A stretch of DNA of 64,000 nucleotides, from NCBI RefSeq assembly GCF_007556705.1, contig NZ_VJOL01000001.1, positions 62,001 to 126,000 of the forward strand. The letters are read 5' to 3'. Positions 1-64,000 of the stretch are shown in pieces. The DNA comes from Tepidimonas thermarum. Its GTDB lineage: Bacteria; Pseudomonadota; Gammaproteobacteria; Burkholderiales; Burkholderiaceae_C. The notes beneath the pieces are model-generated. The model searched no databases. It had not been told where the DNA came from and saw only the letters and a program-made list of their open reading frames with translations. Position 1 is the stretch's first letter. Every line of letters starts with the position of its first letter. The translations under genes were made by a program, and so were the position numbers.

Positions 1-52
1 CCCCGCCGGTGGGCAGCTGCGCGGGAATGGTGGCCAGGTCAACATGGCTCAT
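1..52 (-). CDS. 5' fragment of an unidentified gene
   Basis: Seen: an ATG at 52 on the minus strand overlaps the TGA of the upstream antiporter gene as ATGA and opens a frame that runs off the window edge, reading MSHVDLATIPAQLPTGG. The four-base overlap is the usual arrangement of co-translated genes in this genome, so I infer it is the next gene of the same operon. Seventeen residues are too few to name a product. Confidence 0.5.
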   Translation of the reverse strand, partial: MSHVDLATIPAQLPTGG

Positions 53-1725
53 GGACGAGCTCCTGTAACGGCAGGCGCCGCCGCCAGCACACCCACCAGG
101 TGCTCGGCGGCGTGCAAAGCGGCATCGCGAAACGGCAGATAGATATGCTGCACATCGAGCTGCTGCAGCTCTTGCAGCGCGGCTTCGTCGCGCGCGGTAA
201 CGGCAATGGCGCCGGTGTAGCCCGCGCTGCGCAGGCCGTGCACCACGGCACGGATCGACGACGCCAAGGGCAGTGTCACCACCACCCAGCGGGTCGCCTG
301 CAAGGGCAGCGACTCCAGGAAGTCTGGGTTTTCGCCGTCCCCGTAATGCACGGGCAAACGTTCGCGCTTGAGGTCGCGCACGGCTTCCGGGTCGTGGTCG
401 ATGCCCGCCACCGTCACCCCCTGGCGGCACAGCTCGCGCAGCAACCGGCTGCCATAGCGCCCCAGGCCAAAGACCAGCACCGCGGCCTCGTCGCTGCGCG
501 GCGGGTGGCGGTCCACCGCCAGCTCCCGGTACGGGCGCCGCCGCTCAAAGATGCCCAGCCACGGCGCCAGCCGCTCGTACAGCGGTTGCGAATACAGAAT
601 CATGTACGTGGACAGCGTAATCGTGATCAGCCCCACCAGCGTCGTCAGGCCCAGCGCCCGCACGTCCACGTGCCCCAGGGTAATGCCCATGGCCACGAAC
701 ACGATCGAGAACTCGCTGATTTGCGCCACCGTCAGGCCTGCCAGGAAGCCGGTGCGCTTGCGATACCCCATGTAGCCCATGATCGCCATCACGATGAGCG
801 GGTTGCCGATGAGCACGAACACCGCCAACACCAGCGCCGGCCACAACTCGTGCCCCAGGGTGGACAGATCCAACTCGGCCCCCAGGTGGATGAAGAAAAA
901 CAGCAGCAAAAAGTCCCGCACCCCGCCCAGACGGGCGTTGATCGCCTCACGAAAGTGCGTGGAGGCCAGCGTAAAGCCCGCCACGAACGCACCGGCCTCC
1001 ATCGAAAACCCGGCCCACGCCCCCAGGGCCGCCAGCCCCACGCCCCAGGCCAGCGCAAAGACCAGCAGCAGTTCTTGCGAGCGGGCCATGACCGCGACCA
1101 CGCGCGGCAGGACCCAACGCATCAGCACCGCGATCAGCAGCACCGCCAACACGATGCGCCCCACCAGCGACGCCGCCACGGCCCAGCCGCTGCCGGCCAC
1201 GCCGGACTCGGGCGTGCGCAGCGCGCTCATGGCCATCATGGCCAGCACCACCGCCAGGTCCTGCACGATCAAAAACCCGACGGCGATACGGCCGTGCAGC
1301 GAGTCCAGCTCGCGCTTGTCGGTCAACAGCTTGACGATGATGATGGTGCTGGAAAACGTCAAGGCCACCGCCACGTACAGCGCGGTCATCACATCCTTGC
1401 CCAGCGCCAGGATCAGGACGAAGCCACCCGCAATCGTGAAGCCAAGCTGCCCCAAGCCGGTGGCCAGCGCCACGGGACCGATGTGGCGCACGTGGTGCCA
1501 ATCGAGCTTGAGGCCGACGATGAACAGCAGCACCGTCACGCCAATTTGTGCCAACAGCGCCACCTGATCATGGGCCTTGACCCAGCCCAAACCGGCGGGC
1601 CCGAGCGCGATGCCCACCACGATATAGGCAATGAGCACCGGCTGGCGCAAGCGCACGAACACGGCGCCCGCGGCAGCGGCCACCAGCAGCAGGATGGCAA
1701 ATTCGGCAAACGGTGTCATGGCCAT
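49..1725 (-). CDS. KefB/YbaL-type monovalent cation:proton antiporter
   Basis: Predicted inner-membrane protein of 558 residues. The N-terminal two thirds form a dozen or so hydrophobic segments of the Na+/H+ exchanger (CPA2) fold. The C-terminal third is a cytosolic TrkA-N/RCK Rossmann domain with the nucleotide-binding motif VFGLGRYGSRLL. CPA2 proteins with this layout exchange K+ or Na+ for H+ and are gated by the RCK domain; in E. coli the relatives are KefB, KefC and YbaL. The length matches the family and no TrkA-C domain is apparent. Two in-frame ATG codons lie at 1725 and 1719; the first is used here. It follows the FAD oxidoreductase gene by 53 bases and overlaps the next gene by 4. 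Cation specificity cannot be read from the sequence. Confidence 0.9.
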   Translation of the reverse strand: MAMTPFAEFAILLLVAAAAGAVFVRLRQPVLIAYIVVGIALGPAGLGWVKAHDQVALLAQIGVTVLLFIVGLKLDWHHVRHIGPVALATGLGQLGFTIAGGFVLILALGKDVMTALYVAVALTFSSTIIIVKLLTDKRELDSLHGRIAVGFLIVQDLAVVLAMMAMSALRTPESGVAGSGWAVAASLVGRIVLAVLLIAVLMRWVLPRVVAVMARSQELLLVFALAWGVGLAALGAWAGFSMEAGAFVAGFTLASTHFREAINARLGGVRDFLLLFFFIHLGAELDLSTLGHELWPALVLAVFVLIGNPLIVMAIMGYMGYRKRTGFLAGLTVAQISEFSIVFVAMGITLGHVDVRALGLTTLVGLITITLSTYMILYSQPLYERLAPWLGIFERRRPYRELAVDRHPPRSDEAAVLVFGLGRYGSRLLRELCRQGVTVAGIDHDPEAVRDLKRERLPVHYGDGENPDFLESLPLQATRWVVVTLPLASSIRAVVHGLRSAGYTGAIAVTARDEAALQELQQLDVQHIYLPFRDAALHAAEHLVGVLAAAPAVTGARP

Positions 1726-1778
1726 GCTGGCCAGTGTGTCACGCGGCGCCAAACGTTCCCGCGTATGCTTGATCTGCA

Positions 1779-2912
1779 TCAACAGGCGAGCGCGCCAGCC
1801 ACCGCCTCGCCCACGGCCAGTGCACTGGTCAAGCCCGGCGACTCGAACCCCAGCAGGTGCACCAAGCCGGCCCACCCGTGTTCGGCAGGCCCCTCCAGGC
1901 GAAAGTCCGGCGCCGGCTCGCCCGGTCCATGGATTTTGGGCCGCACCCCGCTGTAGGCTGGCTGCAGGGCGCCGTCGGGCAGCCCGGGCCAGTAGCGGCG
2001 GATGGCGCCGTAAAACACCGCAGCGCGCCGCGCATCCACCGCGTAGTCCAGCTGCTGCGGCGAATCGGCATCCAGCCACTCCAGATCGGGCCCAAAGCGT
2101 GCCTGCCCGCCCAGGTCCAGCGTCAGGTGCACGCCCAGCCAGGCGTCCTGCGGCGCCGGATACACCAAGCAGCCAAACGGCGCGCGCCCGGCCAGCGCAA
2201 AGTAGCTGCCCTTGGCGTAGCGGGGCTGTGGCCAGTGCCGCGGATCGGGGCCGGCGATCGCACGCGCCACGTGGCACGCCCACAGGCCCGCGGCGTTGAC
2301 CAGCACATCGGCCTGCAAGGCAAACGCCTCGCCGCGGTCGGTGCGGCCGCGCACGCACCAGCCGCCCTGCGCCTGCGCCCCCAGCGGTTCGGCGGATTCG
2401 AACACCGAGCCCAGCGCCACGCTGCCGCCGGCCGCTTCCAGATCGCCCAGCAACGCCTGCATCAAGCCGTGGCTGTCCACGATGCCGGTGCTCGGCGACC
2501 ACAGCGCCGCGTGGCAGCGCAACGCCGGCTCGCGCGCCTGCGCCTGCGCGCCGGTGAGCATCTGCACCGGCACGCCGTTGGCCTGTGCACGGGCGGCCAG
2601 CGACGCCAGCGCCGCCATCGGGTCGGGCTCGGTGGCCACGACCAGCTTGCCACAGCGCCGGTGTCCTATGCCGCGCTCGGCCGCGTAGGCGTAGAGCAGC
2701 TCCTTGCCGCGCACACACAGGCGCGCCTTGTGCGAGCCCGGCGTGTAATAAAGACCGGCGTGGATCACTTCGCTGTTGCGCGCGCTCACCCCCGTGCCCA
2801 CGGTGCGCTCGCGCTCCAGCACCACCACCTCGCGCCCGGCCTGGGCCAGCGCACGCGCCACCGCCAGGCCGATCACGCCCGCCCCGACGACCAGCGCCCC
2901 AACCCGCTCCAT
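1779..2912 (-). CDS. FAD-dependent oxidoreductase, L-2-hydroxyglutarate oxidase (LhgO)-like
   Basis: A 377-residue flavoprotein of the D-amino acid oxidase superfamily. The FAD dinucleotide motif GAGVIG is at residues 10-15, followed by the segment SARNSEVIHAGLYY (around residues 43-56) that is characteristic of the LhgO/L-2-hydroxyglutarate dehydrogenase branch. The family oxidises L-2-hydroxyglutarate to 2-oxoglutarate, a metabolite-repair reaction, passing electrons to the membrane or to oxygen. The ATG at 2912 lies 10 bases after the dsbB stop, so the gene is probably co-transcribed with dsbB and the antiporter. Related oxidases act on other 2-hydroxy acids or glycerol-3-phosphate, so the substrate is inferred from motif similarity only. 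Confidence 0.82.
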   Translation of the reverse strand: MERVGALVVGAGVIGLAVARALAQAGREVVVLERERTVGTGVSARNSEVIHAGLYYTPGSHKARLCVRGKELLYAYAAERGIGHRRCGKLVVATEPDPMAALASLAARAQANGVPVQMLTGAQAQAREPALRCHAALWSPSTGIVDSHGLMQALLGDLEAAGGSVALGSVFESAEPLGAQAQGGWCVRGRTDRGEAFALQADVLVNAAGLWACHVARAIAGPDPRHWPQPRYAKGSYFALAGRAPFGCLVYPAPQDAWLGVHLTLDLGGQARFGPDLEWLDADSPQQLDYAVDARRAAVFYGAIRRYWPGLPDGALQPAYSGVRPKIHGPGEPAPDFRLEGPAEHGWAGLVHLLGFESPGLTSALAVGEAVAGALAC

Positions 2913-2922
2913 CTCCGCCGCA

Positions 2923-3447
2923 CTAGCGCCGCAGCGCCCACGCCCCCATCAGCAGCGCCACCGCCAGCGCCACGAAGTTCAAGAACGACCAGTTGGCGAT
3001 CGTGAGGCCCAGAAACGTCCAGTCGATCGCGGTGCAGTCGCCACTGCCGCGAAAAATCATGGGGATGGCGCGGCGCAGCGGAAAGGACTCGATCATCCCG
3101 TAAAAATCGCGCCCGCAGGCCTGGATCTCGGGCGGGAACCACTGCAGCCACGATTGGCGCGCCGCCACGAAGGCGCCCGATGCGGCCACCGCCGCCGTCC
3201 CCACGAGCAGCGCGCGCGTTGCTGCGCGCGGCAAGGCCGCGGCCAACCCCGCCAGCAACACCACCCCCAGCAAAGCGTAGCGCTGCACGATGCACATCGG
3301 GCATGGCTCCAACCCCACCCCGTGCTGCAGGTACAACCCAAAGCCCAGCAGCCCCAGGCCCCACAGGGCGACCGCCGCGGGCAGCGCGCGCGGGTGCTGC
3401 TGCAGCCAGCGCCGCAGGGGCGCGACGGCGGTGTGGTCAGTTGGCAT
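2923..3447 (-). CDS. dsbB: disulfide bond formation protein DsbB
   Basis: Inner-membrane quinone oxidoreductase that re-oxidises periplasmic DsbA. The 174-residue protein has four hydrophobic segments and both redox pairs: the CPMC motif at residues 49-52 in the first periplasmic loop and Cys111 with Cys138 in the second loop. A TTG in frame at 3453 is possible, but the ATG at 3447 gives the normal length. Its first 11 bases overlap the end of fpr, so the two genes are translationally linked. The length is typical of betaproteobacterial DsbB. Confidence 0.93.
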   Translation of the reverse strand: MPTDHTAVAPLRRWLQQHPRALPAAVALWGLGLLGFGLYLQHGVGLEPCPMCIVQRYALLGVVLLAGLAAALPRAATRALLVGTAAVAASGAFVAARQSWLQWFPPEIQACGRDFYGMIESFPLRRAIPMIFRGSGDCTAIDWTFLGLTIANWSFLNFVALAVALLMGAWALRR

Positions 3448-4216
3448 CGGCAAAAGCGCGTTCGATCACAAACTGCCCCGGCGTGCTGGTGTTGCCCTCC
3501 ATAAAGCCCAGGCGCTCGCACATCGCCTTGAGGTCGCGCAGCATCGCCGGGCTGCCGCAAATCATGACGCGATCGGTCTCTGGGTTCAACGGGGGCAACC
3601 CCAACTCGCGCGCCATTTGGCCGCTTTCGACCAGCTGCGGGATGCGCCCCTGGCGCTCGAACGGCTCGCGCGTGACCGTGGGGTAGTAGCGCAACTGCGC
3701 GCGCACCATCTCGCCCAGGAACTCATGCTGGGGCAGCTCGTGCGTGATGTAGTCGCGATAGGCCAGCTCGGCCACCTGGCGCACGCCATGCACCAGCACC
3801 ACCTGCTCGAACCGCTCGTACGTCGCCGGGTCGCGGATGATGCTCATGAACGGTGCCAGCCCCGTGCCCGTGCCGAACAGGTACAGGTGCTTGCCGGGCA
3901 ACAGGTAGTCCACGACCAGCGTGCCGGTGGGCTTGTGCCCCACGATGACGGTGTCCCCCGGCTGAATGTGCTGCAAGCGGCTGGTCAGCGGGCCATCGGG
4001 CACCTTGATGCTGAGGAACTCCAGGTGCTCCTCGTAGTTGGCCGACACGATGCTGTAGGCGCGCAGCAGCGGCTTGCCGTTTTCCAGCCGCAGCCCGATC
4101 ATGGTGAACTGGCCGTTGAGAAAACGCAGACCCGGGTTGCGTGTGGTGGTGAAGGAAAACAGCCGATCGGTCCAGTGGTGAACCGTCAGGACGCGCTCTT
4201 CGTCAAATGCACTCAT
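3437..4216 (-). CDS. fpr: ferredoxin/flavodoxin-NADP+ reductase (Fpr type)
   Basis: Cytosolic FAD enzyme of 259 residues that moves electrons between NADPH and ferredoxin or flavodoxin. The FAD-binding R-x-Y-S motif is RAYS at residues 52-55, and the NADP-binding loop GTGTGLAPF is at 115-123. A CGSPAML motif and the tail ERAFADAN complete the family pattern. The frame is open further upstream, but ATG 4216 gives the family N-terminus. It heads a minus-strand group running into dsbB. A second, unrelated ferredoxin-NADP reductase is encoded at 9249-10349, so the organism has both architectures a few kilobases apart. Confidence 0.92.
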   Translation of the reverse strand: MSAFDEERVLTVHHWTDRLFSFTTTRNPGLRFLNGQFTMIGLRLENGKPLLRAYSIVSANYEEHLEFLSIKVPDGPLTSRLQHIQPGDTVIVGHKPTGTLVVDYLLPGKHLYLFGTGTGLAPFMSIIRDPATYERFEQVVLVHGVRQVAELAYRDYITHELPQHEFLGEMVRAQLRYYPTVTREPFERQGRIPQLVESGQMARELGLPPLNPETDRVMICGSPAMLRDLKAMCERLGFMEGNTSTPGQFVIERAFADAN

Positions 4217-4455
4217 GATCAGGTGTTGGAAAATCGGGACACAGCAGGGTAGCGCCCTGGCGGGCACCGCGGCTTGACCTGCCGCAAACCCTGGCCACCC
4301 AGGGGATGATCGGGTCGGTTACAGTCCGTGGCCGCGCCGGGTGGCGACCCGGACATGGGACAAACGCCAATGCTATCAAAGCGCTTATGCCATCGTGGGT
4401 GACCGCTTATCACCACAGGGCATGAAGCGCGCCTTCCACACAGGAGAACCCCACC
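4217..4455. promoter_or_regulatory. divergent intergenic region between fpr and yggX
   Basis: This 239-base gap must hold the promoters of fpr (minus) and yggX (plus). I see no strong -35/-10 pair, no tRNA and no convincing small ORF. A short direct repeat CGCTTAT occurs near 4385 and 4406, and a purine-rich CAGGAGAA lies 7 to 14 bases before the yggX start and serves as its ribosome binding site. Confidence 0.4.
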
Positions 4456-4731
4456 ATGGCACGCACCGTCCGCTGCATCAAACTCGGCGTCGAGGCCGAG
4501 GGCCTTGACTTCCCGCCCTACCCCGGCGAACTGGGCAAGCGCATCTACGAAAACGTCAGCAAACAGGCGTGGCAGGACTGGCTGCGCCACCAGACCATGC
4601 TGGTCAATGAAAACCGGCTCAACCTGGCCGATGCCCGTGCGCGCCAGTACCTGGCGCGGCAGATGGAAAAGCACTTCTTCGGCGAAGGCGCCGACGTCGC
4701 CGCCGGCTACGTGCCCCCAACCCAGGGGTGA
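4456..4731 (+). CDS. yggX: Fe(2+)-trafficking protein YggX
   Basis: A small cytosolic protein of 91 residues, the same length as the E. coli protein. It contains the conserved Cys7 ([10 protein letters not shown]) and the family segments [20 protein letters not shown] and [12 protein letters not shown]-like (here [20 protein letters not shown]). YggX is linked to iron supply for Fe-S cluster assembly and to resistance to oxidants that damage clusters. A CAGGAGAA ribosome binding site sits just upstream of the ATG. One base separates its stop from the mnmC start, so the two are translated together. Confidence 0.95.
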
Positions 4732-4732
4732 C

Positions 4733-6709
4733 ATGGCCGACGCCGTGGTCGAGTGGCTGCCCGATGGCACGCCACACAGCCCCCGCTTTGGCGACATCTT
4801 TCGCAGCCGCGGCGCCGACGGGCAAGGCGGGCTGGCACAGGCGCGCCACGTCTTTTTGCGCGGCTGCGGCCTGCTGCCCACCGCGTCGGCTCCGCCTGCG
4901 TGGGCCGATCAGACACGCTGGCACATCCTGGAAAACGGCTTTGGCCTGGGCCTGAATTTTTTGGCCACCTGGCACGCCTGGCGCCACGACCCCCACGCCC
5001 CCACCGAGCTGTTTTACACCGCCACCGAGGCCTACCCCGCCCACGCCGACGATGTGCGCCGCAGCGCAGCGCCCTTTGCCGAGCTGCAGCCCCTGGCACA
5101 CGCCCTGGCCGAGCGCTGGACCGGATTGCTGCCTGGCGTGTACCGCTGGACCTGGCGCGACGACGCGCCCGGCGGCCCGCCGCGGCACCTGCGGCTGACG
5201 CTGTGCATCGGCGACGCCGCGCGCTGGCTGCCCACGCTCGATGTGGCGGTCGACAGCGTGTTTCTGGATGGCTTTGACCCGGCGCGCAACCCCGCCATGT
5301 GGTCGCCGGAGGTGCTGCGCGCCGTGGCACGCCTGTGCCGACGCGGGTCCCGTCTGGCCACCTGGACCGTGGCGCGCACGGTGCGCGATGGCCTGGCCGA
5401 GGTGGGCTTTCAGGTCGAAAAAGCCCCTGGTCTGCCCCCCAAACGCCACTGCCTGCGTGCGGTCTACGATCCGGCCTGGACGCCCCGGACCACGCTGCGC
5501 ACAGGTGCGCCAACCCCAACCCGGCCGGCGCCGGCGCGCGCGGTCGTCATCGGCGCGGGGCTGGCCGGTTCGGCGGCTGCATGGAGCCTGGCCACGCGTG
5601 GCTGGCACGTCACGGTGCTGGAGGCGGGCGCCGCGCCCGCTGCCGGTGCCTCGGGCCTGCCGGTGGGGCTGGTGGCCCCGCACGTATCCCCGGATGACGC
5701 GCCACTTTCCCGGCTGAGCCGCGCAGGGCTGGCATGCACGCTGGAGCGTGCCCGTGCCCTGCTGCAACCGGGGCGGGACTGGGCGCCCAGCGGGGTGCTC
5801 GAACACCGCGTGGAAGGCAAGAAGCGCGCGTTGCCGCACAGCGCCGACTGGCAGACCCACGGCGCGGCCTGGAGCGCCATCGCCGAACCCAGCCGCCTTG
5901 CCGCCGCCGGCTTGCCCCCCGACGCGCCGGCGCTGTGGCACGCCTGCGCGGGCTGGCTGCGGCCGCAGCGCCTGGTCTGCGCACAATTGGACCACCCGCA
6001 CATCGACCTTGTGAGCGGTGTTGCGCTGGCGCGGCTGGCGCGTTCAGCGGACGGTACGGGCTGGGCCGCCTACGACACCGACGGCCGTCTGCTGGCCCTG
6101 GCCCCGGTCGTGGTGGTGTGTGCGGGGTTCGATACCCTGGCGCTGCTGCGCACCGCAGGCCATGCAGACCTGCCGCTGCACGCGTTGCGCGGCCAAGTGG
6201 CCTGGGGTCCCGTGGCCGCGCTGCCGCCGCCGGTGCGCGCGACATTGCCGCCGTTTCCCGTCAACGGCCACGGCTCGCTCATCGCAGGCGTGCCCGGCCC
6301 GGACGGTGCCAGGCACTGGTGCATGGGGTCCACCTTCGTGCGCGGCAGCACCGACCTCCGCGTGCAGACCGCCGACCATGCCGCCAACCTCGACAAGCTG
6401 CGCCGGCTGCTGCCCCATGCCGCCGCTGCCCTGGCCCCGTGCTGGCCACAAGCGCAGGCGTGGGCCGGCGTGCGCGCCACCCTGCCCGACCGGTTGCCCG
6501 CCGTGGGCGCGCTGGACCCCCAGCGGCTGCCCGGCCTGTGCGTGATCACGGGGCTGGGCGCGCGCGGGCTGACCCTGTCGGCCCTGTGCGGCGAGGTGCT
6601 GGCTGCCGAGCTGCTTGGCGAGCCCTGGCCGCTGGAATCCGCACTTGCCCAACGGTTGCAGGCGCGGCGTTTTGCCGAGCGGCCGACCACCGCCACACAG
6701 CCAACCTGA
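4733..6709 (+). CDS. mnmC: bifunctional tRNA 5-(methylaminomethyl)-2-thiouridine enzyme MnmC
   Basis: A 658-residue two-domain enzyme that finishes the mnm5s2U34 modification in the wobble position of several tRNAs. The N-terminal domain (about 1-250) is the SAM-dependent methyltransferase with VFLDGFDPARNPAMW around residue 180. The C-terminal domain is the FAD oxidase that removes the carboxymethyl group; its dinucleotide motif GAGLAG is at 274-279. The frame is open upstream to 4505, but the ATG at 4733 follows the yggX stop by one base and gives the family start. Length is close to the E. coli protein (668). Confidence 0.95.
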   Translation: MADAVVEWLPDGTPHSPRFGDIFRSRGADGQGGLAQARHVFLRGCGLLPTASAPPAWADQTRWHILENGFGLGLNFLATWHAWRHDPHAPTELFYTATEAYPAHADDVRRSAAPFAELQPLAHALAERWTGLLPGVYRWTWRDDAPGGPPRHLRLTLCIGDAARWLPTLDVAVDSVFLDGFDPARNPAMWSPEVLRAVARLCRRGSRLATWTVARTVRDGLAEVGFQVEKAPGLPPKRHCLRAVYDPAWTPRTTLRTGAPTPTRPAPARAVVIGAGLAGSAAAWSLATRGWHVTVLEAGAAPAAGASGLPVGLVAPHVSPDDAPLSRLSRAGLACTLERARALLQPGRDWAPSGVLEHRVEGKKRALPHSADWQTHGAAWSAIAEPSRLAAAGLPPDAPALWHACAGWLRPQRLVCAQLDHPHIDLVSGVALARLARSADGTGWAAYDTDGRLLALAPVVVVCAGFDTLALLRTAGHADLPLHALRGQVAWGPVAALPPPVRATLPPFPVNGHGSLIAGVPGPDGARHWCMGSTFVRGSTDLRVQTADHAANLDKLRRLLPHAAAALAPCWPQAQAWAGVRATLPDRLPAVGALDPQRLPGLCVITGLGARGLTLSALCGEVLAAELLGEPWPLESALAQRLQARRFAERPTTATQPT

Positions 6710-6745
6710 GCGGCGCTGCCCGCTCTCCCCCCGGAGGACGCCCCG

Positions 6746-8647
6746 TCAGTCGCCGTAGCGCACCATCACGTACTGCCCCGGCGCCGGCCCCAGGTCGGGG
6801 TCGGCGCGCGGGGTGCGCGCCGGCACCTCGCCGCTGGAGTGCTGGCGCAACCACTCGGCCCACGACGGCCACCAGCTCCCGTCGCGGCGTGGCGCGGCGG
6901 CCAGCCATTCATCCGGGCAGCGCCACGGCTGCTCGGGCGGCGTGGTCAGCAGGTGGTGGTAGCGCCCCGGATGGCCGGGCTCCGACACGATCCCGGCATT
7001 GTGCCCGCCGTTGGTCAGCGCAAACGTCACCTCGGCCGACACCAGGTGGTGGATCTTGTAGACCGAGCGCCACGGCGCCACGTGGTCTTTGACCGTGCCC
7101 ACGGCAAACACCGGCACGCGGATGTCGCGCAGGGCGATCGGCTGCGCTTCGAACAGAAAGCGCCCTTCGGCCAAATCGTTGTTCAGGTAGCAGCGGCGCA
7201 GATACTGGCTGTGCATCACGGCCGGCAAGCGCGTCACGTCGGCGTTCCACGCCATCAGGTCATTGCCAATCTCGTCCTCACCCAGGAGCCAGCGCCGCGT
7301 CTGGCTCGACCAGACCAACTCGCGCGAGTGCAAAAACTGAAACGACCCCGCCATCTGCTGCCCGGTCAGGTAGCCGCGCGCGGCCATCATGTCCTCCAGC
7401 AAGCGCACCTGGGCCTCGTCGATCAGAATGCCAAGCTCGCCCGGTTCCTTGAAGTCCGTCTCGGCCGCCAGCAGCGTCAGGCTCGCCAGCACGCCCGCGT
7501 CCGCGGCGCCTTGCGATCGCTGGCAACCCAGCCGCGCATCCCCGCCGCTGAGCGCGGCCGCGGCAATGGCGGCAAACGTGCCGCCCAGGCAGTAGCCCAT
7601 CAGGTGCACCGGCGCGTCGGTGGCGCAGCGCACGTGGTCCAACGCGGCCAGCACGCCATCGCGCACGTAGTCGTCCATGCCCAGCAGGGCATCGCTCTCG
7701 TCGGGGTTTTTCCACGACACGATGTAGACCGTATGCCCCTGTCCGACCAACCAACGCACCAGCGAGTTGTGCGGCGACAGGTCCAGGATGTAGTACTTCA
7801 TGATGCACGAGGGGATGATGAGCACCGCCTCGCGCGCCACCGTGGTCGTGGTCGGCGCGTACTGGATCAACTCGATCAGCGCATTGCGCAACACCACCTG
7901 CCCCGGTGTGGTCGCCAGGCCGCGGCCCGGCACCAGCTGCGGGTCGAAGCGCCGCGGCGGCTCCCCCCAACCCAGCCGCCACTGCACATCCTCCAGGGCC
8001 TGGCCCCACCCTTTCCAGAGCGACTGGCCGCCGGTCTCGACGGCGCGCTGCAGCGCCTGCGGGTTGCTCCACAGCGCATTGCTGGGCGCCCACAGATCCA
8101 GCATTTGGCGCCCGTAAAAACGCATCTGCTCGCGGCTGTGCGGGCGCATGCCCCGCAGCGCGGCGGCCTGCTGCCACCAGCGCTCCACCGCCTTGCCCGC
8201 CGTGGCGTACGAGCGCCACGGCCACTGCTGCCAGGCGGGGTGGGCATAGCGCACGTCTTCGCGCAGCGCCTGCTCCAACGGCGCATCCGCTTGCACCGGC
8301 GCCGACGCGTCCGCCTGCGCGCCTGCGCCTGCGGGCAGCCCGCCCCACGCCATGCCGCGCGTCATGGCCTGCACGGTATCGAGCCACCAGGTCTGCCCCT
8401 CCTGCAGCGCCTGGCGCGCTAGGCGCCACTGCGACCCCGGCGAGCTCCACAGGTGCAGCGCCCAATCCGTGGCCGCCAGCACCAGCGAAATCGGCGACAC
8501 CCCGCTCCACCACTGTGCCAACAGCACCGAGGCCTGGCGGTCCAGCGCTTCGGCGGCGTCGTCCTGCCGACGGTGCGGCTCATGGGACCGCGCGGCAGCG
8601 TTGGCGCCCGCCTGTGGTGGGGTCGAGGAACGGGTCGAAGCGGTCAT
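6746..8647 (-). CDS. phaC: polyhydroxyalkanoate synthase (PhaC family, class I-like)
   Basis: Polymerises 3-hydroxyacyl-CoA into storage polyester on the granule surface. The 633-residue protein has the lipase-like box GYCLGGT with nucleophile Cys353, Asp521 in VKDHVAPW and His549 in NGGHNAGI, the complete Cys-Asp-His triad. The PhaC N-terminal domain precedes the alpha/beta-hydrolase core. The segment IPSCIMKYYILDLSPHNSL is the family motif that precedes the core. It is longer than Cupriavidus PhaC1 (589) because of an N-terminal extension rich in Ala and Arg and a Gly/Ala-rich insert around 368-386. The TTG at 8659 is an alternative start; ATG 8647 is preferred. No phaA, phaB or phasin gene is adjacent, so this may be a second synthase. 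Confidence 0.9.
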   Translation of the reverse strand: MTASTRSSTPPQAGANAAARSHEPHRRQDDAAEALDRQASVLLAQWWSGVSPISLVLAATDWALHLWSSPGSQWRLARQALQEGQTWWLDTVQAMTRGMAWGGLPAGAGAQADASAPVQADAPLEQALREDVRYAHPAWQQWPWRSYATAGKAVERWWQQAAALRGMRPHSREQMRFYGRQMLDLWAPSNALWSNPQALQRAVETGGQSLWKGWGQALEDVQWRLGWGEPPRRFDPQLVPGRGLATTPGQVVLRNALIELIQYAPTTTTVAREAVLIIPSCIMKYYILDLSPHNSLVRWLVGQGHTVYIVSWKNPDESDALLGMDDYVRDGVLAALDHVRCATDAPVHLMGYCLGGTFAAIAAAALSGGDARLGCQRSQGAADAGVLASLTLLAAETDFKEPGELGILIDEAQVRLLEDMMAARGYLTGQQMAGSFQFLHSRELVWSSQTRRWLLGEDEIGNDLMAWNADVTRLPAVMHSQYLRRCYLNNDLAEGRFLFEAQPIALRDIRVPVFAVGTVKDHVAPWRSVYKIHHLVSAEVTFALTNGGHNAGIVSEPGHPGRYHHLLTTPPEQPWRCPDEWLAAAPRRDGSWWPSWAEWLRQHSSGEVPARTPRADPDLGPAPGQYVMVRYGD

Positions 8648-8878
8648 GGCAGGTTCCAATGGGCGGGAGGCGGGTAGCCAGCTGGGGACTGGGGGACTGG
8701 CGCTTGACGGGATGGTGATCCCGGGTTACCAGCACATGGGATCAGCATAGTCCAGCAATGGCAACAGGGTGATGACGCACATCAAGGATCGTCCAACCCC
8801 CAGCGCCTACAATCACGGCCATCACGATACGCGCCCTGCGCTGCGGCGGGCCCCGGAGGCCCGGAAAGACTTTGCGCC
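8648..8878. promoter_or_regulatory. divergent intergenic region with a -10 element for fdxA
   Basis: This 231-base gap separates phaC (minus) from fdxA (plus). A TACAAT at 8808-8813 is a good -10 for fdxA, placing the transcript start near 8820; no matching -35 is evident. An inverted repeat TGATG-N5-CATCA at 8770-8784 lies just above it and could be an operator, although its spacing does not fit an FNR box. No RNA gene or small ORF was recognised. Confidence 0.45.
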
Positions 8879-9208
8879 ATGACACACGTTGTTACCGAAG
8901 CCTGCATCGCCTGCAAATACACCGATTGCGTGGACGTCTGCCCCGTGGACTGTTTTCGGGAGGGGCCCAATTTTCTGGCCATCGACCCGGATGAGTGCAT
9001 CGACTGCGCGGTTTGCATCCCAGAGTGCCCGGTCGGTGCCATTTATGCCGAAGAAGACGTGCCACGTGACCAGCAGCACATGATCGCGCTCAATGCCGAG
9101 CTGGCCAAGTTGCCGACGTGGAAGACCATCACCAAGCGCAAGGCCCCGCTGCCCGAGGCCGAGCAGTACAAGGATGTGACGGGCAAGCTGCACCTGCTCA
9201 AGCGCTGA
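8879..9208 (+). CDS. fdxA: 7Fe-8S ferredoxin FdxA
   Basis: A 109-residue soluble electron carrier. Cysteines 9, 12, 17, 21 and 25 in [18 protein letters not shown] and the run [12 protein letters not shown] define the [3Fe-4S]/[4Fe-4S] pattern of the Azotobacter-type FdxA family. The C-terminal tail (about residues 65-109) is also typical. It lies 40 bases before a thioredoxin-reductase-like ferredoxin-NADP reductase on the same strand, which suggests that the two proteins are redox partners. Confidence 0.96.
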
Positions 9209-9248
9209 GCGGCGTGCCTGCCCGCGCCCAGCCCATCCCCGCGCGGCC

Positions 9249-10349
9249 ATGAACACCGACCGTCTGATCCGCACCGACGTCGTCGTGATCGGCGCTGGAC
9301 CGGTCGGGTTGTACCAAGCGTTCCAGCTGGGCCTGCAGGAACTCGCCGTCCACGTGGTGGACGGCCTGGCGCACGCCGGTGGGCAGTGCGCGGAGCTCTA
9401 TCCCCACAAACCGATTTACGACCTGCCGGGTATCCCCGTGTGCAGCGGCGAGGAGCTCACCCACCGGCTGCTGCGCCAGCTCGAACCCTTGCGCGTGCCG
9501 CTGCATTTGGGCCAGATCGTCACCACCCTGCGGCGGCTTGCGGCCGAAGATGGCATGTCAGCGTCACCCCGGTTTCGGCTGGAAACCGACGGCGGCCTGG
9601 CGTTTGCGTGCGACGCCATCGTGATTGCGGCGGGCGTTGGCGCCTTTTTGCCGCGCAAGGTGCCTGTCCCCGGCCTGGAGGCATGGGAAGGCCGTCAGGT
9701 GCACTACCACGACGTCCCGCCCGAGACCTGGGTCGGCCAGCGCATCGTCGTCATGGGGGGCACCGAGGCCGCCGCCCGCCTGGCCTTGCGTCTGGCCGAC
9801 CACGGCAGCAGCGACGTCACACTGCTGCACCGCAGTGACCGTTTTGCCCTCGACGAGGCGCTCGACGCGGAACTGCAATCGGCCATCGGCGCCGGCTGGA
9901 TACGCCTGTGCCTGGGCCAGCCGGTACAGGCCCTTGCCAGCGACGATGGCCGGCTGGAGGCGCTGGAGATCGCCACCGCCGACGATCGGCGGCTGTCGCT
10001 GCCGCTGGACCTGTTGATGCCGCGCCTGGGCCTCAACCCGCGCCTGGGCCCCATTGCCGCGTGGGGCTTGGCGCTGGAACGCAAGCACCTGGTGGTGGAC
10101 ACCGAAGGCTTTCGCACCTCCGAGCCGGGCATACACGCGGTGGGCGATGTCAACACCTACCCGGGCAAACGCAAACTCATCGTGTGCGGGTTCCACGAGG
10201 CGACGCTGGCGGCCTTCGCCATCGCGCAATGGCTGCGCCCGCACGAGCGCGTGGTGCTGGAGTACACCACCACCAGCACACGGCTGCAGCGGCTGCTGGG
10301 CGTGGATCAGTCCGAAGCGGGCAACAAGCGCATCGGCACCGGCGCGTAA
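9249..10349 (+). CDS. ferredoxin-NADP+ reductase, thioredoxin reductase-like type
   Basis: A 366-residue two-dinucleotide-domain flavoprotein. FAD motif GAGPVG is at residues 15-20 and the family segment AGGQCAELYPHKPIYDLPG is at about 43-61. There is no CxxC pair, which separates it from true thioredoxin reductases. The second nucleotide motif reads GGTEAA at 170-175 instead of the usual GGGDSA, so the NADPH site deviates from the consensus. The C-terminal YTTTSTRLQRLLGV is the stacking extension seen in this reductase class (Bacillus YumC type). It follows fdxA by 40 bases, and its last 43 bases overlap the convergent thiD gene. Confidence 0.88.
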   Translation: MNTDRLIRTDVVVIGAGPVGLYQAFQLGLQELAVHVVDGLAHAGGQCAELYPHKPIYDLPGIPVCSGEELTHRLLRQLEPLRVPLHLGQIVTTLRRLAAEDGMSASPRFRLETDGGLAFACDAIVIAAGVGAFLPRKVPVPGLEAWEGRQVHYHDVPPETWVGQRIVVMGGTEAAARLALRLADHGSSDVTLLHRSDRFALDEALDAELQSAIGAGWIRLCLGQPVQALASDDGRLEALEIATADDRRLSLPLDLLMPRLGLNPRLGPIAAWGLALERKHLVVDTEGFRTSEPGIHAVGDVNTYPGKRKLIVCGFHEATLAAFAIAQWLRPHERVVLEYTTTSTRLQRLLGVDQSEAGNKRIGTGA

Positions 10350-11188
10350 CCGTGGTTGAGCGGGCCGCTGCCGTGGCCCGTGCGCACGTGCACGCCCGCG
10401 GCGATCGCCCCACGCACCCAGCCATGCGCGGATTGCACGGCTTCCTCCAACGTCTGGCCCAGCGCCAAAAACGACGCAATGGCCGACGAGAGGGTGCAGC
10501 CCGTCCCGTGGACGTTATCGCTGGCGATGCGCTCGCCACGCAGGCGCGTCCAGTAGGCCGGTGGCTCGCCGCGTATGGCCAGCAGGTCGGTCACCATCTC
10601 GCCGGGCAAATGCCCGCCCTTGACCAGCACCGCCGCTGCCCCGCGCTGCAACAAGTCGGCCGCGGCCGCCTCCAACTCGTCGGCGCTTGCCAGCGCGCGA
10701 CCCAGCAACAGGGCCGCCTCGTCCAGGTTGGGGGTGACCAGCGTTGCGCGGGGAAACAACTGCGCCACCAGGCGCTCGATCGTCTCTTGCTCGATCAAGG
10801 TGTCGCCGCTGGTGGCCACCATCACGGGGTCCAACACCACATTCGGCAACCGGTAAGTGTCGATGGCCCAGGCTACGGCATCGACGATATCGGGCGCGTG
10901 CAGCATGCCGATCTTGACCGCGTCCACGCCGATGTCCTCGACCACGGCGGCGATTTGCTCTTTCAAAAACCCTGCCGGTACCGGCTGGATGGCGCGCACC
11001 CCTTGGGTATTTTGCGCCGTCAGCGCGGTGATGGCCGTCATGCCGTAGCAGCCCAGGGCGGCCATGGTTTTGAGGTCGGCCTGGATACCGGCGCCGCCGC
11101 CGGAATCACTACCGGCGATTGTGAGCACGCGCGCGTAGCGCCACGCGGTCGGGTGAGCGAGATCGTTCAGGTGCGACATGCGTGACAT
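10307..11188 (-). CDS. thiD: hydroxymethylpyrimidine/phosphomethylpyrimidine kinase ThiD
   Basis: Phosphorylates HMP and then HMP-P to HMP-PP, the pyrimidine substrate of ThiE. The 293-residue protein carries the ribokinase-fold start AGSDSGGGAGIQADLK (residues 25-40), the product-forming motif GTGCTLSSAIA and the family core between them. ATG 11188 is preceded by a GGCGG purine stretch; ATG 11179 is an alternative. It is transcribed away from thiOSGE, 72 bases apart, and its 3' end overlaps the ferredoxin reductase gene on the other strand by 43 bases. Confidence 0.95.
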   Translation of the reverse strand: MSRMSHLNDLAHPTAWRYARVLTIAGSDSGGGAGIQADLKTMAALGCYGMTAITALTAQNTQGVRAIQPVPAGFLKEQIAAVVEDIGVDAVKIGMLHAPDIVDAVAWAIDTYRLPNVVLDPVMVATSGDTLIEQETIERLVAQLFPRATLVTPNLDEAALLLGRALASADELEAAAADLLQRGAAAVLVKGGHLPGEMVTDLLAIRGEPPAYWTRLRGERIASDNVHGTGCTLSSAIASFLALGQTLEEAVQSAHGWVRGAIAAGVHVRTGHGSGPLNHGYAPVPMRLLPASD

Positions 11189-11260
11189 TATCCGCCGCCA
11201 CTGCATGTCTGTGACGCGGCGCGCGCGTGCACGGGTTTTCCCTGGGGTACCATCCCACCC
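11189..11260. promoter_or_regulatory. thiD/thiO divergent promoter region
   Basis: Only 72 bases separate the two thiamine transcription units, too short for a TPP riboswitch. On the plus strand TACCAT at 11248-11253 is a candidate -10; it would start transcription within a base or two of the thiO ATG at 11261, and no Shine-Dalgarno sequence is visible, so thiO may be leaderless. A dyad GGGTTTTCCCT lies just upstream at 11233-11243. Confidence 0.4.
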
Positions 11261-12430
11261 ATGACGACACGAGAACCCGTGCTGATTTTGGGGGCGGGCC
11301 TGATGGGCCGGTTGCTGGGTGTCACGCTGGCGCAGTCGGGCTACCCGGTGCAGCTCGTGGACGCCGCCGCCGACGCCCAGCAGGCGGGGGGTGCGGCGCG
11401 CATCGCGGCGGCCATGTTGGCGCCGCTGGCGGAATCGGCCGTGACCGAACCCAACGTCGTGGCCATGGGACGCTACGCCCTGCCACGCTGGCGCGCCCTG
11501 TGCGCGGGGCTGGCCCAGCCGGTGTACTTTCAGCAAAACGGCACGCTGATCGTGTGGCACCGCCAAGACGCGCGCGAGGCCGTGCGCTTCGAGGCGCTGC
11601 TGCGCCGCACCACGGCGCACATCCCCGAACTGCCCGCACCGCAGGCACTGGACGCAACCGCCCTGGCCGAAGTCGAGCCCGCCGTCGCCGGCCGCTTTGC
11701 GCAGGGCCTGTATCTGCCGGACGAAGGCCAACTCGACAACCGCCAATTGCTCGACGCCCTGCTGGCCACGCTGCATGGCCTGGGTGCCGCGGTGCGCTGG
11801 GGCTGCGCCATGACGCTGGCGCAGGCGCTGTCCTGGCAGCGGGAGCACCCGCACGGCTGGGTGCTGGACTGTCGCGGCCTGGGGGCACGTGCCGACTGGA
11901 CGGCCCATGCGGCGCACGCCCCTCACCCCGGCACAGCAAGGGCACGCGGGCCGCTGCGCGGCGTGCGCGGCGAAGTGGTGCGGCTGCACGCGCCCGATGT
12001 CACGCTGCGGCGACCCACGCGGCTGTTGCATCCGCGCTACCCCATCTACATCGCCCCCAAGCCGGACCACCTGTTCGTCATCGGCGCGACCGAAATCGAG
12101 TCCGACGACCTCTCCCCGGCCAGCGTGCGCTCCACGCTGGAGCTGCTCAGCGCCGCCTACGCCGTCCACCCCGGCTTTGCCGAGGCGCGCGTGCTGGAGC
12201 TGTGCAGCCAATGCCGTCCCACGCTACCGGACAATTTGCCGGCCGTCGTCGAGCCCGCGCCCAGGGTGCTGCAAATCAACGGGCTGTACCGGCACGGCTT
12301 CATGATCTCGCCTGCCCTGCACGACGCCGTCATCGAGTACATGAACACACAACAAACCACCTTGGCCGACCGCCTGGGCCTGGCTTTTGTGCGCCACGAC
12401 ACCCGCGACCCCGCCCCGTGCACAGCATGA
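11261..12430 (+). CDS. thiO: FAD-dependent glycine oxidase-type ThiO
   Basis: Oxidises glycine to the imine (dehydroglycine) used with ThiS-thiocarboxylate and DXP to build the thiazole ring. The 389-residue protein begins with the FAD motif GAGLMG and has the D-amino acid oxidase fold, with an RTLELLSAAY-like helix and a C-terminal GLYRHGFMISPAL segment that binds flavin. Its position as the first gene of a thiO-thiS-thiG-thiE operon supports the assignment over other amino acid oxidases. The stop overlaps the thiS start as ATGA. Confidence 0.93.
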   Translation: MTTREPVLILGAGLMGRLLGVTLAQSGYPVQLVDAAADAQQAGGAARIAAAMLAPLAESAVTEPNVVAMGRYALPRWRALCAGLAQPVYFQQNGTLIVWHRQDAREAVRFEALLRRTTAHIPELPAPQALDATALAEVEPAVAGRFAQGLYLPDEGQLDNRQLLDALLATLHGLGAAVRWGCAMTLAQALSWQREHPHGWVLDCRGLGARADWTAHAAHAPHPGTARARGPLRGVRGEVVRLHAPDVTLRRPTRLLHPRYPIYIAPKPDHLFVIGATEIESDDLSPASVRSTLELLSAAYAVHPGFAEARVLELCSQCRPTLPDNLPAVVEPAPRVLQINGLYRHGFMISPALHDAVIEYMNTQQTTLADRLGLAFVRHDTRDPAPCTA

Positions 12431-12636
12431 ACATTTTCATCAACGCCCAGCCGGTGCAACTGCCCGACGGCGCCTGCGTGGCCGATGCCGTCGCACATGC
12501 CAGCGCCCAACACCCGCCGGGCGTTCCCGTGGCCGTGGCCGTCAACCTGCAATTCGTGCCGCGCGCACAATACGCCCATACCCCGCTGCACGAGGGCGAT
12601 CGCGTCGAAATCATCGCCCCCATCACCGGCGGCTGA
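12427..12636 (+). CDS. thiS: sulfur carrier protein ThiS
   Basis: A 69-residue ubiquitin-fold carrier that ends in the invariant Gly-Gly (EIIAPITGG), which is adenylated and thiocarboxylated to deliver sulfur to ThiG. The ATG overlaps the thiO stop codon by four bases. The gene is too short to stand out on its own, but the C-terminus and the flanking thiO and thiG make the call firm. Confidence 0.95.
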   Translation: MNIFINAQPVQLPDGACVADAVAHASAQHPPGVPVAVAVNLQFVPRAQYAHTPLHEGDRVEIIAPITGG

Positions 12637-12643
12637 CCGCACC

Positions 12644-13465
12644 ATGACCGCTACCACGCCCACCCCAGTCGCCACCGCCGACCCGCTGATCCTCTACGGC
12701 GAGGCCTTTGGCAGCCGCCTGATGCTGGGTACCGCTCGCTACCCCTCGCCCGCGGTGCTCGAACAGGCGGTCCACCGCGCCCGCCCTTGCATGTTGACCG
12801 CCTCGCTGCGGCGCCAGGGCGCGCTGGGCGCCGATGCCTCGCAGGGCTTTTGGGCGCTGCTGCAACGGCTGGCGGTGCCGGTGCTGCCCAACACCGCCGG
12901 CTGCCACAGCGTGCAAGAGGCGGTCACCACCGCCGAGATGGCGCGCGAGGTGTTTGGCACCGACTGGATCAAGCTCGAGCTCATCGGCGACGACTACACC
13001 CTGCAGCCCGACACGCTGCAACTCCCCGTGGCGGCCGACCTGCTCATCAAGCGCGGGTTCAAAGTCCTGCCCTACTGCACCGACGACCTGGTGCTGTGCC
13101 AGCGCCTGCTCGACGTGGGCTGCCAAGCCGTCATGCCGTGGGCGGCCCCCATCGGCACGGGGTTGGGCCCGGTCAACCCGCACGCGCTGCGCACGTTGCG
13201 CGAGCGGCTGCCCGAGACACCGCTGATCGTGGATGCGGGCCTGGGATTGCCCTCGCACGCCTGCCAGGTGCTGGAATGGGGGTTGGATGCCGTGCTGCTC
13301 AACACCGCGGTCGCCCTGGCGCAAGACCCGGTGGCCATGGCGGGTGCCTTCGCCGATGCCGTGGCCGCAGGGCGCGCCGCCTACCGGGCCGGCGCCATTG
13401 CACCCCAAACCACCGCACAGCCCAGCACACCGGTGCTGGGCACGCCCTTTTGGCACCAAGCCTGA
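12644..13465 (+). CDS. thiG: thiazole synthase ThiG
   Basis: A 273-residue TIM-barrel enzyme that forms the thiazole phosphate from DXP, dehydroglycine and ThiS-thiocarboxylate. The Schiff-base lysine is Lys110 in WIKLELIGD, with NTAGC at 83-87 and the phosphate-binding region GTGLGP and DAGLG further on. The frame is open back to 12485; ATG 12644 starts 8 bases after the thiS stop and gives the normal length. A C-terminal tail of about 20 residues beyond the barrel is typical of betaproteobacteria. Confidence 0.96.
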   Translation: MTATTPTPVATADPLILYGEAFGSRLMLGTARYPSPAVLEQAVHRARPCMLTASLRRQGALGADASQGFWALLQRLAVPVLPNTAGCHSVQEAVTTAEMAREVFGTDWIKLELIGDDYTLQPDTLQLPVAADLLIKRGFKVLPYCTDDLVLCQRLLDVGCQAVMPWAAPIGTGLGPVNPHALRTLRERLPETPLIVDAGLGLPSHACQVLEWGLDAVLLNTAVALAQDPVAMAGAFADAVAAGRAAYRAGAIAPQTTAQPSTPVLGTPFWHQA

Positions 13466-13473
13466 ACACCCAT

Positions 13474-14421
13474 ATGCCATCCCTGCCGCCGCTGCGCGTT
13501 CCAGAAGCCGCCGTCGACGCCCTGGTGGCCGCCCACACCGACCTGCGCATCGAGCGCGATGCGGACCCTAATGCGCAACCCGCCGACGGTTCGGTTTATG
13601 CCGTGGCGTATGCAGCCGCGCGCCGGTTGGGCTTCGTCGCCGCCGATGCCGCCGTGGTCGCCTCGGCATGGGTGCGGCGCGCCGCGCGTGTTGGCTTCGA
13701 CCCCCGCGATTGGCCGGATGACGCCACCGGCGACTTTGGCCTGACACGCCACCCGCAACCCTTTGCCCCCTGCCCCAGCGCGTTGGGCCTCTACGCCGTG
13801 CTGCCCAGCGCCGACTGGGTGGCGCGCATGGCCGCGGCGGGTGTGCCCACGTTGCAGCTGCGCTTCAAACACGACGATCCCGCGCGCATCCACGCCGAGG
13901 TCAGCGCCGCCGTGCGCGCGGTGCAGGGCACGTCCGCGCGGCTGTTCATCAACGACCACTGGCGTGCCGCCCTCGATGCGGGGGCCTACGGCGTACACCT
14001 GGGACAGGAGGACCTGTCCACCCTGACGCCGGAGGACATCCACACCCTGCGCACCAGCGGCCTGCGGCTGGGCATCAGCACGCACGGCTACGCCGAAATG
14101 GTGCGCGCCTGGCAACTGGGCCCCAGCTACCTGGCCTTGGGCGCGATCTACCCCACCACGCTCAAAGCCATGCCCACCGCGCCGCAAGGGCCGGGTCGCC
14201 TGCGCATGTACGCCCGCTTGGCGCACGGGTTGCCCACCGTCGCCATCGGCGGCATCGGGCTGGAGCAGCTGCCCGAGGTGGCCAGCAGCGGCGTGGGAGC
14301 GTTCGCCGTGGTGCGCGCCATCATCGGCGCCGGAGACCCGCAAGCGGCAGCGCGCGAGCTGATGACCGCATGGGCACGGCTGCGCCCCCAAGGCCAGACG
14401 CCGCCCAACGATCCGCTATAA
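13474..14421 (+). CDS. thiE: thiamine phosphate synthase ThiE with N-terminal extension
   Basis: Couples HMP-PP to thiazole phosphate. The catalytic domain occupies about residues 102-315 and shows QLRFK at 128-132, a FINDHWRAALDAGAYGVHLG run ending near 178, GISTHGYAEM, GAIYPTTLKAM and AIGGIG, all in family order. Residues 1-100 are an Ala-rich alpha-helical extension not found in the roughly 210-residue E. coli enzyme; extensions of this kind occur in other Burkholderiales, from memory, and I know no function for it. The stop TAA is embedded in the TATAAT promoter element of the following tRNA gene. Confidence 0.94.
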   Translation: MPSLPPLRVPEAAVDALVAAHTDLRIERDADPNAQPADGSVYAVAYAAARRLGFVAADAAVVASAWVRRAARVGFDPRDWPDDATGDFGLTRHPQPFAPCPSALGLYAVLPSADWVARMAAAGVPTLQLRFKHDDPARIHAEVSAAVRAVQGTSARLFINDHWRAALDAGAYGVHLGQEDLSTLTPEDIHTLRTSGLRLGISTHGYAEMVRAWQLGPSYLALGAIYPTTLKAMPTAPQGPGRLRMYARLAHGLPTVAIGGIGLEQLPEVASSGVGAFAVVRAIIGAGDPQAAARELMTAWARLRPQGQTPPNDPL

Positions 14422-14422
14422 T
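14417..14422 (+). promoter_or_regulatory. -10 element of the tRNA-Asn promoter
   Basis: A perfect TATAAT lies 10 bases before the tRNA and shares its TAA with the stop codon of thiE. No convincing -35 is seen 17 bases upstream. Confidence 0.7.
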
Positions 14423-14432
14423 AGAGGTCTGT

Positions 14433-14508
14433 TCCCCGATAGCTCAGTCGGTAGAGCGCCGGACTGTTAATCCGTAGGTCCCTGGTTCGAGCCCAGGTCG
14501 GGGAGCCA
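14433..14508 (+). tRNA. tRNA-Asn (anticodon GTT)
   Basis: A 76-base cloverleaf. The acceptor strands TCCCCGA and TCGGGGA pair perfectly, with discriminator G and an encoded CCA at 14506-14508. The D arm is GCTCAGTCGGTAGAGC, the anticodon GTT is at 14466-14468, and the T arm is CCTGG-TTCGAGC-CCAGG. It has its own TATAAT upstream and a Rho-independent terminator downstream, so it is a single-gene transcript. Confidence 0.98.
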
Positions 14509-14525
14509 CATCCATCAAGCACTGA

Positions 14526-14548
14526 AGCCCACCTTGGTGGGCTTTTTT
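14526..14548 (+). terminator. Rho-independent terminator of tRNA-Asn
   Basis: AGCCCAC-CTTG-GTGGGCT forms a seven-pair stem with a four-base loop, followed directly by six T residues. Confidence 0.88.
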
Positions 14549-14729
14549 GCTTTCCGGGCCATTTTTGGCTGCAGCAAGACCTCGGAGAGGCTGGCCCGCT
14601 GGGCCGGCTGCAGCCATTGCAAGTCGGTGAGCGTGCGGGCGCGATCGGGCAGGGGCGCCGCACGCGATCTCGGCCGGTGGCCTCGAGGCGCCAAGGCTGC
14701 GGCGGTTGTAGAGGGTCTGCACGGATGGA
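14549..14729. other. unassigned segment between tRNA-Asn and vapC
   Basis: About 180 bases without a supported gene. Frames through it read into the tRNA on the minus strand and look artificial. It may be decayed coding sequence, but no family was recognised. Confidence 0.3.
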
Positions 14730-15134
14730 TCAGTCCGCATGCCAGTTGACAAGCTGCAAGCCCGGCACACGCGAGAATTCGCTGACGTTGCGCGTGACCA
14801 GGGTGGCCTGATGCCTGACAGCGGTGGCCGCGATCAGCGTGTCGTGCGGACCGATGGGGGCTCCAGAGGCCTCGAGCGTGGCTCGTATGCGCGCGGCACA
14901 GGCGGCGCATTCGCTGTCAAACGGCAGAATCTGCACAGGGCGCAGAAACTGGCTCAACGCCTGCCGCCGCGGCTCGGCCGCGGCGGCAGGGAGCCTGAGC
15001 AGGCCATAGTGCAGTTCGTACTCGACGATGGACGGAATGGCCACATCACCCGGCCGTAGCGCCAGAAGGCCCGACACGACGCGCGGGTCACCCCGGAAGT
15101 AGTCGCTGACGGTGTTGGTGTCGAGGACCACCAT
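14730..15134 (-). CDS. vapC: PIN-domain ribonuclease toxin, VapC family (first copy)
   Basis: A 134-residue PIN-domain protein. The acidic metal-binding residues are Asp5 (LDTN), Glu40 (SIVEYEL) and Asp98 (IGPHDTLIAA), with the C-terminal TRN motif at 114-116. VapC toxins cleave tRNA or rRNA and are held inactive by a VapB antitoxin encoded just upstream. Here only the last part of a possible antitoxin frame is found three bases before the ATG, so the toxin appears to be an orphan or to depend on another antitoxin. The enzyme itself looks intact. Confidence 0.9.
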   Translation of the reverse strand: MVVLDTNTVSDYFRGDPRVVSGLLALRPGDVAIPSIVEYELHYGLLRLPAAAAEPRRQALSQFLRPVQILPFDSECAACAARIRATLEASGAPIGPHDTLIAATAVRHQATLVTRNVSEFSRVPGLQLVNWHAD

Positions 15135-15137
15135 GGC

Positions 15138-15242
15138 TCAAAAGCCCTCGCGGGGAACATCCGCCGCAGCCGCCTCCGGGGGCTGCAGTCGCAGTGGGAA
15201 GTCTGGAAACCGCCCGGCCAACGCCCGGCACTGCGGGCTGTC
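15138..15242 (-). pseudogene. 3' remnant of an antitoxin gene upstream of vapC
   Basis: An open frame on the minus strand ends in PREGF and a TGA three bases before the vapC start, the usual antitoxin position. It can be read back as FPDFPLRLQPPEAAAADV, but no DNA-binding N-terminus is present: beyond about 15242 the sequence changes into the 58-bp repeat that also occurs at 16329. I infer that the 5' part of the antitoxin gene was replaced or deleted at that junction. A short peptide from an alternative start cannot be excluded. Confidence 0.5.
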
Positions 15243-15299
15243 GCATCCCGGACGATCTGGTAGCACCCTCGCGCCAGCACTACCTGCTCGCGCGCAGCG
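15242..15299 (+). repeat. 58-bp imperfect direct repeat, copy 1
   Basis: Matches 16329-16386 in the same orientation at 49 of 58 positions, without gaps. Three blocks are identical: the first 16 bases (starting CGCATCCCGGACGATC), a middle block AGCACCCTCGCGCCA and a final block TGCTCGCGCGCAGCG. The two copies bracket the transposase remnant and the intact toxin-antitoxin pair. The element is not named by any family I recognise. Confidence 0.8.
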
Positions 15300-15337
15300 A
15301 TCCGCGCGGGTGCTCCGATGGGCTGAAGATCAAGTGC

Positions 15338-15541
15338 GAATCGGGGCAGAGCGTGACAACCACGTTCGCCAAGGACTGCTGCAAGCGCGACGACGTCGCG
15401 CGCATGGCTCTGTGCGACGCGGCCACGGTGCTGGCGCAGTTGCCAGCCGCCTTCGAGCACTTCAACGAGGCGCATCCGCACTCGTCCTCGAACATGCGTT
15501 CACCCAGAGAGTTCTGGTGGCATCAGGCCGCTCAGGCGCGC
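15338..15541 (+). pseudogene. C-terminal remnant of an IS3-family transposase (OrfB)
   Basis: The plus-strand frame from 15338 reads through RDDVARMALCDAATVLAQLP, then AAFEHFNEAHPHSSSNMRSP and REFWWHQAAQA. This is the end of the DDE integrase domain of IS3-type OrfB, where the usual form is KTFKRDYVR..PDA.TVL.QLP...EH.NE.HPHS.L.MRSPREF. The upstream catalytic region is missing and the start of the match (ESGQSVTTTFAKDCC) is already garbled, so this is an old fragment. No inverted repeats or target duplication were seen. Confidence 0.8.
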
Positions 15542-15625
15542 CCGTCACCCGTGGTGGGCGCGGCGTTACGTTGCGACTGGAGCGGGTGCGGGGGCTCTGG
15601 GGCCAGCATCACCTGATGCCTGCGC

Positions 15626-15647
15626 TAGAATATGACCAGAATGGTTA
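15626..15647 (+). promoter_or_regulatory. candidate promoter and operator of the phd-vapC operon
   Basis: TAGAAT at 15626-15631 is a candidate -10. It is followed by the imperfect dyad TGACCA-GAA-TGGTTA at 15633-15647, placed where antitoxin autoregulation would act. A strong GGAGG ribosome binding site lies at 15653-15657. The -35 is weak. Confidence 0.45.
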
Positions 15648-15662
15648 GTTTTGGAGGCCGCT

Positions 15663-15914
15663 ATGCGCACTTGGCAGATTCAAGAAGCCAAAGCCCATTT
15701 GTCCGAACTGGTGCGGGAGACGGAAAGCGCCGGCCCACAGGAGATCACGTGGCATGGAAGGGTCGTGGCAGTCGTGCTGTCCAAGGCCGAATACGAACGG
15801 CTGACCGGTACCGGACAATCGCTGGTTGAATTCATGCGCCGTTCCCCGTTGTTTGGCAGCGATGACATCGATCTCACGCGCGATGCCAGCCCCACCCGTG
15901 AGGTGTCGCTTTGA
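15663..15914 (+). CDS. Phd/YefM-family antitoxin
   Basis: An 83-residue antitoxin. The N-terminus MRTWQIQEAKAHLSELVRE is the Phd/YefM DNA-binding fold, followed by the strand-turn region ITWHGRVVAVVLSKAEYERL and an acidic, flexible tail that would wrap the toxin. The ATG has a GGAGG ribosome binding site 5 bases upstream; a TTG at 15651 is less likely. Its stop overlaps the toxin start as TTGA. It would neutralise the following PIN toxin and repress its own operon. Confidence 0.92.
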   Translation: MRTWQIQEAKAHLSELVRETESAGPQEITWHGRVVAVVLSKAEYERLTGTGQSLVEFMRRSPLFGSDDIDLTRDASPTREVSL

Positions 15915-16324
15915 GCTACCTGATCGACACCAATGTGCTGTCAGAACTGCGCAAACGTGAGCCGCACGCCAAGGTCGCGCAGTGGTTTGCCAAGCGCCCG
16001 GCCAGTACCCTGTACCTGAGCGTGCTGACGCTCGGTGAGCTACGCAAAGGCATCGACGCACTGCCAGAAACGGCCCGTAAACTGGCGCTGCTTGATTGGC
16101 TGGAAGCCGAGTTGCCGAGGTTTTTCGCGGGCCGGATTCTTGCGGTTGATGCCAAGGTTGCTGATCGATGGGGCCGCTTGGTGGCGCAGGCTGGCCGACC
16201 CTTGCCTGCCATCGACAGTCTGCTGGCCGCCACGGCTTTGACCCATGGACTGACGCTGATCACGCGCAACCTCAAGGATTTTCAGCACCCGGATTTGGTG
16301 GTGTTTGATCCCTGGTCAGAGTAA
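15911..16324 (+). CDS. vapC: PIN-domain toxin, VapC/FitB family (second copy)
   Basis: A 137-residue PIN-domain ribonuclease. The acidic residues are Asp6 (LIDTNVLSELRK), Glu43 (LGELRKGI) and Asp102 (PAIDSLLAATAL), with a C-terminal TRNLKDF motif. The start is a TTG that overlaps the antitoxin stop by four bases, a tight translational coupling that keeps toxin below antitoxin. It is only distantly similar to the PIN toxin at 14730-15134, so the two are not a recent duplication. This pair looks complete and functional. Confidence 0.93.
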   Translation: MSYLIDTNVLSELRKREPHAKVAQWFAKRPASTLYLSVLTLGELRKGIDALPETARKLALLDWLEAELPRFFAGRILAVDAKVADRWGRLVAQAGRPLPAIDSLLAATALTHGLTLITRNLKDFQHPDLVVFDPWSE

Positions 16325-16328
16325 ATGA

Positions 16329-16386
16329 CGCATCCCGGACGATCATACAGCACCCTCGCGCCATGGTTACTTGCTCGCGCGCAGCG
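16329..16386 (+). repeat. 58-bp imperfect direct repeat, copy 2
   Basis: Second copy of the repeat at 15242-15299 (49/58 identical). It starts five bases after the stop of the second toxin gene and ends 58 bases before the 3' end of the hydroxypyruvate isomerase gene. The remaining gap to 16444 holds nothing I recognise. Confidence 0.8.
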
Positions 16387-16444
16387 TTCTGGCTGAATTT
16401 TTGGGCCCGCGCCGCAGCAGCAAGGCTGTCTGGTACCGGGAGTC

Positions 16445-17245
16445 CTACGCATGATCGCACGACTGCACATCCCGGTACGGCGCAAACCACCCCAGCCCCG
16501 CCGAGGTGCCTTGGCGCGGGCGGTATTCGCATCCGATGTCGCCTTGATAGCCCAGCGCGTCGATTTGCGCAAACAGCCAGGGGTAGTTCACCTCGCCGCT
16601 GTCGGGTTCGTGCCGATGCGGCACGCCGCCGATTTGCAGATGCCCCACCCCGCCGATGTGGCGCTGCAGGCGTGTCCACAGGTCGCCTTCCATGATCTGG
16701 CAGTGGTACAGGTCCATTTGCACCTTCAGGTTGGGGTGACCGACCTCGGCGACGATGTCGTGCGCCTGCTGCTGAAAATGCAGGAAGTAGCCGGGCATGT
16801 CGCGTGTGTTGATCGGTTCGATCAACACCGTGATGCCGTGCGGGGCGAGCTGCTCCACGGCGTGGCGCAGATTGGCCACGTAGGTGCGGTGCATGGCGGC
16901 GCGGTCCGCACCGGCGGGCGCGATACCCGCCATGACGTGCAGGCGCCGACATCCCGTGGCCAAGGCGTACGGCAGGGCCTGCTGGACGCTGGCGGCAAAC
17001 TCAGCCTCGCGCCCGGGCAGCGCGGCCAGCCCGCGCTCGCCGGCCGCCCAGTCGCCCGGGGGGAGATTGAACAGCGCCTGGCGCAAGCCGTTGTCGCGCA
17101 GCCGCTGGGCAATGGTCTGCGGCGCATGGTCGTACGGGAACAGAAACTCGACCGCCCGAAACCCATCGGCCGCCGCAGCAGCAAATCGGTCCAGAAAGTC
17201 GTGCTCGGTGTACATCAGGGACAGGTTGGCGGCGAACTGGGGCAT
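16445..17245 (-). CDS. hyi: hydroxypyruvate isomerase / 2-oxo-tetronate isomerase-like protein
   Basis: A 266-residue TIM-barrel isomerase of the xylose isomerase-like superfamily. Glu143 in [14 protein letters not shown] and Glu240 in [11 protein letters not shown] fall at the catalytic positions described for E. coli Hyi (142 and 240), and [14 protein letters not shown] and [13 protein letters not shown] supply the metal ligands. The family interconverts hydroxypyruvate and tartronate semialdehyde in glyoxylate metabolism; OtnI paralogues act on 2-oxo-tetronates. No gcl or glxR gene is adjacent, so the substrate is uncertain. ATG 17245 lies 65 bases after yejF and probably shares its transcript. 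Confidence 0.88.
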
Positions 17246-17310
17246 GGCGCGGCGGTCATGGGTAGGATGGAAGGGCGGCGAAGGCGCACCGTGTCGGCAA
17301 CGGCCGATTG

Positions 17311-18957
17311 TCACGCGGCCGCCAGCGCGGCAAACCCGGCCGCCTCGAGCAGCTGGCGCGTGTACGGATCGCGCGGCGCGCGCAGCACCTGCTCGGCGGG
17401 GCCGGCTTCGACCACCGCGCCGCCGCGCAGCACCAGGACGTCGTGCGCCATGGCCCAGACCACCTCCACGTCGTGCGTGATGAGCAGGTAGGCCAACCCC
17501 CGCTCGCGCTGCAGGCGTTGCAGCAGCTCGATGATCTGGCGCTGGACGGTGACGTCGAGCGCGCTGGTGGGCTCGTCGAGCACCAGCAGCCGCGGCTGCA
17601 CGATGAGCGCGCGCGCAATGGCGATGCGCTGGCGCTGCCCGCCCGAAAATTCGTGCGGATAGCGTTGCAACCAGGCGGCGATGTCGGCATCGGACATGCC
17701 CTGCGGCAGCAGCCCCACCTCCCGCAACGTGGCCACGACGCGGTCGCGGCGCTCGCGCAGCGGCAGGTCGGGGGCGTGCACGCGCAGGCCCTCGCCCACG
17801 ATTTGCTCCACCGTCAACCGTGGCGACAGCGAAGAAAACGGATCCTGAAACACCACCTGCACGTCGCGCCGCAACGCGCGGTCGGCCGCCCCACCCTGCC
17901 AGGCACGCCCCATGACGCGCAGCCGACCTTCGGCCGGCAGCAGCCCCAGTGCCGCCAGCGCCAGGGTGGACTTGCCCGAGCCCGACTCCCCCACCACGCC
18001 CAGCGTGCGCCCGGGCGCCACCTGCGCCGTGACGTCCTGCACCGCGCAAAACGCACCGGAGCGAAACCACCCGCGCCAGCCCGGTCGCGGGATGCGGTAG
18101 GCCACGCGCACCCGTTCCAGCGACAGCACGGCAGGCGCATTCGGCGGCGCTGTGGCGCTGTGCGCATCCGACAGGCCATCGCGTGTGGGGCGGCTGTCCA
18201 ACAGGCGGCGGGTGTAGGGATGCGCGGGTTGCCGAAAAACCGTGGCCACGGCCCCGGACTCGACCACCCGCCCGCGCTCCATCACCACCACCCGGTCGGC
18301 AAAACGCCGCACCAGGTTCAAGTCGTGCGTGATGAGCAGCACCGCCAACCCCAGCCGGCGCTGCAAATCGTCGAGCAGCGCCAGAATCTGCAGGCGCAGG
18401 CTGGCATCCAGGGCGGTGGTGGGTTCATCGGCGATCAGCAATCGCGGCTCACCCGCCAGGGCCATCGCGATCATGGCGCGCTGGCGCTGCCCACCGCTGA
18501 GCTGATGCGGGTACTGGCGGGCCCGCCGCGGCGCGTCGTCGATGCCCACCTGGGCCAGCCACTGCTGCGCCCGCGCCCACGCTTCACGCGGCAACAGCGC
18601 GCGCTTGAGGCGCAGCACCTCGGCAATCTGCTCGCCCACCGGGTAGAGGGGGTTGAGCGCCGTCATCGGCTCCTGAAACACGTAGGCCACCGCGTCGCCA
18701 CGCAAGCCGCGCAGCGCGCGCTCGGGCAGGGTCAACAGCGACTGTCCGTCGAAGCGCACCTCGCCCTGCACCTGCGCGTCGGGCAGCAACCGCAGCAGGC
18801 TCAGCGCCGTCACGGTTTTGCCGGAGCCGGATTCGCCCACCAGGGCCACCTTCTCGCCGGGGGCGACGTCAAAGTCCACCCCGTGCACGACGGGCTGATT
18901 GCCCCAGGCAATGCGCAGACCGCGCACGCTCAGCAGCGGTGGGGTGCGGTCGTCCAT
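17311..18957 (-). CDS. yejF: peptide ABC transporter ATP-binding protein YejF
   Basis: A 548-residue protein with two complete ATPase modules. The first Walker A, GESGSGKT, is at 41-48, with the signature LSGGQRQR and [12 protein letters not shown]; the second half repeats the pattern with [16 protein letters not shown] and [11 protein letters not shown]. This fused double-ATPase layout defines YejF/DppDF-type importers. It energises the YejBE permease. ATG 18957 shares a base with the yejE stop. Confidence 0.94.
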
Positions 18958-20015
18958 CAGTCCGCCTTTCGGGGGTCGAGCGCGTCGCGCAGCGCGTCAC
19001 CCATGAAGGTCAGCAGCAACAGCGTGAGCACCAACACGCCAAAGGTGGCCAGCGAAATCCACCAGGCGTCGATGTTGCTTTTGCCCTGCGCCAGCAATTC
19101 ACCCAGGCTGGGCGTGCCCGGCGGCACCCCCAGTCCCAGAAAGTCGAGTGAGGTCAGCGCCAAAATCGCCGCGCTCATGCGAAACGGCAAAAACGTCACC
19201 ACCGGCGTCAGGCTGTTGGGCAGCACATGCCGCCAGATGATGGCCCAGTGGCTCAGCCCCAGGGCGCGCGCCGCCCGCACGTAGTCCAGTTGGCGGTTGC
19301 GCAAGCATTCGGCGCGCACGTAGTCGGCCAAGCCCATCCAGCCAAACAAGCTGAGCAACACCAGCAACAGCGCCACGCTGGGTGCAAAGACCGCGCTGAA
19401 GATGATGAGCAGGTACAGCTCGGGCATCGAGCCCCAGATTTCGATGAGGCGCTGCAACGTCAGATCTAGGCGCCCCCCAAAGTAGCCCTGCACCGCGCCC
19501 GCCAGCACCCCCAGCACCACGCCGATGGCGGTCAGCGCCAGGCCAAACAAGACGCTGACGCGAAAGCCGTAGATCAGCTGCGCCAGCAGGTCACGCCCCC
19601 GGTCGTCCGTGCCCAGCCAGTTGGCCGCAGAAGGCGGCGATGGGTGCGGGTCGGTGGCGTAGTAGTTGATCGTCTTGGGCCCGTAGGGGTTGGGTGGATA
19701 CAGGGCCCAGTTGCCCCCAGCGGACAAGCGTTCGCGAATGAACGGGTCAAGGTAGTCGGTGGGTGTTTCGAAATCGCCACCGAACGTGGTTTCCGGATAG
19801 TCGTGCAGCAGTGGCCAGTACGAGCGGCCTTCGTAGTGGACCACCAGCGGCCGGTCGTTGGACAACACCTCGGCCAGCAGGCTGAGCACCACCAGGGCGA
19901 CGAACAGGACCAAACTCCAAAACCCCAGCCGGTTGCGCACAAAGCGCCGCCAGGCGCGCCGCGCCGGGCTGGGGCTGGGCGTCCAGTGCGGCGCGGCGTC
20001 AGTCGAACTTGACAC
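18957..20015 (-). CDS. yejE: peptide ABC transporter permease YejE
   Basis: A 352-residue inner-membrane permease. An N-terminal transmembrane helix (about 32-50) is followed by a long periplasmic stretch containing YWPLLHDYPETTFGGDFETP, typical of YejE, and then the binding-protein-dependent transport domain with the EAA-like motif YVRAARALGLSHWAIIWRHV. The start codon is GTG (20015) with a GGTGGA ribosome binding site. It overlaps yejB by 17 bases and yejF by one. Confidence 0.93.
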   Translation of the reverse strand: MSSSTDAAPHWTPSPSPARRAWRRFVRNRLGFWSLVLFVALVVLSLLAEVLSNDRPLVVHYEGRSYWPLLHDYPETTFGGDFETPTDYLDPFIRERLSAGGNWALYPPNPYGPKTINYYATDPHPSPPSAANWLGTDDRGRDLLAQLIYGFRVSVLFGLALTAIGVVLGVLAGAVQGYFGGRLDLTLQRLIEIWGSMPELYLLIIFSAVFAPSVALLLVLLSLFGWMGLADYVRAECLRNRQLDYVRAARALGLSHWAIIWRHVLPNSLTPVVTFLPFRMSAAILALTSLDFLGLGVPPGTPSLGELLAQGKSNIDAWWISLATFGVLVLTLLLLTFMGDALRDALDPRKAD

Positions 20016-21027
20016 GGGGATCCACCCACACGTAGCACAAATCGCTGATCAGCTTGGTCACCAGTCCGATCAGCGTGAACAAAAACAGCGTGCCCATGAC
20101 CACCGGATAGTCGCGCCGGATCACGCTCTCGTAGCTGAGCAGCCCCAGGCCGTCGAGCGAAAACAGCGTCTCAATCAGCAGGCTGCCGGTAAAAAACGCA
20201 CCGATGAAGGCTGCGGGAAAGCCCGTGACGATCGGGATCAGCGCGTTGCGCATCACGTGCTTCCACAGCACCTGGCGCTCGCCAAGCCCCTTGGCGCGCG
20301 CCACCAGGACGTATTGCTTGCGGATCTCTTCCAAAAACGCATTTTTGGTGAGCATGGCGGTCACGGCAAAGCTGCCCAGCACCATCGACAGCACCGGCAG
20401 CGTGATGTGCCACAGGTAGTCCACGATGCGTGCCCCCCACGACAGTTCGGCCCAGTTGTCGCTGACCAGCCCGCGCAGCGGAAACCACTGCAACTGCCCA
20501 CCAAAGATGACCAACAGCGCCACCCCGAGCACGAAGCCGGGGATTGCATACGCCACCAAAACGATGAGCGTGGTCACCAGATCGAAGCGCGAGCCCGCCC
20601 GCACCGCCTTGGCCACCCCCAGCGGCACGGCCACCCCGTAGCTGATCACAAAGGTCCACAGCCCCAGGCTCATGGAAACCGGCAGTTTGTCCCAGATGAG
20701 CTGGGCCACCGGCTTGTTCTGGAAGAAGCTTTGCCCCAGATCGAAACGGGCGAATTGCCCCAGCATCTGCCAAAACCGCTCGTGCGCGGGTTTGTCAAAG
20801 CCATAGAGCGCTTTGATTTGCTCCAGCCGCTGCGGATCGACACCCTGCGCGCCACGGTAGGCCGAGCCGCCCCCTTCCGCCCCGTGACCCAGGCCCGCCC
20901 GCGCCTCGGCCAGGTACTGCTCCACCGGCCCACCGGGCACGAACTGGATCACCACGAAGGTGAGCAACAACACCCCGAACAGCGTGGGGATCATGAGCAA
21001 CAGCCGCTTGAGGATATAGGTCCACAT
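19999..21027 (-). CDS. yejB: peptide ABC transporter permease YejB
   Basis: A 342-residue inner-membrane permease with the DppB-type N-terminal helix (MWTYILKRLLLMIPTLFGVL) and the transport domain motif YVLVARAKGLGERQVLWKHV. It has the Gly/Gln-rich periplasmic insert near residues 48-65 that marks the YejB subgroup. It pairs with YejE to form the channel. The gene begins 13 bases after yejA. Confidence 0.94.
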   Translation of the reverse strand: MWTYILKRLLLMIPTLFGVLLLTFVVIQFVPGGPVEQYLAEARAGLGHGAEGGGSAYRGAQGVDPQRLEQIKALYGFDKPAHERFWQMLGQFARFDLGQSFFQNKPVAQLIWDKLPVSMSLGLWTFVISYGVAVPLGVAKAVRAGSRFDLVTTLIVLVAYAIPGFVLGVALLVIFGGQLQWFPLRGLVSDNWAELSWGARIVDYLWHITLPVLSMVLGSFAVTAMLTKNAFLEEIRKQYVLVARAKGLGERQVLWKHVMRNALIPIVTGFPAAFIGAFFTGSLLIETLFSLDGLGLLSYESVIRRDYPVVMGTLFLFTLIGLVTKLISDLCYVWVDPRVKFD

Positions 21028-21040
21028 CGGTGCATCTCCA

Positions 21041-22957
21041 TCACCGCGACGCCAGCGGGGCTGGGCGTGCCCACCAGGTTTCGATGGCCCAGCCCTCGCC
21101 GCCGGCGTACGGCGGCATCTCGGCTGGCCGCTGCAGCCGCCACGCGTTGTAGGCCATGCGGTGCGTGGGCGCCGACCACTGCGGAATCAGCACGTGGCTG
21201 TGCGCGATCACGCGCTCCAGCGCACGGCAGGCGGCCAAAAACGCGGGCTCGGTGTCAGCCTGCACCATGCGCGTGATCAGATCGTCCACCGCCGGGTTGG
21301 CGATGCCGGTGAAGTTGCCGGAATCCTCGGTGCGTGCCGCGGCGCTGCCAAACAGGTCGGCGTACTCCGCCCCCGGGCTGTGCGTGCCCTGGAACGCCAG
21401 CGAAATGATGTCGAAGTCGAAGGTGCGCAGACGCTGCTGGTAAAGCGCAAAGTCCACCGGCCGAAAGCGCAGCTCCACCCCGATGCGCGCAAGGTTGCGC
21501 GCCCACGGCGCGACCACGCGGGCGCCGGCTTCGTTGCTGTCCAGATACTCCAGCACCAGCGGCTGGCCCTGGGCGTTGCGCAGCGCGCCGTCGCGGTAGG
21601 TCCAGCCCGCCTCGCGCAGCAACGCCTGCGCGCGCTTGAGGTTGTCGCGCAAACGCTCCGGCGTGCCCGCCACCGGCGGCTCGGCCATGGGTCCAAACAC
21701 CGCGGGCGGCACCTGATCGCGCCAGGGCTGCAGCAAGGCGCGTTGCGCGGCATCCGGCTCACCCTCGGCCGCGCAGGCCGTGTTGCCGAACAGCCCGCGC
21801 ACACGCTGGTAGCTGCCGTAGAACAAGCGCTGGTTCATCCACTCGAAATCCAACGCCAGCCCCAGCGCCTGCCGCACGCGGATGTCGTCGAGCGGCGCGC
21901 GACGGGTGTTGAGCACATAGCTCTGAAACCCGGTGGGCAGCCGGTGGCGGAATTCGCCTTTGACCAGCTCGCCACGGTCGAAGCGTTTGCCGTTGACGCG
22001 CCGCGCCCAGTCGCCAGCCGAGAAAAAGCGCATCAGGTCGAACTCGCCAGCCTTGAGCGCCTCCAGCCGCGCGGTGTTGTCCTTGTAGATCTTGACCGTG
22101 ATGCGGTCGAAGTTGAACGTGCCGCGCCGCACCGGCAGATCGCGTGCCCAATACTGCGGGTCGCGCACGTAGGTGATGTCTTTGCCGAACTTGACAGGCC
22201 CGATGCGGTAGGGGCCGCTGCCGATCGGGATGTCGGTGACCACCTGATCGAAGGTCTTGCGCTGGCCGGTCTTGGGGTCAACGGTGTTGCCCCACTCGCG
22301 ACTGAAAATGGGCAGCCCACCCACGATCAAGGGCAACTCGCGGTTGGGCTGGCGAAAGCGAAAACGCACCGTGCGCTCGTCGAGCACGTCCACACCGGCC
22401 ACGTCGGCCAGGATGGTCTTGTACGCCGGCGACGTGTGTGGGCCCGTCAGGGTCTCGAAGGTGTGGCGCACATCCGCGGCCAGCACCGGCTTGCCGTCGT
22501 GAAAGCGCGCCTGGCGCCGCAGCCGAAAGGTGGCGCTCAAGCGGTCGGGGGCGACCTCGACATCCTCTGCCAACAGACCGTACGCGGCGCCCACCTCATC
22601 GGCAGCGCCCACCAGGAGGCTGTCGAACATCAGGTCCGCCAAATAGGCCGGCGCGCTGCCGCGCAGCGTAAACGGGTTGTATTTGTCGAAGGTGGAGGTG
22701 CGCAGGCTGCTGACCAAGCGTAACTCACCCCCCTTGGGGGCATCCGGGTTGACGTAGGCAAAGTGCGCAAACCCCGGCGGGTACTGCAGCCGCCCCCACA
22801 AGGCGTAGCCGTGCGCGGCCCAGGCCAGCGGGGGCAGCACCAGCGCTGCCGCCACCCACGCGCCCCGCAGCAGGTCGCGCCACCCGGCCCGGCCGCTGTG
22901 GCGGCCCGCGCGGTGGCGGGCGAGCAGTGGGCCGGAGGCAAGTCGGGGGACGTGCAT
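21041..22957 (-). CDS. yejA: extracellular solute-binding protein YejA
   Basis: A 638-residue periplasmic peptide-binding protein of ABC family 5. A long Arg-rich n-region leads into the hydrophobic core [14 protein letters not shown], with likely cleavage after AWA near residue 48. The mature domain begins [20 protein letters not shown] and contains [10 protein letters not shown] and [11 protein letters not shown], all typical of YejA. In enterobacteria YejABEF imports microcin C-like and other peptides; here its natural substrate is unknown. A later start is possible because the n-region is unusually long. It is divergent from fabI with a 43-base gap. Confidence 0.92.
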
Positions 22958-23000
22958 GCGACAATTCTGCAGGATTTTCTGCTACCGAGGAGCGACACCC

Positions 23001-23804
23001 ATGGGTTTTCTGGCCGGCAAAAAACTGCTCATCACCGGCGTACTGTCCAACCGCTCGATCGCCTACGGCATCGCGCGCGCCTGTCGGGCGCAGGGCGCCG
23101 AACTTGCCTTCAGCTACGTCGGCGAGCGGTTCAAGGACCGCATCACCGAATTCGCGGCCGAGTTTGGCTCCAACCTGGTGTTCGAGTGCGACGTCAGCGA
23201 TGACGCGCAGATCGAGCGGTTGTTTCGCGATCTATCGGCGCATTGGCCCACGTTCGACGGCTTCGTGCACAGCATCGGTTACGCGCCGCGCGAGGCGATC
23301 GCCGGCGACTTTCTGGATGGCTTGAGCCGCGAAGGCTTTCGCGTCGCGCACGACATCAGCGCCTACAGCTTCCCGGCCATGGCCAAGGCGGCGCGCCCGT
23401 ACCTCAACGACAACGCTGCACTGCTGACACTGACCTACCTGGGCAGCATGCGCATGGTGCCGGCCTACAACACCATGGGGCTGGCCAAAGCCAGCCTGGA
23501 GGCCAGCGTGCGCTACCTGGCCGAATCACTGGGCAGCCAGCGCCGCGGCTGGCGGGTCAACGCCATCTCGGCTGGGCCCATCAAGACGCTGGCCGCCAGC
23601 GGCATCAAGGGCTTCGGCAAAATCCTCGGCGTCGTCGAACACAACGCCCCGATCCGCCGCAACGTCACCATCGACGACGTGGGCAACACCGCGGCCTTTT
23701 TGCTCAGCGACCTGGCAGCCGGCATCAGCGCCGAGATCGTGTACGTGGACGGCGGCTTTAGCCACGTGATGGGCGGCATCGCCAGCGACGACGCCGGTGC
23801 CTGA
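23001..23804 (+). CDS. fabI: enoyl-[acyl-carrier-protein] reductase FabI
   Basis: NADH-dependent reductase of the last step of each fatty acid elongation cycle. The 267-residue protein has Tyr146, Tyr156 and Lys163 at the same positions as E. coli FabI ([20 protein letters not shown]), and the N-terminal nucleotide motif [18 protein letters not shown] 23001 has a GAGGAG ribosome binding site 8 bases upstream. It is the classical triclosan-type target; no FabV or FabL is seen in the window. Confidence 0.97.
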
Positions 23805-23849
23805 ATCGGGCCCGGGTGGTGCGCCGGCGCCGCACCGGCGCGGCGTGCG

Positions 23850-24476
23850 TCACTTCAGATTGCCCAGATAGGCCGCCACGGCCTCGAGCTCCAGGTCGCT
23901 CAGGCGGTGCGACATGACGCGCATGATGGCGTTGTCGCGCGCCCCGCTGCCCTGCTTGAACGCCTGCACCTGCCGCATGATGTATTGCGGGTGCTGCCCC
24001 GCCAGCCGCGGCAACTCGGTCGTACCAGCGGCGCCGGGGCCGTGGCAGGTGGCACATGGCGGCAGGCCGGTGTGGCGGTTGCCGCGCTCGTACACGAAGC
24101 GGCCCACGGATAGCAGCAGCTCGTCGCCACTGGGCGTGTGCCCGGGCTTCTGGCGTGCGTAGTATTCGGCCACCGCCTCGATGTCGCTGGGGCTCAGGCC
24201 CTTGACTTTCTCGCTCATCGCGGTGCTTTTGCGCTCGCCGCTGGCAAAGGCGTGCAACTGGCGCGCCAGGTACTGCGCGTTCTGGCCGGCCAGACGCGGG
24301 AAGTTCGGCGCCACGCTCTGCCCGCAGGGGCCGTGGCAGACCGCGCAGCGGTCACGCGCGACCACCTCGCCAACCACCAACGGATCGGTGGACTGGGCCT
24401 GCACCCCCCACGCCGCCATGCCGATACCCAGCGCCGCGATCGTGCGCTGCAGCGCCGTCTGCCAGGACTTGTTCAT
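23850..24476 (-). CDS. periplasmic diheme cytochrome c (c4-like)
   Basis: A 208-residue protein with a signal peptide (cleavage likely after VQA, residue 27) and two c-type heme motifs, CAVCH at 44-48 and CATCH at 141-145. The two halves are related (FPRLAGQNAQYLARQLHAF and LPRLAGQHPQYIMRQVQAF), showing internal duplication as in cytochrome c4. Met87 and Met185 or Met188 are candidate axial ligands. It would carry electrons to a terminal oxidase or reductase. An FNR-type box and a -10 element upstream suggest induction at low oxygen. Confidence 0.92.
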   Translation of the reverse strand: MNKSWQTALQRTIAALGIGMAAWGVQAQSTDPLVVGEVVARDRCAVCHGPCGQSVAPNFPRLAGQNAQYLARQLHAFASGERKSTAMSEKVKGLSPSDIEAVAEYYARQKPGHTPSGDELLLSVGRFVYERGNRHTGLPPCATCHGPGAAGTTELPRLAGQHPQYIMRQVQAFKQGSGARDNAIMRVMSHRLSDLELEAVAAYLGNLK

Positions 24477-24525
24477 GCCTTCCTCCAAGATGGATGCCTG
24501 GGTCACCAACGACCCGTCGTGCACC

Positions 24526-24566
24526 ATCCTAGGGAAACCCCATAGCGAGACCTTGACGCGCGTCAA
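24526..24566 (-). promoter_or_regulatory. FNR-type promoter of the cytochrome c gene
   Basis: A perfect TTGAC-GCGC-GTCAA palindrome at 24553-24566 has the half-sites and four-base spacer of FNR/ANR-family boxes. TAGGAT at 24531-24526 is a candidate -10. The implied transcript start near 24519 puts the box centre at about -41, the position of class II FNR activation. A second dyad, CTAGGGAAACCCC (24529-24541), overlaps the -10. Confidence 0.65.
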
Positions 24567-24599
24567 CGTCGCTTCATTGGCATGCAGCGATGCGCGAAT

Positions 24600-24629
24600 G
24601 CACGCCGGCGCGCGCAGCACCCGGCGTGC
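24600..24629 (-). terminator. hairpin downstream of lpdA
   Basis: GCACGCCGG and CCGGCGTGC form a perfect nine-pair stem with a 12-base loop, starting 7 bases past the lpdA stop. There is no T run, so it may only stabilise the 3' end or act with Rho. Confidence 0.4.
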
Positions 24630-24635
24630 CGGCGC

Positions 24636-26504
24636 TCAGCGCCGCGTGGGCGGCAAGTCGGTGCAGCTGCCGTGCGCGGCTTCGGCTGCCATGCCGATGC
24701 TTTCGCCCAGGGTCGGGTGCGGGTGGATGGTGCGGCCGATGTCCACGGCATCAGCGCCCATCTCGATCGCCAGCGCAATCTCGCCGATCATGTCGCCGGC
24801 GTGGGTGCCGACGATGCCGCCGCCCACGATGCGGTGCGTGGCCTCGTCGAACAGCAGCTTGGTAAAGCCTTCGTCGCGCCCGTTGGCGATGGCGCGCCCG
24901 GAGGCACCCCACGGGAACAAGCCTTTTGTCACCGCGATGCCCTGCGCGCGCGCCTGGTCTTCGGTCAAACCGACCCAGGCGATCTCGGGGTCGGTGTAGG
25001 CCACGCTGGGGATGACCCGCGCATCGAACGCACGGCGCGCCAGGGCGGCATCGCCCAGCAACTCGCCCGCCGCCACCTCGGCCGCCACATGAGCCTCGTG
25101 CACCGCTTTGTGCGCCAGCATCGGCTGGCCGACGATGTCACCGATGGCAAAGATGTGCGCGACGTTGGTGCGCATCTGCACGTCCACCGGGATGAACCCC
25201 CGCTCGTTGACCGCCACACCGGCGTGCTCGGCGCCAATCTTGCGGCCGTTGGGCGCGCGCCCAACCGCCTGCAACACCAGGTCGTACAGGCCTTCGGCCT
25301 GGCTGCCATCGGCCCCTTCGAAACGCACGCGGATGCCGTCGGCCGTCGCTTCGGCCCCCACGGTGCGCGTGCGCAAGCGGATGTGGTCGAAGCGGTGCGC
25401 GTTCATTTTTTGCCAGACCTTGACCAGGTCGCGGTCGGCGCCGGTCATGAGCCCGTCGAGCATCTCGACGACCTCGAGCCGTGCCCCCAGGGTCGAGTAC
25501 ACGGTGCCCATCTCCAGCCCGATGATGCCGCCGCCGATGATGAGCATGCGCTGGGGCACGCGCGCCAGCGCCAGGGCCCCGGTGCTGTCGATGATGCGCT
25601 CGTCCTGCGGCAAAAACGGCAAGCGCACCGCCTGCGAGCCCGCGGCGATGATCGCCTTGCGAAACGCCACGACCTGGCGCCGACCGGTCTTGTCCTGGCC
25701 AGGACCGGTGGTTTCCTCGACCGCCACGTGCTGCGGTCCGACGAACGCACCGTAGCCGCGCAACACCGTCACCTTGCGCATCTTGGCCATGGCGGCCAGC
25801 CCGCCGGCGAGCTTGCCCACGACCTGGTCTTTGTGCGCGCGCAAGCGGTCGAGATCGACCGTGGGCGCCCCGAAGGTCACGCCAGCGTCGGCCAGGTGGC
25901 GCGCCTCGTCGATGACCGCGGCCACGTGCAGCAGCGCCTTGGACGGAATGCACCCGACGTTGAGGCAGACGCCACCCAACGCCGGGTAGCGCTCCACCAG
26001 CACGACCTTGAGCCCGAGGTCCGCCGCGCGAAACGCGGCCGAATAGCCGCCGGGGCCACCACCGAGCACCAGCACATCACACGCCAGGTCGGCGCCGCCC
26101 GCGTAGGCTGTGGCCGTGGCCGCCGCAGACCCACTGGCGCCCGCCGCCGCGCCGGGCGTCGCGGGCGCGGATGGGGCTGCGGCATCCGCGGTGGCGGCCC
26201 CGCCTGCGGCAGGGGTCGCAGCCGCCGCGGGTTCGGCCGGCCGCGGCGCGGCAGCGGTGGGGGCGTCGGCCGCCTCGAGCACGGCGATCAACGACCCTTC
26301 GCTGACCTTGTCGCCCAGTTGCACCTTGAGCTCGCGCACCACCCCGGCGTGGCTCGACGGAATCTCCATCGACGCCTTGTCCGACTCCACCGTGATCAGC
26401 GACTGATCCACCTGCACCGCATCGCCCGGCTTGACCAGCAGCTCAATCACCGCCACATCTTTGAAGTCCCCAATGTCCGGGACCCGAATCTCGATCGTGC
26501 CCAT
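24636..26504 (-). CDS. lpdA: dihydrolipoyl dehydrogenase (E3) with N-terminal lipoyl domain
   Basis: FAD enzyme that re-oxidises lipoamide for the pyruvate dehydrogenase complex. The 622-residue protein has a lipoyl domain at 1-80 with acceptor Lys43 (ESDKAS), an Ala/Pro-rich linker at about 80-155, and the E3 core with the redox disulfide in [17 protein letters not shown] and a C-terminal HAHPTL-like motif (here [10 protein letters not shown]). Ordinary E3 proteins are about 470 residues; the fused lipoyl domain occurs in several beta- and gammaproteobacteria. The lipoyl coding region is nearly identical in DNA to that of aceF. The gene follows aceF by 13 bases. Confidence 0.96.
26299..26484 (-). 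repeat. 186-bp near-identical repeat in the lipoyl domain of lpdA
   Basis: Identical to 27746-27931 at 185 of 186 positions, the single difference being a synonymous C/T near position 26400. It encodes most of the lipoyl domain around Lys43. Sequence diverges sharply outside these borders. Confidence 0.95.
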
Positions 26505-26517
26505 GCCGGCAGCCCTT

Positions 26518-27951
26518 TCACAGCAGGATGCGGCGGAAGTCCGCCAACAGTTGCGCCAAATAGGCGTTGAAGCGGGCAGCCGCCGCCCCGTCGATGACGC
26601 GGTGGTCCCAGGTCAGCGACAGCGGCAACATCAGGCGCGGCGTGAACTCCTTGCCGTTCCACACCGGCTCCCAGCGCGACTTGCACACGCCCAGGATCGC
26701 CACCTCGGGCGCGTTGATGATGGGCGTGAAGTAGCGCCCGCCGATGCCGCCCAGGCTGGAAATCGTGAAGGTCGCACCGCTCATGTCGGCCGGCGCCAAT
26801 TTGCCCTCGCGCGCCTTGGCGGCGAGCTCGGCCATTTCGCGGCTGATCTGCAAGATGCCTTTTTGGTCCGCGCTTTTGATGACCGGCACCACCAGCCCAT
26901 TGGGCGTATCGGCCGCAAAGCCAATGTTCCAGTAGCGCTTGTAGATCAACGCATCGCCACCCGAGGCCATGTCCAGCGAGCTGTTGAACTCGGGGAATTT
27001 CTGCAGCGCCGCCACGCACGCCTTGACCAGGAACGCCAGCATCGTGACCTTGACGCCGCTTTTGGCGTGCTCCTCGTTGAGCTGGACGCGAAACGCCTCG
27101 AGCTCGGTGACATCGGCATCGTCGTGGTTGGTGACCGCCGGGATCATCGCCGCGTTGCGCATCAGGTTGGCGCCGCTGATCTTTTTGATGCGGCTGAGCT
27201 CGCGCCGCTCGATGGGGCCGAACTTGGCAAAGTCCACCGTCGGCCAGGGGATGAGACCCAGCGCCGCGCCGTCGCCCGCCGCCGGCGCCGCCGGGGCTTT
27301 GGCCGCCTGGGCGCGGGTTTGCACCTCGCCCGCCATGACGGCACGGGTGAAGGCCTGCACGTCCTCCAGGGTGATGCGGCCCTTGGGGCCGGTGCCGCGC
27401 ACCTCGGCCAACGGCACGCCCAGCTCGCGCGCAACCTTGCGCACGCTTGGCGAGGCATGCGGCAGGCCCAGCGGCGGGCGCGTGGGATCATGCGCGGCAG
27501 CGGCTGCGGGCACCGACGGCGCGGCAGCGGGCACCGCCGCAGTCGCGGGCGGTGGTGGCGCGGGGACGGCCACCGTGGCCAGCGACGCAGGCGCAGATGC
27601 AGACACGGGCAGCACGGGGGCCACGGCCACCTGGGGTGTCACCACGGCAGGCGCCGGCGCGGCGGGCGCCGGCTGTCCCCCAACCGATGCTGGCGCGGCG
27701 GCGGACGCCTGCGCCTCGGTCTCCAGCAGCGCCACCACCGAGCCCTCGCTGACCTTGTCGCCCAGTTGCACCTTGAGCTCGCGCACCACCCCGGCGTGGC
27801 TCGACGGAATCTCCATCGACGCCTTGTCCGACTCCACCGTGATCAGTGACTGATCCACCTGCACCGCATCGCCCGGCTTGACCAGCAGCTCAATCACCGC
27901 CACATCTTTGAAGTCCCCAATGTCCGGGACCTTGACTTCCACCAATGCCAT
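26518..27951 (-). CDS. aceF: dihydrolipoyllysine-residue acetyltransferase (E2)
   Basis: Core subunit of the pyruvate dehydrogenase complex; it transfers the acetyl group to CoA. The 477-residue protein has one lipoyl domain (1-80, Lys43), a long Ala/Pro linker (about 80-170), a peripheral subunit-binding domain ([20 protein letters not shown]) and the catalytic domain ending with [13 protein letters not shown], which holds the active-site His. E. coli AceF has three lipoyl domains; one is common in relatives whose E3 also carries one. ATG 27951 is preferred to the upstream GTG 27969. It starts 14 bases after aceE. Confidence 0.96.
27746..27931 (-). repeat. 186-bp near-identical repeat in the lipoyl domain of aceF
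   Basis: Partner of 26299-26484, in the same orientation with the starts 1447 bases apart. It encodes AceF residues of the lipoyl domain, including the lipoylated Lys43. Confidence 0.95.
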
Positions 27952-27965
27952 GTCGTGCTCCCGAA

Positions 27966-30683
27966 TCACGCGTACAAGGGGTTGGGCTTATCGGTGTCGA
28001 TGCCGTATTTGGCAATCGCTTCGGCCACGCGCGCGGCAGGCACGCTGCCCTCTTCGGCCAGCGCCTTGAGCGCGGCCACCGCAATGTAGTGGCGGTCCAC
28101 CTCGAAGTGGCGGCGCAGGCGGTAGCGAAAATCGCTGCGCCCAAAACCGTCCGTGCCCAGCACCTTGTAGGTGCGTCCCTTGGGCAGGAAGGGGCGGATT
28201 TGCTCGGCAAACGCCTTGACATAATCGGTGGACGCGACCACCGGCCCGGGATGGTCGCCCAGTTGCTGCGCCACGAACGGCACGCGCGGCGTCTCGGTCG
28301 GGTGCAGCAGGTTCCAGCGTTCGCAGTCCTGACCGTCGCGCGCCAGCTCCGTGAAGCTCGGGCAGCTCCAGACGTTGGCCGCCACCCCCCAGTCCTGCGC
28401 CAGCAGGGTTTGCGCCGCCAGGCTCTCGCGCAGGATGGCGCCGCTGCCCAGCAGCTGCACGCGCGGCGTGAGCTTGGGCCCCTCGCGCAGCAAATACATG
28501 CCGCGGATGATCTGCTCTTCCGTGCCCGGCGTCAGACCCGGCTGGGGGTAGTTTTCGTTGAGCAGCGTGATGTAGAAGAACACGTTGTCCTGCTGCTCCA
28601 CCATGCGCTTGAGGCCGTGGTGCAGGATCACCGCCACTTCGTGCGCGAACGTGGGGTCGTAGCTGACGCAGTTGGGGATGGTGGCCGCGATCATGTGGCT
28701 GTGGCCGTCTTCGTGCTGCAAGCCCTCGCCGTTGAGCGTGGTGCGTCCGCTGGTGCCCCCGAGCAAAAAGCCGCGCGCCTGCATATCCCCGGCCGCCCAG
28801 GCCAGATCGCCAAAGCGCTGGAAGCCAAACATCGAGTAGTAAATGAAGAACGGGATCATGATGCGGTTGTTCGTCGAGTACGACGTCGCCGCGGCGATCC
28901 ACGAACTCATCCCACCGGCCTCGTTGATGCCCTCCTGCAGGATCTGGCCGGCCTGGTCCTCCTTGTAGTACATGACCTGGTCCTTGTCGACCGGGGTGTA
29001 GAGCTGGCCCTTGGGGTTGTAGATGCCGATCTGGCGAAACAACCCCTCCATGCCAAAGGTGCGCGCCTCGTCCACGAGGATGGGCACGACGCGCGGGCCC
29101 AGCGCCTGGTCACGCAGCAACTGGGTCAAAAAGCGCACATAGGCCTGCGTGGTGCTGATTTCGCGCCCCTCAGGCGTGGGCTCGAGCACGGCCTTGAAGG
29201 TTTGCAGCGAGGGCACCGTGAACTGCTCGTCGCTGCGCACACGCCGGCGCGGCAAATAGCCGCCCAGGGCCTTGCGCCGCTCGTGCAGGTAGCGCATCTC
29301 GGGCGTGTCGTCGGCCGGCTTGTAAAACGGGATCTTGGGCAGCTCGCTGTCCGGGATCGGGATGTTGAAGCGGTCGCGGAAGTAGCGGATGTCCTCGTCC
29401 GAGAGCTTCTTGGTCTGGTGCGCGGTGTTCTTGCCCTCCCCCGCGCGGCCCATGCCGTAGCCCTTGACGGTTTTGACCAGAATGACCGTGGGCTGGCCCT
29501 TGTGGTGGTAGGCGCGGTGAAACGCCGCATACACCTTGCGCGCATCGTGGCCGCCACGGCGCAGGGCCCAGATTTCCTCGTCGCTCATCTTGGCCACCAG
29601 CTCCAGCGCCTTGGGGTGGCGGCCAAAGAAGTGCTTGCGCACGTAAGCGCCATCGTTGGCCTTGAACGCCTGGTAGTCGCCGTCGAGCGTCTCCATCATG
29701 ATGCGGCGCAGCACCCCTTCCTTGTCGCGCGCCAGCAACGGGTCCCAGTTGCTGCCCCACAGCAGCTTGATGACGTTCCAGCCCGCCCCGCGAAAATCGC
29801 CTTCGAGCTCCTGGATGATCTTGCCGTTGCCGCGCACCGGGCCGTCCAGGCGCTGCAGGTTGCAGTTGACGACGAAGATCAGGTTGTCCAGCCCTTCGCG
29901 CGCGGCCAGGCCGATGGCGCCCATGCTCTCGGGCTCGTCCATCTCGCCATCGCCGCAAAACACCCACACCTTGCGCCGGGCCGTGTCGGCAATGCCGCGC
30001 GCGTGCAGGTATTTGAGGAAGCGCGCCTGGTAGATGCCCATGATCGGGCCCAGCCCCATGCTGACCGTTGGAAACTGCCAAAACTCGGGCATCAGCTTCG
30101 GATGGGGGTAGCTGGACAGCCCCTTGCCCTCGACCTCCTGGCGGAAGTTGAGCAGCTGCTCTTCGGTGATGCGCCCTTCCAGGTAGGCGCGGGCGTAAAT
30201 GCCCGGCGCACTGTGCCCCTGGATGTAGAGCAGGTCGCCGCCGTGGGTGCCCCCCTGGTCGGTGTCGTCGGCGTGCCAGAAGTGGTTGAAGCCGCACGCC
30301 AGCAGGTGCGCCAGCGACTGAAACGAGCTGATATGTCCGCCCAACTCGCTGCCGTCCGGGGCGTGCAGCCGGTTGGCCTTGACCACCATCGCCATGGCGT
30401 TCCAGCGCATGTAGGCACGCAGCCGCCCTTCCAGCTCCAGGTTGCCGGGGCTGCGCTCTTCCTCATCCGGCTCGATGGTGTTGACGTAGCCGGTGGTGGC
30501 GGAAAACGGCAGGTCGATGCTGTGTTCGCGTGCTTCTTCCAGCAGTTGTTCGAGCAGGAAGTGCGCGCGCTCGGCACCCTCGCGCTCGATGACGGCGTCG
30601 AGCGCATCGAGCCACTCGCGCGTTTCTTGCGGATCGGCATCCGGCGCCACCAGCGCGGAAATCGGCGGAACGTCTTGGGACAT
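27966..30683 (-). CDS. aceE: pyruvate dehydrogenase E1 component, homodimeric type
   Basis: Thiamine-diphosphate enzyme that decarboxylates pyruvate and acetylates the E2 lipoyl arm. The 905-residue length fits the E. coli-type homodimeric E1 (887). The ThDP motif begins GDGEMDEPESMGAIGLAARE and ends NCN, and the segments GHISSFQSLAHLLACGFNHF, GGTHGGDLLYIQGHSAPGIY and FGRSDFRYRLRRHFEVDR are diagnostic. It is the first gene of the aceE-aceF-lpdA operon and is divergent from a sensor kinase gene. Confidence 0.97.
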   Translation of the reverse strand: MSQDVPPISALVAPDADPQETREWLDALDAVIEREGAERAHFLLEQLLEEAREHSIDLPFSATTGYVNTIEPDEEERSPGNLELEGRLRAYMRWNAMAMVVKANRLHAPDGSELGGHISSFQSLAHLLACGFNHFWHADDTDQGGTHGGDLLYIQGHSAPGIYARAYLEGRITEEQLLNFRQEVEGKGLSSYPHPKLMPEFWQFPTVSMGLGPIMGIYQARFLKYLHARGIADTARRKVWVFCGDGEMDEPESMGAIGLAAREGLDNLIFVVNCNLQRLDGPVRGNGKIIQELEGDFRGAGWNVIKLLWGSNWDPLLARDKEGVLRRIMMETLDGDYQAFKANDGAYVRKHFFGRHPKALELVAKMSDEEIWALRRGGHDARKVYAAFHRAYHHKGQPTVILVKTVKGYGMGRAGEGKNTAHQTKKLSDEDIRYFRDRFNIPIPDSELPKIPFYKPADDTPEMRYLHERRKALGGYLPRRRVRSDEQFTVPSLQTFKAVLEPTPEGREISTTQAYVRFLTQLLRDQALGPRVVPILVDEARTFGMEGLFRQIGIYNPKGQLYTPVDKDQVMYYKEDQAGQILQEGINEAGGMSSWIAAATSYSTNNRIMIPFFIYYSMFGFQRFGDLAWAAGDMQARGFLLGGTSGRTTLNGEGLQHEDGHSHMIAATIPNCVSYDPTFAHEVAVILHHGLKRMVEQQDNVFFYITLLNENYPQPGLTPGTEEQIIRGMYLLREGPKLTPRVQLLGSGAILRESLAAQTLLAQDWGVAANVWSCPSFTELARDGQDCERWNLLHPTETPRVPFVAQQLGDHPGPVVASTDYVKAFAEQIRPFLPKGRTYKVLGTDGFGRSDFRYRLRRHFEVDRHYIAVAALKALAEEGSVPAARVAEAIAKYGIDTDKPNPLYA

Positions 30684-30876
30684 GGTGTCGTCTCCTCAAA
30701 AGCCCAGCAACAGCGTACGGCGCGAGCGCGCCGTTGTCCACGAAGTGTCGCACGAAAATCGCCAATTTCCAAACTATGGTTTTTATTTTTATATTGTGAA
30801 ATTTTTGTACCGCGCGCGTTCGCGCACGCTCGCCCCGCCGTTCACAATGCTAGGGTTTGCCCTAAACTGTCGTGCC
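30684..30876. promoter_or_regulatory. AT-rich divergent control region between aceE and the sensor kinase
   Basis: The stretch 30761-30810 is strikingly AT-rich for this genome, with TTTTATTTTTATATTGTGAA near 30781-30800. It offers -10-like elements on both strands (for example TATATT at 30790-30795), and an imperfect TTT/AAA dyad centred near 30795 could bind a repressor of the pyruvate dehydrogenase operon. No ORF or RNA gene is seen. Confidence 0.5.
30851..30864 (+). promoter_or_regulatory. palindrome at the sensor kinase promoter
   Basis: TAGGG-TTTG-CCCTA is a perfect five-base dyad ending 12 bases before the kinase ATG. TAAACT at 30863-30868 overlaps its right arm and could be a -10; that would place the transcript start next to the ATG at 30877, where no Shine-Dalgarno sequence is visible. 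Confidence 0.5.
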
Positions 30877-33444
30877 ATGGTCCAACCCCACAGCACCGAC
30901 GCCGAACGCGCACCCCTGCGCTGGTGGCGCGCGCCACGGCTGTGGTGGCGCCAGTGGTGGGACCGCTTGCCCCCGCACCGCCAGGATCGCTTGGCGGTGC
31001 TCGGGCCGGTGCTGTCGGTGCTGCTTTTTCTGACGGCGATCTTTTCGGCGCTGGGCTACTTCAGCCAACAGGAGGCCGACCGCGAGCAAGAAGCCGTCGT
31101 GCGCGACACCGAGTACGCGCAACAGCGCTTGCGCCTGCGGCTGCTGGAGCGGCAGGAAAAGCTCATGCGCATGGCACGCGACATCGCCAACCGCTCGATC
31201 GAAGAAACGGAGTTCGTCTTCCAGGCCGAGGAGCTGGTGGCGCAAAACCCCGACGTGCTGGCGGTGCACTGGATCGGGCCGTACCGCGAGGTGGTCACCG
31301 GCTACACCGCCCCGGGAGCGCCAGCGCATGCCCACCGCCGCGCGGGCGAGACGCTGCCGCCCAACACCACCGGTGGTGCGTTTGACCTGGCGCGCGACCT
31401 GCACCAGCCGATCTACTCACGGCCACTGCCCTGGCCCGACGGGGGCAGCACGCTCATGGTGCTGATCCCGTTCGAGGACCAGCGCCGCTTTGGTGGTGCC
31501 GTGATGGCCGAGTACGACATTGCCGGTTTGCTGCGCTATGGCGTGCCGGCGGAGGTGTTGGCGCGCTACGCCGTCACGCTGGTCGGCGAGGATGGCACGC
31601 TGTACGCGGGCACCCCCCTCAAACCGTTGACGACGCCGCTGTCGCGCCTGCCGTGGGCGCCGCGCCCGCAGCGCCACGAACTGCCCGTTTCCCCGATCGG
31701 CAACAGCCTGCTGATCCGCGCCGAGGGCTTGCGTGCCGACCGTGACTGGGGCAGCGAAGCGCTGTTTTGGATCGTGGGGGCGATGAGCGTGGCCACCATC
31801 TGGATGCTGCTGGGCAACATGCGCCACACACGCCGGCGTCTGCAAGCGCAACGCGCCCTGGTGGCCGAGACCAACTTCCGCCGCGCCATGGAAAACTCGA
31901 TGCTCACCGGCATGCGGGCGCTGGACATGGAGGGGCGCATCACCTACGTCAACCGCGCTTTTTGCGACATGACCGGCTGGAGCGAGGAGGAGCTCATCGG
32001 CGCCAGCGCCCCCTTCCCCTACTGGCCGGAGCACGAACACGACACCCTCATGGCGCGGCTGCAGGACGAAATCGCAGGCCGCAACACCCCGGGCGGCTTC
32101 GAGGTGCCGGTCAAGCGCAAAAACGGCAGCATCTTCTACGCGCGCATGTACGTCTCGCCGCTGATCGACGCGCAGGGTCGCCAGACCGGCTGGATGACGT
32201 CGATGACCGACATCACCGAGCCCAAGCGCATCCGCGAAGAGCTCAGCGCCTCGTACGACCGTTTTGCCACCGTGCTCGACAGCCTGGATGAGGCGATCTC
32301 GGTCGCGCCGCTGCACAGCCACGAGCTGTTGTTTGCCAACCGCATGTACCGCAACTGGTTTGGCGAAGGCTCTGCCGGCCACGAGCGGATGTTGGAGCTG
32401 TGCGCCTCGGTGCCCGTGCTGCCGCCGCAGGACCACCACGACCAGGTCGACAGCCTCATGGGGCTGCCTGCCGACGCGCTGGTGGAGGCGGTGGCCGAGC
32501 ATGCGCAAATCCTGGTGCCCGAACTGGGCAAATGGCTGGAGGTGCGCACCCGCTACCTGACCTGGGTGGACGGGCGGCTGGTGCAAATGCTCATCGCCAC
32601 CGACATCACCGCGCGCCACCAGGCCGAAGAACAAGCGGCCCTGCAAGCGGAGCGCGCCGAAACCGCCAGCCGCCTCATCACGATGGGCGAGATGGCCTCC
32701 AGCGTGGCGCACGAACTCAACCAACCGCTGACCGCGATCAGCAACTACGCCAGCGGCATGATCAGCCGGTTGCAAAAGGGGCACATCAGCCCGCAGGACT
32801 TGCTGGGCGCGCTGGAGAAAACCGCCCGCCAGGCGCAACGCGCCGGCCAAATCATCCAGCGCATCCGCGCGTTCGTCAAAAAGAGCGAGCCCAACCCCAC
32901 GCTGTCGGACGTGGCGCAGATGGTGAGCAACGCCACCGAACTCGCCGACATCGAACTGCGCCGCCACATGGTGCGTCTCAACACCTACGTGGCGGCGCGT
33001 CTGCCACGCCTGATGGTGGACCCGATTTTGATCGAGCAAGTGCTCATCAACCTGCTCAAAAACGGCGGTGAATCGATCCAGCAGGCGCAACGTCCGCCGG
33101 GTCAGCGGCACATCGAGCTGCAGGTGGTGCCGCGCACGGTCGACGGCCGCCCCGGGGTGGAGTTCACCGTACGCGACAGCGGCGGGGGCATCCCCCAGGA
33201 GCGCCTCGACCGCATCTACGAAGCCTTCTACAGCACCAAGAGCGAGGGCATGGGCATCGGCCTCAAGCTGTGCCGCTCCATCATCGAGTCGCACCACGGC
33301 CGGCTGGTGGCGCGCAACCTCTACAATGGCGACGCGATTGTCGGCTGCGAATTCTCGTTCTGGATTCCGGAGCCGCCGCCCGAGGCGTCCGCTCCGCTTG
33401 CCCCCCGATCAACCGAAACGCAGACGACGCCTGAAGGAACATGA
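30877..33444 (+). CDS. PAS-domain sensor histidine kinase (FixL/DctB-like)
   Basis: An 855-residue membrane sensor. Transmembrane helices lie near 40-64 and 294-314 and enclose a periplasmic sensing domain of about 230 residues. They are followed by a PAS domain (about 335-450, ITYVNRAFCDMTGWSEEELI), a second PAS-like region (about 460-590), and the HisKA core with phospho-acceptor His612 in SSVAHELNQPL. The ATPase domain shows the N box NLLKNGGESI, and GMGIGLKLCRSIIESHHGRL. An ATG at 30847 is in frame but would split a palindrome. The stop overlaps the response regulator ATG as ATGA. The ligand is unknown; its position opposite aceE suggests pyruvate, acetate or other carboxylates. Confidence 0.93.
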   Translation: MVQPHSTDAERAPLRWWRAPRLWWRQWWDRLPPHRQDRLAVLGPVLSVLLFLTAIFSALGYFSQQEADREQEAVVRDTEYAQQRLRLRLLERQEKLMRMARDIANRSIEETEFVFQAEELVAQNPDVLAVHWIGPYREVVTGYTAPGAPAHAHRRAGETLPPNTTGGAFDLARDLHQPIYSRPLPWPDGGSTLMVLIPFEDQRRFGGAVMAEYDIAGLLRYGVPAEVLARYAVTLVGEDGTLYAGTPLKPLTTPLSRLPWAPRPQRHELPVSPIGNSLLIRAEGLRADRDWGSEALFWIVGAMSVATIWMLLGNMRHTRRRLQAQRALVAETNFRRAMENSMLTGMRALDMEGRITYVNRAFCDMTGWSEEELIGASAPFPYWPEHEHDTLMARLQDEIAGRNTPGGFEVPVKRKNGSIFYARMYVSPLIDAQGRQTGWMTSMTDITEPKRIREELSASYDRFATVLDSLDEAISVAPLHSHELLFANRMYRNWFGEGSAGHERMLELCASVPVLPPQDHHDQVDSLMGLPADALVEAVAEHAQILVPELGKWLEVRTRYLTWVDGRLVQMLIATDITARHQAEEQAALQAERAETASRLITMGEMASSVAHELNQPLTAISNYASGMISRLQKGHISPQDLLGALEKTARQAQRAGQIIQRIRAFVKKSEPNPTLSDVAQMVSNATELADIELRRHMVRLNTYVAARLPRLMVDPILIEQVLINLLKNGGESIQQAQRPPGQRHIELQVVPRTVDGRPGVEFTVRDSGGGIPQERLDRIYEAFYSTKSEGMGIGLKLCRSIIESHHGRLVARNLYNGDAIVGCEFSFWIPEPPPEASAPLAPRSTETQTTPEGT

Positions 33445-34070
33445 TGAGCCTGACGCCCAAACGCGCAACCGTGTACGTGGTCGATGACGATGAAGCCGTG
33501 CGCGACTCGCTGCAATGGCTGCTGGAGGGGCGGGACTACCGCGTGCGCTGTTTCGAATCGGCCGAAGCCTTCCTGGCCCGCTACGACCCGCGCGAAGTGG
33601 CCTGCCTGATTGCCGACATCCGCATGGGTGGCATGAGTGGCATGGAACTGCAACAGCGGCTGCTCGAGCGCCACTCACCGCTGCCCATTTGCTTCATCAC
33701 GGGCCATGGCGACGTGCCCATGGCGGTGGAGTCGATGAAAAAAGGCGCGATCGACTTCATCCAAAAGCCGTTCGACGAAGCGCTACTGCTGGCGCTGGTC
33801 GAAAAGATGGTCGACATTGCGCATGAGGCCTTTGCCGTGCACCAGCAAGCGGCCACGCGCGAAGCGCTGCTGGCCAAGCTCACCACGCGCGAGTCGCAGG
33901 TGCTCGAGCGCATCGTCGCCGGGCGGCTCAACAAGCAAATCGCCGACGATCTGGGCATCAGCATCAAGACGGTGGAAGCCCACCGCGCCAACATCATGGA
34001 AAAGCTGGGCGCCAACACGGTGGCCGACCTGCTCAAAATCGCCCTTGCCCCCACCCCCACGAAAGTCTGA
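33441..34070 (+). CDS. FixJ/NarL-type response regulator with LuxR HTH domain
   Basis: A 209-residue transcription regulator, partner of the upstream kinase. The receiver domain has acidic residues 15-17 (VVDDDEAV), phospho-acceptor Asp59 in LIADIRMGGMSG, Thr in FITGHGDVPMA and Lys109 in FIQKPFD. The C-terminal LuxR-type HTH (about 148-195) reads LTTRESQVLERIVAGRLNKQ then IADDLGISIKTVEAHRANIM. The organisation is FixJ-like. A second ATG lies at 33444. Three bases separate it from folD, which is probably in the same transcript. Confidence 0.94.
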   Translation: MMSLTPKRATVYVVDDDEAVRDSLQWLLEGRDYRVRCFESAEAFLARYDPREVACLIADIRMGGMSGMELQQRLLERHSPLPICFITGHGDVPMAVESMKKGAIDFIQKPFDEALLLALVEKMVDIAHEAFAVHQQAATREALLAKLTTRESQVLERIVAGRLNKQIADDLGISIKTVEAHRANIMEKLGANTVADLLKIALAPTPTKV

Positions 34071-34073
34071 TTC

Positions 34074-34925
34074 ATGGCAGCCCAACTCATCGACGGCGCG
34101 GCGCTGTCGCGCCTGTGGCGCGCGCGCCTGAGCGAACGTGTGACGGCGCTCAAAGCGCGCGGCACCCTGCCCGGGCTTGCGGTCATCCTGGTTGGCGACA
34201 ACCCCGCCAGCCAGGTCTACGTCCGCAACAAGGTCAAAGCCTGCCAGGAGGTGGGCATCCACTCCGTGCTGGAGACCTACCCCGCCAGCCTGACCGAAGA
34301 CGCGCTGCTGGCGCGCGTGCGTGCCCTCAACGCCGACCCCGCGATCCACGGCATCCTGGTGCAGCTGCCGCTGCCGGCGCACATCGATGCGCAGCGCGTC
34401 ATCGAGACCATCGCCCCTGAAAAAGACGTCGATGGCTTTCACGTCGCCAACGCCGGCGCCCTGATGGTGGGGCGGCCTGGCTTTTGGCCCTGCACCCCCT
34501 ACGGTTGCATGAAAATGTTGGAGCACATCGGCTGCGACCCGTGCGGCAAGCACGCCGTGGTCATCGGGCGCAGCAACATCGTCGGCAAGCCCATGGCGCT
34601 GATGCTGCTGCAGGCCAACGCCACGGTCACCATCTGCCACAGCGCCACCGCGGATTTGGCGCACCACACCCGCCAGGCCGACATCGTCGTGGCGGCAGTG
34701 GGCAAACGCAACGTGTTGACGGCCGACATGGTCAAGCCGGGCGCCGTGGTCATCGACGTCGGCATGAACCGCGACGAGGCGGGCAAGCTGTGCGGCGACG
34801 TGGACTTCGAGGGGGTGCGTCAGGTGGCCGGGTGGATCACCCCGGTGCCCGGGGGCGTGGGCCCCATGACGATCACGATGCTGCTGCTCAACACGGTGGA
34901 AGCGGCCGAGCGCGCCGCGCGCTGA
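34074..34925 (+). CDS. folD: methylenetetrahydrofolate dehydrogenase/cyclohydrolase FolD
   Basis: Interconverts 5,10-methylene- and 10-formyl-tetrahydrofolate with NADP+. The 283-residue enzyme carries the catalytic [14 protein letters not shown] segment, the [12 protein letters not shown] and PEKDVDGFH motifs, the nucleotide motif [15 protein letters not shown] and the C-terminal [15 protein letters not shown]. It follows the response regulator by 3 bases, an unexpected pairing of housekeeping enzyme and two-component system, but it may reflect only shared transcription. Confidence 0.97.
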
Positions 34926-34947
34926 GCCGCCCCGACAGCGGGCGGCT
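34925..34947. terminator. hairpin between convergent folD and DUF4149 genes
   Basis: AGCCGCCC and GGGCGGCT form an eight-pair stem with a seven-base loop. No T run follows on either strand, so terminator activity is uncertain. Confidence 0.4.
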
Positions 34948-34953
34948 GGCCGC

Positions 34954-35388
34954 CTAGCCGCGCCGCGCGGTCAGCCACCACAGGCTGCGCAGCGCGCACA
35001 GCCACTGCAGCGCCACCAAAACGCTGCCGATGCCGTGCCACAGCGCCAGGCTGGCGCCGGTTTGGCGGGCGGTCAGGATGCGCTGGGCCACGCCAAACTC
35101 CTGCACCAAACCGGCCAGCGCCCCCAGCAACAGCCACGGCAGCAAGGCCCAGCTCGCATCGCCCGCGGCGCCACGCCCGCGCTGCGCCCGCCCCCACAGC
35201 AGCAACAGCAACGCCGCCCCCACCGCCACATACGACTGCACCTGAAACAAGCGCGCCGCCATGCCACCGGCCACCGCCGGGTTGTTGAAGTGCTGAAACA
35301 GCAGCGGCACGGCCACGAAGCTCAGCCCCGTGGTCAGGCCCCACCACAGGGCCGCCACCAACACCGGCCAGCGATCACGCCACGCCAT
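34954..35388 (-). CDS. DUF4149 inner-membrane protein
   Basis: A 144-residue hydrophobic protein with four predicted membrane segments and the family signature around FVAVPLLFQHFNNPAVAGGM and LFQVQSYVAVG. DUF4149 proteins are related to TMEM205 and have no established biochemical role. In Burkholderiales the gene commonly sits after greA, as here (30 bases). The function is unknown. Confidence 0.85.
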   Translation of the reverse strand: MAWRDRWPVLVAALWWGLTTGLSFVAVPLLFQHFNNPAVAGGMAARLFQVQSYVAVGAALLLLLWGRAQRGRGAAGDASWALLPWLLLGALAGLVQEFGVAQRILTARQTGASLALWHGIGSVLVALQWLCALRSLWWLTARRG

Positions 35389-35418
35389 GCGCCACCTGCC
35401 CGCGTTGCGCCAACGGGT

Positions 35419-35895
35419 TCATTCGTAGCGCACGGCCACGATCTCGTAGCGCCGCACGCCGTTGGGGGCCTGCACCTCGGCCACGTCGCCCTCTTCCTTG
35501 CCGATGAGGGCACGCGCAATCGGGCTGGAGACGTTGATCAGCCCGAGCTTCAGGTCGGCCTCGTCCTCCCCGACGATCTGGTAGGTGACGGTCTCGCCGG
35601 TGGCTTCGTCCTCCAGCTCCACGGTGGCGCCAAACACCACCTTGCCGCCGGCATCGAGTTGCGCCGGATCGATGATCTGGGCCGCGGCGAGCTTGCCCTC
35701 GATTTCCTTGATGCGCCCCTCGATGAAGCCCTGGCGGTCTTTGGCGGCGTCGTATTCGGCGTTTTCGCTCAGGTCGCCTTGCGCACGCGCCTCGGCGATG
35801 GCCTGGATCACGGCCGGGCGCTCGACGGTTTTGAGGCGATGCAGCTCCTCCTTGAGCTTGTCGGCACCGCGTTTGGTCAACGGAATGGTCGGCAT
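35419..35895 (-). CDS. greA: transcription elongation factor GreA
   Basis: Rescues backtracked RNA polymerase by stimulating transcript cleavage. The 158-residue protein begins [20 protein letters not shown], has the acidic coiled-coil tip [19 protein letters not shown] (the D and E residues act at the polymerase active site) and the C-terminal FKBP-like domain. The frame is open five codons further to 35910; ATG 35895 gives the normal size. It follows carB beyond a terminator-like hairpin, so it probably has its own promoter. Confidence 0.96.
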
Positions 35896-35910
35896 GGCTG
35901 TTTGTCCCAC

Positions 35911-35943
35911 AAAAGCAAACCGCCGAGCGTTGCCGGTCGGCGG
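35911..35943 (-). terminator. Rho-independent terminator after carB
   Basis: On the minus strand CCGCCGA and TCGGCGG (35943-35937 and 35926-35920) pair around a 10-base loop and are followed by TTTGCTTTT. It lies between carB and greA. Confidence 0.7.
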
Positions 35944-35968
35944 TGTCGAATCGGGCGCAATGATAACC

Positions 35969-36016
35969 GGTTTGCCCGCGGTGGCCTACGGCGGCCGCCA
36001 TGGGGTTTGCCCGCGG
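35969..36016. repeat. short tandem-like direct repeat downstream of carB
   Basis: GGTTTGCCCGCGG occurs at 35969-35981 and 36004-36016, each followed by a GGCC-rich segment. The 35-base period suggests an imperfect tandem duplication in the carB 3' untranslated region. Confidence 0.5.
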
Positions 36017-36029
36017 CGGCCATGCCGCA

Positions 36030-39296
<3,267 letters not shown>

Positions 39297-39300
39297 GGCA

Positions 39301-40473
39301 TCACTTTCCGGCAGCGGCCATGAGGGCCGTGAAGCGGTCGAACAGGTAGGCGATGTCGTGCGGCCCGGGGCTGGCCTCAGGGTGTCCCTGGAAGCCAAAC
39401 GCGGGCCGGTCGGTGCGGGCAATGCCTTGCAGCGTGCCGTCGAACAGGCTCACGTGGGTGGCGCGCAGCGTTGGCGGCAGGCTGGCCGCATCGACGGCAA
39501 AGCCGTGGTTTTGGCTGGTGATGCTCACGCGGCCCGTGTCCAGGTCCTTGACCGGGTGGTTGGCGCCGTGGTGGCCAAACTTCATCTTGAAGGTGCGCGC
39601 GCCGCTGGCCAGGGCCATGATCTGGTGGCCCAGGCAAATGCCAAAGGTGGGCACACCACGCTCGATGAGGGTGGCCGCGGCGGCGATGGCGTAGTCGCAT
39701 GGCTGCGGGTCACCGGGCCCGTTGGAGAGGAACACGCCATCCGGCTGCAGCGCCAGCACGTCGGCCGCGGGCGTCTGCGCGGGCACCACGGTGATGCGGC
39801 AGCCACGCTCGGCCAGCATGCGCAGGATGTTGTACTTGACGCCAAAGTCGTAGGCCACGACGTGAAACCGGGGCTGCGTCAGCTGGCCGTAGCCACGGCC
39901 GCCATCGGCACGCGCCAGGCGCCACTCGGTCTGCGTCCATTCGTAGGGCGCGCGGGTGGTGACCACGCGCGCCAGATCCAACCCGGCCATGCTGGGGGCG
40001 GCCTGCGCGGCAGCCACCGCCTGCGCGCGCACCGTGTCGGTGAGCGCGTCGCCCTCGCGCAGGGCCACGATGGCACCGTTTTGCGCGCCTTTTTCGCGCA
40101 GGTGGCGCGTCAGCGCCCGGGTGTCGAGCCCGGCAATGGCGACGATGCCCTCGCGGCGCAGGTACTCGCCCAGGGACTGATCGGCGCGGAAGTTGGCGTG
40201 GAGCTGGGGCAGGTCTTTGATGATCAGGCCGGCAGCCTGGATGGCGCCGGATTCGACGTCCTCGTCGTTGACCCCAACGTTGCCAATGTGCGGATACGTG
40301 AGGGTCACGATCTGCTGGCGGTAGCTGGGGTCGGTGAGGATTTCCTGATAGCCGGTCAGCGCGGTGTTGAACACCACTTCACCGACGGTCTGGCCGGTCG
40401 AACCGATGGCCACACCTTCAAAGACCGTGCCGTCTGCGAGCGCGAGGATGGCGGGTGCGAAGACGGGAAACAC
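39301..40473 (-). CDS. carA: carbamoyl-phosphate synthase small subunit
   Basis: Glutamine amidotransferase subunit that supplies ammonia to CarB. The 390-residue protein has the class I triad: Cys in [12 protein letters not shown] and His/Glu in [12 protein letters not shown], plus the SNGPGDP oxyanion loop. The best start is GTG 40473 with GGAG at 40484-40481 and a 7-base spacer; upstream in-frame codons lack a ribosome binding site. The transcript begins some 140 bases upstream at a TATAAT embedded in the previous stop codon. Confidence 0.96.
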
Positions 40474-40619
40474 GGACACTCTCCAGGAAGGTTTGGACGC
40501 GCCCGTGCTGGCCCGGTCCCGTCCGCCGCAGCGCCCACCAGCCAACGCCAAGCGGCGCGCGACCAGGGGGCTCGCAGGACAGTCACCGAGTGGTACGGAC
40601 GGTCTGGGTAAACCTTGGG

Positions 40620-40625
40620 ATTATA
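40620..40625 (-). promoter_or_regulatory. -10 element of the carAB promoter
   Basis: A perfect TATAAT on the minus strand shares its TAA with the stop of the TrmH-type methyltransferase gene. It implies a carA leader of about 140 bases (40474-40613), in which no ORF or clear attenuator was recognised. The -35 is not conserved. Confidence 0.6.
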
Positions 40626-41421
40626 GCCCGCCCGCTGCGGCTGCCGCGCTGGCGTGCAGGCAGATGGCCGCCGCCGCGGCGACGTTGAGCGACTCTTCGC
40701 CACCGGGCTGGATGATGCGCACCGTCTGCGCCGCCTGCGCCATCAGCGCCGGGTGCACGCCCTGCCCTTCGTGCCCCAGCAGCCACGCGCACGGCCAGGG
40801 CAGCCGCGCGGTGTGCAGCCAGTCGCCCTGGTGCGAGCTGGTGGCGATCAGCGGCACCTGCAGCGCCGCCAACGCCGCGGCGTCCAGCCCTTCGATGAGC
40901 GAGAGCCCAAAGTGCGCCCCCATGCCCGCGCGCAGCACCTTGGGCGACCACAGGGCCGCCGTGCCGCGCAGCGCCAGCACCTGCCGAAAGCCAAAGGCTG
41001 CCGCGCTGCGCAAAATCGAACCCACGTTGCCGGGGTCCTGCAGCCGGTCGAGCACCACCGTCGGCACGCCCGCCTGCACACCCCCAACGGCGGGCAGCGC
41101 CACCAGACACGCGATGGGTGCCGGGGACTCCAGCGTGCTGAGCTGCGCCATCAGCGCCTCGCTCAGCGTCCACACCGGCACCTCGGGCGCCAGGCCGGCG
41201 TCGCGCTGCCACGCCTGCACCAGTGCTTGCGCAGCCGGGCTGGCCACCACCACCTGCGGCTGCCAGCCGCGCGCCAGCAACGCCCGGCACAGATGGTCGC
41301 CCTCGACCCAAACCACCCCTTCGCGCCGGTACGCGCTGCCGTCGTGCACCAGGCGGCGCAAGCGCTTGACGCGCGGGTTGTCGCGCGAGGCGATAGGGGG
41401 CGCCTCGGGGGCTCGGTTCAT
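40621..41421 (-). CDS. TrmH/SpoU-family RNA methyltransferase
   Basis: SAM-dependent 2'-O-ribose methyltransferase of the knotted SPOUT fold, 266 residues. Motif 1 is [20 protein letters not shown], motif 2 [11 protein letters not shown] and motif 3 [16 protein letters not shown]. An N-terminal substrate-binding domain (about 1-95, [14 protein letters not shown]) is present as in RlmB and TsnR. The target nucleotide cannot be read from the sequence. The start overlaps the rnhB stop by four bases. Confidence 0.9.
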
Positions 41422-42089
41422 GCCGCCTCCCTCGCTGGTGCGCGCTGGGCCGCGGCCACAGGCGCAAAACTGCGCCGGTGCCACGGCGTGGGCCCGTGGG
41501 TGCGCAGCGCCTGCACATGCTGCGCCGTCCCGTAGCCACGGTGGCGGTCGAAACCGTACGCGGGATAGGCCGCGTGGGCCTCGTCCATCAGGCGATCGCG
41601 CGTGACTTTGGCAAGGATCGAGGCCGCCGCGATCGCGGCCACGGTCGCGTCGCCCCGCACCACCGCCTCGGCGCGCACGTCCAACACCGGTAGGCGGTTG
41701 CCGTCCACCAGCACCAGCGATGGGCGCAGGCGCAACCCCGCCACGGCGCGCTGCATGGCCAGCAGCGTCGCCTGCAGGATGTTGAGACGGTCGATCTCCT
41801 CCACACTGGCCACGCCCACCCCCACGCACAGCGCGCGGGCGCGGATCGCGTCGTACAGCCGTTCGCGGCGCGCGGCGCTAAGCGCCTTGGAGTCGGTGAC
41901 CCCTTCGATCGGATCCTGATCGTCGAGGATCACCGCCGCCGCCACCACCGGCCCGGCCAAGGGGCCGCGACCGGCCTCATCCACCCCCGCGATCAGCCCC
42001 TCGCCGCCCCAGTCGAAGGCATACTGGTGCGCCGCTGCGGCGCCCGTCAGGGGCGCGCCGGTGCGTCGGGTGGTGCGCGTGCGCATCAT
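41418..42089 (-). CDS. rnhB: ribonuclease HII
   Basis: Removes ribonucleotides and RNA primers from DNA hybrids. The 223-residue protein has the catalytic [17 protein letters not shown] motif near 38, the DSK motif [12 protein letters not shown], and the C-terminal conserved [20 protein letters not shown]. It lies between lpxB and the TrmH-type methyltransferase with ATGA overlaps on both sides, the order usual in betaproteobacteria. Confidence 0.96.
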
Positions 42090-43309
42090 GCCCCCTGTGC
42101 GCGCCCAGCCGTGCGCGCCGTCGTGCGCTCGAGCAGCGGCGCAATGGCCTGCACCGCCAGCGCCGCCGTGTCGCGCCGCAGCGCCGCATGCATCGCGTCA
42201 AAGCGCGCCAGCACGCGCGCACGCCGCGCTTGGGCTGCCGCGTCGTCGGCCAGCCACGCCAAGGTCTCGCACGCCAGTGCTTGCGGGCTGGCGGCCTCCT
42301 GCAACAACTCGGGCACCAGGCGCTCGCCCGCCAGGATGTTGGGCAGGCCCACCCAAGGCTGGCGCATCTTGCGCCGGGTGATCCGCCAGGACAGCCAGTG
42401 CATGTGGTAGGCGATGACCATCGGTCGCTTGAACAGGGCGGCTTCGAGCGTGGCGGTGCCGCTGGCCACCAGCACGGCGTCGCAGGCCGTCAGCACCGTG
42501 TGCGACGCCCCCCGCACCACCGTGATCCACGCCGCCACCGGGCTGGCGGCCACGCGCGCGCGGATCTCGGTCTCCAGCGCCGGCACGGCCGGCAGCACAA
42601 AGCGCAGCGCCGGCCGTTCGCGCAGCATGAGCGCGGCCGCCGCCAAAAAGCGTGGCAACAGGTGCTCGACCTCGGCACGCCGGCTGCCGGGCAGCAGCGC
42701 CACCACGGTGGTCGCCTCGTCCAGCCCCAAGCGCGTGCGCGCCGCGGCCCGGTTGGGGCGCTCGGGCACCAGCGCCGCCAGAGGGTGCCCGACGTACGTG
42801 GCGGCAATGCCGTGTTCGGCCAGCAAGGCCGGCTCGAACGGAAAGAGGCACAGCACGTGGTCGCAGGCACGCCGGATCAGCGCCACGCGCTCGGGGCGCC
42901 AGGCCCAAATGGCCGGCGCGACGAATTGCACGGTGGGTATGCCCGCCGCGCGCAGGTCGGCTTGCAGCGCAAGGTTGAAGTCGGGGGCGTCGATCCCGAT
43001 GAACAGCGCGGGCGGCTCGGCCAGCAAGCGCTCGCGCAGCCGGCGGCGGATGCCGACGATCGCGCGGTAATGCCGCAGCACCTCCACATACCCGCGCACG
43101 GCCAGGGTGTCGCTGGGCCACCAGGCGTCCAGGCCTTGCTCGCGCAGGGCATGGCCACCGATGCCGCAGGCCTGCAGACCCGGCCAGGCCTGGCGCAAGC
43201 CGCGCAGCAGCTGCGCCCCCAGCCAGTCGCCAGACGCCTCGCCCGCCACCAGGGCCACGCGTGGCGCGCTCGCCGCCGCGGTCGGGGACATCGGGGTCGT
43301 CAGGACCAT
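42086..43309 (-). CDS. lpxB: lipid-A-disaccharide synthase LpxB
   Basis: Joins UDP-diacylglucosamine and lipid X into the lipid A disaccharide at the inner membrane. The 407-residue GT-B glycosyltransferase has [15 protein letters not shown] at its N-terminus, [14 protein letters not shown] in the centre, [15 protein letters not shown], and the nucleotide region [23 protein letters not shown] 43291 is an alternative start. It follows lpxA by 6 bases. Confidence 0.96.
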
Positions 43310-43315
43310 GGGCGC

Positions 43316-44110
43316 TCAGCGCACGATGCCGCGTTCGGGATGCACCGTGGTCAGAAACGCGCGCATCAGCGCCACGTCCGCCGCGGCCTGCGGGTACCGG
43401 GTGGCCATCGCCTCGATGCGCTCGATGGCTTGCGCCAGCGGCAGACCCTCACGGTAGAGCGCTTTGTGCATGGCTTTGACGGCGGCGATGCGCTCGCTGC
43501 CGAAGCCGCGCCGGCGCAACCCCTCGAAGTTCATCGAGCGCGCCCGCGCCGGCTGGCCCTGCGCCATCACGAACGGCGGCACGTCGGCAAACAACAAGGC
43601 GCACATGGCGGTCATGGCATGGGCACCGATGCGCACGAACTGGTGCACCACCGTAAAGCCCCCCAATATCGCCCAATCCCCCACCTGCACATGGCCCGCG
43701 AGCTGGGCGTTGTTGGCAAAGATGGTGTGGCTGCCCACGATGCAGTCGTGCGCCAGGTGGGTGTAGGCCATCATCCAGTTGTCGTCACCCAGGCGCGTCA
43801 CGCCCCCCCCCTGCACCGTGCCGACGTGGTAGGTGCTGTATTCGCGGATGGTGTTGCGGTCACCAATGACGAGCTGGCACGGCTCGCCACGGTATTTTTT
43901 GTCCTGGTTGGGCAGCCCCAGGCTGACAAAGGGGAAGATGCGGTTGTCGCGTCCAATCGTCGTGTGCCCCTCGATCACGCAGTGGGGCCCCACCGTGGTG
44001 CCGGCGCCAATGCGCACGTGCGGGCCCACCAGTGTGTAAGGCCCGATGTCGACATCGGTGTCGAGTTCGGCCTGGGGATCGACCAGGGCCGTCGGGTGGA
44101 TGCGGGCCAT
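43316..44110 (-). CDS. lpxA: acyl-ACP-UDP-N-acetylglucosamine O-acyltransferase LpxA
   Basis: Catalyses the first step of lipid A synthesis. The 264-residue left-handed beta-helix is built of hexapeptide repeats from residue 1 to about 185; the catalytic histidine is His121 in [13 protein letters not shown], and [13 protein letters not shown] marks the UDP-GlcNAc site. A C-terminal helical domain follows. It starts 13 bases after fabZ. Confidence 0.97.
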
Positions 44111-44123
44111 CGCGGCGGCGCCC

Positions 44124-44567
44124 TCAGGCGATCGAGCGCATGGTGCACATCAGCTCGGCCTCGCAGGCGATCTCATCGCCAACGCGCGCCGTGCCACGGA
44201 ACTTGAAGATGCCGGCCTTCATGCGCTCCAGCGTCACGTCCATGACGAGCTGGTCGCCGGGCTCCACCGGCCGCTTGAAGCGCGCGCCGTCGATGCCGGC
44301 GAAGTAGTACACGGTCTTGTCGTCTGGCGTCACGCCCAGCGTCTCAAACGCCAGCAGCGCCGCCGTCTGCGCCAGCGCCTCCAGCATCAGCACGCCCGGG
44401 AATACCGGCCGGTGCGGAAAGTGGCCGGTGAACACCGGTTCGTTGATCGTGACGTTCTTGAGCGCCCGGATGGAAACGCCCTTTTGCACCTCCAACACCC
44501 GGTCAACCAGCAAAATCGGGTAGCGGTGCGGCAGTTGCTTGAGAATCTGGTGGATGTCCATCGTCAT
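44124..44567 (-). CDS. fabZ: 3-hydroxyacyl-ACP dehydratase FabZ
   Basis: Hot-dog-fold dehydratase of fatty acid elongation, 147 residues. His49 in [13 protein letters not shown] and Glu63 in MLEALAQ form the active site at the same positions as in Pseudomonas FabZ. ATG 44567 overlaps the lpxD stop by four bases; ATG 44561 is an alternative. Its place between lpxD and lpxA couples fatty acid supply with lipid A acylation. Confidence 0.97.
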
Positions 44568-45634
44568 GGTTGGTGGCGTCGTTCGAGGGCTTTGAGGCGC
44601 TCGCGCAAGGCGTGCAGCTGGCGCAGCGTGGCGGCGTTCTTCTCCCAGCTGCGATTGTCGTCGATCGGAAAGATGCCGCTGTAGTGGCCGGGCTGCGTGA
44701 TCGAGCGCATCACCACCGACGCGGCCGAGATGTGCACGTGGTCGGCCAGCTCCAAATGGCCCAGCACGATCGCCCCACCGCCCAGGGTGCAGTGCGCGCC
44801 AATGCGCGCCGAGCCCGCCACGCCCACGCAACCGGCCATGGCGGTGTGGCGGCCCACGCGCACGTTGTGCCCGATCTGGATCAGGTTGTCGAGTTTGACA
44901 CCGTCTTCGAGCACGGTGTCGCCCAGCGCCCCGCGGTCGATGCAGCAGTTGGCGCCGATTTCGACATCCGCGCCGATGCGCACCGCGCCGAGTTGCTCGA
45001 TTTTTTCCCAGGCCTTGCCGTGGGCGCCCGGCAGGTCGTACGGGGCGAAGCCAAAACCATCGGCGCCGATGATGGTGCCGCCGTGCACGATGCTGCGCGC
45101 GCCCAGGGCGCAATCGAACCCCAGCACGACATGCGCGGCCAGGCGCGCATGGGCGCCGACGCGGGCACGCGCCTCGACCACGCTGTGCGCGCCGATCTCG
45201 GCGCCAGCCTCCACCACCGCGCCGTCTTCGATAACAGCGAAGGGGCCGATGGTGGCGTCCGGGTGGACCTGGGCGCCGGGTGCGACCCAAGCACTCGGGT
45301 GCACGCCCGCGTGCCGCGGGCGCGGCTGCACGTGGCGCCGCCACCACTGGGTCAGGCGCGCGAAGGTAAGGTACGGGTCGTCGCACGCCCAGGCGGTCCA
45401 GCCCACCGCCGGGGGGTGGGGGCGCGCCAGCGCATCGGCCACGCAGTCGGGCGGCACGATCACCACGCCGGCGCGGGAGTGCGCCAGCGCCGCGCGGTAG
45501 CGCGGGTGGGCCACGAAAGCCAGCGACTCTTCGTCCGCCTCGGCCAGCGGCGCGATGCGCGTGACCCGGCGCTCCTGCGTGCCATGCAAAACGCCGCCCA
45601 GGGCGGCGTGCAAATCGGCCAGGCGTGCGCTCAC
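44564..45634 (-). CDS. lpxD: UDP-3-O-(3-hydroxyacyl)glucosamine N-acyltransferase LpxD
   Basis: Adds the N-linked 3-hydroxyacyl chain, third step of lipid A synthesis. The 356-residue protein has an N-terminal uridine-binding domain (1-100), a hexapeptide beta-helix (about 105-300) with catalytic His in [11 protein letters not shown], and a C-terminal helix ending [14 protein letters not shown]. The start is GTG and overlaps the ompH stop. GADGFGFAP and GVAGSARIG are family landmarks. Confidence 0.96.
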
Positions 45635-46158
45635 TTGCTGGCGTTGAGGCCCGAGATCACCTTGTCGGTGATGTCGTGTTTGGGCGCGATGTAGACCGCC
45701 TCTTGCAGGATGAGGTCGTACTTTTCGGATTCGGCGATCTGCTTGATGACGCGGTTGGCGCGCTCGATGACGGCCTGCAGCTCTTCGTTGCGGCGCTGCG
45801 CGAGGTCCTCCTGGAATTCGCGGCGGCGGCGCTGGAAGTCACGGTCGAGCTCGGCGATTTGGCGCTGCCGCGCCGCACGCTGCGACTCCGACAAGGTGGG
45901 GGCGTCTTTTTCGAGCTTTTCGGTGGCCTGGCGCAGCTGCGTGCCCAGCGCGTCGATTTCGCGCTCGCGGCGCGAGAACTCCTGTTCCAGGCGCGCCTGG
46001 GCGGCCTTGGCCGCCTGCGAGTCGCGCAGGATGCGCTCGGTGCTCACAAAGCCAATCTTCAAGTCCTGCGCAAGGGCGGCGCTGCTGCCGATGGAGGCGG
46101 CAGCACAGGCCGCCACGAGCGCCCAGCGGGCTCCCCAGGTCCGGGTCAGGTATTTCAT
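45631..46158 (-). CDS. periplasmic chaperone OmpH/Skp
   Basis: A 175-residue chaperone for unfolded outer-membrane proteins. The signal peptide ends at SSAALA (about residue 30), followed by [16 protein letters not shown] and a long charged coiled coil (about 50-130, rich in Arg, Glu and Gln) that forms the tentacles. It shares one base with the bamA stop (TGATG), and the bamA-ompH-lpxD order is conserved in proteobacteria. Confidence 0.94.
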
Positions 46159-48476
46159 CAGAAGGCGGTACCGATCTGAAATTGGATGGTTTGCGTCTTG
46201 TCACCGGCCTGCTTGCGCACCGGCTTGGCAAACGCGATTCTAAGCGGCCCCACGGGCGAGATCCAGCTGATGCCAATGCCCGCCGAGGCGCGCAGGTCGG
46301 TGAGCGTAAATTTTTGATCCGGGGCGTAGACGTTGCCGATGTCGAAGAAGCCGAACATGCGCAGCGTGCGGTCGTTGCCGGCACCGGGGAACGGCGTGAT
46401 CAGCTCGGTGTTGAGCAGCACCATCTTGGTGCCGCCCAGGTACGCCTTGTCGTTGCTGTTGCTGTTGGTCAGCGCGCTTTGCAAACCCAGGGTGCCCTGC
46501 TCGAACCCGCGCACCGACCCCAGCCCGCCACCGTAGAAGTACTTGAACAGCGGCATGGGCTTGCCGCCCAGCCCCTTGCCCCAGCCCGCTTCGGCGTTGA
46601 ACGCCAGCGTGAACTTGCGGTTGAGCGGGATGTACTGCTGGTACTGGGCGCTGGCCTTGACGTAGCGGGTGTCGCCGGCGACGCCCAGCTCGCCGTTGGC
46701 GCGTTTGAGCGTGCCCTGCGTGGGCACCAGCGCGCTGTCGCGCTCGTCGCGCGCCCAGCCGACCGTCAGCGGCACCGACAGCGGCGAGGAGCCAAAATCG
46801 CGAATGAAAACGTTGTAGGCCTCCGGCATGCGGTCGCCCGGCTCGATCTTGGTCTTTTCGACGCCGATGCCGAAATAGACGGTGTCGGTTTCGGTAAACG
46901 GCACGCCAAAGCGGATGCTCGCCCCGGGCGTGACAAGCCGGTAGTCGCCATCCTGCGCGTCGAGCGGCCGCGTGGTGCGGTAGTACACGTCGAGCGTACG
47001 CGAGACGCCGTCATCGGTGAAGTACGGATTGGTCGTGCTCAGCACGAACTGCCGGTTGAACTTGCTCGTGTTGACGTTGAGGCCCAGGTAGTTGCCGGTG
47101 CCAAAGACGTTTTCCTGCTGAATACCCGCCAGCAGCGAGAGCTTTTCGGCCTGCGAATAGCCCGCCCCGAGCGTGAGGTTGCCGGTGGGCTTTTCGACCA
47201 CGGTCAGCACGAGGTCCACCTGATCGGGCGCGCCCGGCACCTCTTGCGTGTCGATGCGCACATCGGTGAAAAAGCCCAGCCGGTCCACGCGGTCGCGCGA
47301 CAGGCGGATCTTGTCGCTGTCGTACCACGCGGCCTCGAGCTGGCGAAATTCGCGCCGTATGACTTCGTCGCGGGTGCGGTTGTTGCCTTCGATGTGGATG
47401 CGGCGCACGTAGGCGCGCCGCGACGGCTGGCCACGCAGCACGACGGTGACGCGGTTGCGCTCGCGGTCGATTTCCGGCACCGCCTCCACGCGCGCAAAGG
47501 CGTAGCCAAAAGCGCCGTAGAGGTCGGTGAACGCCTTGACGGTTTCGGCCACCTGCTCGGCGTTGTAGGCCTGCCCGGGCTGGATGCGCACGAGCGACTG
47601 GAACTCCGCTTCTTTGCCGAGGAAGTCCCCCTCGAGCCGCACCGCCGACACCGCGTAGCGCTGACCTTCGGTGATGTTGATGGTCAGCGTCAGCGACGAC
47701 TTGTCGGGCGAGAGCGCCACCTGGGTCGAGTCGATGTTGAATTCGAGGTAGCCGCGCGTCAGGTAGTACGAGCGCAGCGCCTCGAGGTCGGCGTTGAGTT
47801 TGGCGCGCGAGTAGCGGTCGCTCTTGGTGTACCAGCTCAGCCAGCCGCCGGTGTCCAGGTCGAACAAATCGAGCAGCGTCTTTTCCGGAAACGCCTGGGC
47901 CCCGACGATGCGGATGTCGCGGATCTTGGTCACGTCGCCTTCGACGACGTTGAAGTTGAGGTTGACGCGGTTGCGCTCGATCGGGGTCACGGTGGTGGTG
48001 ACCTGCACCGCGTACATGCTGCGGTTGAGGTACTGGCGCTTGAGCTCCTGCTCGGCGCGGTCGGCCAGCGCCCGGTCGAACGGGCGGCCCTCGGTCAGCC
48101 CGATGTCACGCAGCGCCTTGCGCAGCACCTCGTTGTCGAATTCCTTGACGCCCGTGAAGCTGACGTCGGCCACCGTCGGGCGCTCCTCGACGATGACGAC
48201 CAACACGTCGCCATCGACCTGCAGCCGCACGTCGGAAAACAGCCCCAAACCGAACAGCGCGCGAATCGCCGCCGCACCCTGCTCGTCGGAATAGGTGTCG
48301 CCGACGCGAAACGGCAGCGAGGCGAACACCGTGCCGGGCTCGACCCGCTGCAGGCCCTCGACGCGGATGTCACGAACGGTGAAGGGATCGACGGCCCAAG
48401 CGGGCAGCGACGTGACCAACGCTGCCAGCAAGGCGCGGGCGCGCATGCGCCAGGGGCGCTCGTGTGATGGTTTCAT
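46158..48476 (-). CDS. bamA: outer-membrane protein assembly factor BamA
   Basis: Central subunit of the BAM insertase. The 772-residue protein has a signal peptide (cleavage near SLPAWA), five POTRA domains (about 30-430; the first is FTVRDIRVEGLQRVEPGTVF) and a 16-stranded barrel. The barrel contains the lid motif SVRGFEQGTLG, and the protein ends in Phe as expected of an outer-membrane barrel. It is followed directly by ompH and preceded by rseP, linking assembly with envelope-stress proteolysis. Confidence 0.97.
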   Translation of the reverse strand: MKPSHERPWRMRARALLAALVTSLPAWAVDPFTVRDIRVEGLQRVEPGTVFASLPFRVGDTYSDEQGAAAIRALFGLGLFSDVRLQVDGDVLVVIVEERPTVADVSFTGVKEFDNEVLRKALRDIGLTEGRPFDRALADRAEQELKRQYLNRSMYAVQVTTTVTPIERNRVNLNFNVVEGDVTKIRDIRIVGAQAFPEKTLLDLFDLDTGGWLSWYTKSDRYSRAKLNADLEALRSYYLTRGYLEFNIDSTQVALSPDKSSLTLTINITEGQRYAVSAVRLEGDFLGKEAEFQSLVRIQPGQAYNAEQVAETVKAFTDLYGAFGYAFARVEAVPEIDRERNRVTVVLRGQPSRRAYVRRIHIEGNNRTRDEVIRREFRQLEAAWYDSDKIRLSRDRVDRLGFFTDVRIDTQEVPGAPDQVDLVLTVVEKPTGNLTLGAGYSQAEKLSLLAGIQQENVFGTGNYLGLNVNTSKFNRQFVLSTTNPYFTDDGVSRTLDVYYRTTRPLDAQDGDYRLVTPGASIRFGVPFTETDTVYFGIGVEKTKIEPGDRMPEAYNVFIRDFGSSPLSVPLTVGWARDERDSALVPTQGTLKRANGELGVAGDTRYVKASAQYQQYIPLNRKFTLAFNAEAGWGKGLGGKPMPLFKYFYGGGLGSVRGFEQGTLGLQSALTNSNSNDKAYLGGTKMVLLNTELITPFPGAGNDRTLRMFGFFDIGNVYAPDQKFTLTDLRASAGIGISWISPVGPLRIAFAKPVRKQAGDKTQTIQFQIGTAF

Positions 48477-48497
48477 GCGATACGGGTCTGCCCGGGG

Positions 48498-49859
48498 TCA
48501 ACCGAGCAATCGGGCAAGATCGTTGAAGAGCGCCAGCGTCATCAGGGCCACGAGCAGTGCCACGCCACCCCGCTGCAGCCGCTCCATCCACACCTCGGAT
48601 GGCGGGCGGCCGACCAGCGCCTCCCAAAGATAATACATCAGGTGCCCCCCGTCCAAGACCGGCAGCGGCAACAGGTTGAGCACCCCAAGGCTGACGCTGA
48701 CCAGGGCCAGGAAGGACAGAAACGGCAGCCACCCCAAGCGGGCCGACTGGCCTGCATAGTCCGCAATCGTCAGCGGACCGCTGAGGTTGCGCAGCGACGC
48801 CTCACCCAGCACCATCTTGCCCAGCATTTGCAGCGACAGCGCCGACACCTCCCAGGTGCGCCGCACGCCCTCGAGCAGCGCATCGAGCGGACCCAGCGCC
48901 ACCGTCGTCATCGCGGGTGCGGCGCCAATCATCGCGCCGACCCGACCCACCCAGGCGTCGCCTCGCCGCTCGGCGCGCGGCGTGACCTGCACGTCCAGCG
49001 TCGCGCCATCGCGCTCGATGCGCCAGCGCTGCGGTGTCGCCCGGCCCTGATCGTCCACGGCAGCGCGGATGCGCGCGCGCAGCTGCTGCGCGTCCACCAT
49101 CGGCTCGCCGTCCACGGCCAGCACCCGGTCGCCGCTGCGCAGCCCCGCCTCGGCCGCGGCACCGTCGGGCAGCACCTCACCCACCTGGGGCGCGGACCAG
49201 GGCGCGACGATGCCGATGCGCTCGAACAAGCGGGCATCGACATCGCTGACCCCCAGCGAGGACAGCGGCAGCACCACTTCGCGCCCCGGGGCCTGCGGGC
49301 CATCGGCCAGCCACACCCGCAGGTCCTGCCCATCCAGGGCCGCCTGGGTCAGGCGCCAGCGCAGCTCGTCGAACGAGCGCACGGGCTGCGGATCCTCGGC
49401 GGGCATGGCCGCCGCGCTCACCCATTCGCCGCCACGGATGCCGACACGCTCGGCCAGCGAAGCGGGAGTGGGGCTGGCCAGCACCGGCTGCGCCTGCGGC
49501 ACGCCCCACCAGGCCACGAAGGCGTAGAGCGCCACCGCCAGCACCAGGTTGGCCGCCGGCCCTGCCGCCACGATGGCCGCGCGGCGGCGCAGGGGCTGGG
49601 CGTTGAACGCAAGGTGGCGCTGTTCGGGCGCCACCGGCCCCTCGCGCTCATCGAGCATGCGCACATACCCGCCCAGGGGCAGCGCAGCAACCACGAATTC
49701 GGTGCCGGCGCGGTTGCGCCAGGTCCACAGCGGCCGGCCAAACCCGATCGAAAACCGCAGCACCGGCACGCCGCAGGCCACCGCCATGCGGTAGTGACCC
49801 CACTCGTGCACCGCCACCAAAATGGCGATGGCCAGCAAAAACGACAACACGGTCAACAT
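48498..49859 (-). CDS. rseP: site-2 metalloprotease RseP
   Basis: Intramembrane zinc protease that cleaves the anti-sigma-E factor. The 453-residue protein has the active-site HEWGH at residues 18-22 in the first membrane helix, two PDZ-like domains in the periplasmic loop (GLRSGDRVLAVDGEPM), and the third zinc ligand in LPVLDGGHLMYY. A GTG three bases upstream is possible; ATG 49859 is used. It sits between dxr and bamA as in most proteobacteria. Confidence 0.96.
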   Translation of the reverse strand: MLTVLSFLLAIAILVAVHEWGHYRMAVACGVPVLRFSIGFGRPLWTWRNRAGTEFVVAALPLGGYVRMLDEREGPVAPEQRHLAFNAQPLRRRAAIVAAGPAANLVLAVALYAFVAWWGVPQAQPVLASPTPASLAERVGIRGGEWVSAAAMPAEDPQPVRSFDELRWRLTQAALDGQDLRVWLADGPQAPGREVVLPLSSLGVSDVDARLFERIGIVAPWSAPQVGEVLPDGAAAEAGLRSGDRVLAVDGEPMVDAQQLRARIRAAVDDQGRATPQRWRIERDGATLDVQVTPRAERRGDAWVGRVGAMIGAAPAMTTVALGPLDALLEGVRRTWEVSALSLQMLGKMVLGEASLRNLSGPLTIADYAGQSARLGWLPFLSFLALVSVSLGVLNLLPLPVLDGGHLMYYLWEALVGRPPSEVWMERLQRGGVALLVALMTLALFNDLARLLG

Positions 49860-49906
49860 CACGGTCCTTGGTCGGCGTCACAGCGGCAGGCCAACGCCCG
49901 AGGGCC

Positions 49907-51118
49907 TCAGCGCACCGTCCAGCGGCGCACGTGCTCGGCAGCGCGGGCGCGCGCCTCGCGGTCGATGGCCAGCACATCGTCGAGCGTCGCCGGTTTGGAG
50001 GGAGCATACGCCTCCAGCGTTCCGCGGTTGACCGCGTGGATGCGGTCAAAGCGCAGCCGCCCGTCCAAAAACGCCGCCACGGCCACCTCGTTGGCAGCGT
50101 TGAGCACGGCGGTCGTGCCGGGCGGCGCCTGCAGCGCCTCCCAGGCCAGAAACAAGCCCGGAAAACGCTGGCGCTGCGGCGGCTCGAAGGTCAGCGCGCC
50201 CAGCGTGGCAAAGTCCAGCGGCGCCGCACCGGAGGCGATGCGCTCGGGCCAGCTCAGCCCATAGGCGATGGGCACACGCATGTCGGGCGTGCCCAGCTGC
50301 GCCACGATGGAGCGGTCGCGGTACTGCACCATCGAGTGCACAACGCTTTGCGGATGGATGACGACCTCGATGTGTTGCGGCGCAAAGCCAAACAGGTAGT
50401 GCGCCTCGATGACCTCGAGCGCCTTGTTCATCATCGTGGCCGAGTCCACCGAGATCTTGCGGCCCATGACCCAATTGGGGTGCGCGCACGCCTCCTCCGG
50501 GGTGACGCGGTCCAGCGTCGCGGGATCGCGCTGGCGAAACGGCCCACCCGAGGCCGTGAGCACGATTTTTTCCACGCGCTGCGGCCAGGTGAGCGGGTCC
50601 TCGGGCAGCGCCTGGAAAATCGCCGAGTGCTCGCTATCGATGGGCAGCAGGCGCGCCCCACCGGCGCGCACCGCGTCGAGAAACACCTCGCCACCGACGA
50701 CCAGCGCCTCCTTGTTGGCCAGCAGCAGCCGCTTGCCCGCGCGCGCGGCGGCCAGGCACGGCGCCAAGCCCGCCGCGCCCACGATCGCCGCCATCACCGT
50801 GTCCACGTCGGGGTGTGCCGCCACCTCGACCAGCCCGTGCGGCCCGGCCAGGGCCTTGGTGGGCAAGCCGCGCTGGCGCAGTCCCTGCGCCAGCGCCTCG
50901 TACTGCGCGGCGCCAATGACGGCCCAGCGCGGCCGAAAGCGCTCGCACAGCGCCAGCAGGGCGTCGACCTGCCGCTCGGCGCTGAGCGCCACGACCTCGA
51001 AGCGCTGCGGGTGTTGGCTCACCACGTCCAGCGTGTGGGTGCCGATCGAGCCCGTGGCCCCCAGCACCGCGATGCGCTGACGCGGGGGACGGGGTGCGCG
51101 GTCGTAGGGGTGATCCAT
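49907..51118 (-). CDS. dxr: 1-deoxy-D-xylulose 5-phosphate reductoisomerase
   Basis: Commits DXP to the non-mevalonate isoprenoid pathway, the source of undecaprenyl and quinone side chains. The 403-residue enzyme has the NADPH motif LGATGSIGTHTLDV, the metal-binding LPIDSEHSAIFQ and the substrate motifs TASGGPFR and NWVMGRKISVDSATMMNKALE. It is the target of fosmidomycin in other bacteria. DXP is also used by ThiG encoded earlier in the window. Confidence 0.97.
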   Translation of the reverse strand: MDHPYDRAPRPPRQRIAVLGATGSIGTHTLDVVSQHPQRFEVVALSAERQVDALLALCERFRPRWAVIGAAQYEALAQGLRQRGLPTKALAGPHGLVEVAAHPDVDTVMAAIVGAAGLAPCLAAARAGKRLLLANKEALVVGGEVFLDAVRAGGARLLPIDSEHSAIFQALPEDPLTWPQRVEKIVLTASGGPFRQRDPATLDRVTPEEACAHPNWVMGRKISVDSATMMNKALEVIEAHYLFGFAPQHIEVVIHPQSVVHSMVQYRDRSIVAQLGTPDMRVPIAYGLSWPERIASGAAPLDFATLGALTFEPPQRQRFPGLFLAWEALQAPPGTTAVLNAANEVAVAAFLDGRLRFDRIHAVNRGTLEAYAPSKPATLDDVLAIDREARARAAEHVRRWTVR

Positions 51119-51164
51119 GCGTCAACCAATTGCAAAAGGTGCGATGCCGCTGCCTGGGATTCCG

Positions 51165-52004
51165 TCAGGCCAACCACGTGTGCAGCGCCATCACCGCCGG
51201 CAGCACCGGCAGCAGCGCGTCGATGCGGTCGAGCACGCCGCCATGCCCGGGCAGCAGCCCGCTGGAATCCTTGACGCCGGCGCTGCGCTTGACGAGCGAC
51301 TCGAACAAATCCCCGGCGACGCTGGCGGCCGTCAGCAGCAGCAAGGCGGACAGCGCCAGCGGCACGCCCTGGGCCCACAACCGGGGATACAAGCCATCCG
51401 CACCCGGGAGCCAAGCGCGCTCCACGGCCGTCCACAGCTGCGCCAGCACCAGCACGGCCAGCGCGCCGCTGAGCGCGCCTTCCCAGCTTTTGCCGGGGCT
51501 GATGCGCGGCGCGAGCTTGTGCCGCCCCAACGCTTTGCCGCCGAAGTAGGCGGCGATGTCGGCCACCCACACCAGCAAAAACGCACTGAGCAAGGCGCCC
51601 AGGCCGCGCGCGTGCAGGCTGACCAGCGCCCACCATGCAGCCCCCAGCACCAGCGCCCCGAACACCAGCCGCACCATCCGCGGCCAGCGGCCCCAGGCCT
51701 CGACCCCTTGGCGCAGGGCCAACACCAGCACCACCGCCCACAGCGCCGTGATGCCCCACCACACCGCCGCGGGCCACGGCGCGTGGCCCCAGCGCCACCA
51801 CAGCACAACCAGCCCCACGGCCAGCGCCGCCCCGCCGACCCGGGCGGCGCGTGGGCCGGCGCCGTTGAGGCGGCACCACTCCCAGCCGGCGGCCGCCATC
51901 AGGGCGCCTGTCACGAGGGCAAAGGGCCACGGGCCGGGATAGACCATCGCGGGCAGCAGCACCAGCAGCAGCAGCACCGCCGTGATCACACGCAAACGCA
52001 GCAT
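51165..52004 (-). CDS. cdsA: phosphatidate cytidylyltransferase CdsA
   Basis: Makes CDP-diacylglycerol for phospholipid synthesis in the inner membrane. The 279-residue protein has about eight membrane segments and the signature SAGVKDSSGLLPGHGGVLDR with the metal-binding D residues, preceded by GRHKLAPRISPGKSWEGALS. ATG 52004 is chosen although the frame is open further upstream through uppS. It follows uppS by 29 bases. Confidence 0.95.
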   Translation of the reverse strand: MLRLRVITAVLLLLVLLPAMVYPGPWPFALVTGALMAAAGWEWCRLNGAGPRAARVGGAALAVGLVVLWWRWGHAPWPAAVWWGITALWAVVLVLALRQGVEAWGRWPRMVRLVFGALVLGAAWWALVSLHARGLGALLSAFLLVWVADIAAYFGGKALGRHKLAPRISPGKSWEGALSGALAVLVLAQLWTAVERAWLPGADGLYPRLWAQGVPLALSALLLLTAASVAGDLFESLVKRSAGVKDSSGLLPGHGGVLDRIDALLPVLPAVMALHTWLA

Positions 52005-52033
52005 CGTCGTCCCATCGGGGCGCTGGCAGCGGC

Positions 52034-52789
52034 TCACGCCACCTGCGCGGCCTGCACCTGTTCGGGCGTGCGCCCAAACCGCCGCTGACGCTGCGTATAG
52101 GCAGCCAATGCCCGGTCGAACTCGGCCTCGTCGAAGGCGGGCCACAGCCGGTCGGAGAAATACAGCTCGCTGTAGGCGAGCTGCCACAGCAAAAAGTTGC
52201 TGATGCGCTGCTCGCCACCGGTGCGAATGACCAGATCCGGGTCGGACACGTGGGCGAGCGCCAGTGCCCCGGCGAGCGCGGCTTCGGTGATCGGCTCGCC
52301 ACGCGCGGCCAGCGCCTGCGCGGCCTGGACGATGTCCCAACGCCCGCCGTAGTTGAAGCACACGTTGAGAACCAGCCGCTCGTTGCCCGCCGTGCGCCGC
52401 TCGGCTTCAACCATGCCGGTCACCAGTTCCTCGGGTAAGCCGTCGCGCGCGCCCACCACATGCAAGCGCACGCCCGCATCGGCCAGCCGCGGCACCTCGT
52501 CCATCAGGGCCTGGATCATCAGCCGCAGGATGGCGCTGACCTCATCGGCGGGACGGCTCCAGTTCTCCGACGAGAACGCAAACACCGTGAGCACGCGCAC
52601 GCCGCGCTCGGCACTCCAGCCGATGACGCGCCGCAGGGTTTCCATGCCCGCGCGGTGCCCCGCCACCCGTGGCAGCAGCCGCTGCCGCGCCCAGCGCCCG
52701 TTGCCATCCATGACGATGGCCACGTGCGCCGGCACCCCGCCTGGGGTAGCGGGGACGGGTTCGCCAGCGGCGGCCGGAGGATGGGCCAT
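52034..52789 (-). CDS. uppS: undecaprenyl diphosphate synthase
   Basis: Cis-prenyltransferase that builds the C55 carrier lipid for peptidoglycan and O-antigen. The 251-residue protein has the catalytic Asp28 in IVMDGNGRWA, FAFSSENWSRP, NVCFNYGGRWDIVQA and the C-terminal DLVIRTGGEQRISNFLLWQL and ELYFSDRLWPAF. ATG 52789 is preferred; a GTG at 52804, immediately after the frr stop, would add five residues. Confidence 0.96.
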   Translation of the reverse strand: MAHPPAAAGEPVPATPGGVPAHVAIVMDGNGRWARQRLLPRVAGHRAGMETLRRVIGWSAERGVRVLTVFAFSSENWSRPADEVSAILRLMIQALMDEVPRLADAGVRLHVVGARDGLPEELVTGMVEAERRTAGNERLVLNVCFNYGGRWDIVQAAQALAARGEPITEAALAGALALAHVSDPDLVIRTGGEQRISNFLLWQLAYSELYFSDRLWPAFDEAEFDRALAAYTQRQRRFGRTPEQVQAAQVA

Positions 52790-52804
52790 GCGCGGCAGCC
52801 CCAC

Positions 52805-53368
52805 TCAGATCGCCATGATGTCGGCCTCTTTCGAGGCGACCATCTTGTCCACCTCCGCGATCATGCGGTCGGTGAGTTTTTGGATTTCGTCCTGCGCACG
52901 GCGCTCGTCGTCCTCGGAGGCAAGCTTGTCCTTGACCAGGCGCTTGACATGCTCGTTGGCGTCGCGGCGCAGGTTGCGGATCGCCACCTTGGCGTGCTCG
53001 CCCTCGGCCTTGACCACCTTGGTGAGTTCTTTGCGGCGCTCCTCGGTCATCGGCGGGATGGGCACGCGAATGAGGTCGCCATGCGAAGCCGGGTTGAGGC
53101 CAAGGTCGGACTCACGGATCGCCTTTTCGATCTTGGCGCCCATGCCCTTTTCCCAAGGCGCCACGCCGATGGTGCGCGCATCGAGCAGCGACAGGTTGGC
53201 GACCTGGCTGATCGGCACCATCGTGCCATAGTACTCGACCTGCACGGTATCGAGCAGCGCCGGGTTGGCGCGCCCCGTGCGCACCTTGGCCAGGTTCGCG
53301 CGCAGCGCCTCCAGCGACTGCTGCATTTTTTGCTCGGCGGTTTTTTTGATCTCGGGAATGCTGCTCAT
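52805..53368 (-). CDS. frr: ribosome recycling factor
   Basis: Splits post-termination ribosomes with EF-G. The 187-residue protein contains [13 protein letters not shown] in the coiled-coil domain and the hinge region [20 protein letters not shown], the family pattern, and ends near DIMAI. It starts 19 bases after pyrH. Confidence 0.97.
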
Positions 53369-53387
53369 CGGTTGGCCTCTCGTTGTC

Positions 53388-54098
53388 TCAGACGTGCACG
53401 AGCGTGCCCTCGTCTTCGCCCAGCACGACGCGCTTGAGCGCGCCGGGCTTGAAGATGGAGAACACGCGCACCGGCAGGTTCTGGTCGCGGCACAGCGCAA
53501 ACGCGGTGGCGTCCATGACCTGCAGCTGCCGCACCATGGCTTCGTCGAAGCTGATGCGCTGGTAGCGGGTGGCGTTCGGGTCCTTTTTGGGGTCGGCGGT
53601 GTAGACGCCATCCACCTTGGTTGCCTTGAGCACGATCTCGGCCCCGATCTCGGCCCCGCGCAACGCGGCCGCGGTGTCGGTGGTGAAAAAGGGGTTGCCG
53701 GTGCCTGCCGCAAACACCACCACCTTACCCTCCTCCAGGTACTGCAGCGCCTTGGGCCGCACATAGGGCTCGACGACCTGGTCGATGGCGATGGCGGACA
53801 TGACGCGCGCCTTGGTGCCCCCGCGCTCGAGCGCATCGCCAATGGCCAGCGCGTTCATGACGGTGGCCAACATCCCCATGTAGTCGGCCGTCGCGCGGTC
53901 CATGCCAACGGCGCCACCGGCAACGCCACGAAACAGGTTGCCGCCACCGATGACGATGGCCACTTGAACCCCCAGGCGGTTGACCTCGGCAACTTCGGCG
54001 ACGATGCGCTCGATCGTGCCGCGGTGGATGCCAAAGGCCTCCTCACCCATGAGGGCTTCACCGGAGAGCTTCAGAAGAATGCGCTGCAAAGCGGGCAT
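53388..54098 (-). CDS. pyrH: UMP kinase
   Basis: Phosphorylates UMP to UDP in pyrimidine synthesis. The 236-residue amino-acid-kinase-fold protein shows [41 protein letters not shown] and the ATP region [17 protein letters not shown]. The gene lies after a terminator that follows tsf. TACAAT at 54129-54124 on the minus strand is a candidate -10 for a separate pyrH-frr promoter. Confidence 0.97.
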
Positions 54099-54162
54099 GG
54101 CGGGTCTCGCTACCTGGTCGGGGATTGTACGGGCGACCGCATGGGCCGCCGGCGTGGGTTGC

Positions 54163-54196
54163 AAAAACGGCCGACCCCTGGGCAGGAGCCGGCCGT
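54163..54196 (-). terminator. Rho-independent terminator after tsf
   Basis: On the minus strand ACGGCCG and CGGCCGT pair (54196-54190 with 54173-54167) around a GC-rich loop, followed by TTTTT. It separates rpsB-tsf from pyrH-frr. Confidence 0.85.
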
Positions 54197-54216
54197 GTGT
54201 CAGGGGCCAAGGCGGG

Positions 54217-55113
54217 TTAGGCTTTTTGGGCCGCGGCAACCTGCGCCGCCACCTCGGCCGCGAAGTCGTCCTGCTTCTTCTCGATGCCTTCGCCCACCAC
54301 GTAGAGCGTAAAGCCCTTGACGGTGGTGTTGGCGCCCTTGAGGTACTGGGCCACGGTTTGCTTGCCGTCGGCCGCCTTGACGAACACCTGATCGAGCAGC
54401 GAAACCTCCTTGAGGTACTTCTGCACGGCGCCCTCGACCATCTTGGCGACGATGTCGGCCGGCTTGCCCGACTCCGCGGCCTTTTGTTCGGCGATCGAGC
54501 GCTCCTTGGCCACCAGCTCGGCCGGCACCTCGGCCGACGACGTGGCCACCGGCTTCATGGCGGCGATGTGCATCGCCACGTCCTTGGCAGCCACCGCGTC
54601 ACCCTCGAACTCGACCATGACGCCGATGCGCACGCCGTGCAGGTAAGCGGCCAGCTGGCCGCCACCGGCGTAGCGCTTGAAGCGGCGGATGGTCATGTTC
54701 TCGCCGATCTTGCCGATCAGGCCCTTGCGCACGTCCTCGACGGTCGGACCAAACCCTTCCATCGACAGCGGCAGCGCCGACAGAGCCGCCACATCCGCCG
54801 GGTTGTGCTCGGCAACGAGCTTGGCCAGCGCCTGGCAAAAGCCCGCAAACAGCTCGTTCTTCGAGACGAAATCGGTCTCGCAGTTGACCTCGATGAGCGC
54901 ACCGGTGTTGCCGTCGATGTGCGAGGCGACCACGCCCTCGGCGGTGATGCGGCTTGCCGCCTTGCCCGCCTTGTTGCCCAGCTTGACACGCAGGATTTCC
55001 TCGGCCTTCTCCATGTTGCCGTCGGCCTCGGTCAAGGCCTTTTTGCACTCCATCATGGGGGCGTCGGTTTTGGCGCGGAGTTCCGCGACCATGCTAGCGG
55101 TGATAGCAGCCAT
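54217..55113 (-). CDS. tsf: translation elongation factor EF-Ts
   Basis: Nucleotide exchange factor for EF-Tu, 298 residues. The N-terminal UBA-like domain [20 protein letters not shown] and the TDFVSKNE contact motif are present, with the two core subdomains after them. It follows rpsB across a hairpin terminator, so only part of the rpsB transcripts probably reach it. Confidence 0.97.
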
Positions 55114-55176
55114 TGTGTTGCTCCTGTGGGCGGCCACGCCGCCCCAATGTGATCGAAAAAGATGTCCGCTTGGTGA

Positions 55177-55200
55177 CAAAAAAGGGGCACGCAGCCCCTT
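55177..55200 (-). terminator. terminator or attenuator between rpsB and tsf
   Basis: On the minus strand AAGGGGC-TGCGT-GCCCCTT forms a seven-pair stem followed by TTTT, an intrinsic terminator in the 108-base gap between the two genes. Confidence 0.8.
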
Positions 55201-55221
55201 GCTGGGTCAGGCAGCGGGGGC

Positions 55222-55965
55222 TTACGCCTCCTCGACCTCGACGAATTCGTCGCCGCCGGCACGCGCCGCCTGCACCACGTTGTCCACGGCGGCGCTGCGC
55301 CCTTCCAGCACCGCATCGGCGATGCCGCGGGCGTAGATGGCCACGGCCTTGGCCGAGTCGTCATTGCCCGGAATCACATAGTCGATACCCTCGGGCGAGT
55401 GGTTGGTGTCCACGACGCCGATCACCGGGATGCCCAGCTTCTTGGCCTCGGCCACGGCGATCTTGTGGTAGCCCACGTCGATGACGAAGATCGCATCGGG
55501 CAGCGCGGTCATGTCCTGGATGCCGCCAATGTCGCGCTCGAGCTTTTCCAGCTCGCGGTTGAACAGCAGCTGCTCCTTCTTGGACATGCTCTCCAGGCCC
55601 GCTTCCTTTTGGGCCTGCATGTCCTTGAGGCGCTTGATCGACGACTTGACCGTCTTGAAGTTGGTCAGCATGCCACCGAGCCAACGCTGCTCCACATAGG
55701 GCATGCCGGCGCGGCGCGCCTCGGCCGCGACGATGTCGCGCGACTGGCGCTTGGTGCCCACCATCAAAATCGTGCCGCCATTGGCGGTGAGCTGGCGCAC
55801 GAACTTGCGCGCTTCCTCGAACAGCGGAACCGTCTTTTCGAGGTTGATGATGTGGATCTTGTTGCGATGGCCAAAGATGTAGGGGGCCATCTTGGGGTTC
55901 CAGAAGCGCGTCTGGTGCCCGAAGTGGACACCGGCTTCCAGCATTTCACGCATGGAAATCGACAT
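55222..55965 (-). CDS. rpsB: 30S ribosomal protein S2
   Basis: Small-subunit ribosomal protein of 247 residues. [27 protein letters not shown]-like [14 protein letters not shown] and [20 protein letters not shown] are family signatures. ATG 55965 is chosen over the upstream in-frame codons. It is the first gene of the rpsB-tsf transcript and has a leader of about 130 bases. Confidence 0.98.
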
Positions 55966-56132
55966 GGTGGTCTTCCGTTCCAAAGGTTGGGTCTAAAGCC
56001 GGCCCGCATCGGCACGCACACTGCGCGCGCCAACACCCGGATGGACCGTCTCGCGATTGTTTGGCGCCCAGGCAATGCCTGCCAGCTGGCGCAAAACCTG
56101 ATGATTATAACGTCGCCGCGGCGCTGAATGAA
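55966..56132 (-). promoter_or_regulatory. rpsB promoter and structured leader
   Basis: TATAAT at 56109-56104 with TTCATT at 56132-56127 (17-base spacing) is a credible promoter on the minus strand, giving a leader of about 130 bases. The leader contains a strong hairpin at 56060-56095, TTTGCGCC pairing with GGCGCCAAA around an inner CAGGCAATGCCTG dyad. Its position fits feedback control of S2 synthesis, but this is inference. Confidence 0.6.
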
Positions 56133-56207
56133 CGCCGCGAGCCGGGACGTTGAGCGGCGCTGTTTCGCGGATGGTCGCCGCCCCCTGGGCGCGCCTATAC
56201 TGGCCCC

Positions 56208-57785
56208 ATGGAGCGCATCGTACCGGCTCGCACCCCGACGGCGCCTGCATCCGCGCGGCGCTGGCCGCTGCACGGCAGCGCCGCTACGCGCGTGATCGAG
56301 CAGTGGGCGGCGGGCTCGCTGGCGCCCCACACGTTGATGCAGCGCGCAGGCCAGGCGGTGGCGCGCCTGGCGCGCGCGTGGCGCCCGCATGCCCGCCACA
56401 TCCTGGTGGTGGCCGGGGGTGGCAACAACGGCGGTGACGGGTGGCTGGCCGCGGCGCTGTTGCAGCAGCACGTGGCGGGGCTGCCCGGTGCGCGCGTGCA
56501 GGTCTGGGCACTGGGCGATACGTCACGTCAGCCGCCCGACGCCCGTTGGGCGCGCGCCCAGGCGTTGGCGGCCGGGGTGGAGGTCATCGGCGCCCCACCG
56601 GCCGAAGCGGCGCAGCCCGATGTGGTGATCGACGCGGTGTTTGGCCTGGGGCTGTCGCGCCGGGTGCAGGGTAGCGCCGTGGACGCCGTGCATTGGCTGC
56701 ACACCTGCGCGGCACCAACCCTGTGCGTGGATCTGCCCAGCGGCCTGGACGCGGACAGCGGACATTGGTGGGTCGAGGCCCCCGCGTCCCCCCCTGCCCC
56801 GCGCCTGACCCTGACGCTGCTGACCCTCAAGCCAGGGTTGTTCACCGGACTGGGCCGGGCCTGCGCGGGCGACGCCATCTGGTTCGACGACCTGGGGGTG
56901 AGCCCGGCGTTGGCACCGGACGCCTGGCTCACGCTGCCCGGTGGCTGGCCCGATGTGCCAGCACTGCAACGCGCCCACGCCAGCCACAAGGGCCGCCGCG
57001 GCGACGTGCTCGTGCTTGGCGGTCAACTGCCCGGCGCCACCGGCGTGGGCATGACCGGTGCCGCCATCTTGGCGGGCCGCGCCGCCCTGCGCGCGGGGGC
57101 GGGCCGCGTCTATGTGGGGCTGCTCGATGGCGGCGCGCCCATGCCCGCGCTCGACACCGGGCAGCCCGCGCTGATGCTGCGCACGGCCGAGGCGGCCCTG
57201 GCCTCTTCCCTGCCGGAACACGCGGTGGTGGTGGCGGGTTGCGGTGGCGGGCCGGCCATGGCCGCGCTCCTGCCGGCGCTGCTTGCCCGTGCACCGCGGC
57301 TGGTGCTCGACGCGGATGCGCTCAACGCGCTGGGCCCTCTGTCCAGCGGCACCGCGCTGCCCGAGGCCTGGGTTCAACGCCGCAAGGCGGGATGGCACAC
57401 GGTGCTGACGCCCCATCCCCTGGAGGCCGCGCGGCTGCTCGGTTGCGACAGCGCGCGCGTACAGGCCGACCGGTTGGCCGCTGCACGCACGCTGGCCGAG
57501 CGACTGGGTGCGACCGTCGCGCTCAAAGGCAGCGGCACCGTGATCGCCGCGCCGGGCACGCCCCCGCTGGTCAACCTCAGTGGGGATGGCCTGCTGGCCA
57601 GCGCTGGCACGGGCGATGTGCTCGCCGGGCTCATCGGCGCACGGCTGGCGGCAGCCGACGAGGCAACGCTGGCCAGCGCAGCGGCGCGTGCCGATGCCGT
57701 CGCCCAAGCCGTGGCCGCGCATGGCGCGCTGACCGCATCCTGGCGCGGCCATTGGCCACCGACGGCCACCGACCTCCTCCTCTGA
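56208..57785 (+). CDS. nnr: bifunctional NAD(P)HX epimerase / ADP-dependent dehydratase
   Basis: Repairs hydrated NADH and NADPH. The 525-residue protein fuses the YjeF_N epimerase (about 20-230, VVAGGGNNGGDGWLAA) to the ribokinase-like dehydratase (about 240-520, ALKGSGTVIAAPG and SAGTGDVLAGLIGA with catalytic Asp). TATACT at 56196-56201 ends only six bases before the ATG and no ribosome binding site is visible, so the mRNA is probably leaderless. Confidence 0.95.
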   Translation: MERIVPARTPTAPASARRWPLHGSAATRVIEQWAAGSLAPHTLMQRAGQAVARLARAWRPHARHILVVAGGGNNGGDGWLAAALLQQHVAGLPGARVQVWALGDTSRQPPDARWARAQALAAGVEVIGAPPAEAAQPDVVIDAVFGLGLSRRVQGSAVDAVHWLHTCAAPTLCVDLPSGLDADSGHWWVEAPASPPAPRLTLTLLTLKPGLFTGLGRACAGDAIWFDDLGVSPALAPDAWLTLPGGWPDVPALQRAHASHKGRRGDVLVLGGQLPGATGVGMTGAAILAGRAALRAGAGRVYVGLLDGGAPMPALDTGQPALMLRTAEAALASSLPEHAVVVAGCGGGPAMAALLPALLARAPRLVLDADALNALGPLSSGTALPEAWVQRRKAGWHTVLTPHPLEAARLLGCDSARVQADRLAAARTLAERLGATVALKGSGTVIAAPGTPPLVNLSGDGLLASAGTGDVLAGLIGARLAAADEATLASAAARADAVAQAVAAHGALTASWRGHWPPTATDLLL

Positions 57786-57813
57786 TGACGTCATCGTGCA
57801 GGGGCCATAAGGG

Positions 57814-58310
57814 TCAGAGCAGACCGCGCACCGTCGCCAGCGGCAGGAACAAGGACAGCGGGGTCTCGGGCAGCGCGATGAACCCGTGGTGCCGGTAGAA
57901 GGCTGCGGCCGTCTCGTCCTTGGCATCGACCGTCAGCGCATAGGCGGCGATCTCTGCACGGGCTGCGCGTGCCAGCGCGTCGGCCAGCAGCGCGCCGCCC
58001 AGCCCCTGCCCCTGAAAGCCGCGATCGACCGCCAGACGTCCCATGCGCACGGCGGGAACGGTGGGATAGCGCGGCAGCTTCTTGACGGTGCTCGCCGGCA
58101 AATCCGCCAACCACAGGCTCGCCGAGGCCAAGGTGTAGTAGCCCGCGATGCGGCCCTCATCGGTGACGGCCACGAAGCAGGCCGCGACGCGGCGGCGCAC
58201 GTCCTGCGCAACCTGCTCGCGCAGGTAGCGGTTCAGCGCCGGGCTGTCGCAATCGAAGGCTGAGCGGTCGTGCGTGGCGTCCAGCGGCACCACGCGAAAC
58301 GGCGCCCGGC

Positions 58311-58314
<4 letters not shown>
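57814..58314 (-). CDS. tacT: GNAT acetyltransferase toxin, TacT family
   Basis: A 166-residue GCN5-type N-acetyltransferase. The acetyl-CoA loop is RGFQGQGLGGALL and the C-terminal FYRHHGFIALP supplies the catalytic Tyr. N-terminal FDCDSPALNRYLREQ and YYTLASASL are typical of the TacT/AtaT toxins, which acetylate the amino acid on charged tRNA and stop translation. The start overlaps the upstream DUF1778 antitoxin stop by four bases, the standard module layout. Confidence 0.93.
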
Positions 58315-63852
<5,538 letters not shown>

Positions 63853-63957
63853 GGGTGCAGGCGAGCGCAGGTAAACCGCGCAGTGTACGCCGCACGCAGT
63901 GCGCGTGCAGCCGGCAAACGTATCGGCCCCGAACGCCGCGGGGAGACTCGACGCGTT
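63853..63957. promoter_or_regulatory. ygiQ upstream region
   Basis: About 105 bases with the candidate -10 TACACT (minus strand, 63887-63882). The GC-rich inverted segments near 63890-63915 (GCACGCAGTGCGCGTGC) might be a terminator of the next gene. No other element was recognised. Confidence 0.35.
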
Positions 63958-64000
63958 TCAGGCGGCGGCAGCGGGCGCGCCCGGCTCGCGGCGCCGGAAC
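63958..64000 (-). CDS. possible 3' end of an unidentified gene
   Basis: A minus-strand frame enters at the window edge and ends with FRRREPGAPAAAA and TGA at 63958. It is in the orientation of ygiQ and at a sensible distance, but 13 residues cannot show that it is coding. Confidence 0.3.
   Translation of the reverse strand, partial: FRRREPGAPAAAA

Follow-up and report, generated by a model that had tools for sequence, protein, structure and literature searches.

We find that the sensor histidine kinase and response regulator encoded divergently from aceE in Tepidimonas thermarum probably represent (at a probability of roughly 0.6) the form, in this organism's family, of one conserved betaproteobacterial system, which comprises BphP/BphQ, its close homologue AccS/AccR and the “FixL/FixJ” pair of Burkholderia dolosa. 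The linkage of the pair to aceE is real, but any direct control that it exerts on aceE is unproven. A first-pass annotation of the 64,000-nucleotide stretch of DNA analysed here (the window) had called the pair uncharacterised, with no described system in such a context. This is corrected by a report from 2019 (PMC6456745), which describes AccSR, relates BphPQ to it and places most such genes near ace genes.

The genes and coordinates of the first-pass annotation were right (Table 1). The kinase lies directly upstream of its FixJ-like partner, with the kinase stop overlapping the regulator start at an ATGA (33441-33444). The start codon of aceE, on the minus strand, is at gene end 30683 and the kinase ATG is at 30877, leaving an AT-rich gap of 193 bases; an in-frame ATG at 30847 is a possible alternative start for the kinase. 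The next gene downstream, folD, which the earlier description did not include, starts 4 bases past the last base of the regulator, and this 3-base gap suggests that the two are probably co-transcribed.

Table 1. Features of the aceE-kinase-regulator-folD locus, with positions in the window.
Feature	Position	Strand	Basis or detail
aceE, pyruvate dehydrogenase E1	27966..30683	-	TIGR00759, 1437 bits vs cut-off 859.9
aceE/kinase intergenic region, 193 bp, AT-rich	30684..30876		coordinates; GC 0.534 vs window 0.689
Possible aceE promoter: TTGGAA, 17 nt, GACACT	30744..30772	-	inferred by eye; not among consensus-scan hits
Box A of conserved two-box element, consensus TTTCAAATnrTG	30766..30778		alignment and matrix over relatives
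Box B (nearly palindromic), consensus TTTCATATTATGAAAT	30787..30802		starts 20 bp from the start of box A; same alignment and matrix
Promoter-like site for kinase (candidate): TTCACA, 16 nt, TAAACT	30841..30868	+	consensus scan only
Sensor histidine kinase, 855 aa, BphP/AccS/Burkholderia-FixL type	30877..33444	+	catalytic His612 at 32710-32712
Periplasmic sensor, residues 63-292, modelled double-Cache fold, best match KinD	31063..31752	+	AF2 model, mean pLDDT 73.8
Cytoplasmic PAS domain, residues 334-446	31876..32214	+	Pfam PF00989, E 4.9e-19
HisKA dimerisation/phosphoacceptor domain, residues 603-670	32683..32886	+	Pfam PF00512
HATPase_c domain, residues 715-833; its Cys799 is invariant and corresponds in position to AccS C863	33019..33375	+	Pfam
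Response regulator, 209 aa, FixJ/BphQ/AccR type	33441..34070	+	receiver Asp59 at 33615-33617
folD, next gene	34074..34925	+	NCBIfam NF010786, 522.3 bits vs cut-off 421

This arrangement is strongly conserved, as the first-pass annotation had stated for Comamonadaceae. The kinase was found in 116 of 120 genomes sampled from the window's family, and in every one of the 105 with completeness of at least 90% and contamination of at most 5%. In our survey of these genomes the pair is not equally often away from aceE: 112 of 117 kinase copies are divergent from it, and 107 of the 117 have folD downstream on the same strand (of the matches listed, aceE paralogue rows at or below 65% identity and two folD paralogues were left out of the neighbourhood count). 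The kinase copies come from 115 of 119 sampled genera, and the order is also kept in loci of several other families; in the 70 tabulated loci the kinase has the regulator next to it. Among named Burkholderia-type loci the kinase is divergent from aceE in 79 of 80, and the 80th (L127) offers no more than about 500 bases of upstream sequence. A further search at E 1e-75, with four candidates scored per genome, gave at least 46 of 200; G213, G248 and G135 hold the pair though it falls outside the matches of that search.

The window pair is orthologous to B. dolosa “FixLJ” (AK34_969/968), at a matching locus. In B. dolosa LMG 18943 (the strain used here, not AU0158) aceE is divergent (locus L118) from an 851-aa kinase that has G345, R347 and W439 at the positions given in PMC8406202 and is followed by the regulator and folD; these three residues also stand at identical numbers in the comparison with the window kinase. 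A tree of 55 of the 85 aligned kinases (L061, in which the kinase motif was not found, was left out of the alignment, and L015 duplicates L070) groups both proteins within a single starred set of 29 (97/94), and 43 aceE-divergent kinases form, together with one other, a starred set of 44 (99/95). The two kinases differ in that they share about 41% identity in the aligned part, their PAS helix is not the same, and B. dolosa FixL, unlike the window kinase, retains an equivalent of the AccS cysteine C694.

The pair also belongs to the BphP/BphQ-AccS/AccR group, where the link to the KKS102 and Azoarcus CIB systems is drawn from the text of PMC6456745 and not from their sequences. By that report, BphP/BphQ of Acidovorax sp. 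KKS102 share the kinase-regulator order and the ace linkage. AccS/AccR of Azoarcus sp. CIB likewise combine a two-TM kinase, with periplasmic sensor and PAS, with a FixJ-like regulator directly downstream and ace genes nearby. The BphPQ/AccSR feature of two TM segments around a periplasmic region of about 220 residues is seen in the window kinase by hydropathy and in the double-Cache model, and the window pair is likewise located near ace genes. BphP-type kinases are said to lack PAS-1, leaving two PAS domains; in the window kinase a single PAS is clear ahead of the kinase core, and the region of a second one is modelled with low confidence. AccS differs in possessing PAS-1 together with the C694/C697 pair and, judging from this cysteine pattern, may be nearer to kinases outside the aceE-divergent clade.

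Hydropathy places TM1 near residues 38-60 and TM2 near 294-314, in agreement with the periplasmic sensor of roughly 230 residues in the first-pass annotation. Of the several PAS domains claimed there, one is secure by Pfam, but residues 469-578 fall below pLDDT 50 in the model; the second model, from PAS to kinase, has a mean pLDDT of 60.8. The regulator consists of Response_reg and GerE domains by Pfam, and its best solved relative is FixJ. The predicted structure of the sensor is a double-Cache domain closest to that of Bacillus subtilis KinD (4jgq_B: Z 18.0, rmsd 2.7, 198 aligned, Foldseek E 6.8e-08), and the KinD entries 4jgo-4jgr give Z of 17.5-18.0 over about 200 residues. The fold is the same, whereas sequence identity is 11-14% and the outputs of the two proteins are unlike. 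One KinD entry holds pyruvate, which lends some support to the earlier idea of an organic-acid ligand. Searching solved structures with the sensor sequence yielded nothing usable, and no KinD ligand residue could be mapped onto the sensor.

In Burkholderia the pair is named as an oxygen sensor. Low oxygen induces B. dolosa fixK-lacZ about 5-fold, deletion of the pair lowers fixK, and a predicted haem pocket is stated in PMC5234846 and PMC8406202; the relationship of the regulator to FixJ points the same way. However, against the NCBIfam FixL profile (NF041777, cut-off 850) the window kinase scores 185.5 bits and the B. dolosa kinase 214.1, in both cases over the kinase part only (profile positions 235-474 of 485 and 235-483, respectively), and both regulators are under the FixJ (NF006900) cut-off of 255, at 233.7 and 234.6 bits. 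The haem ligand of FixL presumably lies in the helix after the PFP motif. In the window kinase two histidines follow the PFPYWP motif (EHEHD), and in L002 and L006 there is one, but none of the 15 kinases of family f31 has a histidine in the helix after PFP[YF]W/PFAYW (L034 has two histidines beyond it), and the feature is thus not conserved. The haem sensor DosP is matched by the B. dolosa and window PAS domains at E 9.4e-04 and 9.6e-04. FixL PAS chains, in contrast, match the B. dolosa PAS at E 0.023-0.04, far below 3ewk (2.6e-13), Aer (1.6e-07) and NifL (1.8e-06), and the 52 chains that match the window PAS at E 0.001 include none of the haem-PAS chains of FixL. A FixL-type haem PAS is poorly supported, and we consider it very unlikely that the pair is a true FixL/FixJ oxygen sensor.

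The AccS mechanism, in which oxidised quinones inactivate the kinase through three cysteines, is also improbable for the window pair. With AccS positions matched by distance from the catalytic histidine rather than by aligning AccS, the equivalent of C863 is found without exception in the 85 kinases aligned and that of C694 is present in 36 of 44 kinases of the window's family and in all 15 of f31. However, C697, which mutation shows to be needed in AccS (PMC6456745), has an equivalent in 2 of the 15 f31 kinases and in none of the 44 family kinases aligned. The window kinase has lost C694 as well, having Ala and Met in place of the two more N-terminal cysteines, and keeps the C863 equivalent alone of the three. 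These losses are new here. A further cysteine at His+212, found in 44 of 44 family kinases, could substitute.

The shared gap is unusual in composition: 54 of 63,807 overlapping 193-base windows are as AT-rich (the gap's own neighbours among the 54), and the lowest-GC 70-mer of the whole window starts within it, at 30740. It contains a highly conserved two-box element, new here, of which box B occurs at a single place in its own genome at up to 3 mismatches. When box A was sought in B. dolosa and P. xenovorans, the aceE site was the best match in each (0 and 1 mismatch, respectively), and other matches were above, though not far above, a reversed-pattern control, counted over the two strands together (28 vs 11 and 81 vs 47). 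The -35 of the possible aceE promoter falls inside box A, and an AGTnTCgCAcA block near this promoter appears in the family alignment and not in other-family rows. Consensus-scan promoter matches overlap the boxes on both strands, and a core-promoter contribution is possible; a plain sigma-70 promoter was rejected as a sufficient account, given that box B is symmetric on both arms. The geometry may be LysR-type, with a palindromic distal site and an imperfect site at -35, 20 bp apart. No LysR gene was recognised by eye among the ORFs adjoining aceE in the loci of family f7.

The first-pass annotation had proposed that the pair controls pyruvate flux. A dedicated switch of this kind, acting directly on aceE from the shared region, would fit the prevailing divergent order, the conservation of the boxes, the genomic uniqueness of box B, a sensor resembling one solved with pyruvate, and the functional link of ace and acc genes also proposed in PMC6456745. 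It would fit G170 as well, where a regulator of 54% identity lies about 100 kb from aceE and the boxes are missing at aceE (score 10.4). Yet elsewhere the element follows aceE and not the kinase. In G079 and G019, where the pair has moved away, the boxes remain at aceE (34.4 and 45.9) and score below -13 at the kinase. Five f7 loci retain them at aceE (41.6-43.2) with no match to the pair in the fetched stretch, and a whole-genome search of six f7 genomes at E 1e-25 yielded no regulator that exceeds 45% identity, where the orthologue stands at 59-68% in five control genomes. Conversely, in G090 and G033 the pair adjoins aceE and the boxes are absent. The idea that the two boxes are the regulator's own site was rejected on their behaviour in G079, G019 and f7, with G170 leaning the opposite way, and we regard the dedicated switch as unlikely. 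The shared gap is weak evidence for direct control of aceE by the pair; the main control of aceE probably runs through the two-box element and a different regulator.

Alternatively, the linkage may be a neutral relic of history, in which an ancestral gene order has simply been inherited and has no regulatory meaning. Separation from aceE is tolerated in G079 and G019, and in the f7 loci the boxes persist while the folD neighbourhood varies (in L212 and L215 aceE has folD next to it in divergent orientation, in L213 and L214 folD is further off, and it is not in the fetched stretch of L211). Against this stands the retention of the order across nearly all family copies, which come from 115 of 119 sampled genera, and in several other families, and we find a neutral linkage rather unlikely.

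We return to membership in the BphPQ/AccSR/Burkholderia FixLJ system as the preferred reading. Judging from its fold, the periplasmic double-Cache domain would bind a small organic acid. The PAS and kinase core may add a redox or respiratory signal, by analogy with AccS in vitro and with low-oxygen activation in Burkholderia. The kinase would phosphorylate the regulator, which, as in its relatives, would mainly repress less-preferred catabolic genes and activate others. Succinate leads AccR~P to repress aromatic genes, BphPQ has been named as taking part when favourable organic compounds control the biphenyl promoter, and the paa genes of B. cenocepacia are subject to succinate and glucose repression. 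For B. dolosa lacking fixLJ, a table of genes selected by the authors shows 4-carboxymuconolactone decarboxylase up 11.9-fold and PaaY up 13.0-fold; 285 genes fall in the mutant as well as 300 rising, so the system is not purely a repressor. The aromatic-catabolism marker PF00775 has no match in the genome of the window organism and PF00848 has one, and repression of aromatic genes is therefore unlikely to be the main job of the pair there. A shared dependence on one carbon/redox state may explain why the pair adjoins aceE, as PMC6456745 likewise proposes.

The literatures on catabolite repression and on “oxygen-sensing virulence” thus describe one orthologous locus and have apparently never been joined before: none of the matches listed in our literature search links FixLJ with AccSR/BphQ, the text of the two FixLJ papers lacks AccS, AccR, BphQ and “catabolite”, and PMC6456745 does not mention FixL. 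We tentatively suggest, with somewhat less confidence than the assignment itself, that a single ancient Burkholderiales carbon/redox switch goes under three names. In this proposal the “oxygen sensor” FixLJ, under selection in cystic-fibrosis Burkholderia, would be a catabolite-repression system that lacks haem and senses organic acids through a KinD-like domain (modelled here, in the window kinase, for the first time), its low-oxygen response a read-out of respiratory state, and aceE would separately carry an undescribed two-box operator, common to several families, for another regulator. What had appeared to be no known system connects carbon catabolite repression in pollutant degraders with FixLJ-dependent adaptation in Burkholderia lung infection. 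If this joint reading is true, the search for what Burkholderia FixLJ senses should turn to organic acids and the redox state of respiration, not to haem-bound oxygen. The two-box element offers a specific bait for finding the pyruvate dehydrogenase regulator of a large bacterial order.

The kinase and FixJ-like regulator that lie between divergent aceE and folD are a real and highly conserved pair that belongs to an already known kind of system. Re-reading the window left the first-pass coordinates of aceE, the kinase and the regulator as they were (see table). By Pfam, the kinase carries PAS (334-446), HisKA and HATPase_c domains and the regulator a receiver and a GerE domain.

Coordinates of the locus in the window
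Feature	Position	Strand
aceE	27966-30683	-
kinase	30877-33444	+
regulator	33441-34070	+
folD	start 34074	

On the other side of aceE, the lipoyl-domain coding stretches of lpd (26274-26484) and aceF (27721-27931) are 96% identical over 211 bases, pointing to a putative recent duplication or gene conversion among adjacent subunit genes.

We find the kinase in 116 of 120 genomes sampled from the window's family (f1; 119 genera), including all 105 with at least 90% completeness and at most 5% contamination; aceE is found in 116 and folD in 111. The first-pass annotation had held that the aceE/kinase neighbourhood recurs, and this is borne out: 112 of 117 kinase copies are divergent from aceE (111, plus genome G090, where aceE is cut by a contig end), and folD lies downstream in 107. 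Kinase and aceE lie apart in G079 and in the draft genome G019, and in G065, G043 and G104 the arrangement is not readable because the contig begins no more than 0.8 kb from the kinase. An order-wide sample has the kinase in at least 46 of 200 genomes (E 1e-75), and the Burkholderia-type family (f31) in 75 of 100 (E 1e-100), each of the other 25 genomes being 2.8 Mb or less. G063 carries the whole aceE-kinase-regulator-folD locus twice (L253, G063:C4; L254, G063:C39), which may reflect mixed DNA (listed contamination, 2%). At two loci of family f7 (L212, L215), kinase and regulator are missing between aceE and folD, which stand directly next to each other in divergent orientation; the pair has either been lost from this spot or never entered it.

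Relatives with names were fetched using a Burkholderia-type kinase as query. Among the best 80 of 245 relatives, aceE is divergent at 79 loci, the exception (L127) having only ~500 bases of upstream sequence. The kinase of Burkholderia dolosa LMG 18943 (L118) is 851 residues long; its G345, R347 and W439 match the numbering in PMC8406202, and it is flanked by divergent aceE and by folD downstream. In a tree of 55 kinases, rooted for drawing only, the window and B. dolosa kinases group together in a starred set of 29 rows (97/94). Another starred set, of 44 (99/95), comprises 43 aceE-divergent kinases and one other, the long-branched L059; the aceE-divergent label needs two changes on this tree. 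The B. dolosa FixLJ literature, which in the accessible parts of PMC5234846 and PMC8406202 handles FixLJ as an oxygen-sensing system, thus concerns the same locus as the window pair. The first-pass view that no such system had been described is contradicted by the accessible text of PMC6456745 on AccS/AccR of Azoarcus CIB, which also relates BphPQ to AccSR and puts most genes of this kind close to the ace genes; the original paper on BphQ of Acidovorax KKS102, Ohtsubo 2006, is cited by PMC2770484.

What the kinase senses was approached through its domains. The periplasmic domain of the window kinase has no Pfam match. A model built from 36 sequences (mean pLDDT 73.8) best matches the double-Cache domain of KinD (Foldseek E 6.8e-08), with Z 18.0 and rmsd 2.7 over 198 residues for 4jgq_B and Z 17.5 and rmsd 2.7 over 202 residues for 4jgp_B, solved with pyruvate. 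Other double-Cache receptors, including those for cytokinins, amino acids and C4 acids, reach 14-17.6 against the model, so the predicted fold alone would leave the ligand unfixed. A FixL-type haem-PAS is poorly supported: in the window protein and the B. dolosa protein alike, the NCBIfam FixL model fits only the kinase part and stays far under cut-off; the PAS helix past the PFPYWP motif has no conserved His (0/15 f31 kinases have one); and among solved PAS domains 3ewk, light sensors, Aer and NifL come closest, ahead of FixL. The window kinase, however, has two His in this helix (EHEHD); the kinases of L002 and L006 have one each, and the haem sensor DosP appears at E ~0.001 in the PAS match lists of window and B. 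dolosa. 3ewk, Aer and NifL are flavin binders, which offers a flavin PAS as a tentative lead. Quinone inhibition of AccS is lost when C697 or C863 is changed, according to the accessible text of PMC6456745. With positions assigned by distance from the catalytic His, AccS itself lying outside the alignment, the C863 equivalent is present in 85/85 aligned kinases, that of C697 in 0/44 f1 and 2/15 f31 kinases, and that of C694 in 36/44 and 15/15 but not in the window kinase. With the C697 and C694 equivalents absent from the window kinase, the published switch, judging from the alignment, cannot be transferred unchanged.

The aceE/kinase gap, described earlier as a shared, AT-rich control region, is indeed AT-rich (193 bases, GC 0.534; whole window, 0.689) and contains the start of the window's lowest-GC 70-mer (30740); its conserved element is better assigned to aceE than to the pair. 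This two-box element (30766-30802) is common to several families. In the aligned gaps, box A is TTTCAAATnrTG and box B TTTCATATTATGAAAT, at a fixed spacing of 20 bp, the only one the matrix permits. The two boxes together reach the threshold score of 25 in 40/42 f1, 3/3 f4, 4/4 f17 and 2/4 f9 gaps and in 112/113 f31 gaps, the last mostly from close relatives and weighing less than their count; 0/3,320 single-base shuffles do so. With an f1-only matrix, all 124 other gaps score higher than the best of their shuffles, and box B has a single occurrence in the window's genome when up to 3 mismatches are allowed. At seven loci (L011, L016, L025, L029, L046, L047, L068) a TGCTGCAnnnGCACA-like stretch lies directly past box B and may resemble a site for the polyhydroxyalkanoate regulator PhaR.

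In G079 and G019 the boxes are at aceE (34.4, 45.9) and absent by the kinase. Five f7 loci have them at aceE and lack the pair (six f7 genomes yielded no regulator above 45% identity at E 1e-25; five control genomes gave 59-68%), and the score is 30.3 at two f9 loci that lack the pair. In G090 and G033, by contrast, the pair is there and the boxes are not. G170 shows the opposite tendency, with a 54% regulator ~100 kb from aceE and no boxes, and pair-less aceE upstream regions fetched from further families mostly score below 14 (L238, 24.7). Because the boxes stay with aceE without the pair and the pair occurs without the boxes, the two are separable; a putative operator belonging to aceE itself, for another factor, is the better reading of the element, and its arrangement may be of LysR type. 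This operator evidence weakens the case for a possible direct control of aceE by the pair.

Part of the output in relatives is the repression of less-preferred catabolism, with AccR~P repressing the bzd promoter and BphPQ taking part in biphenyl promoter control. In Table 1 of PMC5234846, a selection out of 300 rising and 285 falling genes, B. dolosa without fixLJ shows 11.9- to 15.8-fold increases for enoyl-CoA hydratase, acetyl-CoA synthetase, butyryl-CoA dehydrogenase, 4-carboxymuconolactone decarboxylase and PaaY; flagellar genes and others decrease, according to the accessible part of that paper. Such rises would be the pattern expected from lost catabolite repression. Succinate and glucose repress the paa genes of B. 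cenocepacia (PMC2770484, accessible part). We infer a joint reading of these data, for which the literature searched gave no published precedent among the matches listed. In the window genome, the two aromatic-catabolism marker families sought gave no match (PF00775) and one match (PF00848), so the regulon there probably differs from aromatic genes. The interest of the pair is as a bridge between two literatures.
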